From Stutzerimonas stutzeri (GTDB lineage Bacteria > Pseudomonadota > Gammaproteobacteria > Pseudomonadales > Pseudomonadaceae), in assembly GCF_024448895.1 (NCBI RefSeq), contig NZ_JAMOIC010000025.1, positions 1-55,446 on the forward strand: a DNA stretch of 55,446 nucleotides, read 5' to 3'. The notes under the pieces are model-generated. The model saw nothing but the letters and a program-made list of their open reading frames with translations, did not search any database and was not told where the DNA came from. Made by a program: the position numbers and the translations under genes. Positions 1 to 55,446 of the stretch are shown here, piece after piece. How positions within the stretch are numbered: position 1 is the stretch's first letter; each line of letters opens with the position of its first letter.

Positions 1-67
1 ATAGCTGCCCCTGGCGGCTGGCAGCTATTGCCGATAACTGCACTACCGCCAGCTGCAGGTTCGTGTA

Positions 68-435
68 AAAACTCTAATTTCGGCTCCCAGATGCGCTTGA
101 TGCCGGCCGCCAGTACACAGGCAGCTTGCGCGACAGCAGCCATTGCTGCTCAGCGACACGTCCTCGAACTCGAAGTCCTCCAGGGCACCGATGAAGTCGG
201 CGAACAGCGGGCTGATCAGCGGCGCACCACGGGTGATGTGCAGGGTGCGTAGATCGTTGACCTGCTTGAAGTACCCCACCGCCATTAGCAGTTTCGACAG
301 CGGCATAGCGTTCTTATCCGGGTGCAGTCGCTTGCCGTCGGGCACACAGTAGACGCAGGCGTAGTTGCAGGCAGTGGTTAGGCTCACACGCAGGGTACGC
401 AGTCGCCGGCCCTAAGCATCGACGATCTGGATGGA
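68..435 (-). pseudogene. Decayed MoaA-like radical SAM gene
   Basis: The reading frame carries the radical SAM cluster motif CNYACVYC followed by VPDGKRL, as in MoaA-family GTP cyclase-like proteins, and further on a degraded RITGGEPL-like stretch (HITRGAPL). It is broken in several places. An in-frame TAG sits just before GRRLRTLRVSLT, where relatives usually have an aromatic residue. After LSSNG the expected sequence moves to a second frame (LLSRKLPV) and then a third (VLAAGIKRI). Beyond that, similarity ends near position 68. It lies directly downstream of the XdhC gene on the same strand, so it once probably belonged to the same molybdoenzyme operon. A functional product is very unlikely. 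The breaks are read by eye from translated frames. Confidence 0.75.
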
Positions 436-455
436 CTGCGGTCGGCGCCTCGGCC

Positions 456-1451
456 TCAGAGTGCATCGCGTGGCCGGCCCCGGTAGACGCGGACGACATC
501 GGCGATGGCTGCCAGGGCGATCTCGGCCGGCGTCTTGCTTCCCAGCGCCAAGCCTACGGGCATGTGCAAGCGTGCGACTTCGGACTCGCTCAGGCCGCCG
601 ACGCGGCGCAGGCGTTCGGCACGGATGGCCGAGGTGCGTTGCGAGCCCATCACGCCGATGTAGAAGGCTGGCGTGCGCACAGCCTCGATCATCGCCAAGT
701 CGTCGATACGCGGATCGTGGGTCAGCGCCACAACTGCCGTGGCGCGGTGACAGCCATCGGCGGCGATGAACTGCGAGGGCAACTCCTTGCGCAGTTCGAC
801 GCCGGGCACAGCAAGCCCGGCATAGGCTTCCTCGCGCGGATCACAGACGATGACTTCGAAACCCAAGGTACGGGCGAACTCCGCACAGATCACCGAAACC
901 GGCGAGATGCCTGCAATGATCAAGCGCGCCGCCGGGCCGATGCGAATATGCAGCAAGCGCCCGTCTTCCGCCTCGACCACACGCGGGCCCAGACCATCGT
1001 CTTCGTACAAGGTTGCCTGCCCGTCATGCAGGTCGACGCTGCGGCGTAGATGCTGCTGGCCGCGCAGGGTCGCATGCAGGCGTTCCAGCTGCTCCCAGGT
1101 AGCGGAATCCGCCGGCAGACGCTCGATCAGAACCTTGAGAATACCGCCGCAGGGCAGCGATATGCGTGAGCCCTGTGGCCCATTCGGGTCGCCATAGCGC
1201 AGGACAGTGACTGCTTGCTCGAACTCACCTTCTTGCAGGCGTTCGAGAAAATCCTCCTCGACGCAACCGCCTGACAGCGAGCCAACATGGCCGCCGTCGC
1301 GCCGCGCTGCCAGCAGCGAACCGGGTTCGCGTGGCGACGAGCCGAAGGTGGCCAGCACAGTGCACAACCATACGGTATCCCCTGCCCGCGACCAGGTCAG
1401 AGACTGCTCGATAACCTGTAGATCCAGATGCTGCATCGTCAATCGCCCCAT
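456..1451 (-). CDS. XdhC/CoxF-family molybdoenzyme maturation protein
   Basis: A cytosolic accessory protein of the XdhC family, which binds molybdenum cofactor and helps sulfurate and insert it into xanthine dehydrogenase-type enzymes. The N-terminal XdhC/CoxI domain is visible in SSPREPGSLLAARRDG and GSLSGGCVEEDF. The C-terminal Rossmann-like XdhC_C domain contains DPREEAYAG, VVALTHDPRIDDLAM and FYIGVMGSQRT. Its length of about 330 residues is normal for the family. The first Met (1451) has no clear ribosome-binding site, and Met at 1436 (MQHLD) is an equally good start. No molybdoenzyme structural genes are adjacent. The only ones in the window are paoABC at 8.3-12.1 kb, which have their own XdhC at 12.6 kb, so this copy may serve another enzyme or be left over with the moaA remnant next to it. 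Confidence 0.9.
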   Translation of the reverse strand: MGRLTMQHLDLQVIEQSLTWSRAGDTVWLCTVLATFGSSPREPGSLLAARRDGGHVGSLSGGCVEEDFLERLQEGEFEQAVTVLRYGDPNGPQGSRISLPCGGILKVLIERLPADSATWEQLERLHATLRGQQHLRRSVDLHDGQATLYEDDGLGPRVVEAEDGRLLHIRIGPAARLIIAGISPVSVICAEFARTLGFEVIVCDPREEAYAGLAVPGVELRKELPSQFIAADGCHRATAVVALTHDPRIDDLAMIEAVRTPAFYIGVMGSQRTSAIRAERLRRVGGLSESEVARLHMPVGLALGSKTPAEIALAAIADVVRVYRGRPRDAL

Positions 1452-1565
1452 GTCTGATCAGCGGGTATCTACTTAATTGCCGCTGGGTTGCTACTGGTAA
1501 CGTCCACCACGGTGGGTACGCCACTGCCACGACTGATAATGAATCTACGCACGACAGCTGCTGCC

Positions 1566-2462
1566 CTATGGCCTGCTATAACGCAGCGCATCCACGACCA
1601 GGCTAAATGCCGGCGATGGCTGTCGGCGGCTCGGGTAGTACAGGTAGTAACCGGGAAATGGTGGACACCAATCCTCCAGCACGCGTACCAACCTGCCCTC
1701 CTCGATGTGCTGGGCGAATTCTTCTTCGGGTAGCCAGGCAACACCCAACCCTGCCAGCGCGGCATCCACGATATTGGGCGAAGTATTCAAGATCAGCTGT
1801 CCATCCACACGGACGTTCAACTGCTTGTCCTTGCGCTGAAAATCCCAGACGTAGAGCCCTCCTCCAGACTTCATGCGCATGTTGATGCAGTTGTGGTCGA
1901 TAAGCTCACGCGGCTTCTTAGGTTTCGGGTGCTTCGCAAAGTACGCCGGGGATGCCGCTACTGCCATGCGCAACGGCGGCCCGATTGGAATGGCGATCAT
2001 GTCCTTGTCAATGGTGTCGCCCATGCGCACCCCGGCATCGAAGCGATCAGCCACGATGTCGCGAAAGCCGTAGTTGATGTCGAACTCGACCTTGATGTCC
2101 GGATATTCCAGCAGCAAGTGGGTGAGCTTGGGCAGCAGCACTGTGCGCTGGATGTGATCTCCACAGGTAATGCGTACCGTGCCGCTTGGCTTATCGCGCA
2201 GTGCCGACAACTCGTCCAGTTCCGCCTCAATCTCGTCGAAGCGATTGCCAATGGCGTTCAGCAGGCGTTCTCCCGCCGCAGTGGGCGAGACGCTACGCGT
2301 CGTTCGGGTGAGCAAGCGGATCTGCAGCCTTGCCTCCAAGCCGCTTATCGCCTGACTCAATGCCGACTGCGTTACGCCCAGTTGGGCGGCGGCGCGAGTG
2401 AAGGTGCCCTCGCGCGCGACGGTGACGAAGGACAGCAGGTCGTTGAGGTTACGTTTGATCAT
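1566..2462 (-). CDS. LysR-family transcriptional regulator
   Basis: A 298-residue LysR-type regulator. The N-terminal winged helix-turn-helix is clear (FTRAAAQLGVTQSALSQAIS at about residues 21-40) and is followed by the LTRTTRSVSPTAAG linker typical of the CrgA-like branch. The C-terminal two-lobed effector domain includes the RFDAGVRMGD stretch and ends in PGYYLYYPSRRQPSPAF, a hallmark of this branch. It is divergent from the NepI-like exporter gene, with 219 bp between them that hold a direct repeat, so it probably controls that exporter and the genes behind it. It is closely similar in layout to the other LysR at 16.1 kb (same TRTTRSVS and YYPSRRQ motifs), suggesting paralogues. The inducer is not deducible. 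Confidence 0.93.
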   Translation of the reverse strand: MIKRNLNDLLSFVTVAREGTFTRAAAQLGVTQSALSQAISGLEARLQIRLLTRTTRSVSPTAAGERLLNAIGNRFDEIEAELDELSALRDKPSGTVRITCGDHIQRTVLLPKLTHLLLEYPDIKVEFDINYGFRDIVADRFDAGVRMGDTIDKDMIAIPIGPPLRMAVAASPAYFAKHPKPKKPRELIDHNCINMRMKSGGGLYVWDFQRKDKQLNVRVDGQLILNTSPNIVDAALAGLGVAWLPEEEFAQHIEEGRLVRVLEDWCPPFPGYYLYYPSRRQPSPAFSLVVDALRYSRP

Positions 2463-2483
2463 GGCTGAAGTTTCCCACGAATC

Positions 2484-2524
2484 ATTGATTAGTAGAGCTT
2501 ATATCCTTTTTAAGAATTGATTAG
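2484..2524. promoter_or_regulatory. Direct repeat ATTGATTAG in divergent promoter
   Basis: ATTGATTAG occurs at 2484-2492 and again at 2516-2524, 32 bp apart (about three helical turns), in the intergenic region between the LysR gene and the divergent MFS gene. This spacing and placement fit a LysR regulator binding two half-sites. The function is inference only. Confidence 0.4.
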
Positions 2525-2681
2525 CTAGTAACAGCTGGTCGCATGCCCGAACATTCAAATCCGAATAATCAACGTTGTTCTCCCCGGGAGCAGTAATTCC
2601 TGTCCTCTCCCTCGCCGCCCTCGCCGCCCTCGTCGAATCGGTGGCTTTTTTCTTCGTTAAATCTCAGAAAACTAGGTTTGC

Positions 2682-3893
2682 ATGACAGCCAACACAATCA
2701 ATACCGTCAACAAAGTCCCCGAGCAGTCGGGCTCCTGGAGTGGCGTTCTGGCCATTTCGGTATGCGCCTTCGCGCTGGTCGCATCGGAGTTCCTGCCGGT
2801 CAGCCTACTGACGCCCATCGCCGATGACTTGGGTGTTACCGAGGGTATGGCAGGCCAGGGCATTGCCATCTCGGGTGCCTTCGCCGTGCTCACCAGCCTG
2901 TTCATTTCTTCACTAGCCGGCAGCCTGAATCGCAAGACACTGTTGCTGGGACTGACGGCGGCGATGGGCGTATCCGGCGCCATCGTCGCGCTGGCGCCAA
3001 ACTACGTAACCTACATGCTCGGTCGGGCACTGATCGGCGTGGTGGTAGGCGGTTTCTGGTCGATGTCAGCTGCCACGGCGATGCGCCTGGTACCAAGCCG
3101 TGATGTGCCGCGGGCACTGGCACTGGTCAATGGGGGCAACGCACTGGCCACAGTGGTTGCCGCGCCGCTGGGCGCTTGGCTGGGGACTTTTATCGGTTGG
3201 CGCGGCGCCTTCCTCTGCCTGGTGCCAATCGCCCTGGTCGCACTGGCGTGGCAATGGAAAGCGCTGCCATCCATGCAGGCCGCCGCGCGCAGTTCCGGCT
3301 TGGGCAGTGCGTTAAAGGTATTCACCCTACTCAAGCGCCCCACCGTCATAATCGGCATGCTGGCCAGCAGCCTGTTCTTCATGGGGCAGTTCTCCTTGTT
3401 CACCTATGTGCGGCCGTTCCTGGAGACGGTCACCGACGTGCATGGCACCGACATTTCACTCGTGCTGCTGGTGATCGGTGCGGCGGGCTTCATCGGCACC
3501 CTGCTGATCGGTCGCGTGCTGCAGCGGCGCTTTTTTCAGACGCTGATAGTCATGCCATTGCTGATGGCTTTGATTGCCGTTGCCCTGACAGCCTTCGGTC
3601 ATTGGACCGCCATCGTTGTCGCCCTGCTGGGTTTGTGGGGGCTGATCGGTACCTCGGCCCCTGTCGGCTGGTGGTCCTGGATCGCCATGGTTTTCCCTAA
3701 GGATGCAGAAGCAGGTGGTGGCCTTTTCGTTGCCGTGGTTCAGCTTTCCATCGCTCTGGGGTCGACCCTCGGTGGCCTGCTGTTCGACCACAGTGGCTAT
3801 CAGGCGACCTTCTTAGCCAGTGCGGCCATGTTGTTGTTAGCGGCTTTTCTCGCTTTTCTCACCTCGCGCTCGCCGATGCTGCAAGCGGATTGA
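2682..3893 (+). CDS. NepI-like MFS exporter
   Basis: A 403-residue inner-membrane major facilitator with about 12 hydrophobic segments. The sequence closely follows the purine ribonucleoside exporter NepI of enterobacteria: EFLPVSLLTPIADDLGVTEG near residue 40, GGFWSMSAATAMRLVP near residue 122, and LGTFIGWRGAF after it. This group (DHA1) exports drugs, sugars or nucleosides by proton antiport. The start at 2682 is the first Met, with only a weak AGG upstream. It is transcribed divergently from the LysR gene and sits directly ahead of the secreted cyclophilin-like gene, separated by only 23 bp. The true substrate is unknown. A nucleoside-like substrate is only suggested by family resemblance. 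Confidence 0.85.
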   Translation: MTANTINTVNKVPEQSGSWSGVLAISVCAFALVASEFLPVSLLTPIADDLGVTEGMAGQGIAISGAFAVLTSLFISSLAGSLNRKTLLLGLTAAMGVSGAIVALAPNYVTYMLGRALIGVVVGGFWSMSAATAMRLVPSRDVPRALALVNGGNALATVVAAPLGAWLGTFIGWRGAFLCLVPIALVALAWQWKALPSMQAAARSSGLGSALKVFTLLKRPTVIIGMLASSLFFMGQFSLFTYVRPFLETVTDVHGTDISLVLLVIGAAGFIGTLLIGRVLQRRFFQTLIVMPLLMALIAVALTAFGHWTAIVVALLGLWGLIGTSAPVGWWSWIAMVFPKDAEAGGGLFVAVVQLSIALGSTLGGLLFDHSGYQATFLASAAMLLLAAFLAFLTSRSPMLQAD

Positions 3894-3916
3894 GCCAAGC
3901 CATGCCCGGAGGCCCT

Positions 3917-4462
3917 ATGACCACGAGCGTCGTTATCTCCCGTAGTAGCCACTGTCGAGCGCAGATTGAACATCGCTCCGCACGAGGCGTGCGTGCCCTA
4001 CGCGTGTTGGGCCTGCTGTCCAGCCTGTTCATCCTTTGCGGGAGCGGAGAGGCGTTGGCCGCTCCCAGCGTCATCTCGACTACTGCAGCAACGCCAACTG
4101 TTCAATCGGAGGAATCTCGTATGTGGATGACCGTCGGCGAACGTCGCTTCGCCATTACCATGCCCGACACCGAAGCTGCTCGCGCCTTTGCCGCCATGCT
4201 GCCGCTCACGATCGACATGCCCGATCTGAACAGCAACGAGAAGCACGCCAAGCTGCCGAAGGCGTTACCCACGAGCACCATTCGTCCCGGCACGATCCAC
4301 AACGGCGATCTCATGCTCTACGGGGCGCAGACGCTGGTTGTCTTCTACCTGACATTCAATTCGAGCTACTCGTACACGCGCCTGGGGCGTATCGACGACC
4401 CTACAGATTTGGCGCAGGTGCTTGGCAGGGGAACCGCGCGAATCACCTTCTCAAGGGACTGA
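3917..4462 (+). CDS. Secreted cyclophilin-like fold protein
   Basis: A 181-residue protein with an N-terminal signal peptide (basic start, hydrophobic LGLLSSLFILCGSG, cleavage after EALA near residue 44). The mature part matches the small bacterial cyclophilin-like family (DUF/Cyclophil_like type): TVGERRFAITMPDTEAARAF, the LPLTIDMPDLN turn and DLMLYGAQTLVVFY. Peptidyl-prolyl isomerase activity is not established for this family. In-frame TTG (3890) and ATG (3902) lie upstream. ATG 3917 was chosen because GGAGG sits at 3908-3912, although the spacing of 4 nt is short. It follows the MFS gene closely and probably shares its transcript. Genes of this kind often occur beside aldo/keto reductase and alpha/beta hydrolase genes, as here. 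Confidence 0.75.
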   Translation: MTTSVVISRSSHCRAQIEHRSARGVRALRVLGLLSSLFILCGSGEALAAPSVISTTAATPTVQSEESRMWMTVGERRFAITMPDTEAARAFAAMLPLTIDMPDLNSNEKHAKLPKALPTSTIRPGTIHNGDLMLYGAQTLVVFYLTFNSSYSYTRLGRIDDPTDLAQVLGRGTARITFSRD

Positions 4463-4602
4463 TTTTCCTGCGGCGGCACAGTTTTCCATTAGTTCCCAAT
4501 ACCCAATTGCGACAGATCGGCAGCCTACCGTTGACCTGCGAAGGTGATAACGAACGGTTCTGCGCATTTGCACCAATCATCAACTAAGCGAAGGAAAACA
4601 CG

Positions 4603-5730
4603 ATGAACGAAGCAACCCTGAACCTGACGAGCATCAAACCGAGCAGAACCCTCCGGGATTTCTTCCATGGCTCCCTCCTTGTCGGCCTGGCTGCGGCCTT
4701 CGGCGGTGAGATGGCGCAGGCGCAAGCATCCTCGGCAATGGTTGAGATGGACGGTCTGCAACTGACCCAAGAATGGGACAAGGTGTTTGCCAAGAGCGAG
4801 AAGGTCGATCATCAGAAGGTAACCTTCAAGAACCGCTACGGCATCACCCTCGCAGGCGACCTGTATCTGCCGCAGAATCGAGGCAACCAGCGGTTGGCGG
4901 CGCTCGTCGTCGGCGGTCCCTTCGGTGCGGTGAAGGAGCAATCTTCGGGCCTTTATGCGCAAACCATGGCCGAGCGCGGCTTCGTCACGTTGGCTTTCGA
5001 CGGCTCATATACCGGGGAAAGCGGCGGTGAGCCGCGCAACGTCGCTTCGCCGGATATCAACACCGAAGACTTCATGGCTGCAGTGGATTTCATCGGCCTG
5101 CAATCCTACGTTGATCGTGAGCGCATAGGCGTCATCGGCATCTGCGGCTGGGGCGGTATGGCCTTGAACGCCGTGGCGGCCGATAAGCGCGTCAAGGCCG
5201 TCGTCGCTAGCTCCATGTACGACATGACCCGCGTCATGTCCAAAGGTTACAACGACAGCGTGACCGCCGAGCAGCGTGCGCAGACCCTGGAACAACTGAG
5301 TCGGCAGCGCTGGGACGATGCGCAGAACGGTAAACCCGCCTACCAACCGGACTACAACAAGCTGAAGGGCGGCGAGCCGCAGTTCCTGGTCGACTATGCC
5401 GACTACTACATGACGCCGCGTGGCTACCACCCGCGAGCCGTCAACTCGGGCAATGCCTGGACGATGACTACGCCACTGTCGTTTATGAACATGCCGATCC
5501 TGACCTACATCCAGGAGATTTCGCCGCGTCCCATCCTGTTCGTTCACGGTGAGAACGCTCATTCGCGTTATTTCGCCGAGACCGCCTATGCAGCCGCAGC
5601 AGAACCCAAGGAGCTGGTGATCGTTCCGGGTGCCAACCACGTGGACCTATACGACCGCATGGACAGAATTCCCTTCGACAAGATGACGAGCTTTTTCAGC
5701 GAACATCTGAAGCAAGCCGCAGCTGAATGA
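4603..5730 (+). CDS. Exported YcjY-like alpha/beta hydrolase
   Basis: A 375-residue alpha/beta hydrolase with a probable N-terminal export signal (hydrophobic SLLVGLAAAFGG, then AQAQA near residue 42). The core resembles E. coli YcjY and dienelactone hydrolase: ALVVGGPFGAVKEQ near the oxyanion region, SGGEPRNV near residue 140, and a nucleophile elbow GICGWGG in which the nucleophile position is Cys181, not Ser. A likely catalytic His lies in GANHVDLYD near the C terminus. The ribosome-binding site AAGGA at 4590-4594 fits ATG 4603. A shorter paralogue with the same elbow type lies at 20.5-21.6 kb. The substrate is unknown. The cysteine elbow points to lactone- or thioester-type chemistry, but this is inference. 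Confidence 0.85.
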   Translation: MNEATLNLTSIKPSRTLRDFFHGSLLVGLAAAFGGEMAQAQASSAMVEMDGLQLTQEWDKVFAKSEKVDHQKVTFKNRYGITLAGDLYLPQNRGNQRLAALVVGGPFGAVKEQSSGLYAQTMAERGFVTLAFDGSYTGESGGEPRNVASPDINTEDFMAAVDFIGLQSYVDRERIGVIGICGWGGMALNAVAADKRVKAVVASSMYDMTRVMSKGYNDSVTAEQRAQTLEQLSRQRWDDAQNGKPAYQPDYNKLKGGEPQFLVDYADYYMTPRGYHPRAVNSGNAWTMTTPLSFMNMPILTYIQEISPRPILFVHGENAHSRYFAETAYAAAAEPKELVIVPGANHVDLYDRMDRIPFDKMTSFFSEHLKQAAAE

Positions 5731-5789
5731 ACAAGGCAATCCCCGGCTTAGCCAGGGGATATTTACTTACCATCAGGAGCACAGAGACC

Positions 5790-6326
5790 ATGAACACTCG
5801 GCGTTTGCCCCTGCTCACCAGGCTTACGATGCTCGCCTCGCTCTGCCTGGCTTCGCTGTCGGCAACCCCGGCGTTCGCGCATCATGGCTGGGCAGCCTTC
5901 GAGACGGATCGCCTCGTCTACATTTCCGGGACAGTGTCATCGCAGGGTGTTTGGGGCAATCCGCACTCGCTCTTCGATGTGACCTTGGATCAGAACCTGC
6001 CTACCCACACACCCACTCTGGCGATTCCCGAGCAGTTGCAAGATCTTGAGGACAGCGTTCGGGTCAATGCCGCGCCCTCGTACAAAGGCCCTCATCAGAA
6101 ATTAGAGGTTGTCATTGCCCCTCCTGCCTGGTCAGGCCGATGGGGTTTGGGACGTGCGCTGAAGATAGGCGAGCGCTTCCAGGGAGTCGGCTACATCAAC
6201 CGAACAGACGATGCTTTGTTTCGGCCGGTTGTATTCTGGTACGGGGATGATGCGGTACCGGTGAACCAAGTACTCGGTAATACGCTTCCGGTTCGTGCGC
6301 CGCTGCCTGACTCCAGAAGGAATTGA
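5790..6326 (+). CDS. DUF6152-type periplasmic protein
   Basis: A 178-residue exported protein. ATG 5790 was chosen because AGGAG lies at 5775-5779, and from there a clean signal peptide runs to TPAFA|HHGWAAF near residue 32. The mature start HHGWAAFETDR and the following VYISGTVSSQGVWGNPHS are characteristic of the DUF6152 family, whose members carry a conserved His-His at the mature N terminus. A metal- or copper-related role is possible from the histidines but not shown. The gene lies 60 bp after the hydrolase and overlaps nothing. The DUF6644 membrane protein follows immediately, and the two families recur as neighbours, suggesting a shared envelope function. Confidence 0.75.
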   Translation: MNTRRLPLLTRLTMLASLCLASLSATPAFAHHGWAAFETDRLVYISGTVSSQGVWGNPHSLFDVTLDQNLPTHTPTLAIPEQLQDLEDSVRVNAAPSYKGPHQKLEVVIAPPAWSGRWGLGRALKIGERFQGVGYINRTDDALFRPVVFWYGDDAVPVNQVLGNTLPVRAPLPDSRRN

Positions 6327-6330
6327 GCTG

Positions 6331-6828
6331 GTGCATATGCCTGACTTGCTCAACGCATGGCTGACGCTGCTGCAGGACTCATCGCTGGGCGAGACGGTAA
6401 GAAATGCCCAATTTCTTTATCCCGTTCTTGAGTCCGTACATATCCTTGGGATCGCGCTACTTGTGGGGCCAGCTTTCACGTTCGATCTTCGACTGTTGGG
6501 GGCTGGTCACCGCGTCGTGCCAGTAATCACCGCCGCGCGTTATCTACTACCCCTCTCCCACATTGGTCTGGCAATTGTCGCAATAACGGGTATTGCACTG
6601 TTCAGTGCACAGGCGACCGTGGTTGCCGCCGCTGTTGCGGCGCCGTGGAAGCTCGGACTTATCGTTATTGCCGGCATCAATGTTCTGCTGTTCCACAAGG
6701 GCATCTACCGGACAGTGAGTTCTTGGGACTTAGACACCCCTGCCCCACTGTCTGCGAAGGTTTCTGCATTGATCTCGGCTTTTGCCTGGACGGGAGTCAT
6801 CGTCGCAGGGCGTTTTCTGGCGTACTGA
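6331..6828 (+). CDS. DUF6644-type integral membrane protein
   Basis: A membrane protein of about 165 residues with four hydrophobic segments, matching the DUF6644 type: PVLESVHILGIALLVGP in the first helix, LLPLSHIGLAIVAITG, APWKLGLIVIAGINVLLFH and a last helix ending RFLAY. The conserved His residues in helix 1 (ESVHILG), helix 2 (PLSHIG) and helix 3 (LLFHKG) could ligate haem or metal, which is inference. The start is taken as GTG 6331 because AGAAGGA at 6315-6321 is correctly spaced. ATG 6337 is an alternative. It begins 5 nt after the stop of the DUF6152 gene and is probably translated from the same mRNA. The function is unknown. Confidence 0.72.
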   Translation: MHMPDLLNAWLTLLQDSSLGETVRNAQFLYPVLESVHILGIALLVGPAFTFDLRLLGAGHRVVPVITAARYLLPLSHIGLAIVAITGIALFSAQATVVAAAVAAPWKLGLIVIAGINVLLFHKGIYRTVSSWDLDTPAPLSAKVSALISAFAWTGVIVAGRFLAY

Positions 6829-7026
6829 CTTTGAGACCGCCAAATTCCATCTCCTATAACGAAAATCAACTCGAAGGTGTTCACCAGGTCATAGCGGACT
6901 AATACGCAGTAGCAGCGCGACAAGCAGCGCATTCGCTATGAATAAGACCTACCGGGATCTGCTTGGCCAACCGCATGTGCGCCAAGTAAATGAAGCTCGC
7001 GTAAACGCAACTCAGGTGCTCTCTGC

Positions 7027-8187
7027 ATGAAAAGATTCTGGCGTCGTTTCTTCGTGGTTCTAATAAGCATGGCCGGCCTCGGCGTAGTAGGTGTTATCGG
7101 CTACCTGCAGCATCCCGTATTCGGGGAGCTCCCCAGTGGAGAGCGGCTGGCACGCATCGAGCGCTCGATTAACCACGCCAATGGCGCGTTCCGCAACCAG
7201 ATCGACACGCCCATGCGAACGACCGACCAGTCGGAGTGGTCGATGTGGATGCAAACCATTTTCGGAGAAAAAGGCCAGCCTCGCCCGCCGGGGCCCATCC
7301 CGGTCGTTAAAACCAACCTCAAGACACTCAACCCCTTTGAGGATCTGGTGATCTGGCTCGGGCATTCGTCCTATTTCGTGCAACTGGGAGGACAGCGCAT
7401 TCTGATCGATCCGGTGTTCAGCACCAACGCGGCGCCCATTCCCATGGCGAACAGAGCCTTTGACGGAACCAGTCTCTACACGGCCGACGACCTACCGGAG
7501 ATCGATGCGCTGCTGATCAGTCACGACCACTACGACCATCTGGATTATCCGAGCATTCAGGCGCTCATGCCCAAGGTTCGGCAGGTGATCGTGGGATTGG
7601 GCGTTGGGGCGCATTTCGAGGCTTGGGGCTTTAGTTCGCGCAGCGTGCACGAGGTCGACTGGAATGAGAGCGTAGCGCTGGGGCGGCAATTGAAGATCCA
7701 CGCGACCCCGGCCCGCCACTACTCAGGGCGTACCCTGAAACGCAACCAGTCGCTGTGGGTCGGCTACGCGCTGATCTCAGCCGAGCGCCGCGTGTTCTTC
7801 AGCGGCGATACGGGCTACGGCCCACACTTCACCGAGATCGGCCAGCGACTCGGCCCGTTCGATTGGGTGGCACTAGACATGGGTCAGTATGACCCGCGTT
7901 GGGCCAGCGTCCACATGAACCCCGAACAGGCCGCGCAGGCGACCGAAGAACTGCGGGCGAAGGCGCTAACGCCAGCGCATGCTGGGCGTTTCTCGATCTC
8001 GCCCCACAACTGGGACGATCCATTCAAACGCATCAGCGTGGCAAGCCAAGGACGCGCCTATGCGTTGTGGACACCGGAGATCGGCCGACCGACCTATTTG
8101 GACGGCCGTGCGCAGAGATTTACGTCCTGGTGGGCAGCAGCATTAGGCAGCGAAAATCAGCTCGCAACTGCTTTTAAGGAACCATAG
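7027..8187 (+). CDS. Membrane-anchored MBL-fold hydrolase (UlaG/NAPE-PLD-like)
   Basis: A 386-residue metallo-beta-lactamase-fold protein. An N-terminal hydrophobic segment (about residues 8-27) follows a basic start and has no obvious cleavage site, so the protein is likely anchored facing the periplasm. The metal site is clear: HDHYDH at 166-171, a further His in TPARHYSGR, Asp in FFSGDTGYG, and a C-terminal His in LTPAHAGRFSIS. WLGHSSYFVQLGG and LIDPVF are typical of the UlaG / N-acylphosphatidylethanolamine phospholipase D-like branch. The ribosome-binding site is weak. It lies about 200 bp after the DUF6644 gene on the same strand and may have its own promoter. Phosphodiesterase or lactone hydrolysis is possible, with the substrate unknown. 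Confidence 0.85.
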   Translation: MKRFWRRFFVVLISMAGLGVVGVIGYLQHPVFGELPSGERLARIERSINHANGAFRNQIDTPMRTTDQSEWSMWMQTIFGEKGQPRPPGPIPVVKTNLKTLNPFEDLVIWLGHSSYFVQLGGQRILIDPVFSTNAAPIPMANRAFDGTSLYTADDLPEIDALLISHDHYDHLDYPSIQALMPKVRQVIVGLGVGAHFEAWGFSSRSVHEVDWNESVALGRQLKIHATPARHYSGRTLKRNQSLWVGYALISAERRVFFSGDTGYGPHFTEIGQRLGPFDWVALDMGQYDPRWASVHMNPEQAAQATEELRAKALTPAHAGRFSISPHNWDDPFKRISVASQGRAYALWTPEIGRPTYLDGRAQRFTSWWAAALGSENQLATAFKEP

Positions 8188-8327
8188 CGGTTAGCTCGTC
8201 GCCCGGTTACCAGAGTGGCGCCTGCATAAAGCGGCCCTGACAGGCGTTGATTTCGATGTACTAAGCACCCGGACACCCCGCGGCCACGTTAACGCGTCGA
8301 GAACAGCTTCCTTACCCGCTCGCAGGC

Positions 8328-10535
8328 CTATACAGCCTGCGGCATCTCACCGAGGAGCTTGTCCAACGTTACCGGATAGTCGCGAACGCGCACACCGGTG
8401 GCGTTGTAGATTGCGTTGGCGACCGCAGCAGCCACGCCACAGATGCCGAGCTCACCGACGCCTCTGGCTTTCATCGGCGAGGACAGCGGGTCCTCCTCGT
8501 CGAGGAACACCACCTCCTGATGCGGAATGTCCGCGTGCACGGGCACTTCATAACCGGCAAGGTCATGGTTGACGAAAAAGCCATAGCGCGTGTCGACGGC
8601 CAGCTCCTCCATCAACGCCGCGCCAACGCCCATGGTCATGGCGCCGATGATCTGGCTGCGTGCGGTCTTGGGATTGAGGATGCGACCCGCGGCGCAAACG
8701 GCGAGCATGCGCCGAACGCGAACCTCGCCCGTATGGGCATGTACCGCGACCTCGACGAAATGCGAGCCGAAGCTGGTGAGGCGGTATTGCTCATCCAGTT
8801 TGCCGAACTCGATGGCATCTTCTCCTACCAGGTTGCCATCGGTTACCGCTTCAGCCAGCGATATCCGACGCTCACCCTGCCGGATCTTGCCATTCTCGAA
8901 CACCGCCTGGTCGATATCGAAGCCCAGCTTCTGCGCGACGGCAGCGCGCAGTTTCACGCACGCCGCGTAGACGCCGGAGGTCGAACTGTTGCCGCCCCAT
9001 TGACCGCCGGAGCCGGATGACACCGGGAACGTCGAGTCGCCCAGTTTGACCACGACCTGTTCAAGCGGCACGCCCATCATCTCTGCGGCGGTCTGGCCGA
9101 TGATGACGTAGCTACCGGTGCCGATATCGGTCATGTCGGTCTCGACCGTAACCATGCCATCACCATCCAGCCGAACCCGCGCGGCGGATTTCGTCACCGG
9201 GCTGTCGCGAAAGGCGCCGGCCATGCCCATACCGATCAGCCAGGCACCTTCACGCCGAGTCGCCGGCTGCGCAGCGCGCTCGTTCCAGCCAAACCGATTG
9301 GCGCCCTCGTTCAAGCACTCGATCAGCTTGCGCTGAGAGTAACGGCGCTCGGGATGCTCGGGATCCACCTGAGTGTCGTTGAGGATGCGAAATTGAACGG
9401 GGTCGAGCCCCAGCTTCTCCGCCATCTCGTCCATCGCAACTTCGACGGCCATTGAGCCGGGTGCATCGCTCGGCGCGCGCATGGCGTTGGCTTCAGGGAG
9501 GTCCAACCCCGCCACGCGAGTCTGGCTCATGCGGTGCGCACCGGCGTACATGGGTCGCGAGTAGCGCACACCGGACTCTGCCTTGTCGGCGTTCAGGTCA
9601 CCCGACCAGTTCTCATGGCCGATGGCGGTGATGTGCCCGTCCTCAGAGGCACCGATGCGGATGCGCTGAATGGTGGCCGCTCGGTGCGTTGTGTTATTGG
9701 CAATTAATGGCCGGCTCAACGCGACCTTTACCGGCCGCGCGGCGATACGAGCGCCCAGTGCGGCGAGTAACGCGTCTGCCCTAAGGAAAAGTTTTCCGCC
9801 AAAGCCACCGCCGATATAGGGAGAGATGAGACGGATGTTCTCGGCGGGGATCTTCAGTGTCTTCGCCATGTCCTGGACACCCCACTCGATCATCTGATTC
9901 GAGGTCCACAGCGTCAGCCGATCGCCATCCCACGCCGCCATCGAGGCGTGGGGCTCCATCATGGCGTGAGACTGGTCCGGCGTGGTGTAGGTCGCGTCGA
10001 GCTGCACGGGCGAATCGGCAAAGGCGGATGCGAAATCGCCCACGGCAGTATCTGCGGGGCCACCGGTAATCTTGCCTGGATTGATCGCCGTATCTTTCGC
10101 CGCGCTAAGGTCAAAGGTGCCTGGCGTGCGGTCATATCTGATCTGCACAAGTTCTGCAGCGGCACGCGCCTGCTCGAACGTCTCGGCAATCACCAGCGCC
10201 ACTGCTTGGTGATAATGCTCAATCTCCGGCCCGCCAAGCAGCGTGGCATTGTTGTAGTCGCCCTTTCCCAACGTGCCCGCATTCTCGGCGGTCACGATGC
10301 TGATGACGCCCGGCGCGCGACGCGCATGGGTTAGGTCCATAGACGCTATGCGACCTTTGGCGACCGCCGATCCGATGACATGGCCGTAGGCGGGCTTGGC
10401 TGTTTGGTCGTGCCACTCGTAGGCGTAAGTTGCCGTCCCCGTCGTTTTAAGAGGACCATCGATCCGATTGACCGGCTTGCCGACCACCTTTTGCCGATCG
10501 ATAGGGTTTTGTCCTGCAGCTGTATCGAATTTCAT
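8328..10535 (-). CDS. paoC: Aldehyde oxidoreductase molybdenum-binding subunit PaoC
   Basis: The catalytic large subunit (735 residues) of the periplasmic aldehyde oxidoreductase PaoABC, which carries molybdopterin cytosine dinucleotide and oxidises aldehydes, especially aromatic ones, to carboxylic acids. It aligns throughout by eye with E. coli PaoC (YagR), including the start MKFDTAAGQNPID and the ending DYPVTLDKLL. Cofactor-contact motifs IGGGFGGK, GSGGQWGGNSSTSG and the active-site glutamate E695 in GVGELGICG are present. There is no signal peptide, because the complex is exported by the Tat signal on PaoA. It is the last gene of a tight three-gene operon, 3 bp after paoB. It depends on an XdhC-type chaperone, presumably the divergent gene at 12.6 kb. 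Confidence 0.93.
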   Translation of the reverse strand: MKFDTAAGQNPIDRQKVVGKPVNRIDGPLKTTGTATYAYEWHDQTAKPAYGHVIGSAVAKGRIASMDLTHARRAPGVISIVTAENAGTLGKGDYNNATLLGGPEIEHYHQAVALVIAETFEQARAAAELVQIRYDRTPGTFDLSAAKDTAINPGKITGGPADTAVGDFASAFADSPVQLDATYTTPDQSHAMMEPHASMAAWDGDRLTLWTSNQMIEWGVQDMAKTLKIPAENIRLISPYIGGGFGGKLFLRADALLAALGARIAARPVKVALSRPLIANNTTHRAATIQRIRIGASEDGHITAIGHENWSGDLNADKAESGVRYSRPMYAGAHRMSQTRVAGLDLPEANAMRAPSDAPGSMAVEVAMDEMAEKLGLDPVQFRILNDTQVDPEHPERRYSQRKLIECLNEGANRFGWNERAAQPATRREGAWLIGMGMAGAFRDSPVTKSAARVRLDGDGMVTVETDMTDIGTGSYVIIGQTAAEMMGVPLEQVVVKLGDSTFPVSSGSGGQWGGNSSTSGVYAACVKLRAAVAQKLGFDIDQAVFENGKIRQGERRISLAEAVTDGNLVGEDAIEFGKLDEQYRLTSFGSHFVEVAVHAHTGEVRVRRMLAVCAAGRILNPKTARSQIIGAMTMGVGAALMEELAVDTRYGFFVNHDLAGYEVPVHADIPHQEVVFLDEEDPLSSPMKARGVGELGICGVAAAVANAIYNATGVRVRDYPVTLDKLLGEMPQAV

Positions 10536-10538
10536 CGC

Positions 10539-11489
10539 TTAGCCCCTTGCTTCCGCCAGCACGGCGCCGAGCGTGCGCTGGGCCAATGTGAGCTTGAATT
10601 CGTTGTGGTGAGTGGGCCTGGCATTTGCAAATAGGCGCTCGCTGACCGCACGTGCCCCACTGGGCAGCTGAGCCTCGGCCGACTCCATCCTCCATGGCTT
10701 GTGGGCTACGCCACCGAGCGCGACCCGGCCGCTGCCGTCCGGCTGCACGACGGCGGCGACCGACACTAGGGCGAAGGCGTACGAGGCCCGATCGCGCACC
10801 TTATGATAGAAATGCGCGCCGCCGAGCGGCTTGGGCAGCGTGACCGCTGTGATGAGTTCGCCCGCCATCAGCGCGTTCTCGATGTGCGGGGTGTCGCCTG
10901 GTAGGCGATGGAACTCAGCGATCGGAATACGCCGTGTTGCCCCGTTGGGTCGGACCGTTTCCACGGTCGCATCCAGCACCCGCATCGCCACAGCCATGTC
11001 ACTGGGATGGGTGGCTATGCAGGCATTGCTGCTTCCTACAACTGCAAGCTGGCGGCTGAACCCTTCCAGCGCGCTGCAGCCACTGCCTGGCTGACGCTTG
11101 TTGCAGGGCTGATTGGTGTCATAGAAGTAAGGACAGCGGGTGCGCTGAAGTAGATTACCGGCGGTTGTCGCCTTGTTGCGCAGCTGACCGGACGCCCCAG
11201 CCAGCAAGGCGCGCGACAGTACCGCGTAGTCCCGTCTGACCCGTGCATCCGCCGCCAGAGCAGTGTTGCTGACCATGGCACCGATGCGGATGCCGCCATC
11301 CCCGGTAGCTTCGATCTTGTCCAGCTTCAAGCCGTTCACATCGATTAGGTGCATCGGGGTCTCGATCTCCAGCTTCATGAGATCGAGCAGGTTCGTTCCG
11401 CCTGCAATGAACTTGGCTCCGGGCGTTCGCGCTGCGCTGGCGGCCGCTTCAGCCGGGGATTCGGCGCGCTCGTAGGTGAAGGATTTCAT
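10539..11489 (-). CDS. paoB: Aldehyde oxidoreductase FAD-binding subunit PaoB
   Basis: The FAD-binding subunit (316 residues) that passes electrons from the iron-sulfur clusters to FAD. The FAD-contact loop [15 protein letters not shown] lies at about residues 25-39. As in E. coli PaoB, it carries an additional [4Fe-4S] site: cysteines C119, C129, C138 and C157 match the known four ligands. An open frame extends upstream to 11702, but ATG 11489 is the correct start. GGAGG lies just upstream of it, the protein then begins [16 protein letters not shown] like its relatives, and the length fits. The start overlaps the end of paoA by 4 nt, indicating translational coupling. Confidence 0.93.
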
Positions 11490-12145
11490 GCGCGTCCTCC
11501 GGCAACTTCGCTCATGGCATCGATGATGTTGGAGTAGGCGCCGCAGCGGCAGATATTCCCACTCATGCGCTCTCGTAGCTCGTCCACGCTGAGCTGCGGT
11601 GAGGCGGTGATGTCGCCACTGACATGGCTCGGAATGCCCTGCTTGATCTCGTCGAGTACGGAAACCGCCGAACAAATCTGGCCAGGCGTGCAATAGCCGC
11701 ACTGATAACCGTCATGTTTGACGAATGCCGCCTGCATCGGGTGCAGCTGCTCCGGTGTGCCTAGACCTTCGATGGTGGTGATCTCTGCGTCCTGGTGCAT
11801 CACCGCAAGGCTCAGACAGCTGTTGATGCGCTGGCCATCGACAATCATGGTGCAGGCACCGCACTGGCCGTGGTCACAGCCTTTCTTGCTGCCAGTGAGA
11901 TGCAGATGTTCACGCATGGCGTCGAGCAAGCTGGTGCGATTGTCCACCTCCAGTTCCCGGCGTTTGCCATTGACTACAAAGGAGACTTTTGAGGTGACTG
12001 TTTCCCGGACGGGCGATTTATCTTCAGCGCTCTCGGATGGTGCTGCCAATGCAGTCATGGGCACGGCGCCCAGTACCAGTAGCCCTTGGCTCAGAGCCAG
12101 GACCTCCCTGCGCGAAAAACCGTTGTCGTCTTTGGAGTCACTCAT
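11486..12145 (-). CDS. paoA: Aldehyde oxidoreductase [2Fe-2S] subunit PaoA, Tat signal
   Basis: The small iron-sulfur subunit (219 residues) of PaoABC. A twin-arginine signal (SRREVLAL at residues 11-18, then a hydrophobic stretch ending TALAAP near 36) directs the folded heterotrimer to the periplasm. Cluster ligands are complete: C90, C95, C98 and C110 in the plant-ferredoxin-like domain, and C149, C152, C199 and C201 in the helical domain. Two close ATGs exist at 12151 and 12145. The AGGGAG motif abuts the first, so 12145 is the better-spaced start. It is the first gene of paoABC and is divergent from the XdhC gene. Sequence agreement with E. coli PaoA is strong around [19 protein letters not shown]. 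Confidence 0.93.
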
Positions 12146-12618
12146 GTTCATCTCCCTTGTTGTCAGGTGCTGATTGAACGTGGATGGCTCGGTGAGCCTA
12201 GATCCGGCGCCTAGCTGGCCCGATGGTTCGCGTCGTATGCGACACGGACATCCTTGGATAGTAGACCCAGCGGCGACGTGGTGATTACCCAGCGCAGCCT
12301 GCATACGGTTATGGCCCTGGCTGATAAATCAAAACCACGTTCCGGCGGTCACATGTCGGCTACTCCGCTTGGTCCGAAACGGCAATGCTGCGTCGGATAT
12401 TCATGCTTTCGAGCGTCGCGCCGGTTGGCACGGCTTATTTATGACTTCCACTCATAAGGCCATGCCGATCTCACCGCCAAATCAACCCCTGCTCAGCTGT
12501 TACCGTTCCAGATCGCCAGCAGTTCACGAGGACGTGAAATCGTCATGGATTCGTCTGTTCCCGTGACGTGGCGACTCTCAAGCCGTAGAGAAAGTGGATA
12601 AATCAGGAGATTGATCGA
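12146..12618. other. Divergent intergenic region, paoA / xdhC
   Basis: A 473-bp region without a supportable gene between the leftward paoABC operon and the rightward XdhC gene. It must hold both promoters. No clear operator, riboswitch or repeat was recognised by eye. An open frame that extends paoA upstream to 12304 has no family support. Confidence 0.6.
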
Positions 12619-13569
12619 GTGGACAACGTTGATCTCGATGTATTGCGTGCGGTATCGAATTGGCAAAAGCTAGGCCACGCCGTGACGCTCTACACCGTAG
12701 TGCAAACCTGGGGCAGCGCGCCCAGGCAGCCCGGGTCCATGCTGGCTCTGAGAGACGATGGCGTGGTGATTGGCTCAGTATCGGGTGGCTGCATCGAGGA
12801 TGACCTGATCCAGCGCCAGGCCAATGGGGCTCAACGCGTTGATCACGGTGCCGTCAAGCTTATTACCTATGGCATGAGCCGTGAGGAAGCGGCTCGGTTC
12901 GGTTTGCCTTGTGGCGGGACGTTGCGACTAACGGCAGAGCAGGTCACGGACATTGCCTGGGTCGATTCGCTGGTACAGCGCTGCTCCAGGCAACAGCTCA
13001 CAGCACGTCACCTTGAACTCGCATCAGGACGCGTCACGCTTGCCGATGCCAGCCCGGACGATTCGTTTTTCTTCGATGGCAGCGTGCTCCGCACTCTTTA
13101 CGGTCCTCGGTGGCGATTGATGATGATCGGCGCGGGCCAGGTGTCACGCTATGCTGCCGACATCGCGCTTTTGATGGGCTTCGAGGTGATGGTCTGTGAT
13201 CCGCGCCGTGAGTTCTCTGCCGAATGGGACGATGATCGCGTTACACATGTGGCGGGTATGCCTGACGACGCAGTGCTAAGCATTCAGCCGGACGAACGCA
13301 CTGCCATAGTTACGCTTACGCATGATCCGCGCCTCGATGACATGGCGCTGCTCACCGCTCTGAAGTCCAATGCTTTTTATGTTGGCGCGCTTGGATCGAA
13401 GCAAACGACCGAACGGCGTCGTGGCTATCTCGGCCAGCTCGGGCTGACGGCTGATGAGATTGCCCGGTTGCATGGGCCGATCGGTCTGTATATCGGCAGT
13501 CATACGCCTGCCGAGATCGCGCTTTCTCTCATGGCTCAAATCGTCGCGCTGAAGAACGGCGTGCACTAG
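12619..13569 (+). CDS. XdhC-family molybdenum cofactor chaperone (PaoD-like)
   Basis: A second XdhC-family protein (316 residues), probably the dedicated cofactor chaperone for PaoABC, equivalent in role to E. coli PaoD, which binds and protects molybdopterin cytosine dinucleotide before insertion into PaoC. The XdhC domain shows SAPRQPGSMLALRDDG and GSVSGGCIEDDL. The C-terminal Rossmann part shows MIGAGQVSRYAADIA, CDPRREFSAEW, VTLTHDPRLDDMAL and YVGALGSKQTTERR. The start is GTG 12619, supported by AGGAG at 12605-12609. Unlike in E. coli, where paoD follows paoC, here it is divergent from paoA. It is a paralogue of the XdhC at 0.5-1.5 kb. Confidence 0.9.
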   Translation: MDNVDLDVLRAVSNWQKLGHAVTLYTVVQTWGSAPRQPGSMLALRDDGVVIGSVSGGCIEDDLIQRQANGAQRVDHGAVKLITYGMSREEAARFGLPCGGTLRLTAEQVTDIAWVDSLVQRCSRQQLTARHLELASGRVTLADASPDDSFFFDGSVLRTLYGPRWRLMMIGAGQVSRYAADIALLMGFEVMVCDPRREFSAEWDDDRVTHVAGMPDDAVLSIQPDERTAIVTLTHDPRLDDMALLTALKSNAFYVGALGSKQTTERRRGYLGQLGLTADEIARLHGPIGLYIGSHTPAEIALSLMAQIVALKNGVH

Positions 13570-13873
13570 AACAGCGACGCAACGCTTTCTAGCGAAAATC
13601 GCTGTATGCGCTGTAAAGAGTACCGATTGGCCTGCCGACACCCCGCCATCTGCCTCAAGCCCTAGCTGGCACGCTCGGGAACGCACCTTTCCTGAAGGGA
13701 TGATGTGCCCGTTGGATTTATACGCTACTGGTATAAGTACATACGGATCTTTCCGGCTAATCAGCCGATCCGACGCTTGCTACCTTCCCCCCTCGAATAC
13801 TTCGCTATCAACCTGCCGGATGCGCTGATTGATCTCGGGTTGATGAAGTCAACGAGGCGACACGGTACACACC
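13570..13873. other. Intergenic, no gene supported
   Basis: A 304-bp stretch between the XdhC gene and the DHA2 exporter gene. A 61-codon frame at 13705-13890 has no family resemblance and ends inside the exporter gene, so it was not accepted. No convincing terminator with a T-run was found. The exporter promoter is presumably here. Confidence 0.5.
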
Positions 13874-15322
13874 GTGCCGCCCGAAGTTGAGGGCACTGAT
13901 CCATTGAATACCGACACGGGTAACCCCAGCGCCAACCGGGTACTCGCCGTGGTACTGACGGCGTATCTGATGATCGTACTGGACCTGTCCATCGTCTATA
14001 CCGGGCTACCGGAGATCGGCGAGACCATGAGCCTCGGGCCGGTGGGGCTGACCTGGGTGCAGAATGCTTATCTGCTGTGCTTCGGTGGGTTCCTGCTGTT
14101 ATCCGCCAGGGCTGGCGACCTCTTCGGCTTCAAACGAATGCTGTTGTGGGGCATCGCGCTGTTTGCTGCATCTTCACTCATCATTGGTCTGGCGCAGACG
14201 CCCGTGGAGCTGATCGGTGCAAGAGCGGTACAAGGCGTTGGCGCGTCAATGATTGCGCCCTCGGTTTTGTCGCTGATATCGGCCTTCTTCCACGAGGGCG
14301 AAGGCAGATCCCGAGCGCTCGCCTGGTACTCGATGGTGGCAGGCGCGGGAGCCAGCCTGGGCATGGTCATGGGCGGGATCTTTGCTGGCACGCTGTCGTG
14401 GCGCGTTGGCTTCCTGATCAATGTACCCATTGGATTAGGGCTATGGTTGGCGGCCAACCGGGCGTTGAAGCACACGCCGCGCGGCGACGGGCGATTGGAT
14501 GTGGCCGGCGCGATTACGTCCACGGTCGGTATGGTGGCACTTGTCTGGGGCATCGTACGCACTACCGATCAAGGATGGACTGATCCGCTGGTGCTGGCCG
14601 CGTTGACGCTTGCGGTACTGTCAGTCGGGCTGTTCCTCTGGATCCAGGCACGGATCAAGGAACCCTTGCTGCCCCTGACCATCTTCGCCAACAAGGTTCG
14701 TTCCGGTGCCTATGCTGCCCGAATGTGCTTCGTGGGTGCCGCGGTCAGCTTTTTCTTTTTCGAAACCCAGCTGATGCAACAGGTATTGGGCTTCAGTCCG
14801 CTGCAGGCCGGCCTGGGCTTTTTACCCATGACTGTCCCCACATTCTTTGCCGCGTTGTTGGTGCCACGGCTCACCCGCGCCTGGGGCAATGCCAATCTCC
14901 TGTGCGTCGCGCTGGCTTCGATGACTGTCGGAATGATCTGGCTATCCTTCGCTGGCGAGCAGTCAGGCTACTGGGCTGGTATCGCGCTGCCAATGGTGCT
15001 TCTTGGCCTCGGCAACGGCGGCGCATTGGGGCCTCTGACCGTAGCCGGCGTAACCGGTGTATCGGGGCGCGATCGCGGGGCAGCATCGGGTGCGGTCAAC
15101 GTGGCGCACCAACTCGGTGGGTCGCTGGGATTGAGTATTCTCGCAACGATTTTCGCGGCGGCGCATTCACCTTCGATGCCACAGAAGATGGCACTGCAGC
15201 ATCAGGTATCGACTGCGATCCTCAGCGCAGGCGCGCTTCTTGCGCTGGGCTTGGTTATTGCGCTCGTCTATATCTGGCCTAACGGGCGAGCTGCCGCGGC
15301 GAATCGCGGCAGCGGTCAGTGA
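13874..15322 (+). CDS. DHA2 (EmrB/QacA-type) MFS drug exporter
   Basis: A 482-residue inner-membrane transporter with about 14 hydrophobic segments, the DHA2 topology. Family motifs include MIVLDLSIVYTGLPEIG in helix 1, LTWVQNAYLLCFGGFLL, the RAGDLFGFKRMLLWG loop (motif A), RAVQGVGASMIAPSVLSL (motif B) and SWRVGFLINVPIG (motif C, antiporter). Such proteins expel drugs, dyes or solvents by proton antiport. The start is uncertain: GTG 13874 opens the frame, and in-frame TTG 13904 (NTDTGNPSANRV) is also possible. Neither has a perfectly spaced ribosome-binding site. It is convergent with the flavodoxin-like gene 13 bp away. It may belong functionally to the redox/detoxification set to its right. 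Confidence 0.9.
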   Translation: MPPEVEGTDPLNTDTGNPSANRVLAVVLTAYLMIVLDLSIVYTGLPEIGETMSLGPVGLTWVQNAYLLCFGGFLLLSARAGDLFGFKRMLLWGIALFAASSLIIGLAQTPVELIGARAVQGVGASMIAPSVLSLISAFFHEGEGRSRALAWYSMVAGAGASLGMVMGGIFAGTLSWRVGFLINVPIGLGLWLAANRALKHTPRGDGRLDVAGAITSTVGMVALVWGIVRTTDQGWTDPLVLAALTLAVLSVGLFLWIQARIKEPLLPLTIFANKVRSGAYAARMCFVGAAVSFFFFETQLMQQVLGFSPLQAGLGFLPMTVPTFFAALLVPRLTRAWGNANLLCVALASMTVGMIWLSFAGEQSGYWAGIALPMVLLGLGNGGALGPLTVAGVTGVSGRDRGAASGAVNVAHQLGGSLGLSILATIFAAAHSPSMPQKMALQHQVSTAILSAGALLALGLVIALVYIWPNGRAAAANRGSGQ

Positions 15323-15335
15323 TTCAGAACCCATG

Positions 15336-15971
15336 TCATGGTTCCTGCCGATCCAATCCAAGGCTATTCATCCAGTCGAGCACCTCATCCTTGACCTGCG
15401 CTTCTCGTTCGCCGTCGATGGCCAGGAAAATTCCGTCCCGCTCAAGTCCGCCTCGGGTGGAAAAACCTTTGAGCACGTTACAACCGGAACAGAACTCAGT
15501 CAGAGTCTGGAAGCTGCTCCCCGCGCCATATCCGCCATGAGTATTGAACGGAGCGACGGTCTTTCCGGCAAGGTCATGCTGGCTCAGGAAACTCTTCACA
15601 GGCGGTGGAAGCTGCATATCCCATGTCGGAAATCCGATGAATACCGTGCCGTACTGCGCGAGGTTATCGATCGAGGTAGCCAGAGGAGGCCGGTAACCGG
15701 ATTCGTTCTCCTCATCGACCTGCGCCACGATCGCGTCATAGTCTTCGGGATAGGGAGTCTGCAATTCGAGCGCGACCAGGTCGCCGCCGACGTGTTCGTG
15801 AATCATCTCGGCAACAGCTTTGGTGTTTTTTGTTCGGCTCAGGTAGACGGTCAGCACCTTATTGGAGCCGGAGCTGTCCGAGACTCGCTTTTTATCTTCT
15901 GTTTCGGCCACCGCCTGTATGGGTGTGAGCAAGGTTGCAACAAGGCTCGTCAGCAGCAAAACAGTATTCAT
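15336..15971 (-). CDS. Exported flavodoxin-like protein
   Basis: A 211-residue flavodoxin-fold protein that binds FMN in the family. It shows the phosphate loop TVYLSRTKNTKAVAEM near residue 40 and FIGFPTWDMQLPPPVKSFL, the isoalloxazine loop, followed by FNTHGGYGAGSSFQTL. ATG 15971 was chosen because the protein then begins with a signal peptide ending at about IQAVAE (residue 22). The longer frame to 16097 has no support. Export of a flavodoxin is unusual. Similar exported flavodoxin-like proteins occur in Gram-negative bacteria beside aldo/keto reductases and cupins. It is divergent from the LysR gene at 16130, which probably regulates it. Confidence 0.82.
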   Translation of the reverse strand: MNTVLLLTSLVATLLTPIQAVAETEDKKRVSDSSGSNKVLTVYLSRTKNTKAVAEMIHEHVGGDLVALELQTPYPEDYDAIVAQVDEENESGYRPPLATSIDNLAQYGTVFIGFPTWDMQLPPPVKSFLSQHDLAGKTVAPFNTHGGYGAGSSFQTLTEFCSGCNVLKGFSTRGGLERDGIFLAIDGEREAQVKDEVLDWMNSLGLDRQEP

Positions 15972-16129
15972 AAATGCCCCGGGGATGGATTGCGAATGAG
16001 CGTTGGCTCGAGATGTTCGCGCCTCAACAAAGCGAGCGATTGAACGCGGCGTTTGGAAACACTTTAAGACCAGCCCACCGTCTTCACTAGGAGGCATAAT
16101 CGGGAAAGCCTCATAACAGGAATGAATAA

Positions 16130-18192
<2,063 letters not shown>

Positions 18193-18231
18193 TCAGGGTT
18201 CAAAGGCATGCCTTGCTACTGGGCGCGCGGC

Positions 18232-19107
18232 TCAAGCTTCGGGTATTTCACGGCCGTAAGTTTCCAGCGTGATGCTGTCGGGCTCGGGCCCGCCGCGCAC
18301 GCCAGTCTCAAGCGCATCAATCGCAGCGAGCTGCTGATCGGCGAGCCTGAAGTCGAATACGTCGAAGTTTTCAGCAATGCGCTCGGGCTTTGTCGACTTT
18401 GGAATCACTGAGCGCCCCTGCTGCAGATGCCAGCGCAGCATGACCTGGGCGGTCGATTTGGCGTGCTCTTGGGCAATTTGCTGAAGCGTTGGGTCGTCGA
18501 AGGTGCGCTTGGTGCCGCCACGATAGGCGGTGATACCGCCTATGGGTGACCAGGCTTGCGTGTGAATGCCGTGCTCGGCGTGAATGCTCTGCAATGCTCT
18601 CTGCTGAAAATACGGATGAACCTCGATCTGGTTCACCGCAGGCACTATCGCTGTTTCCCCCAACAAACGGTTCAAATCGTTGGGCATGAAGTTGCTGACG
18701 CCTATCGCACGGACTTTGCCGTCAGCAAGCAGTTTTTCCAGCGCGCGGTAGGCATCCAACGTCAGATCGAAGCGGCTGGGCATGGGCTGGTGAAGCAGCA
18801 ACAGATCCAGATGATCCACGCCCAGCTTGCCGGCGCTCTTGTTGAAGGCATGCAGCGTGGCGTCGTAGCCGTAGTCGCTGATCCAGACTTTGGTTTCGAT
18901 GAACAGCTCGGCCCGGGGGATGCCGGAGAGGCGGATGCCTTCGCCGACCTCGCGCTCATTGCCATACGCCGCCGCCGTGTCGATGTGGCGATAGCCCACG
19001 CGTAATGCTTCGCGGACCGCGGCTGTCGTGGAGTCCGGCGGGGTCTGGAAGACGCCGAGCCCCAGCGCAGGCATTGTCGTGCCGTTGTTCAGGGTGATGG
19101 TTTGCAT
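18232..19107 (-). CDS. Cytosolic aldo/keto reductase (2,5-diketogluconate reductase-like)
   Basis: A 291-residue NADPH-dependent aldo/keto reductase of the AKR5/Dkg type, reducing aldehydes or ketones in the cytosol. The tetrad is D43, Y48 (HIDTAAAYGNE), K73 (ETKVW) and H106 (LLLHQP). Further family motifs are IGVSNFMPNDL, VNQIEVHPYFQQ and SVIPKSTKPERIAENF. The ribosome-binding site GGAGG is well spaced before ATG 19107. It lies 51 bp upstream of the Tat-exported reductase gene and 38 bp downstream of the carboxymuconolactone decarboxylase-like gene, all leftward, so it is probably in one operon. Its substrate is unknown. Reactive aldehyde detoxification is plausible. Confidence 0.9.
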   Translation of the reverse strand: MQTITLNNGTTMPALGLGVFQTPPDSTTAAVREALRVGYRHIDTAAAYGNEREVGEGIRLSGIPRAELFIETKVWISDYGYDATLHAFNKSAGKLGVDHLDLLLLHQPMPSRFDLTLDAYRALEKLLADGKVRAIGVSNFMPNDLNRLLGETAIVPAVNQIEVHPYFQQRALQSIHAEHGIHTQAWSPIGGITAYRGGTKRTFDDPTLQQIAQEHAKSTAQVMLRWHLQQGRSVIPKSTKPERIAENFDVFDFRLADQQLAAIDALETGVRGGPEPDSITLETYGREIPEA

Positions 19108-19145
19108 TGTGTGGTCCTCCGTAAGGTTTGGAAGAACGGCTGGCG

Positions 19146-19940
19146 TTACTCTTTGCCAGGTTGCGCTTGCATCGTTGCGAGCGCTTGCGCCAAAGCGTCG
19201 TTGCCACGCGCCCCGGCCTCCCTGCCACTTTGATCGGCCAACAACTCGATCAACTGGCGCAGCTGTGACTCAGTCAAACCGACCCGCATGCTCGCCGCCA
19301 TATGCGATCGCAACTGGGCCTCGACTCCCGGCGTAGCCGCCAACGCGCCAACCGTAGCCAGCTCGCGGCTTTGCCAGTCGAGGTTGTCGCGCTCGAAGAT
19401 CGCGCCGAACAGGTGCTCCTGCAGGTATTGGTTGATGACGGGAGCGAAGTCGAACAGTGGACCCTCGACTGGCTTGCCGGCGATGCGGGTCTGGTTCGCT
19501 GTGCCCACCTCCCGCAGTTGGTCACCAGAAGCAACGGGTCGACTAGGTTCGCGACCGGGCTCGTCCTCGATGCCCTGCGCCTTGCGTGCGTCTACCACTT
19601 TCATCAACTCGCTCAGCGCGTTCAGGCTGCGCGGAAAGCCGGTGTAGGCGTAAAGATGCACAAGAATTTCCTTGGCTTCGCTGATGGTCAGGCCTGCATC
19701 TAAACCTTGATTCAAAGCAGCATTCAGCTTGGGCATGTCGCTTGTGGCCATGGCTGCCGCTATCAGCGGAATGGCCTGCTGCCGGGTGGACAGGGTTGCG
19801 GTGGACGCCTGTCCAGCTGGCTTGGCTTGCGCATCTGTAGAGGAAGCCGCATGTGCCGAAGTGATTGCCAGGCCGACGCTCAGCGCGAACGCAGCGAGTG
19901 CGCCTGCCTTGCGATGATTAACGAGCGTTGTATTGGTCAT
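19146..19940 (-). CDS. Exported double carboxymuconolactone-decarboxylase-domain protein
   Basis: A 264-residue protein with an N-terminal signal peptide ([19 protein letters not shown], residues 13-31) and two CMD/AhpD-like helical domains. The first (about residues 60-135) contains [19 protein letters not shown]. The second (about residues 180-255) contains [18 protein letters not shown]. Neither has the CxxC of AhpD peroxidases, so thiol peroxidase activity is not expected. ATG 19940 was chosen over 19976 because it begins the signal peptide. The start overlaps the end of the cupin gene by 23 bp. This family is commonly paired with a small cupin and annotated as gamma-carboxymuconolactone decarboxylase-like. 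The real reaction is unproven. Confidence 0.88.
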
Positions 19941-20409
19941 CGGTGACTTTCTCCATCCATTCCACGCTTTTGCCATCGGCCGATCCGGACACGGCTAGAT
20001 GTGTCATCGCGGTCGTTGGCGTTGCGCCGTGCCAGTGCTTGACGCCGGCGGGACATACCACTACATCGCCGGGACGAATTTCCTGCACCGGCTTGCCCCA
20101 CTCCTGCGTCAATCCGACGCCGGCGACCACGACCAGACGCTGGCCTGCCGGATGGGTATGCCAAGCCGAACGCGCGCCTGGCTCGAAGGTAACGTAGGCA
20201 CCAGACGCATTGATTTGGTCACCCGATTGGAACAACGGATCAACCCGCGCCTTGCCTGTGAAATATTCCTCTGGCCCGATCACCGAGGCTTGGGAGCCCG
20301 CGCGACTGATCCGCTGGGCGGTCTGGGCGGCCGAATCGTCGCTAGTGCCAGCTGCTTCCACAAAAGGCGCTGCAGCACAGACCACGATGCCGAGAAGTGT
20401 TTTGTTCAT
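19918..20409 (-). CDS. Exported small cupin (mandelonitrile-lyase-like family)
   Basis: A 163-residue cupin with an N-terminal signal peptide ([20 protein letters not shown]). The metal-binding cupin motifs are intact: WHTHPAGQ gives H84, H86 and Q90, and KHWHGA gives H127. This is the small cupin family that includes manganese-dependent hydroxynitrile lyase-like proteins and that often partners a CMD-domain protein. The ribosome-binding site GGAGGG is well placed before ATG 20409. The 23-bp overlap with the CMD gene indicates coupled translation and perhaps a physical complex. The substrate is unknown. A role in oxidising or isomerising small reactive molecules in the periplasm is inference. 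Confidence 0.88.
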
Positions 20410-20498
20410 GATGGAACCCTCCGGTTGATGCTCAGAGACCCTGGCCCGTCGGATGGAACAAGATCTCGTTGATACCCACTCAACTCTGTACAGTCTGG

Positions 20499-21554
20499 CT
20501 AGAGCGTCTTCTCGTAGAACGCGGTCAGCTTGCTCATAGCTGCGTCCACATACTCGGGCACCCAGTAGGTCTCGATGTGGGTAGCGCCTTCGATCTTGAA
20601 CAGTTCCTTGTCTTGCGTTCCGGTTGCCTTAGCGAATGCTTGCTCGGACATATAGAGACTGTCGGCCTTACTGCCGGCGATCATCAGAAGCGGCTTGTCG
20701 ATCAGCTCGATCTGATCGGTCGCGTCGAAGCGCATCAGGTCCAGCAGGCTGCTCATGGTGTATTTAAAGGTCGAGTTAGGATGGGCGTGAGTCTTCCAGT
20801 AATACTCATAACCTTGCCGATACAGCTCGAAAGGCAGCTTGGCGATCTGCTCATCGGTGAGGTTCGCATCGCCGGCATACAGAACTTCCCCGCCTGCTGC
20901 TTCCTGAGAGCGGGCATCCGACGCCTGTTGCAGGCGTTGCGGTATCGTGTCGAGCTGCGAGTCGTTATAGCCATTGCGGCGTACAAGCCCAGAGTTGAAC
21001 ATGCTTACGGTGGCGATGGATGTGAATCGCTTGTCGGTCGTCGCTGCGGCAAGCGAATAGCCACCGCCACCGCAGAGGCCGAGCAGGCCAAGCCGCTGCT
21101 GATCGACGCCGGCATAGTTGGTAATGAAATCTGCCATACCGTGGATGTCTTCGATACGGTAAGCGGGTTTATCCACATTGCGGGGCTCGCCACCACTGGC
21201 GCCCTGATAGGCTGCGTCCGCCGCGATGGTGATGTAACCCTGGTCAGCGAGGCGTTGCGCATACAGGCCTGCGACCTGCTCTTTCACTCCGCCATTGGGA
21301 TGTGCCACGACAACGGCAGGATAGGTCTTCGCTGGGTCGTAGTTGGCAGGGGTGTAAACGTTGGCGGAAATATCCAGCCCATTGAGCCTGTAGGTGACCG
21401 GATGTATGTGTACCTTCCCCGCCTCGTTCTGGGTGATCGCACCTTCGTACACCAAGGTGAATGGGTTCTGTTTGTAGTCTGCTGCATAGAGCTCGCCTGC
21501 CGATATGCCGACAGCCGCCCCAAAAAGCGCAGCCTTCAAAATGGTGTGTTTCAT
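20499..21554 (-). CDS. Exported YcjY-like alpha/beta hydrolase
   Basis: A 351-residue alpha/beta hydrolase with a signal peptide (about residues 1-25, ending LYAAD). It resembles the hydrolase at 4.6-5.7 kb: AVVVAHPNGGVKEQVAGLYA, SGGEPRNVDKP and the elbow GLCGGGG with Cys161 at the nucleophile position. The likely acid is in SKADSLYMSE and the likely His in EGATHIETYWVPEY. Dienelactone-hydrolase-like chemistry is possible. The ribosome-binding site GAGG precedes ATG 21554. The gene leads the leftward set (hydrolase, cupin, CMD, two aldo/keto reductases). An 89-bp gap to the cupin allows co-transcription. A TATCGAT inverted repeat lies about 135 bp upstream. Confidence 0.88.
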   Translation of the reverse strand: MKHTILKAALFGAAVGISAGELYAADYKQNPFTLVYEGAITQNEAGKVHIHPVTYRLNGLDISANVYTPANYDPAKTYPAVVVAHPNGGVKEQVAGLYAQRLADQGYITIAADAAYQGASGGEPRNVDKPAYRIEDIHGMADFITNYAGVDQQRLGLLGLCGGGGYSLAAATTDKRFTSIATVSMFNSGLVRRNGYNDSQLDTIPQRLQQASDARSQEAAGGEVLYAGDANLTDEQIAKLPFELYRQGYEYYWKTHAHPNSTFKYTMSSLLDLMRFDATDQIELIDKPLLMIAGSKADSLYMSEQAFAKATGTQDKELFKIEGATHIETYWVPEYVDAAMSKLTAFYEKTL

Positions 21555-21688
21555 CTTCGTACCTCTATCGATTCTTGCTTCGAGATATCAGCGATACCGG
21601 CCAGTACGACCAAGCCTGTGCTGGTGATGCCCCAGAGGGGTTAGCAGCTTCAGCTCAGTGCTTGGCAACCACGTTCACGGTATCGTTC

Positions 21689-21704
21689 TATCGATTGATC
21701 GATA
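21689..21704. promoter_or_regulatory. Inverted repeat TATCGAT-TG-ATCGATA
   Basis: A perfect 7-bp inverted repeat with a 2-bp centre, about 135 bp upstream of the hydrolase start at 21554, within an otherwise empty region. It is a candidate operator for a dimeric regulator. The function is inferred from symmetry and place only. Confidence 0.4.
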
Positions 21705-22033
21705 AAGGGCATCAGTTGGAATGCAATCATGCGTAATAAGCATAAATATCTGAGAGGTTGCAGCTGTTGTCATTCCAGTCGGAAGGTATGAGATTGCTAA
21801 AGCAACCAATGACGACTGTGGTGCAACAATACTCAGCATCAGCTGGTCCCGGACGTCAGTCCGAACTGGCAGCTTTGAGTCGAAGATGGTCGACAGGAGT
21901 AAGCGTCTAATGGTGGACGCCTACAGTCCGCTATTGGCCGAAACCAGACGATTACGGCTAAGCGGCCATCTTCAAGAACAACCTCAATCCAATTACTAAG
22001 CAACTCTGACCCATCAATTAGATGAACAAGTCT
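21705..22033. other. Intergenic, no gene supported
   Basis: With the preceding 150 bp this forms a 479-bp gap between the hydrolase promoter side and the RutE-like gene. No open frame with family resemblance, RNA gene or T-tailed terminator was recognised. Confidence 0.5.
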
Positions 22034-22624
22034 CTAGATCAACACGCAAGCCTCCTCAAACCCTAACCGGGGTCCAATCGGCCGCAGGTTCTCTTGGTTC
22101 CCATACCCCAAACTGCACAAAAAATTGCTCTTCCACTGCCCGTTGGGGAAGAACTCTGCGTCGACAATGGCGTTGTCGAAGCCGGACATGGGGCCGCAGT
22201 CCAGTCCTGTCGCGCGGGCGGCGAGGATGAGATAGGCGCCTTGTAAGCTACCGTTGCGTAGGGCTGCGATGAAGGCGGCTTGTGGGTTGTCGCGGTACGG
22301 CGCGGCGGCGTCGTAGGCCGGGAAGAGCTCTGGCAGGCGCTCAAAGAACTGGGTGTCGTAAGCAATGATCGCGGTGACTGGCGCGGCGAGCATCTTTTCA
22401 CCGTTGCGGCCTTTGAGCGCGGGCAGTAGGCGTCGTTTGGCCTCGGGCGTGCGGACGAAGGCAATGCGTGCCGGGCTGCAGTTGTTGCTGGTTGGGCCCT
22501 GACGCATCAAGTGCCAGAGTTGTTGCAGTTGGTCGTCGCTTACCGGGCGTTCAAGCCAGCCGTTGTGGGAGCGTGCTTGGAGAAAGAGCTGGTCGAGGGT
22601 TTCGGCGGCAAGGGGTTGGGTCAT
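22034..22624 (-). CDS. rutE: RutE/HadB-like nitroreductase-family reductase
   Basis: A 196-residue FMN-dependent nitroreductase-fold enzyme of the RutE/HadB group. RutE reduces malonic semialdehyde to 3-hydroxypropionate in pyrimidine catabolism. Motifs: RSHNGWLERPVSDDQL, the FMN-binding MRQGPTSNNCSPARI, AYLILAARATGLDCGPMSGFD and NFLCSLGYG near the C terminus. The ribosome-binding site GGAG precedes ATG 22624. No other rut gene is adjacent, so it may act on an aldehyde or enal from the neighbouring catabolic cluster rather than on malonic semialdehyde. It follows the MFS gene on the same strand with a 31-bp gap and is likely the last gene of that transcript. Confidence 0.8.
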   Translation of the reverse strand: MTQPLAAETLDQLFLQARSHNGWLERPVSDDQLQQLWHLMRQGPTSNNCSPARIAFVRTPEAKRRLLPALKGRNGEKMLAAPVTAIIAYDTQFFERLPELFPAYDAAAPYRDNPQAAFIAALRNGSLQGAYLILAARATGLDCGPMSGFDNAIVDAEFFPNGQWKSNFLCSLGYGNQENLRPIGPRLGFEEACVLI

Positions 22625-22655
22625 GCGGGTCTCCGTAAGAATTTGTCAGCCGACT

Positions 22656-23864
22656 TTAGTGCGCGTGGCCGGGCGCTTCTGCACGTACTGCGAGTCCGCC
22701 CAGCCGCGGGACACCGAGGCAGATCAGCGCGACCAGCAGTTGCAGGGCGCCCATTACGGCGATGGCCTTCGGCAATGCCACAAGCGCCCCTCCGGTAACC
22801 GCCAATATCACCAAGGGACTAAGGAACTGGCCGGCAAACATGGCTGAGGTAAAGCCGCCCGTAGCCCGGCCGCGATGGCTGGCGCCGACCTGGGCCATGA
22901 TCCAGGTGATTAGCGTAGGCAGCATCAAGCCGATTCCCAGCCCGTTGACGATCACGGCCACCACAACGGCGGGGTGCGCCGAGGCCATAGCCATCAGCAG
23001 TGCACCGATTCCCGTTAGCGAAAAGGCGATTAGTAATAGCCAATCCAGCCTATACCGGACCAGTAGGCGAAAGCTCAGCGCACCGGCAACCACGGCGAGC
23101 TGGTTGGCGCCCATGGTCATGCCGATCAGGTCCGTCCGCTCGACACCCAGTAAACCCAGCAAGTAACCAGCCTGTGCCGGCACCATCAGCAGACTCATGC
23201 CCGCTAGCAGGGTCAGCGCGTAAAGCGGCAACAGCGGCTTCCAGGGAAAGCTACTGGTTTGCACCGGGCCCATGGGTTTGTCACGACGTGGTTCCCAGAG
23301 CAGCCAGGCAGCCAGCGGTAACAAGAGAAGCCCGACGGCATAAAGCACGAAGGGCGTGCGCCAACTGTCGGCACCTAAGAAGCCGCCCACGGTAATGATG
23401 ACCACCGCGGACAATGAAGTCGCGACCATCTGCAAAGCAAGCAGGCGCTGGCGGCGGGCGCCGTTGTAGTAGTCGCCGATCAATGTGGTGCAGCAGGTCA
23501 TGATGCCGGCTTCGGCCAATCCGATACCAGCGCGGCTGGCAACGATCAGGTAGAGCGAGTCGAGCCACAGCGGCATCAGACCGAACAGTGTGTACAGCGC
23601 CAAGCTCCCCAGCAGCAACGGCTTGCGTGCGACGCGGTCGGCAATGATGCCTGCGAAAGGTGCCACCAGCGCTACCATCAATGCCGGTAGGGAAATCAGC
23701 AACGGCACCAGAACTGCTGCGCCAGGGGTGTCGCCGAAGTCTCGCTGTATCGCCGGCAGCAACGGTGCAATGAGCACGGCGGCCAGCACCGACAGGCAGC
23801 TACCGAACAGCAACAAAGATGACTGTGGCCAGGCTGCGTTGCGCGAAGCGGCGCTGTCAATCAT
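22656..23864 (-). CDS. MFS transporter
   Basis: A 402-residue inner-membrane major facilitator with about 12 hydrophobic segments. The loop-2/3 motif is visible as FAGIIADRVARKPLLLGS near residue 80, and GIGLAEAGIMTCCTTLIGDYY near residue 120 is typical of DHA1/CynX-like members. It has a usable ribosome-binding site (GAGGG), and its ATG overlaps the stop of a 39-codon upstream ORF in the arrangement ATGATTGA, so translational coupling is likely. It sits between the RND pump operon and the RutE-like gene, all leftward. It could import the cluster's substrate or export an intermediate. The sequence does not decide this. Confidence 0.88.
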   Translation of the reverse strand: MIDSAASRNAAWPQSSLLLFGSCLSVLAAVLIAPLLPAIQRDFGDTPGAAVLVPLLISLPALMVALVAPFAGIIADRVARKPLLLGSLALYTLFGLMPLWLDSLYLIVASRAGIGLAEAGIMTCCTTLIGDYYNGARRQRLLALQMVATSLSAVVIITVGGFLGADSWRTPFVLYAVGLLLLPLAAWLLWEPRRDKPMGPVQTSSFPWKPLLPLYALTLLAGMSLLMVPAQAGYLLGLLGVERTDLIGMTMGANQLAVVAGALSFRLLVRYRLDWLLLIAFSLTGIGALLMAMASAHPAVVVAVIVNGLGIGLMLPTLITWIMAQVGASHRGRATGGFTSAMFAGQFLSPLVILAVTGGALVALPKAIAVMGALQLLVALICLGVPRLGGLAVRAEAPGHAH

Positions 23865-23976
23865 CTCGGTCGCCCTCTGAGCCGGGAGCGAATACGCAGC
23901 CGAACTGGGCTATGCCAAGTCGCAGCTCATGGATGGCGGCCTGACAGCAGGCGATAACGCGCACACGGGTACTCAT
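23857..23976 (-). CDS. 39-codon ORF coupled to the MFS gene
   Basis: A short frame (39 residues, beginning MSTRVRVIACCQAAIHE) with a strong leader: AACAACAAGAGG followed after about 9 nt by ATG 23976. Its stop overlaps the MFS start by 8 nt (ATGATTGA), the classic arrangement for translational coupling. The peptide is not recognised. It contains two adjacent cysteines. It may be a leader peptide, a regulator-sensitive entry point for the MFS mRNA, or the remnant of a longer lost gene. The leader and the overlap are directly visible. The role is inference. Confidence 0.5.
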   Translation of the reverse strand: MSTRVRVIACCQAAIHELRLGIAQFGCVFAPGSEGDRDD

Positions 23977-23989
23977 GAGTGAACCCCTC

Positions 23990-23997
23990 TTGTTGTT
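23990..23997 (-). promoter_or_regulatory. Crc/Hfq-type CA motif before the 39-codon ORF
   Basis: On the transcribed strand the leader reads ATAACAACAAGAGG, overlapping the ribosome-binding site. AACAACAA matches the AANAANAA motif bound by Hfq with Crc in Pseudomonas catabolite repression, and the whole leader closely resembles the well-studied amiE site. Confidence 0.6.
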
Positions 23998-24062
23998 ATG
24001 GGTGAAGCCTGTGAGGTGAGTGTCAGGCAGGACAGTTGGCGTGCAGCCGTCCTGCCTGAACC

Positions 24063-26510
24063 TCAGCTGTTGGAGGGTTGGGCCTTGAACGCCTGGCCGC
24101 TCGATACGCTGGACCGTGGCGACGATTCCTGTGCCGCTTCACCCGCCCGGCGTGCCGATGGAAAGAGGAACCATGCCAGCGCAGGCAACAGCAGCAGCGC
24201 GCCGACCATGTTCCAGACGAACATGAAGGCCAGCAGCACCCCCATGTCGGCCTGGAACTTGATCGGCGAGAAGATCCAGGTGCCGACGCCGATGGCCAGA
24301 GTGACGCCGGTCAGCATCACGACCTTGCCGGTGAATACCAGCGCCTGGTAATAGGCCTGAGACAAGCTCGCGCCAGCGCGCATCTGGGCCAGTACCACGC
24401 TCATGACATAGAGCGCGTAATCCACACCGATGCCGACACCCAGGGCTATTACCGGCAGGGTCGCGACCTTCAGGCCAATGCCAAGGTAGACCATCAACGC
24501 TTCGCAGAGGATCGAGGTGAGCATCAGTGGCAGCACCGCGCAGACCACGGCGCGCCAGGACCGGAAAGTAATCAGACACAGCAGGATCACGGCGGCATAC
24601 ACCCACCAGAGCATTTCCCGGTTGGCCTGTTTGACCACGATATTGGTAGCCGCCTCGATGCCTGCACTGCCAGCGGCAAGGAGGAACTGGGCCTGCTCGC
24701 TGTTGTGCTCAGCGGCGAAAGCCTCGACGGTGTCGACCACCGACGTCAGGGTGTCTGCCTTGTGATCGGAGAGGTAGGCGTACTGCGTTAGCAGGCTGCA
24801 GTCCTCGTTGTACAGGCCGCGAGGCGCACTGGAGGTGATCATGTTGAGGGTCGCCTGGTTGTTCACCAGCTCGTACCACTTGGGGTTGCCTTCGGACAGG
24901 CCGACCAGCACACGGCGGTTGAGCAGCGCCAGGGAATTGGTGGATTCCACACCTGGCAATGCGCGCAACTGCCAGTCCAGATCGTCCACACGTTTGAGCG
25001 TCTCGTAGGCCGAGCAGGCGCCCACCGGCGTCTTGACCATCACCGCGAACACGTCGCTGCCCGCGCCGTAATGGGAGGTGATATAGGCATTGTCCTGGTT
25101 GTAGCGAGAGTCAGCGCGCAGCTCCGGCGCGCCGGCGTCCAGGTCGCCGACCTTGAGATTCAGTCCGACCATGTAGCCACCCACGGCCAGCAACGAGGCA
25201 ACCATCACGCAGCCCAGCGCCCAGCGCCGAGTGGTGAAACGGTCCAGCAGGCGCCACATTGGATGGCGCGCCCCACCCTGCTCATCCGCTCGCTCGGAAC
25301 GCAGGCTGCGCTCAGCCGCTTGTGCGTCCACGCCGAGGAAGGACAGCAGGATCGGCAGTAGCACCAGATTGGTGAGAATCAGCATCGCCACGCCCAGGCT
25401 GGCGGTGACGGCCAGGTCCTGGATAACGGGGATGTCGATGAACATCAGCACGGCGAAGCCCACCGCGTCGCTGACCAGCGCAGTCAGCCCGGCGATGAAC
25501 AGACGGCGGAAAGTCAGGCGCGCCGCCACCAGCCGGTGCAGGCCGCGGCCGATGTCCTGCATGATGCCGTTCATCTTTTGTGCGCCATGGCTTATGCCGA
25601 TGGCAAACACCAGAAAAGGTACCAGAACCGAATAGGGGTCAAGCCGGTAGCCCAGCAGAGGCAACAGCCCCAGTTGCCAGACCACCGCGACCAGCGAGCA
25701 GCCCATCACCAGCAGCGTGCTGCGCAGGCAGCGGGTATACCAGAACAGCACCAGGCCGGTGATGATCAGGGCAGCGGCGAAGAAGAAGAGGATCTGCCGG
25801 AGCCCTTCGATGAGATCGCCGACGACCTTGGCAAAGCCCGTGATGCGAATCTCCAGGCTGTCGCTCTGGTACTTCTCGCGCAGGCTTTCCAGCTGTTCCG
25901 AGAGCGCGCTGTAATCCAGCGGCTGGCCGTCTGGCGTGTTGGCCATGAGCGGCACATAGATGATGCTCGACTGCTGATCGAAGGCCACCAACTGGCCGAT
26001 CTCGTTGGAGCGCTCGATATTGCGCCGTAGCGCCTCGAGGCTTCCGGCGGAACCGTCGTAACCATCAGGGACGACCGGCCCACCTTCCAGCCCCATCTCT
26101 GTAACGCCGACCCAGCGTGTGGTGGGAGTCCAAAGTGATTTCATGAAAGCCCGATCGACGCCAGGCAACAGGTAGATCTCATCACTCAGCTGCTGCAGCG
26201 CCTGCTGGTAGTCGGCGTCGTAGATCGAGCCTTGCTTGTTCACCACGGCGATGCGCACGGCATTGCCCAGGCCGCTGAGCTCGCGGCGGTTCTCCAGATA
26301 ATTGACGATGTAAGGATGATTGGTGGGAATCATCTTTTCAAAGCTGGCGTTGAACTCCAGGCGGGTCGCCTGCCAGCCCAGCACCAAGGTGACGGCCAGG
26401 CAGAACAGCATGACCAGACGGCGATGGTTGAACAGCGCTCGTTCCAGGAGCGAACCGGACGCCGAGTCGAACGCATTTTGCTCAGTGGACCGGTTGAATG
26501 ACGATGACAT
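24063..26510 (-). CDS. MMPL/RND-family exporter permease
   Basis: An 815-residue RND superfamily permease of the shorter HAE3/MMPL type, with two repeats of one plus five transmembrane helices and two periplasmic loops. Visible segments are LVMLFCLAVTLVLGWQ near residue 34, PFLVFAIGISHGAQKMNGI near residue 295 with the family H-G-A-Q signature, and ALGVGIGVDYALYVMSV near residue 695. Such pumps occur with DUF1302/DUF1329 outer-membrane proteins in clusters for hydrophobic compounds and are thought to move lipids or aromatics across the envelope. The start ATG 26510 has GGAG upstream and lies 3 bp after the YCF48 gene's stop, so the two form an operon. Confidence 0.9.
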   Translation of the reverse strand: MSSSFNRSTEQNAFDSASGSLLERALFNHRRLVMLFCLAVTLVLGWQATRLEFNASFEKMIPTNHPYIVNYLENRRELSGLGNAVRIAVVNKQGSIYDADYQQALQQLSDEIYLLPGVDRAFMKSLWTPTTRWVGVTEMGLEGGPVVPDGYDGSAGSLEALRRNIERSNEIGQLVAFDQQSSIIYVPLMANTPDGQPLDYSALSEQLESLREKYQSDSLEIRITGFAKVVGDLIEGLRQILFFFAAALIITGLVLFWYTRCLRSTLLVMGCSLVAVVWQLGLLPLLGYRLDPYSVLVPFLVFAIGISHGAQKMNGIMQDIGRGLHRLVAARLTFRRLFIAGLTALVSDAVGFAVLMFIDIPVIQDLAVTASLGVAMLILTNLVLLPILLSFLGVDAQAAERSLRSERADEQGGARHPMWRLLDRFTTRRWALGCVMVASLLAVGGYMVGLNLKVGDLDAGAPELRADSRYNQDNAYITSHYGAGSDVFAVMVKTPVGACSAYETLKRVDDLDWQLRALPGVESTNSLALLNRRVLVGLSEGNPKWYELVNNQATLNMITSSAPRGLYNEDCSLLTQYAYLSDHKADTLTSVVDTVEAFAAEHNSEQAQFLLAAGSAGIEAATNIVVKQANREMLWWVYAAVILLCLITFRSWRAVVCAVLPLMLTSILCEALMVYLGIGLKVATLPVIALGVGIGVDYALYVMSVVLAQMRAGASLSQAYYQALVFTGKVVMLTGVTLAIGVGTWIFSPIKFQADMGVLLAFMFVWNMVGALLLLPALAWFLFPSARRAGEAAQESSPRSSVSSGQAFKAQPSNS

Positions 26511-26513
26511 GAC

Positions 26514-27608
26514 TTACTCCGCAGACGCGTGGGCAGTGGTGGGATCAAGCGGCGCAAGAGCCACGGCACCGGCGAAGCCGACGCCTACAAGCTGCCCATT
26601 CCCCGCCTCGACGATTGCCGCCAGCGGCGAGTCGGCCTTGCCTATTGGCTTGACCTGACCGCTACCAAACACCCGCAGCAGCCCGCCGGCCTGATTGGCC
26701 ATCACCAGTTGGCCGCCGTCGACCATGGCTGCGTTGATGGAAATAGGGATCGGGTTGCTCAGTTGCTCGAACGTCTCACCGCGGTCGCGGGACATCAGCA
26801 CCGTGCCGCGCAGGCCGGCCAGTACCAGCTCACCACCTGGCAGCAAACCTTGGGCGAAAAAGCTGCCTTCGTAGTGTGTCTCGAGCTGTTCGTAGCTCTG
26901 ACCGCTGTCCAGCGAGCGCACCGCCAACCCCATTTCGCCGGCCAGGTACCATTCACTGCCCCGTTGCGACACGGCATAAAGGTGAGCGCCTGCCGGGTTC
27001 GGTACGCGGCCCATGATCGACTGCCAGGTCCGGCCACCGTCACCTGTCTGAAGCGCCAGGCCATAGGCGCCGACCACTAATCCGTTTTGGGAGTCACTGA
27101 AGTGCAACGCCAACAAAGGCTTGTCAGCGCCGTCAGCGGCCAACAGTTCAGCTGCCTGCAAACGTTCGGCGGGTACGCCGTCGGCCTGCGCCGCCTTGAG
27201 TTCGATTGCCGCCGCGCGCTTACCGTCCAGCTGCAAGCTCCAGCTTTCGCCACCATCGCGGCTGTGCAACACAACGCCAGCATGGCCCACCGCCCAGCCG
27301 TGACGCTCGTCGACGAATTGCACCGCGGTCAGAGTGACGCTCACTGGCGCCTCGACCTGCTGCCAACTGCCGCCGTCGTCATCAGAGATCAGGATGACGC
27401 CCCGTTCACCCACCGAGACCAGGCGCTCTCCGACCCGAGCAACACCGAGCAATACTGCTTGCTGCGCCTGGGGGATGAGCACCGCCGGCTGGGTCAGTAC
27501 GTCAGTGCTTTCACTAGCGGTCACTACGCCGGAGAGCGCCGCGCAAATCAGTGCGAGCAGGGTCAAGCGCGCACACCGCAATGGCGCAGCGGAACGAAGC
27601 ACGAACAT
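26514..27608 (-). CDS. Secreted YCF48/BNR-repeat beta-propeller protein
   Basis: A 364-residue protein with a signal peptide (hydrophobic LTLLALICAALSGVVTAS). Repeated propeller blades are visible: GVILISDDDGGSWQQVEAP, GVVLHSRDGGESWSLQ, ALQTGDGGRTWQSIMG and VLMSRDRGETFEQL. These Asp-box repeats match the YCF48/HCF136 and sialidase-like families. ATG 27608 was chosen, not the longer frame to 27716, because GAGG is well placed and the signal peptide follows. The partner RND gene starts 3 bp downstream. In DUF1302/DUF1329/RND clusters this protein is a regular member, perhaps a periplasmic scaffold. A CA motif overlaps its leader. Confidence 0.87.
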   Translation of the reverse strand: MFVLRSAAPLRCARLTLLALICAALSGVVTASESTDVLTQPAVLIPQAQQAVLLGVARVGERLVSVGERGVILISDDDGGSWQQVEAPVSVTLTAVQFVDERHGWAVGHAGVVLHSRDGGESWSLQLDGKRAAAIELKAAQADGVPAERLQAAELLAADGADKPLLALHFSDSQNGLVVGAYGLALQTGDGGRTWQSIMGRVPNPAGAHLYAVSQRGSEWYLAGEMGLAVRSLDSGQSYEQLETHYEGSFFAQGLLPGGELVLAGLRGTVLMSRDRGETFEQLSNPIPISINAAMVDGGQLVMANQAGGLLRVFGSGQVKPIGKADSPLAAIVEAGNGQLVGVGFAGAVALAPLDPTTAHASAE

Positions 27609-27619
27609 AGGCAACCTCT

Positions 27620-27630
27620 TTGTTGTTGTT
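27620..27630 (-). promoter_or_regulatory. Crc/Hfq-type CA motif before the YCF48 gene
   Basis: The transcribed leader reads AACAACAACAAAGAGG, placing an AANAANAANAA tract directly against the ribosome-binding site of the YCF48-RND operon. This is the expected position for Hfq/Crc translational repression in Pseudomonas. Confidence 0.6.
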
Positions 27631-27752
27631 ATTCGCCGGGTACGGTCCCCGGTCGAGTGACCTGCGGCCGCCCTCCAGCTGCCAGACCAGGCTGGCCGGA
27701 GTGAAGAGCGGGACACAGTTCAGCTTGCTGAGACGCTATGAGCCTCTCGCAG

Positions 27753-27766
27753 AATTTGACTAATTG
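27753..27766. promoter_or_regulatory. LysR-type operator copy, YCF48-RND promoter
   Basis: AATTTGACTAATTG, identical over 14 bp to a site in the LysR/monooxygenase intergenic region (32204-32217). Its centre is about 150 bp upstream of the YCF48 start. The arms AATT...AATT are symmetric about TGACT. It is probably bound by the LysR protein encoded at 32.3 kb. Confidence 0.6.
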
Positions 27767-27812
27767 ATCTTCGAGATATGACCTATCGCGACGAGCGATA
27801 CCTGGAAGTGAA

Positions 27813-27832
27813 GGTCCGGGCAGGACCGGACC
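27813..27832 (-). terminator. Hairpin downstream of the DUF1329 gene
   Basis: GGTCCGG and CCGGACC form a 7-bp stem with a 6-nt loop, 15 bp past the DUF1329 stop on the leftward transcript. It is followed by a pyrimidine-rich but not pure-T tail, so it may be a weak terminator or a stabilising stem separating the DUF1302-DUF1329 part from the YCF48-RND part. Confidence 0.35.
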
Positions 27833-27846
27833 CCCACCTCTCAAAC

Positions 27847-29226
27847 TCAGCGCAGGCTGGAGCCAGTCAACGACGAGGCGGTGAACTGCGAATCCGGCCA
27901 GCCGCCCTCCTTCAGTACCAGGCTGCCAGGATGATTGGCCTCCAGGTTGCTGGCATACCAGGTGCCAGCGATCAGGTCATAGAAGCCATGCGGGCCTTGG
28001 ACGAACCCTGGCAGCTCGGGTGCCACGACCGGCAAGTTGAAGAGCACTTTCCAGAGGTTACCCTTGGCGTCGTATCGCTCCCCGGTCACGGCGCGCCAGC
28101 TGTCCTCGTCGATGTAATAAGTACCCTTCGAGGCTGTATGGCGTTGGCCCTTGCGCAGGTTGGCTTCAACCACCCATACGCGGTGCAGTTCCCAACGCAC
28201 GTAGTCGGGGTTCAGGTGGTTTTCCATCAGTAGCGTATCCACATCCGGCGCCAGCTGGCTTTTGTTGGCGTTGTAGGGGATCAGCATTTCCTTCTTGCCG
28301 ACCAGCTTCCAGTCGAAGCGGTCCAACCGACCCAGCCATACCTGGAGGTCATCGAAGCCGGCCACACCAGCGGCGGCAGGAGTGGGCGTATCGCAGCAGG
28401 AGTTGGGCAGCATGCGCACGCGGCGCTGGCCCGTCAGATAAACCCAGGTACGCGTCTGGTCGGGCACCATGTTTTCGCGACCGATGATGGCTTCGCCGGC
28501 ACGAATTGGTGGACCTTCGTTAACCATGCGGAACAGCCAGTAGTCACGATTGTGCTTGCCCTCGAAGGTCTCCAGATCACCCTTCGGATCGAAATAGGGC
28601 ATCTGGACCTGCGAATTGCCTACGGCCGTGGTGACGTGGCGTCCATCCTCGCTGATCAAGGCATTGGTCATGGGTTGCTCGAAGGCATAACCACGCCAGT
28701 GCAGCATGTGGTTCCACATCACCTCGTTGGCATCCTCAGGCAGCGGGAATGGCACACCGCCAAACGCGCCGGTAGGCGAATAGCTTGGCGCAGCCCCCAA
28801 CTCGGCTCGGGTCGCGTTAGTGAAGGTGTGGTCATAGAACGACTGGGGCGCGGCGAAGCTGCGGCGGGTCGGATACACGTCGATCCGGTAGCTGGGGTAC
28901 TTCTTGAGCATCGCCTTGGTGCCTTCGGTCAGCACGGCGTCATATTCGCCCATGTTGCTAGCGCTTACCGAATAGAGCGGCTTGTCCTTAGCGAAAGGAT
29001 CCTGCCGTTTTCCCTTTCCGTCATAACTACCGCTGCCAGTCAGACCACCATCCCAGGCGGGAATAGTGCCGGCAGCATTACCTGCGCGCTCGGAACCCAT
29101 TGGAGTGAGCTCGTTGCCCTTGAGCTTTTGCGCCTCATCCGGGCTAACCGCCGCGAAGGCGTGCGGTAGGCTGACTGCCAGTGCGCAGACGATGGCCAGG
29201 TGTACGGTCTTTTTCATTGTTGTCAT
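27847..29226 (-). CDS. DUF1329 outer-membrane-associated protein
   Basis: A 459-residue protein with a signal peptide (LAIVCALAVSLPHAFA). It matches the DUF1329 family, which has a LolA/LolB-like lipid-binding fold: SPDEAQKLKGNELTPMGSER and GTIPAWDGGL near the N terminus, then RTWVYLTGQRRVRMLPN near residue 255, DRFDWKLVGKKEMLIPYN and RHTASKGTYYIDEDSWR. AAGGAG lies 7 nt before ATG 29226. It follows the DUF1302 gene by 11 bp. DUF1329 and DUF1302 are almost always paired and are linked to uptake or export of hydrophobic compounds. The exact role is unknown. Confidence 0.92.
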   Translation of the reverse strand: MTTMKKTVHLAIVCALAVSLPHAFAAVSPDEAQKLKGNELTPMGSERAGNAAGTIPAWDGGLTGSGSYDGKGKRQDPFAKDKPLYSVSASNMGEYDAVLTEGTKAMLKKYPSYRIDVYPTRRSFAAPQSFYDHTFTNATRAELGAAPSYSPTGAFGGVPFPLPEDANEVMWNHMLHWRGYAFEQPMTNALISEDGRHVTTAVGNSQVQMPYFDPKGDLETFEGKHNRDYWLFRMVNEGPPIRAGEAIIGRENMVPDQTRTWVYLTGQRRVRMLPNSCCDTPTPAAAGVAGFDDLQVWLGRLDRFDWKLVGKKEMLIPYNANKSQLAPDVDTLLMENHLNPDYVRWELHRVWVVEANLRKGQRHTASKGTYYIDEDSWRAVTGERYDAKGNLWKVLFNLPVVAPELPGFVQGPHGFYDLIAGTWYASNLEANHPGSLVLKEGGWPDSQFTASSLTGSSLR

Positions 29227-29237
29227 GGCGGTACTCC

Positions 29238-30893
29238 TTAAAAGGTGCGACTGATGAAGGCCGAAACGAAGTCGCGGTCTGCCAGTGGCTGGTCGAAGCT
29301 GTATTCGTTACGCGTGTTGAGGAAATGGCCGCGCGAGCCGAAGTAGTTGGTGTAGGTGACGCCGAAGTTCCAGTCCTGCAGCCAGGTCCCTTTTACGCCG
29401 ACGTTGAAGTCACCCCCACGGTCAACGCCGAATGCTCCGACCGCACGCGACGCACCTTTGGGGCTATAGCCGATGCCCACGGGCACGGAAAGATCGAGTT
29501 GAGGCAGAACCTGACGATAGGTCGGGGTGAACACCATACGGAAGCCCCAGGCGTCGCGGGTGGTGTTGGGATCAACCACCTCGGCGTTGTCTGTCACGCT
29601 GAGCGCACGGTTCCAGGCGACTTCACCGGCCAAGCTGGATTCGCGGAAGACCGGGTTGTTGGGCAGTGTGGCAATCCAGGACAGCTGCGCATGCAGAGTG
29701 TTGCCCTTGGCGAAGGTGGCGTTGTTATCGTTATCCACGACCTGCCCCGGCAGGACGTTGACATTACTGGATACCAGCGGGGAATTGCGGCGGGTGGATA
29801 TCTCGAAGCCCAGGTTTACCGGACCAAAGGTATTGCTGACGCTGGCCCCGAATGCCTTGATGTTCTCGCCGTAGTTCCACTCGAACTGCTCCGGCCCGAA
29901 CGGTGCTGGAAGCGGCGTACCCGGCCCGACCCTCATGTGGGATAGGCCGGTCTTGGCGTGGTAGCGGATGGCGTACAGCCCGTACTCGGCATTACCGTTG
30001 GGAAGGCGAAAGCGTAGGCTCACCCCGCCTTGCCCCGAGTCCTTCGGTTTGTTGTAGCGCACTGGAATACTCGGCACAAAGGGCTGCGGCCCCAGCAGAA
30101 GGCGCTCGCTGCCGTCACCAATAATGTCGCCGGTGCTGAAGTAACTGCCGGCACCGGGCAGGCGATGCCCTTCCCACTCGAACTGATAGTAGGCCGCCAG
30201 GGTGACGTCAGGGGTGATGTCGAACTGCGCCGAGAGTTGCTCGACCGGGCGGATCAGCTCGCGGAACTGGGTATTGGGTACCGATTGTGCCTTAACGATA
30301 TCTACCGGTTGCATGCCTCCGGCGATGCCGTTAGCGCCGTAAAATAGGCTCTCGCCCCACAGCAACGAGTGCTGGCCCAAACGCGCAGTCAGGTTGCGGC
30401 CACCCAGGTCAAAACGGCCCATGACGAAATAGTCGAGAAACTCGGCATCACGGCCGTGCAGGTCCTTCACGCCGTTCTGCCATTCGGCGAAATCGGTGCC
30501 TGGGAAGTTCCAGGACGACGGATTGTCGTGGTCGGTGCCTCGGTTGTAGGCGCTGTCGTACCACGCGGCACCCGAGACGCGCAGCCCGAAGTCGCTGCCG
30601 TACATCACCTCAAGTTCGGAGAGCAGATCAAGGCGATTGGAGACCAGCCCGCGGTCGAAATTGCGGTTGCTGTCGTCCTGATTTTCATCACTGATCAATG
30701 CATCATCCTGATCACCAACGCGAAAGGCATTGCTGTACTTGATGGTGTTATCCCAGCGCACGTTCAGGTCTGGGTTGCCGACATCAATCGGCATGGCCTT
30801 GGCGCCTGTGCTCGCCATGGCCACCGCTAGTGCAAGCGCGCTGGGCACGGCCAGTCGATACGAGCGAAGCGGTTGATTCGTGGAAGCTGCCAT
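29238..30893 (-). CDS. DUF1302 outer-membrane beta-barrel protein
   Basis: A 551-residue outer-membrane barrel of the DUF1302 family. A signal peptide ends near GAKAMPID. The N-terminal DLNVRWDNTIKYSNAFRVG, then SRNFDRGLVSNRLDLLSELE and the ARLGQHSLLWGESLFYGANG block are family hallmarks. It ends in FVSAFISRTF, a C-terminal aromatic as required for barrel insertion. The gene opens an operon with DUF1329. A CA motif (AACAACAATAAGAGG) overlaps its ribosome-binding site, and it follows the monooxygenase gene by 84 bp. It is probably a channel for a hydrophobic substrate or product of the cluster. Confidence 0.92.
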   Translation of the reverse strand: MAASTNQPLRSYRLAVPSALALAVAMASTGAKAMPIDVGNPDLNVRWDNTIKYSNAFRVGDQDDALISDENQDDSNRNFDRGLVSNRLDLLSELEVMYGSDFGLRVSGAAWYDSAYNRGTDHDNPSSWNFPGTDFAEWQNGVKDLHGRDAEFLDYFVMGRFDLGGRNLTARLGQHSLLWGESLFYGANGIAGGMQPVDIVKAQSVPNTQFRELIRPVEQLSAQFDITPDVTLAAYYQFEWEGHRLPGAGSYFSTGDIIGDGSERLLLGPQPFVPSIPVRYNKPKDSGQGGVSLRFRLPNGNAEYGLYAIRYHAKTGLSHMRVGPGTPLPAPFGPEQFEWNYGENIKAFGASVSNTFGPVNLGFEISTRRNSPLVSSNVNVLPGQVVDNDNNATFAKGNTLHAQLSWIATLPNNPVFRESSLAGEVAWNRALSVTDNAEVVDPNTTRDAWGFRMVFTPTYRQVLPQLDLSVPVGIGYSPKGASRAVGAFGVDRGGDFNVGVKGTWLQDWNFGVTYTNYFGSRGHFLNTRNEYSFDQPLADRDFVSAFISRTF

Positions 30894-30905
30894 GTTTAGT
30901 CCCTC

Positions 30906-30916
30906 TTATTGTTGTT
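30906..30916 (-). promoter_or_regulatory. Crc/Hfq-type CA motif before the DUF1302 gene
   Basis: The leader reads AACAACAATAAGAGG, an AANAANAANAA tract merging into the ribosome-binding site 7 nt before ATG 30893. It has the same design as the leaders at 23990, 27620 and 36751. Confidence 0.6.
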
Positions 30917-30977
30917 GTCGGTGTTAGCACGCATCCGCACGAGGGCAACCCGTGCGGATTTCAGGCTATCGCCTGGG

Positions 30978-32102
30978 TCATATCGGTTCGGCGGTGCGCT
31001 GAAGCATCTCCATGACCAGCCCGATTCGGTCGAAGGTGTGGTCCTGCTCCATCTCCTTGTCGCCCGCAAGGATCGAGTTTTCCGCGATGTACTTGCAGCG
31101 TTCGTAACGGCGCGCCATGAAGCGCTCCAGCCGCTCCTGCATGGTGCCCGCTCCGCCCGTTTCCTCGGCCAGAACAATGGCGTCCTCGATGGCCATGCCA
31201 GCGCCCTGCCCCAAATGAGGCGTTGCGGCATGGGCGGCATCGCCGATGATGACAACCCGGCCCTTGAACCAGTCCTCTGAGACGAACACCACTTCCATCG
31301 GCTTGTAGACGACCTGGCTGTTGTCGGTAATCTGCTCGCGCAACTCCCCTACCAGGCCGCCAACGAACCGGATGCGATCACGCATGGTTTCGGCCAGGCG
31401 CGACGGGTCCATCCAAGGATTGCCCGGCTCGTGGGAAGTGGAAAACATGTACATCAGGTCCCCAGCCAGCGGCACGAGGCCGGCGTTGCCCTGGGCGCCC
31501 TGGTAACTGGCCAGGTGGTCGATACTGGTATGGCGTGGGAAGTTGTAACGCCAGACGGCTTGTCCGGTGAAGCGTGGCTGGTAGGTGTCACCGAAGAGCA
31601 TTTCGCGCACCTTGGAGTACACCCCATCGGCACCGATCACCAGGTCGTAGCGCCCGTGTTCACCATTGGTGAGCGTCACGTCGACGCCGTCTTCATCCTG
31701 CTCGAAGCTTTCCAGCGTCGTACCCAACGAAACCTGCGCACCAAGGCCGATAGCGCGCTGACTCAGCACCTGGTGAAGGGCGAGCCGGGAGACGCCGACG
31801 TTGGCAGGATATTCCGGGCCAGCGAGGCGCTTGCCCGGAATGCGTACCATCTGCTGGCCTTCGAGGTTGTAGATGGCCACATCCTCGAACGCGTAGCTTG
31901 CACCCAGGTAGTCGTCAAGCACGCCGAGCCGCGCCATTTCGCGTACCACGTTGCTCTGCTGGATGATCCCGACGCCGTAAACCGTCCATTCGGTTTTGAG
32001 CTCGACCAGATCTACGTTGACTCCGCAACGCCGGAAAGCGATGGCGGCACACAGTCCACCAATACCGCCCCCCACGATCAAAACCTTTTTCACCTCGTGC
32101 AT
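30978..32102 (-). CDS. FAD-dependent aromatic monooxygenase
   Basis: A 374-residue single-component flavoprotein monooxygenase of group A (3-hydroxybenzoate 6-hydroxylase / salicylate hydroxylase type), which hydroxylates an aromatic ring using NAD(P)H and oxygen. FAD motifs are complete: GGGIGG at residues 11-16, the LVIGADGVYSKVR fingerprint near 165, and VIIGDAAHAATPHLGQGAG near 285. ATG 32102 was chosen because GGGAAG precedes it. The Met at 32129 has no ribosome-binding site. It is divergent from the LysR gene, with a symmetric operator between them, and heads the leftward genes. With the extradiol dioxygenase and C-C hydrolase at 35.6-37.7 kb it can form a ring-hydroxylation and ring-cleavage route. 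Confidence 0.9.
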   Translation of the reverse strand: MHEVKKVLIVGGGIGGLCAAIAFRRCGVNVDLVELKTEWTVYGVGIIQQSNVVREMARLGVLDDYLGASYAFEDVAIYNLEGQQMVRIPGKRLAGPEYPANVGVSRLALHQVLSQRAIGLGAQVSLGTTLESFEQDEDGVDVTLTNGEHGRYDLVIGADGVYSKVREMLFGDTYQPRFTGQAVWRYNFPRHTSIDHLASYQGAQGNAGLVPLAGDLMYMFSTSHEPGNPWMDPSRLAETMRDRIRFVGGLVGELREQITDNSQVVYKPMEVVFVSEDWFKGRVVIIGDAAHAATPHLGQGAGMAIEDAIVLAEETGGAGTMQERLERFMARRYERCKYIAENSILAGDKEMEQDHTFDRIGLVMEMLQRTAEPI

Positions 32103-32112
32103 GCTGCTTCCC

Positions 32113-32126
32113 TTGTTCTTGTTGTT
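32113..32126 (-). promoter_or_regulatory. Crc/Hfq-type CA motif before the monooxygenase gene
   Basis: The leader reads AACAACAAGAACAAGGGAAG, a 14-nt AANAANAANAANAA tract ending at the ribosome-binding site of ATG 32102. It is the longest of the CA motifs in this cluster. Confidence 0.62.
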
Positions 32127-32201
32127 CATGGACGTCAGCGGTACGTGGGGACGCTGTCCCGGTCAGCTACCGCGATGGAGAACAAACTAAGGGGGGGCGC
32201 G

Positions 32202-32218
32202 ACAATTTGACTAATTGT
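32202..32218. promoter_or_regulatory. Symmetric LysR-type operator, LysR/monooxygenase
   Basis: ACAATT-TGACT-AATTGT is a perfect 6-bp inverted repeat with a 5-bp centre, between the divergent LysR (ATG 32271) and monooxygenase (ATG 32102) genes. The core 14 bp recurs exactly at 27753-27766 before the YCF48-RND operon. It is the best candidate operator of the cluster's LysR protein. Confidence 0.65.
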
Positions 32219-32270
32219 GAGTTGGGATGGAAAGTATCGCGAAAATAAATACAACAAGCGGGGCCCAGCA

Positions 32271-33212
32271 ATGCGATTTCACCATCTCGATCTCAACCTT
32301 CTGGTAGCACTGGATGTGTTGCTGGAAGAGCAAAACATTACCCGCGCAGCCGAACGCCTTCACATGACACAGTCCGCCACCAGCGGCGTGTTGGCCAGGC
32401 TACGAACCTACTTCGAAGACGATCTGCTTGTGCAGGTAGGCCGCAAGATGATGCCAACCGCCCTGGCCCTCGATCTTGAGCAGCCGGTGCGCGAAGTATT
32501 GATGACGATCCAGTCGTCGATCACAGCAAAACCGATGCTGGATCCGTCGACCAGCAAGCGTCACCTGCGTTTTGCCGCTTCGGATTATGTGATCAGCGTG
32601 CTACTCAGCGACGCGATCAGGCATATCAACGCCCAGGCGCCCCAGGTCACCTTCGAGATGGTTGCGCTCAGCGAGCAGACTTTCCAGGCGCTCAACCGCG
32701 GCCAGGTCGACCTGTTGGTAATTCCGGATCACTACCTTCCGGACGATCAGCCCTCGCAGGTGCTCTTCGAGGAAGATCACGTCTGCGTGGTTTGGCAGGA
32801 AAACGAGCTAGTGAGCGACGAGATCAGCGTTGAGCAGTACCTCGAGATGGGGCACGTGGCGGTGAGCTTCGGCCGAACTCGTCAGCTTGCCGTCGAGGAA
32901 TGGTTCATGAAGCAGTACAACTGCCAGCGTCGGATCGAGGTAATCACTCACGACTTCAATACGCTGCCGCAGCTGGTGATCGGCACCCAGCGCGTCGCCA
33001 CCATGCATCGCCGATTGGCGCGTTTGTATACCGAGCGTTGGCCGCTGCGCATGCTGCCGACGCCGGTGCCTACTCCGACCATCAAGGAGTATCTGGTCTG
33101 GCACCGCAGCATGGATCGTGACCCGATGCTGCGCTGGGTGCGTGAGCAGATTTTCCAGGTCGCTCAGGTGCTTTCACCGGAGCTGGAGCGGCCACTGGCG
33201 GAAACCGCCTGA
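32271..33212 (+). CDS. LysR-family regulator of the catabolic cluster (NodD/LinR-like)
   Basis: A 313-residue LysR-type regulator of the NodD/LinR/PcpR branch, recognised from the start MRFHHLDLNLLVALDVLLEE and the helix-turn-helix ITRAAERLHMTQSATSGVLA. The effector domain includes LRFAASDYVISVLLSDAI and a C-terminal half with LPQLVIGTQRVATMHRRLA. Members of this branch sense aromatic compounds. ATG 32271 gives the family-typical start. A GTG at 32217 would add an unsupported extension. Expression is divergent from the monooxygenase across a symmetric site. A second copy of that site upstream of the YCF48-RND operon suggests that one regulator coordinates catabolism and transport. Confidence 0.92.
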   Translation: MRFHHLDLNLLVALDVLLEEQNITRAAERLHMTQSATSGVLARLRTYFEDDLLVQVGRKMMPTALALDLEQPVREVLMTIQSSITAKPMLDPSTSKRHLRFAASDYVISVLLSDAIRHINAQAPQVTFEMVALSEQTFQALNRGQVDLLVIPDHYLPDDQPSQVLFEEDHVCVVWQENELVSDEISVEQYLEMGHVAVSFGRTRQLAVEEWFMKQYNCQRRIEVITHDFNTLPQLVIGTQRVATMHRRLARLYTERWPLRMLPTPVPTPTIKEYLVWHRSMDRDPMLRWVREQIFQVAQVLSPELERPLAETA

Positions 33213-33215
33213 GCA

Positions 33216-35141
33216 TCAACTGGCAGTGCGGAAGCCCCCCACCGCCGTATTCAGTACATCGCCCACCTGCCTCAGTTCACGTATCGAGACGTCCAGTTGA
33301 CGGCACGCGCGAGCACTTTGCTCCGCCACGTCACTGGCGCGCGCCATGCTCTGGCCGACTTGCTCGGCGACGGCGCTCTGCTCCTCGGCTGCCGCTGCGA
33401 TCTGCTGGCTCATTTGCCCGACCACCGCCACCGAAGCGGCGATTTCCCGCAATGCCTCGGATGCCTGACTCGCCAGGGCCACGCTTTCATCGGTGAGAGC
33501 ACGGCTACCCTGCAATCGCGCGGCAGCTTCGTCGGCCACCGTTCGGAGCTGCTGAATTATTCCTCCAACTTCGCCAGTGGACGCGCGAGTACGTTGGGCT
33601 AGGTTGCGCACTTCATCGGCAACTACGGCAAAGCCACGGCCATTCTCACCAGCCCGAGCGGCCTCAATCGCGGCATTGAGTGCAAGTAGGTTAGTCTGTT
33701 CAGCCAGCGCGTTAATCACGTCCAGTACTTTGCCCACTGCCGTACTTTCCTGTAACAACGCCTGCATCGACTCGGCGCAACCGTGCATCTCAGTGGCCAA
33801 TCGATCAATGCCTACGCTCGCGCGGCGCACCAGCTCATCGCCGCGACGAGCTTGCCGGTCAGCTTGCTCTACGGCGTCACGCGTTTCGCTCGCGTTACGC
33901 GCTACGTCTTGGGCGGTTGCAGTCATCTGCTGCATGGCTGTCGCGGCCAGATCGGCTTCTGCGCGCTGGCATCCCACGCCTTCGCTGGTTCGCTCGGCCA
34001 CATGCACCAGGCTGCCGGATGAATGATTGAGTTGGCCGACACCTTCACCAATGCGACCAACCAACCCACGCAGGCTTTCCAGCATGGCGCCGACGCTAGT
34101 CAGCAACTGCCCCAGCTCGTCCCGTCGACCCTGCGCATCGACCTGCGCGGCCAGATCGCCTGCTGCCACCCGCCCCGTCAGTGTCACGACCTCACGCAGC
34201 GGCCGAAGGATCAGCTGGCGAATCAGCAGACTGGCTCCAGTACCAAAAGCCAGTGCCAGCAGTACGATAGTGGCGAGCAGGCGCTGAACACGCAGCGCCA
34301 GCTCGTTGGCTGCGTGCTCTTGGGCCTTGCTTGCGACTGCAAGCATTTCGCTGACCTCGTCCGCCGCTGCGGACATGGCAATCTGACTTTCCCGTGCTTC
34401 GGCACGACTGCTGGCAAAACCTTCGAATGCCTGGCCATATCCTTCAAACGCTTCGCGAGCCTGCTCGAGGGATTGCTGCTCTGCCCCGTCGAGTTGACGA
34501 GCGAGACTCTCCACATAGGAACGCAGTTCCGCCATCCTCGTCAGCCAATCGCTGAGCACCGCCTCGCTGTTCTCCAGCGTGAAGTAAAGTTCGCTGTCAC
34601 GGACATTAGCCAGGCGATCTCGCAATGTAGAGGCCTGCTCTAGTTGCAACATGCGCTGCGGATCGGCCGGCTGCCCCTGTTCAGCCAGAAGGTTCAAGGC
34701 ATCCAATTGATCCAGCATGACCAGGGTGAACCGCTCGCCGAGCGTCTTTGCGGTCTGTTGCATGCGCAGGCGAGCCGCACGGGCATTCTGTTGGGCCTTA
34801 ACATAGCGACCAAACTGGTCGAGATAGCGCTGCGCCGCCGCTAGGCCGTCAGAAGTCAGCACACCGCTCTGCTGATAACCAAGCAGATCACCGACCAACG
34901 TCCCAACCTTTTCAGCCGCTTCGCCAGACAGCTCGAGGCCGAACGCTTTCTCCGCGACTCTTGCCTGCTGCATCAGGCTCTGGATTGAGCTGGCCTCGCG
35001 CATCGCCTCGTGGCGTTCATCCAGCACATGCAGCGCGATGAAAGCGGTCGCCGCGACCGCTAGGGTCGACAGCGAGACCAGTCCAAAGCCAAGCGACAGT
35101 TTGGCGCCTACAGACAGATTGCCGAGTACTCGATTCAACAT
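33216..35141 (-). CDS. Methyl-accepting chemotaxis protein
   Basis: A 641-residue chemoreceptor. A first transmembrane helix (about residues 17-37) is followed by a long helical periplasmic sensor of about 250 residues, a second helix (about 288-312), a HAMP segment, and a cytoplasmic signalling domain whose hairpin tip reads [19 protein letters not shown]. The C terminus lacks a CheR-binding pentapeptide. The helical, bimodular-sized sensor suggests recognition of small organic acids or aromatics. It is convergent with the LysR gene (3 bp apart) and divergent from the hydrolase-dioxygenase genes, so it may direct swimming toward the compound degraded here. The ribosome-binding site GAGG precedes ATG 35141. 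Confidence 0.92.
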
Positions 35142-35144
35142 GGC

Positions 35145-35276
35145 TCACCTCGATCGTTCGATTCCGTTCAGGCGCGGGACGGCCACGGGCAGCACGCAAA
35201 AGGCTAAACAGCGAGATCGAGGCGCAGGCCTCGTCGTCAGGGCGACGGCCACGGACAAGGGACGGAGCGAGGACAT
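35145..35276 (-). CDS. 43-codon upstream ORF before the chemoreceptor
   Basis: A short frame beginning MSSLRPLSVAVALTTRPA and ending in TGA 3 nt before the chemoreceptor ATG. It lacks a Shine-Dalgarno sequence but has an AACAAGAACAACAG tract (35278-35291) just upstream, an AANAANAANAA-type motif. No homologue is recognised. It may be an untranslated leader. It is listed because its layout resembles the coupled ORF ahead of the MFS gene. Confidence 0.25.
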   Translation of the reverse strand: MSSLRPLSVAVALTTRPAPRSRCLAFCVLPVAVPRLNGIERSR

Positions 35277-35372
35277 ACTGTTGTTCTTGTTTTGCACGCG
35301 TCACGCATCCACACGACCGAGGCAGCCTATCCAGCGCGCTGACTGCAAACCAATCAGCGATGTGGATGCGAG

Positions 35373-35419
35373 CTATCGCGCCTGACGATGCCTGCAACTA
35401 TCGCGTTTGCCGATGGCTG
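35373..35419. promoter_or_regulatory. 25-bp-spaced direct repeat in divergent promoter
   Basis: CTATCGCGCCTGACGATGCCTG (35373-35394, two bases over half of it conserved as CTATCGCG and CGATG) recurs at 35398-35419 with 18 of 22 identical positions. The copies lie between the chemoreceptor and the hydrolase genes and are candidate tandem regulator sites. Neither resembles the LysR operator of the cluster. Confidence 0.4.
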
Positions 35420-35586
35420 GCATCCCGACAAGCGATTTGTACGACGGGTTGTCGCGTGCGAGTTTTCCAGCCAGCTGCAAATCGCCATGTGCAATAGGTG
35501 CACGGGTGCGTCTGGCCGAACCTGAAGTTGTTGGCGAGCACCAGCGCGACCTGAGCCCATATAAGAACGAGAAAAAGGAAACGCCG

Positions 35587-36744
35587 ATGTTCCGCTACTT
35601 CCCCACTAATTACGTCTGGAACCTCTCCGTCTGCCTCGCCATGGAAATGGGCGCGCGCATCGGTGAGGTCGTCGAGATGTGCGAACCCCTGCTGGAAGCT
35701 TCCAAACAGCCTGATGCAGCGGGCACCAAGGCCTTTCGCGAGACCTGGGCAAAGATGGGCGACAAGCTCTGCGCGCTGGCTGGCGAGGATGAAGAACGTG
35801 GTCGCCTGCTATCCGCCGGGGAAAAATACAACCGTGCCGCCACCTATTACCTCACCTGCGAACGCTTGCAGGCGCATGGCGCACCGGGTCGGACCGAGCT
35901 GTACCAGCGCTTTCTCAAGACGTTTCAGCGCGGTATCGCCCTGTCCAAAGAGAACTGCGAACGCGTAGAGATACCTTACGAAGGCAAGGTGATTTCCGCT
36001 CTCTACGTGCGCGCCAAGGGCGTGCAGGGTCGTCAGCCGGTATTGGTTCAGGTCAACGGCCTGGACTCGACCAAGGAAATGAAATACCGCGTCGGCATGC
36101 CCGCCTGGCTGGCCAAGCGCGGCGTCGCCTCCCTGGTTATCGACCAGCCAGGCACCGGCGAGGCCATTCGTTTACATGATCTCAAGGCCCGCTACGACGC
36201 CGAGCATTGGGGCAGCGTGGTGTACGACTGGCTTGCCGCGCGAGAAGACATCGACCCGGGCCGCATAGGTTGCGAAGGCGTCTCGCTGGGCGGCTACTAC
36301 TGCCCGCGCGTGGTAGCCATGGAGCCACGCTACGCCTGCGGCGTGGTTTGGGGCGCCAACCACGACTGGCGCGACGTACAGAAGCGTCGCCTGGACAAGG
36401 AAGGCAGCTTCCCTGTGCCGCATTACTGGGAGCACGTGCGCTGGGTCTGGGGCGGCAAGGACGTCGAGGAGTTCATGCAGATCGCCGAGAACGTACACCT
36501 CGATGGCGTGGTGGAAAAGATCAAGGTGCCTTTCCTCGTAACCCACGGCGAAAAGGACTCGCAGATCCCGCTCAAGTGGGCGCAGCGCACCTACGAGCAA
36601 TTGGTGAACAGCCCGAACCGCGAACTGAAGATATTCACCGAACGTGAAGGCGGCGTGCAGCACTCCAGCTTCGACAACTCGATCAATGCCGGCCAGTACA
36701 TCGCTGACTGGGTTGCCGAAACACTTGGCGGCCGCACGGCCTGA
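35587..36744 (+). CDS. C-C bond alpha/beta hydrolase (pseudooxynicotine-hydrolase-like)
   Basis: A 385-residue alpha/beta hydrolase resembling 2,6-dihydroxypseudooxynicotine hydrolase and FrsA-like proteins: a helical N-terminal region of about 130 residues that caps the active site, then the catalytic core. The nucleophile is Ser233 in GCEGVSLGGYY. The acid is likely Asp in THGEKDSQIP and the His is in GGVQHSSFDN. The oxyanion region VQVNGLDSTKEM is family-typical. Such enzymes cleave carbon-carbon bonds in ring-cleavage or ketone intermediates. ATG 35587 was chosen because AAGGA lies upstream and the family-like N terminus follows; the open frame to 35407 is not supported. The extradiol dioxygenase gene follows 25 bp downstream, implying consecutive steps. 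Confidence 0.85.
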   Translation: MFRYFPTNYVWNLSVCLAMEMGARIGEVVEMCEPLLEASKQPDAAGTKAFRETWAKMGDKLCALAGEDEERGRLLSAGEKYNRAATYYLTCERLQAHGAPGRTELYQRFLKTFQRGIALSKENCERVEIPYEGKVISALYVRAKGVQGRQPVLVQVNGLDSTKEMKYRVGMPAWLAKRGVASLVIDQPGTGEAIRLHDLKARYDAEHWGSVVYDWLAAREDIDPGRIGCEGVSLGGYYCPRVVAMEPRYACGVVWGANHDWRDVQKRRLDKEGSFPVPHYWEHVRWVWGGKDVEEFMQIAENVHLDGVVEKIKVPFLVTHGEKDSQIPLKWAQRTYEQLVNSPNRELKIFTEREGGVQHSSFDNSINAGQYIADWVAETLGGRTA

Positions 36745-36750
36745 CTAACA

Positions 36751-36758
36751 AACAATAA
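36751..36758 (+). promoter_or_regulatory. Crc/Hfq-type CA motif before the extradiol dioxygenase
   Basis: The leader reads AACAATAAGAGAG ahead of ATG 36770, on the opposite strand from the other CA motifs of the cluster but with the same AANAANAA-plus-GAG design. Confidence 0.55.
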
Positions 36759-36769
36759 GAGAGATTGAA

Positions 36770-37711
36770 ATGAATATCATCGGACCGGATTACCTGGTCT
36801 TCGGCGTCGATGACGTCGAAGCCTGCTGTCAGTACATGATCGACTACGGCCTCAAGCCCATCGATGTGACCGATAAAGGCGGCCGTCTGGAGGCGCTGGA
36901 TGGTACTGGAGTCGTAATACGCCACCGCAGCGATTCGAGCCTCCCTGCACCCATGGAAACGGGAACCATGCTGCGCGAAACCGTCTATGGCGTAGCCGAC
37001 GAGGCCACGCTGCAGGCGATCGAGCAGGAGCTTTCAAAGGACCGCACAGTTGGTCGAGGCGATGACGGCGTACTGCGTTGCGTCGACGACATGGGTTTTG
37101 CGCTAGGCTTCCAGATCACCACTCGCCAACCACTCGACATGCCTGCCGAGCGAGTCAATGCGCCCGGCGACGTACCGCAACGCCCAACCAATCATCTGGG
37201 TTGCACGAACGACATGCCTGCGCTGCCGCGCACTCTGTCGCATGTTGTCTATTACGTGCCGGATTTTGCCAAGGCTGAAGCCTTCTATACACGCATCGGC
37301 TTCGTATGCACCGACCGCTTCGTCGGCGTCGGCCCGTTCCTGCGACCGGGTGGGACGCAGGATCATCACACCCTATTCCTGATCCAGACGCCGCCGTTCA
37401 TGAAGGGCATTGAGCACTTCACCTTCCACATGGCCGGCCCGACCGAAGTGATGACTGCCGGTTACCGCTTCGTCGCCAAGGGCTACGAGTCGTTCTGGGG
37501 GCCGGGTCGGCACCAACTGGGTTCAAACTGGTTCTGGTACTTCAACAGCCCGCTGGGGTGCCATGTCGAGTACGACGCCGACATGGACCTGCATGACGAC
37601 AGTTGGACCGCGCGCGAGGCCCCGCTGGGCGCGGACGACTCGCAGTACTTCCTGTTCGAGCATCGTGCGAAGTGGGCACCGGGCGGCCCTGGTCCAGCCC
37701 AGCAACATTAA
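36770..37711 (+). CDS. Type I extradiol ring-cleavage dioxygenase (VOC superfamily)
   Basis: A 313-residue two-domain VOC protein that reads as an active extradiol dioxygenase. The C-terminal domain carries the three metal ligands in the BphC-like positions: H158 (LSHVVYYVP), H216 (IEHFTFHM) and E267 (CHVEYDADMD). It also has the HHTL pair (H199-H200) where BphC has its second-sphere catalytic histidines. The N-terminal domain (residues 1-120) is a degenerate VOC module. Such enzymes use iron or manganese to open catechol-type rings. It follows the C-C hydrolase by 25 bp, a natural next-step partner, and ends before a strong terminator. The exact catechol is unknown. Confidence 0.87.
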   Translation: MNIIGPDYLVFGVDDVEACCQYMIDYGLKPIDVTDKGGRLEALDGTGVVIRHRSDSSLPAPMETGTMLRETVYGVADEATLQAIEQELSKDRTVGRGDDGVLRCVDDMGFALGFQITTRQPLDMPAERVNAPGDVPQRPTNHLGCTNDMPALPRTLSHVVYYVPDFAKAEAFYTRIGFVCTDRFVGVGPFLRPGGTQDHHTLFLIQTPPFMKGIEHFTFHMAGPTEVMTAGYRFVAKGYESFWGPGRHQLGSNWFWYFNSPLGCHVEYDADMDLHDDSWTAREAPLGADDSQYFLFEHRAKWAPGGPGPAQQH

Positions 37712-37717
37712 TCAAAC

Positions 37718-37752
37718 AAGCCCCGCGTGCCTGAACACACCGGGGCTTTTTG
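37718..37752 (+). terminator. Rho-independent terminator
   Basis: AAGCCCCG pairs with CGGGGCTT across a 15-nt loop and is followed by a TTTT tract, 7 bp after the dioxygenase stop. It closes the rightward hydrolase-dioxygenase operon. Confidence 0.8.
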
Positions 37753-37797
37753 CTAGGGCTTCACCGCCCACCGCAAAGTCATACGAAAGGAATCACC

Positions 37798-38553
37798 ATG
37801 GACCTTCGCCCACTGCTTTCGGTAGTTCTTTCCTTCTCCGTCACCACTCCCGCATTGGCAGATCTTGACCACTGTCGCGCCCGGATAGTCGGGTATGAAA
37901 TGGTCAGCCACCTGCTCGTCTACAACAATCCGAATCTTATCGCCTCGCTAACCGACCACGGCGCGCACCGCAGCGCCTATAGCGAAAGGCTGAACGAGCT
38001 GGAGCGGCTTTCGATGCGCGCGGGTAATCCCGAGTTGAGGTCTGCCTTCAGCGTTCTCAAAGGTAGGATCAGTGCACTCGAAACGTCCGGCTCTGCCGAT
38101 CGCGACAGGCTTGCGACCTGGATAAATCCCATCCTCGATGCACATACGAAGCTCGACTCGACGGTCGCTATCGAGGAGCGCAAAGCCGCTGACGGCAGCA
38201 GCCCTGTCTCGGACATCATGCTTCGCCTCGCTCGGATCAACTTCTACTATCAGCTAAGGACCTTCAGTACGCTTTCGGTACCCTTGCTGCGCGATGCCTC
38301 AGATCCAATTGCAACGCTGGACACTGCAATCATCGAAGACTTTTCCGAAGCCCAGCAGCAATTTCCAACCTGCAGCAAACAACTGGCTCGAAGCCTCAGG
38401 GATTACCGTTTCATACGACCTGGGCTGCTGGACAACCGCTCAGCTTGGATTCATGACAGCGTACATCGGTATACCTCGAGCATTTCAGCCAGGCTCACTC
38501 CGCTGCTGAAGGATGGAGCGTGCACGAGCGCCGAAGCCGCCACCGCCCGCTGA
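37798..38553 (+). CDS. Secreted protein of unknown function
   Basis: A 251-residue protein with a signal peptide (LLSVVLSFSVTTPALA, cleavage before DLDHC near residue 22). ATG 37798 was chosen because AAGGA is well placed. The longer frame to 37750 overlaps the terminator. The mature protein is predicted mostly helical and contains two cysteines early and late (CRAR near residue 26, CTSAE at the end) that could pair in the periplasm, plus CSKQL near residue 199. No family is recognised. It lies alone between the terminator of the catabolic operon and a convergent beta-helix protein, so context gives no role. Confidence 0.65.
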   Translation: MDLRPLLSVVLSFSVTTPALADLDHCRARIVGYEMVSHLLVYNNPNLIASLTDHGAHRSAYSERLNELERLSMRAGNPELRSAFSVLKGRISALETSGSADRDRLATWINPILDAHTKLDSTVAIEERKAADGSSPVSDIMLRLARINFYYQLRTFSTLSVPLLRDASDPIATLDTAIIEDFSEAQQQFPTCSKQLARSLRDYRFIRPGLLDNRSAWIHDSVHRYTSSISARLTPLLKDGACTSAEAATAR

Positions 38554-38597
38554 AGGGCTTTCCGAACGCTCGGATCCCCTACATCACTGCATGGCAA

Positions 38598-38625
38598 AGG
38601 CCGAACCCGCTAGCGGGTTCGGCCT
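38598..38625. terminator. Bidirectional terminator hairpin
   Basis: AAGGCCGAACCCGC and GCGGGTTCGGCCTT form a near-perfect 13-14 bp stem with a 2-bp centre, between two convergent genes (stops at 38553 and 38642). A short T-rich end occurs on either side. Confidence 0.7.
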
Positions 38626-38641
38626 TCGTCCCTAAGACGTG

Positions 38642-40585
38642 TTATCGACGCTGATGTGTGCCACGGAAATGCGGCGGGTATTCCTTTAGTCTGACAACCG
38701 AGCGCATCCGGTAGATTTCATCGTTAGGCATCGCAGCCAGAGACGCCGGGCCGTAATCGTTCACCACATGCTGGATACCGCCGTCGCCATCGATCACGGA
38801 ACTGGTGATGGACCTCAGTCTTACACCATGCGAAGCGGGCACCTCGATAGCACTGGACGCGTGGATATTTTGCCCCGTGATAAACAAGGTATAGATAGCC
38901 AGCCCCGTCGCCTCGTGCGACTTGACGTGGTCGGCCACTACGTAAGACGCGAACCCTTCATTTTTCCCATTGCGCCAGGCCGCTTGGCTGGGTGGGTCGT
39001 ATGGCATCTCGCTCTGATAGAACAGCGTCCTGCCACGCTCGCCATTCCAGATCACTTGGTGCTTCTGGTAGTGCTCTACAAACAGGCCCAGGGCCGTCAC
39101 GTCATTACCATTCACGACAAGCCCGTGATCCGCGACGTTTTCGTTCCACGCTGTGCCGGTGCCATGGTCGCCGCGCCAAAACCAGCTGTGGTCCAGGATC
39201 ACGTTGTTGTTGTTGACCTCAACGCTAGTGGTCGCTGTACCAAGCAAAGGTCCACCGATTCGGATGAACATGTCGCTGAGCGTGGTCGGATCGTTGGGAT
39301 GCCCGGCATGGCTACCGCGCTGGCCAACTCTTAGCAACACATCGGAACGCACGGGGCCGGCATCTATCGTCAGGCCCGATAGCACCACACCGTTAACGTT
39401 GCCAACCTCTATCGCCGCGGTTCCATTCATTGGAATCAACGATGGGAAACCGAGCCCTAGCACAGTGGTACCGGAACGGTTTACGTTAATCGACTGATCC
39501 AGTGAATAGATGCCCGGCGTGAATATCAGGTGCTTGCCTTTCCTGAGTTCTGCGTTGATCCGCGCAGCGCTATCGCCGGGTTTGGCGATAAAGAACTTCT
39601 CGATGGGCATCTGCTGGCCACTGCGGGCCGACACGGCCCAATCCGTGCCCTGGGAGTGGGTCTTGGCGTGAGGCACGAAGACGCGGAACTTCCCTTGTTT
39701 GGTAACGAACAGATGCGGCGCCTCTCGGGATACGGGTGTCGTCGACAGGCTGGTGATTCCGTCCCGCATGAAGTTAGTCGCTGGCGCGCCATGCACCCCC
39801 GAGAATAGATAGTTGGCCGCGCGGCCCTCCCACTGACCAATCACGCTATCGCGGGTATACCAGTGCGCCTGGGCTTTCTCGACCTTGCCGTCTCCGCTGA
39901 TGACTGAGCCCTGAATCTTGCTGTTAGCGATATAGGTACCAAAGGCGTAGGCACCATATCGGCCAGTCAGCTCCAAATTGCCGAGGATGTTGACCCGGCG
40001 CAGCGGTGCGGCCTGTGAGACAGCCCAGCGAAGCGTGTGGGGCGGCGCGATGCCCTCAGGATAAGTACGCTGAGCGTCCTCCCCTACCGGGCGCTGGATA
40101 GGATTGATAGTGATGTTCGACATCGAGCGCCAGAACTGCGTGAGCGAGTTTGATTCCAGCGAGTCGTCCTGGGGATTACCGGCGGGGTTGAATTGCCGTG
40201 GTTCGACATGCAGCGCCCCGTTAATACGGACCTCTTCCGGCGAATGCCCAAGGCCGTAGATCGCCGTGTAGTAACCCACTTCGGAGTTCACGATACCGGT
40301 TGCGGTCGCAGGATCGTCCTGTCCCGCTGCGCTGCCATAAGTACCTGGCATGAAGAACACTGCGGTGCGCTTCTCGCTGAACTCGGGCTCCTGAGAGAGT
40401 CGCTGTAAGGTTGCGTTGATCGTTTCGACGGGAGTGTTCGGGTTGAAGATAGTGACGTTCGGTCCGAAGTCAGGAGCTGCTTGCGCCACCTTGCCGGGTG
40501 CTGCAGTGGCCGGTGGAAGTCCAATCATGAGCGAGCTTGCTAGTCCCACTGCAATACCGCTTTTCATCAAAGTTCTGATAGGCAT
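38642..40585 (-). CDS. Secreted parallel beta-helix protein (GH55-like family)
   Basis: A 647-residue exported protein with a signal peptide (GIAVGLASSLMIGLPPATAA near residues 9-28). It matches a family, often mislabelled as adenylyl cyclase or coagulation factor-like, whose members are right-handed beta-helices: GPNVTIFNPNTPVETINATL, VGYYTAIYGLGHSPEEVRING, NFWRSMSNITI-like blocks and WAVSQAAPLRRVNI. A second half repeats the helix motifs (FTPGIYSLDQSINV, TVLGLGFPSL). It resembles GH55-type exo-beta-1,3-glucanase folds, but catalytic residues were not identified. ATG 40585 is the best start by signal peptide, but its ribosome-binding site is weak. Neighbours give no clue. Confidence 0.75.
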   Translation of the reverse strand: MPIRTLMKSGIAVGLASSLMIGLPPATAAPGKVAQAAPDFGPNVTIFNPNTPVETINATLQRLSQEPEFSEKRTAVFFMPGTYGSAAGQDDPATATGIVNSEVGYYTAIYGLGHSPEEVRINGALHVEPRQFNPAGNPQDDSLESNSLTQFWRSMSNITINPIQRPVGEDAQRTYPEGIAPPHTLRWAVSQAAPLRRVNILGNLELTGRYGAYAFGTYIANSKIQGSVISGDGKVEKAQAHWYTRDSVIGQWEGRAANYLFSGVHGAPATNFMRDGITSLSTTPVSREAPHLFVTKQGKFRVFVPHAKTHSQGTDWAVSARSGQQMPIEKFFIAKPGDSAARINAELRKGKHLIFTPGIYSLDQSINVNRSGTTVLGLGFPSLIPMNGTAAIEVGNVNGVVLSGLTIDAGPVRSDVLLRVGQRGSHAGHPNDPTTLSDMFIRIGGPLLGTATTSVEVNNNNVILDHSWFWRGDHGTGTAWNENVADHGLVVNGNDVTALGLFVEHYQKHQVIWNGERGRTLFYQSEMPYDPPSQAAWRNGKNEGFASYVVADHVKSHEATGLAIYTLFITGQNIHASSAIEVPASHGVRLRSITSSVIDGDGGIQHVVNDYGPASLAAMPNDEIYRMRSVVRLKEYPPHFRGTHQRR

Positions 40586-40755
40586 TGTTTGAGGCACCTG
40601 TCTAACCATTGTATTTATTGTCGTTAAAGGCACTGCGCTCGCGACACTGAGCAAGCAAGCGAAACATGTCGATCGCGAACGCGCCGAACCGGCACGCATC
40701 TGCATGAGGGATGCCGGCCCGACACTTTCAAGGTGACTTGCATCACACAGTGGGG

Positions 40756-40998
40756 CTAATCGTATTTGCCGTTAGCAGGTATCGTGTGGACCGATATCAG
40801 CTTCGTCTCGCTATAGTCATTGCCAACGACGGCTCGTGCCGAGAGGCCGTTTGCGGTTTGTTGACGCAGTTGGCCATGGGCGGCTGAGGTATAAATCACT
40901 TCGGGGGCGAGGATGTGCTTGATGGTGCTTTTGCCGGACCCGTTTGGCCCGGCGAACACACGGAGCCTAGGCACCGGCACTTCTGGCGGCTCCAGCAC
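40756..40998 (-). pseudogene. Truncated Zeta-type toxin kinase
   Basis: The N-terminal VPRLRVFAGPNGSGKSTIKHIL is the P-loop of Zeta-like kinases, which phosphorylate UDP-sugars and act as toxins. Right after it (APEVIYTSAAHGQ) the sequence leaves the family, and the frame stops at 80 residues, where intact toxins of this sort exceed 180. The substrate-binding part is missing. An internal deletion that joined the start to the tail is likely, since NDYSETKLISVHTIP looks like a genuine C-terminal end. It overlaps the antitoxin-like gene by 32 bp, the usual order. Toxin activity is not expected. Confidence 0.65.
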
Positions 40999-41239
40999 CC
41001 AACTTGTGGGCGACGCCGGCCTTCACCTTTCGACGAGGTTGCGATACACCAAGAATTTGCTCCGAGCCGTCGGCAAGTTCAGCGACAATGAAACCGTTTC
41101 TGGACACCACGACGGTTTGGCCGGTGGACTTGGCTCGCTGATAAGCCTGTCTTGTCGCGATCGAGGCCATGAGCGGGATCTGCGCTTCGAGTTCGCGTGT
41201 GGCTTTCTCTGAAAGCCCCTTCTCATCAGCGTTCGTCAT
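40967..41239 (-). CDS. Antitoxin-like partner of the truncated Zeta-type kinase
   Basis: A 90-residue protein that starts at ATG 41239 after a strong GGAGG at correct spacing. It contains a helical LSEKATRELEAQIPLMA region and RNGFIVAELADGSEQILG, resembling the small proteins encoded directly upstream of Zeta-like kinases. It ends in a basic RRKVKAG segment, possibly DNA- or toxin-binding. The reading frame to 41365 is unsupported. The toxin it would neutralise is truncated, so it may be an orphan antitoxin that still acts against a related toxin elsewhere. Confidence 0.6.
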   Translation of the reverse strand: MTNADEKGLSEKATRELEAQIPLMASIATRQAYQRAKSTGQTVVVSRNGFIVAELADGSEQILGVSQPRRKVKAGVAHKLGAGAARSAGA

Positions 41240-41374
41240 GATTTTTCCTCCCGTCCGTTCGGGCAGCGCTTGACGACCCCATAGTAAGACCAACACATGC
41301 CTGTGTGATGCTCTGCTGCTGATACCCGCTTTCGTCAACCGGCTCCAAGGCCCAAAGGCGTTCATTTACTAAGG

Positions 41375-41905
41375 CTACGTCGCTTGGCAATAAGCCGAAG
41401 GGCCCTGTTCAAGCTCGAACACCATCTCCTGCATAAAGAGACAGGAGCCGTCGCGTAACGGCTCCAAGGAGCCAGCCGGACGAAACCCGTGAGCGGTATA
41501 AAGACGCATCGCTGGACTGTCAGCAGCGGTGACGCCCAACCGAACACGACGTGCGCCAATGTTCCTGGCCCAGGCAAGCGATTCCGCTAGCAATGCACGG
41601 CCTGCGCCTGCTCCACGCGAGGCAGGGTCTACCCACATTTGAAACAGATCGGCTTCTTCGGGTACTGATGCGGACAACTTGCACCATGTCAGCCCACACA
41701 CCCTCTCGTGATACATCGCAAACAAAACTCGGTCGTTGCCGGAAATGCTGGCAGCAGCGATACGGGCCTGCCACTGCTCATCCGTCCTCACCACTTCCGC
41801 CTCGTAGGTACTCCCAAAAGCATCCGGCGAATCGAGAAGCGCGCGCAGCCTTATGTCTCGATACTCCTGCCAATCGCCAACGACTACCGAACGTACCTCA
41901 AGCAT
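41375..41905 (-). CDS. GNAT-family N-acetyltransferase
   Basis: A 176-residue GNAT acetyltransferase. Family features are the N-terminal DWQEYRDIRLRALLDSPDAFGS, LFQMWVDPASRGAGAGRAL with the acetyl-CoA pyrophosphate loop (RGAGAGRAL), and SPAMRLYTAHGFRPAGS in the last strand-helix unit. The substrate is unknown. Relatives acetylate antibiotics, amino acids or proteins. The start at 41905 has no close alternative. It is leftward and stands upstream of the antitoxin-like gene without overlap. Confidence 0.87.
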   Translation of the reverse strand: MLEVRSVVVGDWQEYRDIRLRALLDSPDAFGSTYEAEVVRTDEQWQARIAAASISGNDRVLFAMYHERVCGLTWCKLSASVPEEADLFQMWVDPASRGAGAGRALLAESLAWARNIGARRVRLGVTAADSPAMRLYTAHGFRPAGSLEPLRDGSCLFMQEMVFELEQGPSAYCQAT

Positions 41906-42103
41906 GACAAAACCTATTTGCTAACTGGCCAGGCACCCTATTTGGCTAGAGCGCAACACACATTGGCAATACGATATATACGGCTGGAATCCTACCGACT
42001 AATTAAGATTGCTTCCCCCCGTCTTCCGTATCGGCGAGAGGCGGGCATCACCTCGCTGGGATATCACGCTGGAAAACTACTGCGCTTATGAACCGAGGAT
42101 CGG

Positions 42104-42420
42104 ATGGCAATTGAGATCAGAGAGGCTGTTCAACTTGATGCTCGGGCGATAAGCCACGTCATCATCGCAGCGTTAAGAACCACCAACACCAAGGTATTGG
42201 AAGCCAGCTTATGAGCACCGTCGAGCAAAGAGCAACAGACCTAGGAATCATGACGTTGCTGTTTCCCTACTCCGTAACCGCGGAGCGGTTCTATCAGAAA
42301 CTCGGGTACTCAGCTGTACATGAGACCTATCACGGCGAGGAACGAACGATCGTGATGGAGCGGTGCCTGATAGATCCTGATTCCGTATGGGCCATGCGCC
42401 AGACCTACGCTCTCGTCTGA
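42104..42420 (+). pseudogene. GNAT acetyltransferase with internal deletion
   Basis: The first part, from ATG 42104, reads MAIEIREAVQLDARAISHVIIAALR, a typical GNAT N terminus, and stops at 42192. The second part (from about 42211) reads DLGIMTLLFPYSVTAERFYQKLGYSAVHETYHGEE, the typical GNAT C terminus. The central acetyl-CoA-binding loop is missing, so an internal deletion has removed it. Enzyme activity is very unlikely. Confidence 0.75.
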
Positions 42421-43146
42421 TACTTCAGCTAGTCACGGGTCGCTAAAGCGGCAGCAAGCCTTGCGCTTGACGAGAACAACGCCTTCAAAGCTGAAGCCAC
42501 CACTTCTACCGACGGTATAGTGAACGCAGCCTAGCGCTCCATACATTGACTCAGCGCAACCAGCGCAACCAGCGCCTCCGGCGGCCCTTCGGGAACTCTC
42601 GGCGAGGCCAGGGATGATAGGGGGTGGAGCATCCCTCTCATCCCTAGCGAAGAGTACTAGTGTCAGGGTGGGTTCAAGGGTGCGCTGCGCCCGTACCTCC
42701 GTTCGCCGGACAGGTTAAGCGCTTGTCCGACGAGCCTGGAGTGCGGCCCTTGAGCCGGCTTGCTATGCACGGTTCGGCGACCACCAGCGTTAGAAAACTG
42801 CCCTGGCAACAGCCGCTTTATCAATGTCACATACCGGACCATACACGAGCAAGAGCTCCAGTCGGAGCGCATGGTGGTCGTCTTGTGTGGTCGGCAGGAT
42901 CCTGCTTTGCTCGACTGATTCTGCTCACTTGCTGTTAGGGCCTTATAGAGGCGCTTGCGCAGCACCCAGGTAGCAAGGCTAAGACACAGCCCACCTGGGA
43001 ACTTTTCCCTGCATCAGCGGGAGTTTTTCTGTATCGACCGCCACGATGCTCTCTCGATAATCGAATCGCCTGGCCAGCCGCTCTCAGCTGCCTGAATGAG
43101 GAGCGCAGCGACTGGCATCGTTCGAATCGACCAAGGGAAACTAACC
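42421..43146. other. Intergenic upstream of exaA
   Basis: About 725 bp without a supported gene. Frames of about 90 codons on both strands near 42.7-42.9 kb have no family resemblance. AGCGCAACC is repeated in tandem near 42557-42575. The exaA promoter must lie in the right part. No sigma-factor consensus was assigned with confidence. Confidence 0.45.
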
Positions 43147-45006
43147 ATGACAACAAGAATGCTCGTGGGCAGCAAATGCCCCCTCGCCATCGTTGTACTA
43201 GCCAGTGGACTCACGCTTAGCGGCATCTCATTCGCTGCGAATGTCTCCTGGGACGACATTGCCAACGACCATCTTTCGACTGAAAACGTATTGCAGTACG
43301 GCATGGGAACCAGCGCACAGCGCTGGAGCCCTTTGGCGCAGGTGAACGAAGAGAATGTCTTCAAACTGACGCCGGCCTGGTCCTTTTCCTTCGGCGACGA
43401 GAAACAACGAGGCCAGGAATCCCAGGCGATCGTCCACGATGGCGTGGTCTACGTGACAGGGTCGTACTCAAGGGTGTTTGCGCTCGACTCACGAACCGGC
43501 AAGCGGCTCTGGAGCTACGCTCACCGCCTCCCCGCCGATATCCGTCCGTGCTGCGACGTGGTCAACCGAGGCGCCGCTATCTATGGCGACAAGATCTTCT
43601 TCGGTACCCTCGATGCCCAGGTAGTCGCGCTGAACAAGGACACCGGCAAGGTCGTCTGGAAGAAGAAATTCGGCGACCATGGTGCGGGCTACACCATGAC
43701 CGGCGCGCCTACGCTGATCAAAGACCAAAAAAGCGGCAAAGTCATGCTGATCCATGGCAGCTCCGGCGATGAGTTCGGGATAGTCGGCAAATTGTTCGCG
43801 CGCGATCCGGATACCGGCGAAGAGCTCTGGATGCGTCCCTTCGTCGAAGGTCATATCGGCCGCCTGAACGGCAAAGAGAGCACGCCGACCGGTGATATCA
43901 AAGCGCCCTCCTGGCCGGATGACCCGTCATCACCCACTGGCAAGAAGGAAGCCTGGAGCCAGGGCGGCGGCGCACCTTGGCAGAGCGCGAGTTTCGATGC
44001 TGAAACCAATACCATCATCGTTGGGGCGGGCAATCCGGCACCTTGGAATGGCTGGGAACGCACCGCGAACGGCGGCAACCCGAAGGATTACGACAGCCTC
44101 TATACCTCCGGGCAAGTCGGGGTCGATGCCACCACCGGCCAAGTCAAATGGTTCTACCAGCACACTCCCAACGATGCCTGGGATTTTTCCGGCAACAACG
44201 AGCTGGTGCTGTTCGATTACAAAAACAAGGACGGCAAAACCGTCAAAGCCACCGCCCACGCTGATCGCAACGGCTTTTTCTATGTGGTAAACCGCCAGGA
44301 CGGCAAGCTACAGAACGCCTTCCCTTTCGTTGACAACATTACCTGGGCCAGCCATATCGACCTCAAGACCGGCCGACCGGTGGAAAACGAAGGCCAGCGC
44401 CCGCCAAAGCCCGAGCCGGGCGAGGCGCGAGGCAAGTCGGTGGAAGTCTCCCCCCCCTTCCTCGGCGGCAAGAACTGGAACCCCATGGCCTACAGCCAGG
44501 ACACCGGCCTGTTTTACGTTCCTGCCAACCATTGGAAAGAGGATTACTGGACCGAGGAGGTTAGCTACAAGAAGGGCAACGCCTATCTTGGCCAGGGCTT
44601 TCGCATCAAGCGGATGTATGACGACCACGTCGGGATCTTGCGTGCCATGGACCCCTCTACCGGCAAGGTGGCATGGGAGCACAAGGAGCCATTACCGCTT
44701 TGGGCGGGCGTGCTCGCCACCAGAGGCAATCTGGTATTCACCGGGACCGGTGATGGCTATCTCAAAGCGTTCAACGCCAAGACCGGCGAGGAGCTCTGGA
44801 AATTTCAGACTGGCAGCGGAATCATCGCACCGCCGATCACTTGGGAACAGGACGGCGAGCAATTCGTCGGCGTCACGGTCGGCTATGGCGGCGCCGTACC
44901 GCTGTGGGGCGGCGACATGGCAGTACTGACAAAGCCGGTCGCTCAAGGTGGCTCGTTCTGGGTATTCCGGATCCCGAGCTGGGACAACCAGACCGCCAAG
45001 CGTTGA
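43147..45006 (+). CDS. exaA: PQQ-dependent quinoprotein ethanol dehydrogenase ExaA
   Basis: A periplasmic quinoprotein alcohol dehydrogenase (619 residues) that oxidises ethanol and other short alcohols to aldehydes, using pyrroloquinoline quinone and calcium and passing electrons to a cytochrome c. It follows Pseudomonas ExaA almost throughout: a signal peptide ending ISFA|ANVSWDDIAND, QYGMGTSAQRWSPL, the vicinal disulfide pair C135-C136 (RPCCDVVN), WDFSGNNELVLFDYK with the catalytic-region aspartate, and GYGGAVPLWGGDMAV near the end. The ribosome-binding site AAGGGA lies before ATG 43147. The frame to 43096 is not needed. The cytochrome gene exaB normally beside it is absent here. Confidence 0.94.
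   Translation: MTTRMLVGSKCPLAIVVLASGLTLSGISFAANVSWDDIANDHLSTENVLQYGMGTSAQRWSPLAQVNEENVFKLTPAWSFSFGDEKQRGQESQAIVHDGVVYVTGSYSRVFALDSRTGKRLWSYAHRLPADIRPCCDVVNRGAAIYGDKIFFGTLDAQVVALNKDTGKVVWKKKFGDHGAGYTMTGAPTLIKDQKSGKVMLIHGSSGDEFGIVGKLFARDPDTGEELWMRPFVEGHIGRLNGKESTPTGDIKAPSWPDDPSSPTGKKEAWSQGGGAPWQSASFDAETNTIIVGAGNPAPWNGWERTANGGNPKDYDSLYTSGQVGVDATTGQVKWFYQHTPNDAWDFSGNNELVLFDYKNKDGKTVKATAHADRNGFFYVVNRQDGKLQNAFPFVDNITWASHIDLKTGRPVENEGQRPPKPEPGEARGKSVEVSPPFLGGKNWNPMAYSQDTGLFYVPANHWKEDYWTEEVSYKKGNAYLGQGFRIKRMYDDHVGILRAMDPSTGKVAWEHKEPLPLWAGVLATRGNLVFTGTGDGYLKAFNAKTGEELWKFQTGSGIIAPPITWEQDGEQFVGVTVGYGGAVPLWGGDMAVLTKPVAQGGSFWVFRIPSWDNQTAKR
43152..43159 (+). promoter_or_regulatory. Possible CA motif at the exaA start
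   Basis: AACAAGAA (AANAANAA) covers codons 2 to 5 right after the exaA ATG. Crc/Hfq sites may overlap translation starts, so exaA may be subject to catabolite repression. With one 8-nt match in coding sequence, chance is also possible. Confidence 0.35.
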
Positions 45007-45010
45007 TGTT

Positions 45011-45041
45011 ACAGCTGTGCTCGGTTGCCGAGCACAGCTGT
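45011..45041 (+). terminator. Perfect hairpin after exaA
   Basis: ACAGCTGTGCTCGG and CCGAGCACAGCTGT form a 14-bp perfect stem with loop TTG, 5 bp after the exaA stop. There is no T-run, so it may stabilise the transcript 3' end or act as a partial terminator before the pentapeptide-repeat gene. Confidence 0.65.
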
Positions 45042-45161
45042 CTGCATAGCAGCCAGGATGCTGCGAACTGGACGGATCTTAAGCGTATGTATCGTCCCGG
45101 CCAGCAGCGCCGCATTTCGTTGATACCCCTTTTCGCCGTTTCCCAACAGTGGAGAACAGCC

Positions 45162-45809
45162 ATGAACCTGTCCCGTTATCTGCTGCTTATCGCAGCGCTC
45201 CTCAGCGCGTCGCTACATGCCGAAGATCGACGTGTAACGTTCAACGGTTGTGTCATCCAACCGGAAAGCAACTGTGCGAATGTCGATCTTCGCGGTGCAG
45301 ATCTGAGCAACCAGGATTTGCGCAAGATGAATCTGGCCAACGCGAATCTGACCGGCGCCAACCTCCGACATGCCAATCTTGACCTTGCGAATCTAGAGAA
45401 TGCCAACCTGACCGGCGCCATTCTCAACCGCGCCAGTCTTCAACAAGCCAACCTGCGTCTGGCGGTCCTGACCGATGCGCAGCTGGTCGCCGTTCAAGCC
45501 TGGGGATTGTTCGCCCAGGGAGCACGATTTGAGGGCGCTAATCTAACGGCCGCCAACCTCGAGTTCGCTCGACTGAGCGGCGCCAAGCTGAAAGGTGCGG
45601 AGCTGACAGCGGCCAACCTAGAGATGGCGTGGCTGAACAAGGCCGACCTCAACCATGCGAACCTGACCGATGCCAATTTGCAAGAAGGAAAATTCAACGA
45701 TGCCAGTTTCGCCAATGCAATTTTGACCGGCTCACGTCGCCACTATGCGACTTTTCAAGGTACCTACATGGACGGCTGCCTCGATTGTCCAGTGGACTGG
45801 GAGCACTGA
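45162..45809 (+). CDS. Exported pentapeptide-repeat protein
   Basis: A 215-residue protein with a signal peptide (LLLIAALLSASLHA, ending near residue 20) and A(N/D)Lxx pentapeptide repeats in two blocks: NVDLRGADLSNQDLRKMNLA to about residue 110, then GANLTAANLEFARLSGAKLK to about 200. Such repeats fold as a right-handed four-sided helix. The two cysteine sets (GCVIQPESNCANV, DGCLDCPVDW) may form disulfides at the ends. In Pseudomonas putida and P. aeruginosa a similar gene lies right next to the ethanol dehydrogenase gene, as here. The function is unknown. The ribosome-binding site GGAG precedes ATG 45162. Confidence 0.88.
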   Translation: MNLSRYLLLIAALLSASLHAEDRRVTFNGCVIQPESNCANVDLRGADLSNQDLRKMNLANANLTGANLRHANLDLANLENANLTGAILNRASLQQANLRLAVLTDAQLVAVQAWGLFAQGARFEGANLTAANLEFARLSGAKLKGAELTAANLEMAWLNKADLNHANLTDANLQEGKFNDASFANAILTGSRRHYATFQGTYMDGCLDCPVDWEH

Positions 45810-46510
45810 GGCTGGAAGCCATCGGATGATGGCCGATGCGTTTTAAAAACTTACCCCATCAATGCCTGAAATGAAGCCCTTTTCATTATCCGCTTCCTTA
45901 ACTGACTGGCGCTGTCGGTTTAACCCGCTTCGAGTGGCTGCAGTTCGATCGCAATGCATCCGCTCTGCTCCTAAAAACCTTCGCTACGTCCGTCGATGAC
46001 ATTGCCGCGGGCGGCTTCGATACGGGAACCAAACCTACCTTCAGTGGGCTGGCAAATTTCTCAGCGCGCTCACCTCCCCCGATTGGCAATACAAGCTATT
46101 GGTATCAGATCGCGAGCGTCGGTTGCATTGCATAAAGGACGAAAGGAAATACTCGAATGGCCGGGTTTTTCTGCGTGGACAGCTAAGTTGCTGCCGAAGT
46201 CATCAGCTTAAAAAACACTTAAACCTGGCCCAAGCCGGGGGCCATAGAATATCAGCCAACCGCAGCCAAGCCGAAGCAGTCTGGACCTAGCCAACCAGCA
46301 GTTTCGTGATCGTCGAGCGGTAGCGCCTAAGCGGGCTCAAGCGACTCAAAGAACGAACACCACCTCTCGTTCAGGTTTGGCCATCTCCGCCACGTCGGCC
46401 AGGACGACTGGATAACCTCCTGCAGCTTCGGCGGCAGAAGTTGCCCTGTATCAACGCAGCTGCCCCCGACATCAAAGTTGGGCCGCTTGCCAACCTCCGG
46501 TGGTGCCACC
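45810..46510. other. Convergent intergenic region with coding relics
   Basis: About 700 bp between the pentapeptide-repeat gene and the response regulator gene. On the + strand around 45901-46130 a coding-like stretch (EWLQFDRNASALLLKTF, PIGNTSYWYQIASVG) runs without a usable start. On the - strand around 46330-46500 another (LQEVIQSSWPTWRRWPNLN) lacks a start of its own. Neither is recognised. They look like remains of lost genes. Confidence 0.35.
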
Positions 46511-47170
46511 CTAACTGGCGGCTCGGTCGCCAACCCGCAGGATTCCGGTATCGATAGCCAGATGAACCAACTCAGCATGCGAACTGACTTGCAGCTTACT
46601 CTTTAGCAGCGTCAGGTAATTGGACACCGTCTTGCCACTGATGCATAGCCGCTCGGCGATCAGACGTAGCGGAGTGCCTTTGGCGAGCATTACGAAAATC
46701 TCGAATTCACGCTGGGTCATAGCCTGTAAACGCGGGTCCGGGCCGTTGGCAGTGGTGGGATTGCATGCCAACTGCGTCGCCAGCGGCTGCTCGATATAGG
46801 CGTAGCCAGCCAGCGTACGGCGTACTGCATCCACTAGAATTTCTGGCGATGAGCTTTTGGTGATGTAGCCAGCGGCACCGGCATGCAATGCCTGACGCAC
46901 CAGTGGCAGCTCGTCGTGCATGCTGAAGAACAGCACTCGCAGCTGGGGCAATCGCTGCAACAAGCGCCGCGTGGTTTCCACGCCGCTGATACCAGGTAGC
47001 CCGATATCCATGATCGCCAAGCTTGGAGGCGTTTCATGAGCTATATCCAAAGCCTCCTCACCATCACGGGCTTCAATAACCTGGGCATCCGGCAACATCA
47101 CTCGTAGGAGCGCGGCGTAGCCCTGGCGAACCACGGCGTGATCGTCCACGAGCAGAATCTTCATGTTCAT
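46511..47170 (-). CDS. eraR: NarL/LuxR-type response regulator (EraR/PedR2-like)
   Basis: A 219-residue two-component response regulator. The receiver domain has D9-D10 and phosphoacceptor D55 (MDIGLPG), followed near residue 105 by ITKSSSPE with the conserved Lys. The C-terminal LuxR/NarL DNA-binding domain has MTQREFEIFVMLAKGTPLRLIAERL and SGKTVSNYLTLLKSKL. ATG 47170 overlaps the kinase stop as ATGA, and AGGAGG precedes it. Its position beside exaA and the pentapeptide-repeat gene corresponds to EraR/ExaE of P. aeruginosa and PedR2 of P. putida, which activate alcohol dehydrogenase genes. The named orthology is inferred from context and would need phylogeny. Confidence 0.85.
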   Translation of the reverse strand: MNMKILLVDDHAVVRQGYAALLRVMLPDAQVIEARDGEEALDIAHETPPSLAIMDIGLPGISGVETTRRLLQRLPQLRVLFFSMHDELPLVRQALHAGAAGYITKSSSPEILVDAVRRTLAGYAYIEQPLATQLACNPTTANGPDPRLQAMTQREFEIFVMLAKGTPLRLIAERLCISGKTVSNYLTLLKSKLQVSSHAELVHLAIDTGILRVGDRAAS

Positions 47171-48429
47171 GGTGCCTCCTTGATAGGTATGTCGAGATAG
47201 ACAGTCCACCCGCCGCCTCTGCGACCAGATGCGATTAGTGAACCTCCCAACGAACGCGCACGTTCTTGCATGGACCTGAGGCCAATACCGGAGCGCCGGA
47301 TTTCACCGCGTCCATCACCGTCATTACGAACCAGCAGTCGCAGCCGCTCCCCCTGTATACGTAGCCGAACGCACACGAAGCTGGCATGCGCATGCTTGGC
47401 CACATTGGTCAGCGACTCCTGTAAGAGACGGTATAGGTGCGCCTTGGCACTCAGATGCAGCCGCGGTAGCCGGTGATCTATGTGCAATCGCAACTCAATG
47501 CCTTGCGTGTTCTGCCAACGGTCGGCTAACAGGCGAATCGCCTCGGGCAGCTCCAGATGATCGAGCATCACGGGATACAACTCGCGAGTCAGACATCTGA
47601 AAGCATCCTGTAGCTGCTCACAGTACTCATCCACGCACCGCGCGGCGCTGCTCACCAGTGGAGGCTCATGCTTGATAGCCTGGAGCAAGCAGGCCTGGGC
47701 ACGGATGCCGGTTAGGTATTGTCCGAGGTCATCGTGCAGGGCTTGTGCGATCTGGGTGCGCTCGCGCTCCTGCAACGCAAGTAGTGATCGCGTGAGGTCA
47801 TCATTGTCCTGTCGAGTGTGTTCCAGCGAGCTGACCATGCGATTGAAATGCCCCGCCAGCTGTCTCGCCTCGAATAAGGACTGCGCTGGCAGACGGGTTT
47901 CGAGCCGCCCTTGCGATACGCAACCAAAGGCGGCTAGTAACTCATTCAGCATCCCGAGCGCGGGCTGCACGGCCCAGCGGATCGCCCACAGACTCAACAA
48001 TAAGGCGATACCAAACAACGCGAACAGTTGCAGTAACGAATCCCAAACTTCCTCGATTTCATCTTTGGGATTGACGCTCAACTGCAGCAATCGACCGTCA
48101 GCCATGCGCACCATCAGCGGTGCGGGCAGTTCGGCCGGATATAACACCGTCTCAAGCCAACTAATCTGATCCTGCTCACGTTCCCTATCGTCAATATCCT
48201 CCTCTTGAAAGCGCACCTGAACATGGCGCAGGTGGGCGGCCAGGTCTGGCTGAAGGAGCGCAGGGTCGCGTTCGGCCGCATCCCGAAGGTAGGTGAGTAC
48301 GGCAGCAGCCGCGTTCAGCTCACGCTCTACGTCGTGGCTAGCCTGGCGTAGCAGCACTACCAGGCAAATGACCGCGGCCAGGCTAAAAAACAGCGAAACC
48401 AGCAAACTGGTGCGCCAGAGCGCGGACAT
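47167..48429 (-). CDS. eraS: Sensor histidine kinase (EraS/PedS2-like)
   Basis: A 420-residue membrane histidine kinase. Helix 1 (about residues 9-28) and helix 2 (about 133-152) enclose a small periplasmic sensor of about 105 residues. A HAMP-like linker follows, then a HisKA_3 dimerisation domain with phosphoacceptor H232 (ALHDDLGQYLTG), and the ATPase domain (SLTNVAKHAHASFV, DGDGRGEIRRSGIGLRSMQER). This is the NarX/DegS-like kinase class, matching the NarL-type partner. The two genes overlap by 4 nt, so they are co-translated. In P. putida, PedS2 responds to lanthanides and controls the choice between calcium- and lanthanide-type dehydrogenases. Whether this one does is unknown. Confidence 0.85.
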   Translation of the reverse strand: MSALWRTSLLVSLFFSLAAVICLVVLLRQASHDVERELNAAAAVLTYLRDAAERDPALLQPDLAAHLRHVQVRFQEEDIDDREREQDQISWLETVLYPAELPAPLMVRMADGRLLQLSVNPKDEIEEVWDSLLQLFALFGIALLLSLWAIRWAVQPALGMLNELLAAFGCVSQGRLETRLPAQSLFEARQLAGHFNRMVSSLEHTRQDNDDLTRSLLALQERERTQIAQALHDDLGQYLTGIRAQACLLQAIKHEPPLVSSAARCVDEYCEQLQDAFRCLTRELYPVMLDHLELPEAIRLLADRWQNTQGIELRLHIDHRLPRLHLSAKAHLYRLLQESLTNVAKHAHASFVCVRLRIQGERLRLLVRNDGDGRGEIRRSGIGLRSMQERARSLGGSLIASGRRGGGWTVYLDIPIKEAP

Positions 48430-48799
48430 GTCTCAGCCCTCAGTATTGGAGAAATATCCGCCCGCACGTACTACTCAATCGAGAAAACCCTACCGTTCCT
48501 TTTTTCTGCAAACGCTTGCAGTAAAAACGTATAGCGGCCCGGCTTGATGGGTAGAACATAGATCTCTGCCGATCAAGCTGGCGATCAATAGCAGCTTGAG
48601 GACTAGGGGCTTTGAGGGAAGGCATAGTGTCTGCTCATTTTGTATGGACGTTCCCATGCTAGAGGCAGCCAGCAGAAGCCGGTTTACTACCTTGGTACAC
48701 AGCGACTGGTACTTTCAGCCTCGCAACGATTCCTATGCGGGCCGCAATATCGAAGGGGTTGGGTAAGGGTTCAGGCACTGAAACCGCTCAGGCAGTGTG
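48430..48799. other. Kinase upstream region, no gene supported
   Basis: About 370 bp upstream of the sensor kinase gene. The kinase-regulator promoter must be here. No further gene, repeat or RNA was recognised. Confidence 0.5.
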
Positions 48800-48955
48800 A
48801 GGCGAGTTGGCTAATGTGTTGATGTACTTGGTTCGTCTGGCGGACGTGCTTGGGGTCGATCTGGATGAAGCCATTCAATACAAGCTCAAGCGAAACGGGG
48901 AGAAATACCGGTGCACAAGGCACATGACGCGAGCAAGAAATACGACCAGCTCTAG
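48800..48955 (+). pseudogene. Remnant of MazG-like nucleotide pyrophosphatase
   Basis: The frame GELANVLMYLVRLADVLGVD, then LDEAIQYKLKRNGEKY, matches the C-terminal half of the dCTP/XTP pyrophosphatase (NTP-PPase, MazG-like) family. After KY a frame change restores the expected end (VHKAHDASKKYDQL) and stop. The 5' part of the gene is missing, with a TGA just before GEL. It is a broken remnant, and the upstream intergenic sequence is not recognisable as the rest. Confidence 0.7.
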
Positions 48956-48978
48956 AGTCGGCCAAGGAAGACCGCGTG

Positions 48979-49131
48979 ATGACTTACGAAGGAACCAAAC
49001 AGCAGTGCCTGCACGACACCGACAATGACGACATTGAAGATGTGATTCTCGCCCAGCTCGTTGCTCGCACCGGCAAGCGAGTCGGGCGTTTGGAGATCAA
49101 TGCGCGGAACCGATTGCTCGGTGGCATGTAG
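48979..49131 (+). CDS. Small protein of unknown function (50 codons)
   Basis: A 50-residue frame with AAGGAAG at 48964-48970 spaced 8 nt before ATG 48979. The product (MTYEGTKQQCLHDTDNDDIE and onward to NARNRLLGGM) is acidic at the start and basic at the end. It is not recognised. It follows a pseudogene directly, so it could be an isolated small gene or a chance frame. Its strong ribosome-binding site and full-length coding character favour a real gene. Confidence 0.45.
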   Translation: MTYEGTKQQCLHDTDNDDIEDVILAQLVARTGKRVGRLEINARNRLLGGM

Positions 49132-49365
49132 TTGGCGAAGAACGCCGCATCCCGTACGGGTTATGAGACAAAGCTGGTCGGCTCGACACGCGGACCCGCT
49201 TGTCGCACATGCTCACCGGCTCCCGGGCTGTCGGCGTTGACGCGGGAGTAACTGCGCAGCGACGGGTTCGGCCATTAGCGCTCCCTCGAATCGCCTAGTC
49301 ACCGGTCGTACACGCCCTTCTCGAGCCTGGGCTGATTGGGCGTGTTCGTGCCGAGCGCAATTGTT

Positions 49366-49869
49366 CTAATCGGTGGTCTTTTCTTCAGTGGTATCGGATG
49401 CGGCGATACGCTCTTTCGGCTTTGACTGGCTGCGTCGCGCTTGTCCGCGTTGCCGCTTAGCCTGCTGCTTTGCATGTAGCGCTTGAGTGGCCGTCACCGT
49501 GCCCACCGCCTGGCCGTTTAAGTCCAGACGCGGAGCATTCTCCACCATGCTTGCCCAGTATCGGCTCCCTTTGCACCAGGTCGCGATGCCCAACTTGAGC
49601 TGTTCGCTGGATATTCCAAGCAGCTTCAGGTGTTGCTCGGCATCTTTGAGAATGCCCTCCTTGAGCGGAACCTTGGGGCCCGGGTTGACCGGGAAGGCCA
49701 GCGGAAAGCGCTTCTGCAATCGCCTTATCGCCACCAATGCAGGATCTTCCTCGCGAGGCTTCGTTTGCAAGGCAGGTTCCCGCTTGCGCTGCTCCGTGCT
49801 TTCAGTCTTTTCCTGCTGCTTTTCAGCCCGCAGGCGGTCACGTAGCTCAGCTAGTTGCTCAAAACCCAT
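49366..49869 (-). CDS. ProQ/FinO-domain RNA-binding protein
   Basis: A 167-residue ProQ/FinO-family protein. The central domain (about residues 47-130) has RRLQKRFPLAFPVNPGPKVPLKEGI, DAEQHLKLLGISSEQLKLGI and WCKGSRYWASMVENAPRLDLNGQ, all typical of FinO-like RNA chaperones. Flanking tails are charged and low-complexity (EKQQEKTESTEQRKRE; QAKRQRGQARRSQSKPKE), as usual in this family. Such proteins bind small RNAs and mRNA hairpins and stabilise them. Short ProQ-domain proteins also occur on plasmids and islands. It lies downstream of the giant helicase gene on the same strand, separated by about 195 bp. Confidence 0.9.
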   Translation of the reverse strand: MGFEQLAELRDRLRAEKQQEKTESTEQRKREPALQTKPREEDPALVAIRRLQKRFPLAFPVNPGPKVPLKEGILKDAEQHLKLLGISSEQLKLGIATWCKGSRYWASMVENAPRLDLNGQAVGTVTATQALHAKQQAKRQRGQARRSQSKPKERIAASDTTEEKTTD

Positions 49870-50064
49870 CGTTCAGCTCGCCGCTTCATGGTTGATCGTG
49901 ACGCAAGATTATCCCATGCAGCCATTCGGAGCAGCCTCGCCAGGCGGCAACACGATCAAGAAGTGATCACGGCACACCGGCCCCTCCCTCATCGGCTCGG
50001 GATCACCGATATCGGTGGATAGACAAACGGTAATGCTGAACGAAGCCGTACGTGCGGCGCTCGG

Positions 50065-53000
50065 TCACAGACTCGATGCTGGTTTACTTAGGGTCGGGGC
50101 GCATCCCACGACTCTCGGCACCACCAACTCCCATTGCACACACTTATGCCAGGCCCGGTACTGCTCCTCGCAGTGCGCCGATTGCCTAACCAGAATGCCA
50201 GCCGCCTCGCATTGCTCAACCTCGAGCGGGAGCTTGAATGTTTTTGAGGTACGGCCAAGGGTTTGGCCCTGACTGTTTTGGATGAGGTACCGGTCCTCAC
50301 TCGGGACCAACGTCAACGGATCACCCATCTGAAGCTGCGCGATGGCCGCATGTACCGGTGCGTGTTCCGGGTGGCGGCCTGCGTAGTCCAGATCGATGTC
50401 CCTGAGTGAGAGCTGCAGGTAGCGTTTCTCAAGCGCCGGAAGGTACCGGCCTACGTATTCACGCTTCTGAATATTTACGGGCAGATGGCGGCTGAACGGA
50501 TTGCCATCGGGGAATTCGCACAGGGTCAGCGTCTGCTCAGCCCGGGTCATGCCCACGTAGTACAGGCGGCGCTCGTCATTGAGTACCTCCGCGCCGGTGG
50601 GCCAGCCACCGTCGAGCAGCACCACGTGCCGGAACTCCAACCCCTTGGCCGAATGCGCAGTGCCTACATACAGGCCTTGCTTCGGCTGCTGCCGCAGTTC
50701 TCGCGCGTAGTCGTACAGCCAGTCAATCACGGCCTGGGCGCTGAGCTGACATTCGCCAAGCTCAGCCAGCAGTTGGCCAAAGGCAACTTCGAAGAACTCA
50801 TGCCATTCGGGTTCAAGCGATGCGCTTTCGAGGTCACGCCAATGGCCTTTCGCATCAAGCGCCGCATCCTGAGAGCGCAGCTGTTCGATTGCCGCGACGA
50901 AGCCGCGCTGGCCGGTGAGCGGAAGCGCTGAATCCTTGTCAGCCGCCAGGCAATAGGAAACCCCGTTCTGCTCACACCAGGCCTGAACCGGGTACAGGCA
51001 CTCGTGCCGGCGCGCCAGGATGGCGCATCCCTGCCAGTCACCGTTCTCCAGATCCAACAAGCGCTGAAGCTCCGCTACGGCCGCTTGAGCCTGCAGGTTC
51101 GGTCGCGTTTGCTCATCGCCCGGTATCAAGAGGCAAATGACCTGCCCTCGCCGCTCGGTGTCTAGGTCCTCCCAATCGCCACCACGAGGGTGATCACGGC
51201 GTGACGTGTTGATCTGAATGGGATGACGCTGCTTCAGGCGGTCGGGGTTGCGCTCAATGAGGCTATTGGCAGCCTCGATGATGTGACGGGTCGAGCGGTA
51301 GTTGTCGATGAGGTAGCTGGTAGTCGCTTCGTAATCCTCACGAAACTGCAAAATGTAGCGATTGTTGGTCTCCCGCCACTGGTAGATGTTTTGGTCATCG
51401 TCGCCCACGGCTAGGATGCATAGCCGGCCATCCTCCTCCGCCTTGCGCCCGGCCAAGGCACTGACCATCCGGTACTGCAGCTCATCAATGTCCTGGTACT
51501 CATCCACCAAGATGTACCGATAGCCGCGCAGCAGTTGCTCGCGCAGATCATCCTCACCCTCGACCTGGCGTTTACCTTCGAGCAGTTCCACGGCGTCCGA
51601 CAGCACCTGTTTGAGTGTGCCCTCCTCAACCGCTTCGCCCCGAGCGAAACGGGTACCGGTCAGGCGCATGGCCATCCGGTGATAGGTCATCACGTTGACC
51701 CCGAAGGCATCGGCGCCGACCAGGCGCAGCAGGCGTTGCTTGATCTCGTTAGCGGCGTGGCGGTTAAAGGTCAGCGCCACAATGCAGCTGGCTGGCACCC
51801 GGCGCACGCGCAGTAGATAGGCGATGCGGTGCACGATGACTCGAGTCTTACCCGAACCGGGGCCGGCGAGCACCAGGCGGTTCATGTCATCGTCATCGGC
51901 GACGACCATTCGCTGCGGTGCGCTCAGGGTTTCGATGATGGTGTTCCAGGACTCCTCGCTGGTGGCGAGTTTCAGGACCTCTTCGCGCCCCTCGAAGTAG
52001 CGCTTGATGAAGTCCTGTTTGGAATCGCTGAAGTAGTGCATCACGAGGCTCAGCGCAGCGGCCATCTCGCCGAGAGCGACCTCGGCATACTCACGCATCA
52101 CGTGGACCTGGATCCGTTTTTCTCGGTAGTGCTCGTCGAGTTTGAGGTAATCGTCTTTTAGAAATCCGCTGCGCTTTTCCGGGTTGACCTCAATGGTCAT
52201 GGCGCGGCGCATCACGGTCATGCCGTGGTTGAGCGTCAAAATGTCCTGTTTGTGCAGGTACAGCAGTACGTGCTCGATGGCGCGCCGGCGTTGTTCTGGT
52301 GGGATCAGGTGCGGCAGCGCCAAGTCCGCTTCCAGGGCACGGGCCAGCTCACCAAAGGTGGTTTCCACCAGCAGATCCTTGCCACGAAGGCCTGCGGGAA
52401 TCTTGCTGATCAGAAACTCGAGCAGCACCCCAGCCAGCGCCCGACGCTTCTCGCCAAAGGTGTGAAGCTTCGCCCAGCTGTGGCCACCCTTGATGCGCAG
52501 TTTCAGATAATCACGACTGACCTGGCGCAGCTCCAGCGTGCCCTTCTGCTGGCTGTCGCTGTCATGGTCTTGCGCGAGGCTGCGTAACAAGCGCAGCACA
52601 TGCAGCGGTATCAACTCGCCTTGCCCGGTCGACTCTTTGAGCGCGGCGGTCAGTGGCGGCAAATTCAGGTCCTGCCAGGCACCGCTTTCGGCATCCGGGG
52701 CCTGCTCGCGCAGCGTTTCAAACAGACCCGCTTCCAGCTCGAGGGTGTGTTTCAAGCGCTGAGTGGCCGCGCCCGACACGCCATGACGCAGGTACAGGGT
52801 CAGCTTGGAGTCGTTCTCCAGCAGGCCCATGTCCTCCATCTGTTTGAGGGTCGCCGTGACCTCCTCAGAGGTGAGGCTGGTCAGGGCCATCAGCGCATCA
52901 GTGTTGATGCGCTCATCAGCCCCGGCGTCATACAGGAAGCGCAGGATCGCCCGAAACTCTTCCAGGCGGCGTGCTGGCAGGTCAGCGTTATTGAGGCGCT

Positions 53001-55215
53001 GTTCGGCTTGGGCCTGCGGCAGCCGGAGGGTCGCAGGAAAGATCTGGGTCTGGTTTTCTTCGCGCTTCAAGTACTGGCCGCGCTCGAGCCAGGCCACCGC
53101 GGTGACCACCTTGGTTTCGGCGTCGCGGTCATCGGCGTTAAAGCTCGTTTCGACCTCATCATCCAGCAGCACTTCGCCGGCGGTGATGATCAGCTTGCCA
53201 CCTTTGCGTCGGTCGCTTTCACGGCGCAGTTTGCGCAAGATCTGCTGAATATCGCGCAGGCCAAGCTTGGAGCGTTCGCACATGCCGAACTGGGTTTCGA
53301 TGTCTTGCAGGTCATAGAGCAGCACGCAACGGGCGTCGCCTTGGTCGCGCCCTGCGCGCCCGGCTTCCTGCAGGTAGTTTTCCAGCGAGCCCGGAATGTC
53401 GGCATGGACCACCAGCCGAATGTCGGCCTTGTCCACGCCCATGCCAAAGGCATTGGTCGCGACAATCACACGCAGTTGGCCTGCCTTGAACGCATCTTGA
53501 ATGTCGGTCTTTTCGTGAGGTTCGAGGCCTGCATGAAAGTGCTTGCAGGGCCAGCCCTGTCCGATTAGAAAGTCTGACAGTTCCTCGGCGCCCTTACGGC
53601 TGGAGACAAAGACCACCGAGCCACCGTCGTGCCGACCAATATGGTCTTCAAGCAGCTGGTGGGTGCGCGCCCACTTCTCGGCACGGGTGCACGGCAACAC
53701 CTCGAAGCTCAAATTGGTGCGCTCATGGGTGCCCAGAAAGGTCTCGAACTCGATCTTCAGCTGCTCCCTGAAATGCTGCTGAATGTCCTCAAGCACATCC
53801 GGTTTGGCCGTGGCGGTAAAGCAACCGATGGGGGCCAAGGGGCCCCCACCGGTGTGCTCGCTGATAAAGCGCGACACGTATTGGTAATCGGGGCGGAAGT
53901 CGTTGCCCCATTTGGACAAGCAATGGGCTTCATCAAAGATCCAGGCACCGATCTGGCGCTGCTTGATCGCCCGGCGAAAGGCCTTGTTGCGAAACTGCTC
54001 GGGCGAAACCAGCAGGATGCCGACGTCCCCCATCTGAACCTTCTCCAGCACCTCGGCCCGCTCGGGCATGGTCAACAGGCCATTGAGGGTGGCGGCGCAT
54101 TGCACGTTGCGCTCAAGCAAGCCGTCGACCTGATCCTTCATCAAGGATTGCAGCGGCGAGATGATGATGGTCAGGCTGCCGTTGCGGTGAAAGCGGTTCA
54201 GGGCCGGGAGCTGGTAACACAGGGATTTGCCACCGCCGGTGGCGAGAATGGCCAGCACGTGTTGGCTGCGCATGCCGGCCAGCACCACGTCGTGCTGCAA
54301 AGTCTTGCCATCCGGTTCGGTCCGAAAGTCATCAAAGCCAAAGTAGCGCTTAAGCTCATGGCGCGGGTCATGGGTGGTGGCGCAGTACTCGCAATCTTTG
54401 CGTCCGCACGGAACGTCCCGCAGCTCGGCAATGAGCCGCCCTACTTCCGGAAACTGATAGCGCACCCAGGGGGCCAATACTGAGTTGCCGCCTGACACTC
54501 GGAGCCACGCCAGTGCATAAGCCAAGGGCAGATGCAGCGACGGGTCCAGCAGGTCGGTTTCGAGGAGCTGTTCAAGGCGGGTGCTGCAGACCTTGAGGCT
54601 TCGGGTCAGGGTCGGGTCGTTTTCAACCAGCAGTTGGGGAATCAGGCCGCGCAGCTCGGTGACCGGTTTGGGGCTGGTGCCGCTGAGCGAGGCGAAGAAT
54701 GAGCCCAGGTCACTTTTGAGTGTGGGGGCCAGCAGCGTCTGGTAGCACAGCAGCTCCGCCTGGTTGGTCTCGTTCAGTTGGGCAAAGGCCTGACGCTGGT
54801 CCTGAAACAGGGTGAGCGTGGAGCGGCAATCGGACAGCGGTGAGTTGAGGCTGTCCCGAATGAGTTTGTAGTCCTTGACCAGTCGGTGATACGGGTTCTG
54901 CGGAAAGGCCAAGGGCGACAGACGCAGGGTGTCGATCACCGGCAGCCCGTGCAGGGCCAGGTGTGGGGCCTGTTGTCTGAGGATCGGCAGGTCATGGTCG
55001 ATGACGTTGTGGCCGAGGACGAAGCTCGCGCCCTGCCCCAGGCTGTCCAGCGACTCGAGAATATCGGGTAAGTCCCGGTCGACTTTGCGCTCGAGCTCGG
55101 CGCCAGTGTCGGGGCGCAGGGCGCCGACCATGAAGATCCGGTCGGGCTTATCGGCTTTGCCGGGGGCGACTTCGAGATCGAAGATCAGGCTTTTAGGTTG
55201 AGACGGTGAAGCCAT
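50065..55215 (-). CDS. Exonuclease-like/RecQ/UvrD fusion helicase
   Basis: A 1716-residue protein with three recognisable parts. Residues 1-140 resemble a DEDD 3'-5' exonuclease: FDLEV (D13, E15), GHNVIDHD (about D73) and a D129-containing C-terminal motif, but the usual His is replaced by N124. A cysteine group (C270, C275, C278) precedes the RecQ-type helicase: Walker A ATGGGKSLCYQLP (K330), DEAH 428-431, LSKWGNDFRPDY, and motif VI QEAGRAGRDQGD. A winged-helix-like region follows. A UvrD/Rep-type helicase occupies about residues 1090-1620: AGPGSGKTRVIVHRIAYLLR, DEYQDIDELQYR, GDDDQNIYQWR and GTAHSAKGLEFRHVVLLDG. Both helicases move 3'-5' in their families. Role not established: repair or phage defence are plausible. 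Confidence 0.85.
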   Translation of the reverse strand: MASPSQPKSLIFDLEVAPGKADKPDRIFMVGALRPDTGAELERKVDRDLPDILESLDSLGQGASFVLGHNVIDHDLPILRQQAPHLALHGLPVIDTLRLSPLAFPQNPYHRLVKDYKLIRDSLNSPLSDCRSTLTLFQDQRQAFAQLNETNQAELLCYQTLLAPTLKSDLGSFFASLSGTSPKPVTELRGLIPQLLVENDPTLTRSLKVCSTRLEQLLETDLLDPSLHLPLAYALAWLRVSGGNSVLAPWVRYQFPEVGRLIAELRDVPCGRKDCEYCATTHDPRHELKRYFGFDDFRTEPDGKTLQHDVVLAGMRSQHVLAILATGGGKSLCYQLPALNRFHRNGSLTIIISPLQSLMKDQVDGLLERNVQCAATLNGLLTMPERAEVLEKVQMGDVGILLVSPEQFRNKAFRRAIKQRQIGAWIFDEAHCLSKWGNDFRPDYQYVSRFISEHTGGGPLAPIGCFTATAKPDVLEDIQQHFREQLKIEFETFLGTHERTNLSFEVLPCTRAEKWARTHQLLEDHIGRHDGGSVVFVSSRKGAEELSDFLIGQGWPCKHFHAGLEPHEKTDIQDAFKAGQLRVIVATNAFGMGVDKADIRLVVHADIPGSLENYLQEAGRAGRDQGDARCVLLYDLQDIETQFGMCERSKLGLRDIQQILRKLRRESDRRKGGKLIITAGEVLLDDEVETSFNADDRDAETKVVTAVAWLERGQYLKREENQTQIFPATLRLPQAQAEQRLNNADLPARRLEEFRAILRFLYDAGADERINTDALMALTSLTSEEVTATLKQMEDMGLLENDSKLTLYLRHGVSGAATQRLKHTLELEAGLFETLREQAPDAESGAWQDLNLPPLTAALKESTGQGELIPLHVLRLLRSLAQDHDSDSQQKGTLELRQVSRDYLKLRIKGGHSWAKLHTFGEKRRALAGVLLEFLISKIPAGLRGKDLLVETTFGELARALEADLALPHLIPPEQRRRAIEHVLLYLHKQDILTLNHGMTVMRRAMTIEVNPEKRSGFLKDDYLKLDEHYREKRIQVHVMREYAEVALGEMAAALSLVMHYFSDSKQDFIKRYFEGREEVLKLATSEESWNTIIETLSAPQRMVVADDDDMNRLVLAGPGSGKTRVIVHRIAYLLRVRRVPASCIVALTFNRHAANEIKQRLLRLVGADAFGVNVMTYHRMAMRLTGTRFARGEAVEEGTLKQVLSDAVELLEGKRQVEGEDDLREQLLRGYRYILVDEYQDIDELQYRMVSALAGRKAEEDGRLCILAVGDDDQNIYQWRETNNRYILQFREDYEATTSYLIDNYRSTRHIIEAANSLIERNPDRLKQRHPIQINTSRRDHPRGGDWEDLDTERRGQVICLLIPGDEQTRPNLQAQAAVAELQRLLDLENGDWQGCAILARRHECLYPVQAWCEQNGVSYCLAADKDSALPLTGQRGFVAAIEQLRSQDAALDAKGHWRDLESASLEPEWHEFFEVAFGQLLAELGECQLSAQAVIDWLYDYARELRQQPKQGLYVGTAHSAKGLEFRHVVLLDGGWPTGAEVLNDERRLYYVGMTRAEQTLTLCEFPDGNPFSRHLPVNIQKREYVGRYLPALEKRYLQLSLRDIDLDYAGRHPEHAPVHAAIAQLQMGDPLTLVPSEDRYLIQNSQGQTLGRTSKTFKLPLEVEQCEAAGILVRQSAHCEEQYRAWHKCVQWELVVPRVVGCAPTLSKPASSL

Positions 55216-55353
55216 CCGGACGGCGATCCTTGCAACAGACTACGGGGCTATTGGCACTGTAGCGGCAAATGCCCGTTCTAGGTAGGTGCGTGGGGTCGCG
55301 GTGGGTGTGGGTGCGGGGGTTTCCGACGGGTGTGGGCGGATGAACAACGGCAG

Positions 55354-55441
55354 GAGCAAAAGAGCAAAAGAGCAAAAGAGCAAAAGAGCAAAAGAGCAAA
55401 AGAGCAAAAGAGCAAAAGAGCAAAAGAGCAAAAGAGCAAAA
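55354..55441. repeat. 11-copy tandem octamer GAGCAAAA
   Basis: Eleven exact, back-to-back copies of GAGCAAAA, followed by a partial copy (GAGTA) at the window end, so the tract may continue beyond it. On the leftward transcript it reads TTTTGCTC and lies 139 bp upstream of the giant helicase start. Octamer tracts of this length slip readily during replication, so the number may vary between cells and change spacing in the promoter region. The open frames across it (repeated LLFCSFA) are a product of the repeat. Confidence 0.95.
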
Positions 55442-55446
55442 GAGTA

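Follow-up and report, generated by a model that had tools for sequence, protein, structure and literature searches.

What is a protein for that carries an exonuclease-like domain, a RecQ helicase and a UvrD helicase in one chain? A first-pass annotation of the window (the whole stretch of Stutzerimonas stutzeri DNA analyzed here, 55,446 nucleotides) had proposed that these three activities share one frame of 1716 residues. The frame proved to be a single open reading frame with no internal stops, and both profile matches and conservation across 71 aligned sequences agree with the proposal (Table 1). Our search for relatives in one genome per species yielded 147 coding stretches, from which 79 distinct loci were kept. 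The 71 rows of the conservation alignment are the query and 70 relatives with a frame of at least 1590 aa; nine of the 79 loci were left out as shorter or broken (L023, L030, L031, L035, L036, L037, L039, L042 and L052). A chance or misread fusion was ruled out because the architecture and motifs are kept in the near-full-length relatives, down to 36% identity. The key residues (D13, E15, N124, D129, K330 and D428 to H431) lie where they had first been placed.

TABLE 1 Features of the helicase-nuclease gene and of the stretch ahead of it (window positions)
Feature	Residues	Position	Strand	Content
Whole gene	1716 aa	50065..55215	(-)	DEDD exonuclease fold, Cys4 site, RecQ core, winged-helix region and UvrD core
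DEDD exonuclease fold (predicted)	9-150	54766..55191	(-)	D13, E15, D75, D129; N124 at the usual His/Tyr place
Metal-site candidate	210-282	54370..54588	(-)	C210, C270, C275 and C278 in 71/71 rows each; H282 in 68/71
RecQ-type SF2 helicase core	288-651	53263..54354	(-)	GGGKS 327-331, DEAH 428-431, QEAGRAGRD 616-624
Inter-motor region	652-1090	51946..53262	(-)	Winged-helix-like pieces, weakly predicted; no RecQ zinc Cys
UvrD-type SF1 helicase core	1094-1570	50506..51936	(-)	GPGSGKT 1118-1124, DEYQDI 1238-1243, YVGMTRA 1553-1559
Tail	1571-1716	50068..50505	(-)	Poorly conserved; final dozen or so residues vary in nearly every relative
Pre-start stretch		55216..55353	(-)	Relatives still align here; no sigma-70-like site detected

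The proposed RecQ core was borne out. Profile TIGR00614 matched over exactly the span given in Table 1 (E = 1.5e-85; 287.8 bits against a cut-off of 219.8), Pfam found DEAD and Helicase_C in the same part, and K330, DEAH and QEAGRAGRD were each present in 71 of 71 rows, the last at every one of its places. The TIGR00614 match stops at profile position 347 of 470, and equivalog TIGR01389 scored 326.1, far below its own cut-off of 640.2. Neither RQC nor HRDC gave a Pfam match at E ≤ 0.01 in the protein, and a diverged winged helix may stand in for RQC. The zinc-binding Cys cluster of RecQ proteins, earlier noted as not visible behind the core, is indeed missing: residues 640 to 1090 hold one cysteine (C646, not conserved) and no alignment column with more than 40% Cys. 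Because this cluster is missing, the protein is not, as far as its sequence can tell, a proper member of classical RecQ.

The second motor is a full UvrD core, as had been claimed from GPGSGKT, DEYQDID and GDDDQNIYQWR. Its N and C domains (residues 1104 to 1565) matched PF00580 (E = 2.6e-42) and PF13361 (E = 9.1e-14), the GDDDQNIYQWR and DEYQD motifs of UvrD/Rep SF1 helicases are present, and Walker Lys 1123 and DEYQ occur in 71 of 71 rows each. Judged by their motifs, both ATPase sites are kept across the family. The protein reached none of the equivalog cut-offs of UvrD, PcrA and Rep, and among its best 25 NCBIfam matches listed, no equivalog scored above its own cut-off. The C-x4-C-x2-C group reported before the helicase is located there, but it comprises four cysteines, not three, as C210 is also invariant.

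The N terminus had been described as DEDD-like (D13, E15 and D129), lacking the usual His and perhaps inactive. Pfam matched no family there at E ≤ 1. Structure prediction, from alignments with 60 of 68 (A1) and 60 of 70 (A2) usable relatives, gave an RNase H-like DEDD exonuclease fold (pLDDT 89.8), with DinG of Staphylococcus aureus and Bacillus subtilis as the best structural match; the fold on which the earlier description depended is thus predicted to be present. Of the metal-ligand acids, D13 and E15 are found in 69 of 71 rows each (the other two rows have gaps) and D75 and D129 in all 71. No His or Tyr general base precedes the last Asp: Asn occupies position 124 in 69 of 71 rows, and position 125 is Ser, Asp or Asn in every row. 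With the base residue missing, the domain is neither DEDDh nor DEDDy proper. The missing His was therefore rightly noted, but since all four acids are kept and Asn124 is a family trait, a dead exonuclease is less probable than first supposed. Lacking the His/Tyr base, it may be slow or inactive. The same asparagine, together with the loop ahead of it (residues 113 to 121, predicted pLDDT below 50), would suit a defense protein whose N-terminal domain is a 3'-end sensor or clamp instead of a nuclease, while the motors strip proteins or unwind. We consider this unlikely, as the four acids are essentially invariant and hardly needed for mere binding, and N124 is conserved, not drifting.

Next to the architecture stands the question of the gene's distribution. 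Pseudomonadota, Thermodesulfobacteriota, Kiritimatiellota, Myxococcota and Gemmatimonadota are represented among the aligned rows. Plasmid records extend the family to Cyanobacteriota, Campylobacterota and Bacteroidota with relatives at approximately 28 to 32% identity, some of which cover the query in part. At E ≤ 1e-100, the gene was present in 9 of 56 genomes of the genus, counting its own, in 24 of 298 family genomes and in 7 of 274 class genomes. Two DNA queries in near mode gave no match in 5,426 Escherichia coli genomes. Public annotation labels the listed relatives RecQ family helicase, ATP-dependent DNA helicase RecQ or UvrD-helicase domain protein, as would befit an ordinary housekeeping helicase of the lineage. 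That reading fails on the patchy presence in the genus, family and class surveyed, on the lack of a match in E. coli and on the separate genes already in the genome (open frames of 643 and 787 aa are RecQ-like, and others of 762 and 680 aa are UvrD/Rep-like), and we regard it as extremely improbable. Housekeeping in all relatives, which the first-pass annotation had named as one finding that would undo its proposal, does not agree with such counts, with copies on plasmids and with defense genes often near. An accessory gene with a defense-region habit is well supported.

The best reading of its distribution is that of a horizontally spread, stand-alone gene. A FastTree phylogeny of the 71 rows has 13 class changes against a minimum possible of 5, which is not by itself proof of transfer; Nitrosomonas europaea groups with two Pseudomonas (98), and Pseudocitrobacter falls in that clade too. 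Over the 19 to 25 kb compared, genomes G051 (apparently the same strain as L001, which behaves alike), G031 and G013 have nothing in common with the window except the gene and about 150 to 200 bases ahead of it. At least 80% of the protein is covered by 21 of 941 matching plasmid records and by none of the 114 phage records with a match. Viral contigs yielded a single locus, L150, a full-length relative (43%) on a 55,554-base contig of the viral set, which is either a virus or a misfiled bacterial piece. Three of the nine copies in the genus are damaged (G007, G012 and G026), that of G007 lacking the first 365 residues and that of G012 being split into two pieces. The G026 copy (L128, contig C10) is 98% identical through residue 704 and then lacks residues 705 to 1499, an internal deletion that takes out the inter-motor region and most of the UvrD core. 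The in-match stops of G011 and G013 look like normal ends of shorter tails, as in L003 and L043.

We clustered the neighbors in the 79 loci by BLAST, predicting open reading frames with a longest-first script instead of a gene finder. No universal partner was found among these loci. The commonest recurrent cluster was a generic sensor histidine kinase (11 loci), followed by NOV_C/PDC-S36 (7), SDR (6) and ABC ATPase (5); MkoA, MkoB, a ResIII helicase of 1111 aa and a 352-aa protein recurred in 4 loci each. Pfam matches in the nearest neighbors include HypF, FeoB, COX1 and ACCA. The type I Mokosh genes (an AAA_11/AAA_12 helicase with NERD plus weak kinase-like matches) adjoin the gene as neighbors, not homologs; MkoA and MkoB lie just ahead of the gene in L004, L022 and L032 and just behind it in L008. 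A PDC-S36 gene follows 16 to 387 bases downstream in L001, L004, L033 and L043. In L001, the closest relative (88%), the helicase gene sits between a type III methyltransferase (382 bases upstream) and the PDC-S36 gene (234 bases downstream). A ResIII/Helicase_C gene (1111 aa in intact copies) begins 41 bases downstream of the helicase gene in L005, L022 and L032; in the latter two, it forms with the gene and the Mokosh genes a possible sub-island of three helicase systems.

To set these neighbors against a background, we matched them to PADLOC at E ≤ 1e-25. The tallies count families, not proteins (names are from the 25 commonest families listed), and since one protein can match many related models, they are not counts of defense genes. 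The nearest neighbors (113 of 136 proteins listed, without L067 to L079 and the gene's own fragment in L036) matched 73 families, versus 12 for 112 control proteins (all 112 open reading frames of at least 150 aa in the 15 of 20 chosen stretches that were present, from genomes of its own genus that lack the gene). Among the matches listed, the nearest set had PDC-S36, type I, II and III methyltransferases, Mokosh A, B and C and mad2; those of the control (RtcR, PDC-S06, QatC, QatD, ShosA and PsyrA) look like housekeeping paralogues. Genes more than 6 kb away (94 of 109) matched 57 families, those listed including type I restriction, PglX, BrxH, ZorB, ZacA and SngC. As far genes are about as defense rich as near ones, the link is to the region, not to a partner. 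Ten hand-picked neighbors gave three PADLOC matches, ZacA (L045), a partial PtuA (L002) and PDC-S36 (L001, known beforehand), and seven had none.

Plasmid surroundings were looked at in 11 of the 941 matching records, one of them without annotation (Phocaeicola). CRISPR or restriction genes lay within 8 kb in only two of the 11 stretches: a type I-D CRISPR 4 to 5 kb from the gene in Thiothrix and type I restriction in Allochromatium. Toxin-antitoxin or HipA genes were near the copies of Cereibacter, Rhizobium, Sulfitobacter and Aliarcobacter, and IS elements were in the Microvirga stretch. The Bacteroides stretch had no clear defense name, and those of Nostoc and Scytonema had no clear assignment. 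Some plasmid copies adjoin replication, partition or SSB genes (Aliarcobacter and Bacteroides), which favors an accessory enzyme of repair, recombination or replication restart, kept by mobile elements for their own upkeep and brought near defense genes through shared islands. Such an enzyme would be WRN-like. Human WRN is a RecQ helicase with an N-terminal exonuclease and, as in our protein, a DEDD-type exonuclease fold precedes a RecQ core in one chain. It differs from the protein studied here, which is bacterial and accessory, has no RQC/HRDC match and no DEDDy tyrosine, and adds a UvrD-type motor as well as a Cys4 site ahead of the RecQ helicase. Upkeep of mobile elements would also agree with a neighbor enrichment that is regional, not partner specific, and the RecQ and UvrD/Rep genes already in the genome fit a selfish extra copy as well. 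The lack of any phage record covering 80% of the protein and the single locus in viral contigs argue against it, as do the Mokosh, PDC-S36 and restriction genes that recur beside the gene in chromosomal loci; we give this explanation a minor but appreciable chance.

A PADLOC scan of the protein itself (library of 2023) returned 84 families at E ≤ 0.01; all of the best 25 listed were partial matches to the RecQ part or the UvrD part, and none of these 25 spanned both motors. Among the matches listed, DpdF and PsyrT models fit the RecQ part and GajB models of Gabija fit the UvrD part, but these likenesses are partial, and neither a GajA nuclease nor a Dpd operon was among the neighbors listed. 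The DinG proteins of S. aureus and B. subtilis have a DEDD exonuclease before an SF2 helicase, as here, and 3'-5' exonuclease activity on single-stranded DNA has been shown for both; the helicase is XPD-like instead of RecQ, and a UvrD part is absent (PMC12525004). Hna, a single-protein SF2 helicase and nuclease acting by abortive infection, shows that a complete system need consist of no more than a single helicase-nuclease (PMC13381803). It is likewise one large helicase-exonuclease protein, accessory and without a fixed partner, but it is set apart by a C-terminal PD-(D/E)XK nuclease and one SF2 motor, versus an N-terminal DEDD fold and two superfamilies here (PMC13381803). Pfam found no PD-(D/E)XK nuclease in our protein. 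The Hna precedent, the single-gene habit and the damaged copies in the genus would be consistent with nucleic acid surveillance of toxic outcome (abortive infection), restrained until a phage trigger, e.g., phage SSB. This seems quite improbable, as no conserved neighbor fit to be an antitoxin occurred among the 79 loci and no toxicity, trigger or immunity partner was seen. The protein is of the helicase-nuclease kind and is likely a defense system.

With moderate confidence, then, we read the protein as a stand-alone helicase-nuclease whose most likely role is to protect its host cell from phages or other DNA entering it. The earlier suggestion of a self-contained motor pair for anti-phage work is accordingly plausible. 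We infer this role and its aim at foreign DNA from where the gene lives, and the biochemical steps that follow are of the same standing. RecQ and UvrD motors of known families translocate along single strands with 3'-to-5' polarity, and DEDD exonucleases remove nucleotides from 3' ends. For a protein that combines these activities, a model of loading, opening and trimming fits best. The protein would load onto foreign DNA that is replicating or recombining, at an exposed 3' end or a single-stranded stretch, and the winged helices and the Cys4 site would help in DNA binding. The two ATP-driven motors (RecQ-type SF2 and UvrD-type SF1) would unwind the forks, joints and duplex in front of them. 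As the 3' strand is drawn past, the DEDD domain would trim it, so that the invader's replication or repair would fail. Against the defense reading, we count the lack of a universal neighbor, the regional enrichment, the seven unmatched hand-picked neighbors, the nondefense neighbors in the window, the low share of plasmid stretches with CRISPR or restriction genes, the missing His/Tyr base and a control set drawn from a single genus.

A bolder form of the defense reading, which we offer tentatively, is a widespread one-gene immune family in which a DEDD exonuclease with a noncanonical Asn active site, a Cys4 metal cluster (zinc or iron-sulfur), RecQ and UvrD would work as one machine. It would be a single-chain counterpart of the multi-subunit degraders RecBCD/AddAB, to which its parts are unrelated, and its targets would be intermediates of foreign replication or recombination. 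To our knowledge, helicase-nuclease defense proteins have so far had one motor or consisted of two proteins; a proofreading-type exonuclease joined in one chain to motors from two superfamilies would be a new build for such a machine. The family is conserved over distant phyla yet occurs in few genomes of each, and it poses the question of why two 3'-to-5' motors were joined. Hidden behind RecQ/UvrD helicase labels in public annotation, it is easily tested.

The window's own neighbors contained no defense genes by Pfam or PADLOC, the contig ending 231 bases before the start codon. The ProQ gene reported beside the helicase gene is real (PF04352; E = 1.5e-28) and does adjoin it, but a partnership did not hold up: G055, G047 and G037 carry the ProQ DNA in the absence of the helicase gene. 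An operon was therefore rejected, and the ProQ neighbor is incidental. The ProQ gene region (48778-49976) recurs at 83 to 92% identity in several genomes of the genus, in which the pieces 48778-49121 and 49123-49223 stand apart from each other, and a second ProQ-like copy (80%) lies on contig C8 of the same genome. As these alignments present it, the region is a mosaic, rearranging stretch. Positions 43096-48429 encode ordinary metabolism, a PQQ-dependent alcohol dehydrogenase (769 bits; cut-off, 480), and also a two-component pair of a UhpB-like kinase and a UvrY/GacA-like regulator. At the very contig end (55354-55444), 139 bases before the start codon, there is a tandem array of 11.4 perfect copies of GAGCAAAA. 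A four-unit run of this repeat occurs nowhere else in the genome, and a three-unit run is found at a contig start in G026, ahead of the damaged copy. This repeat array could be a long-standing component of the locus at which assemblies break.
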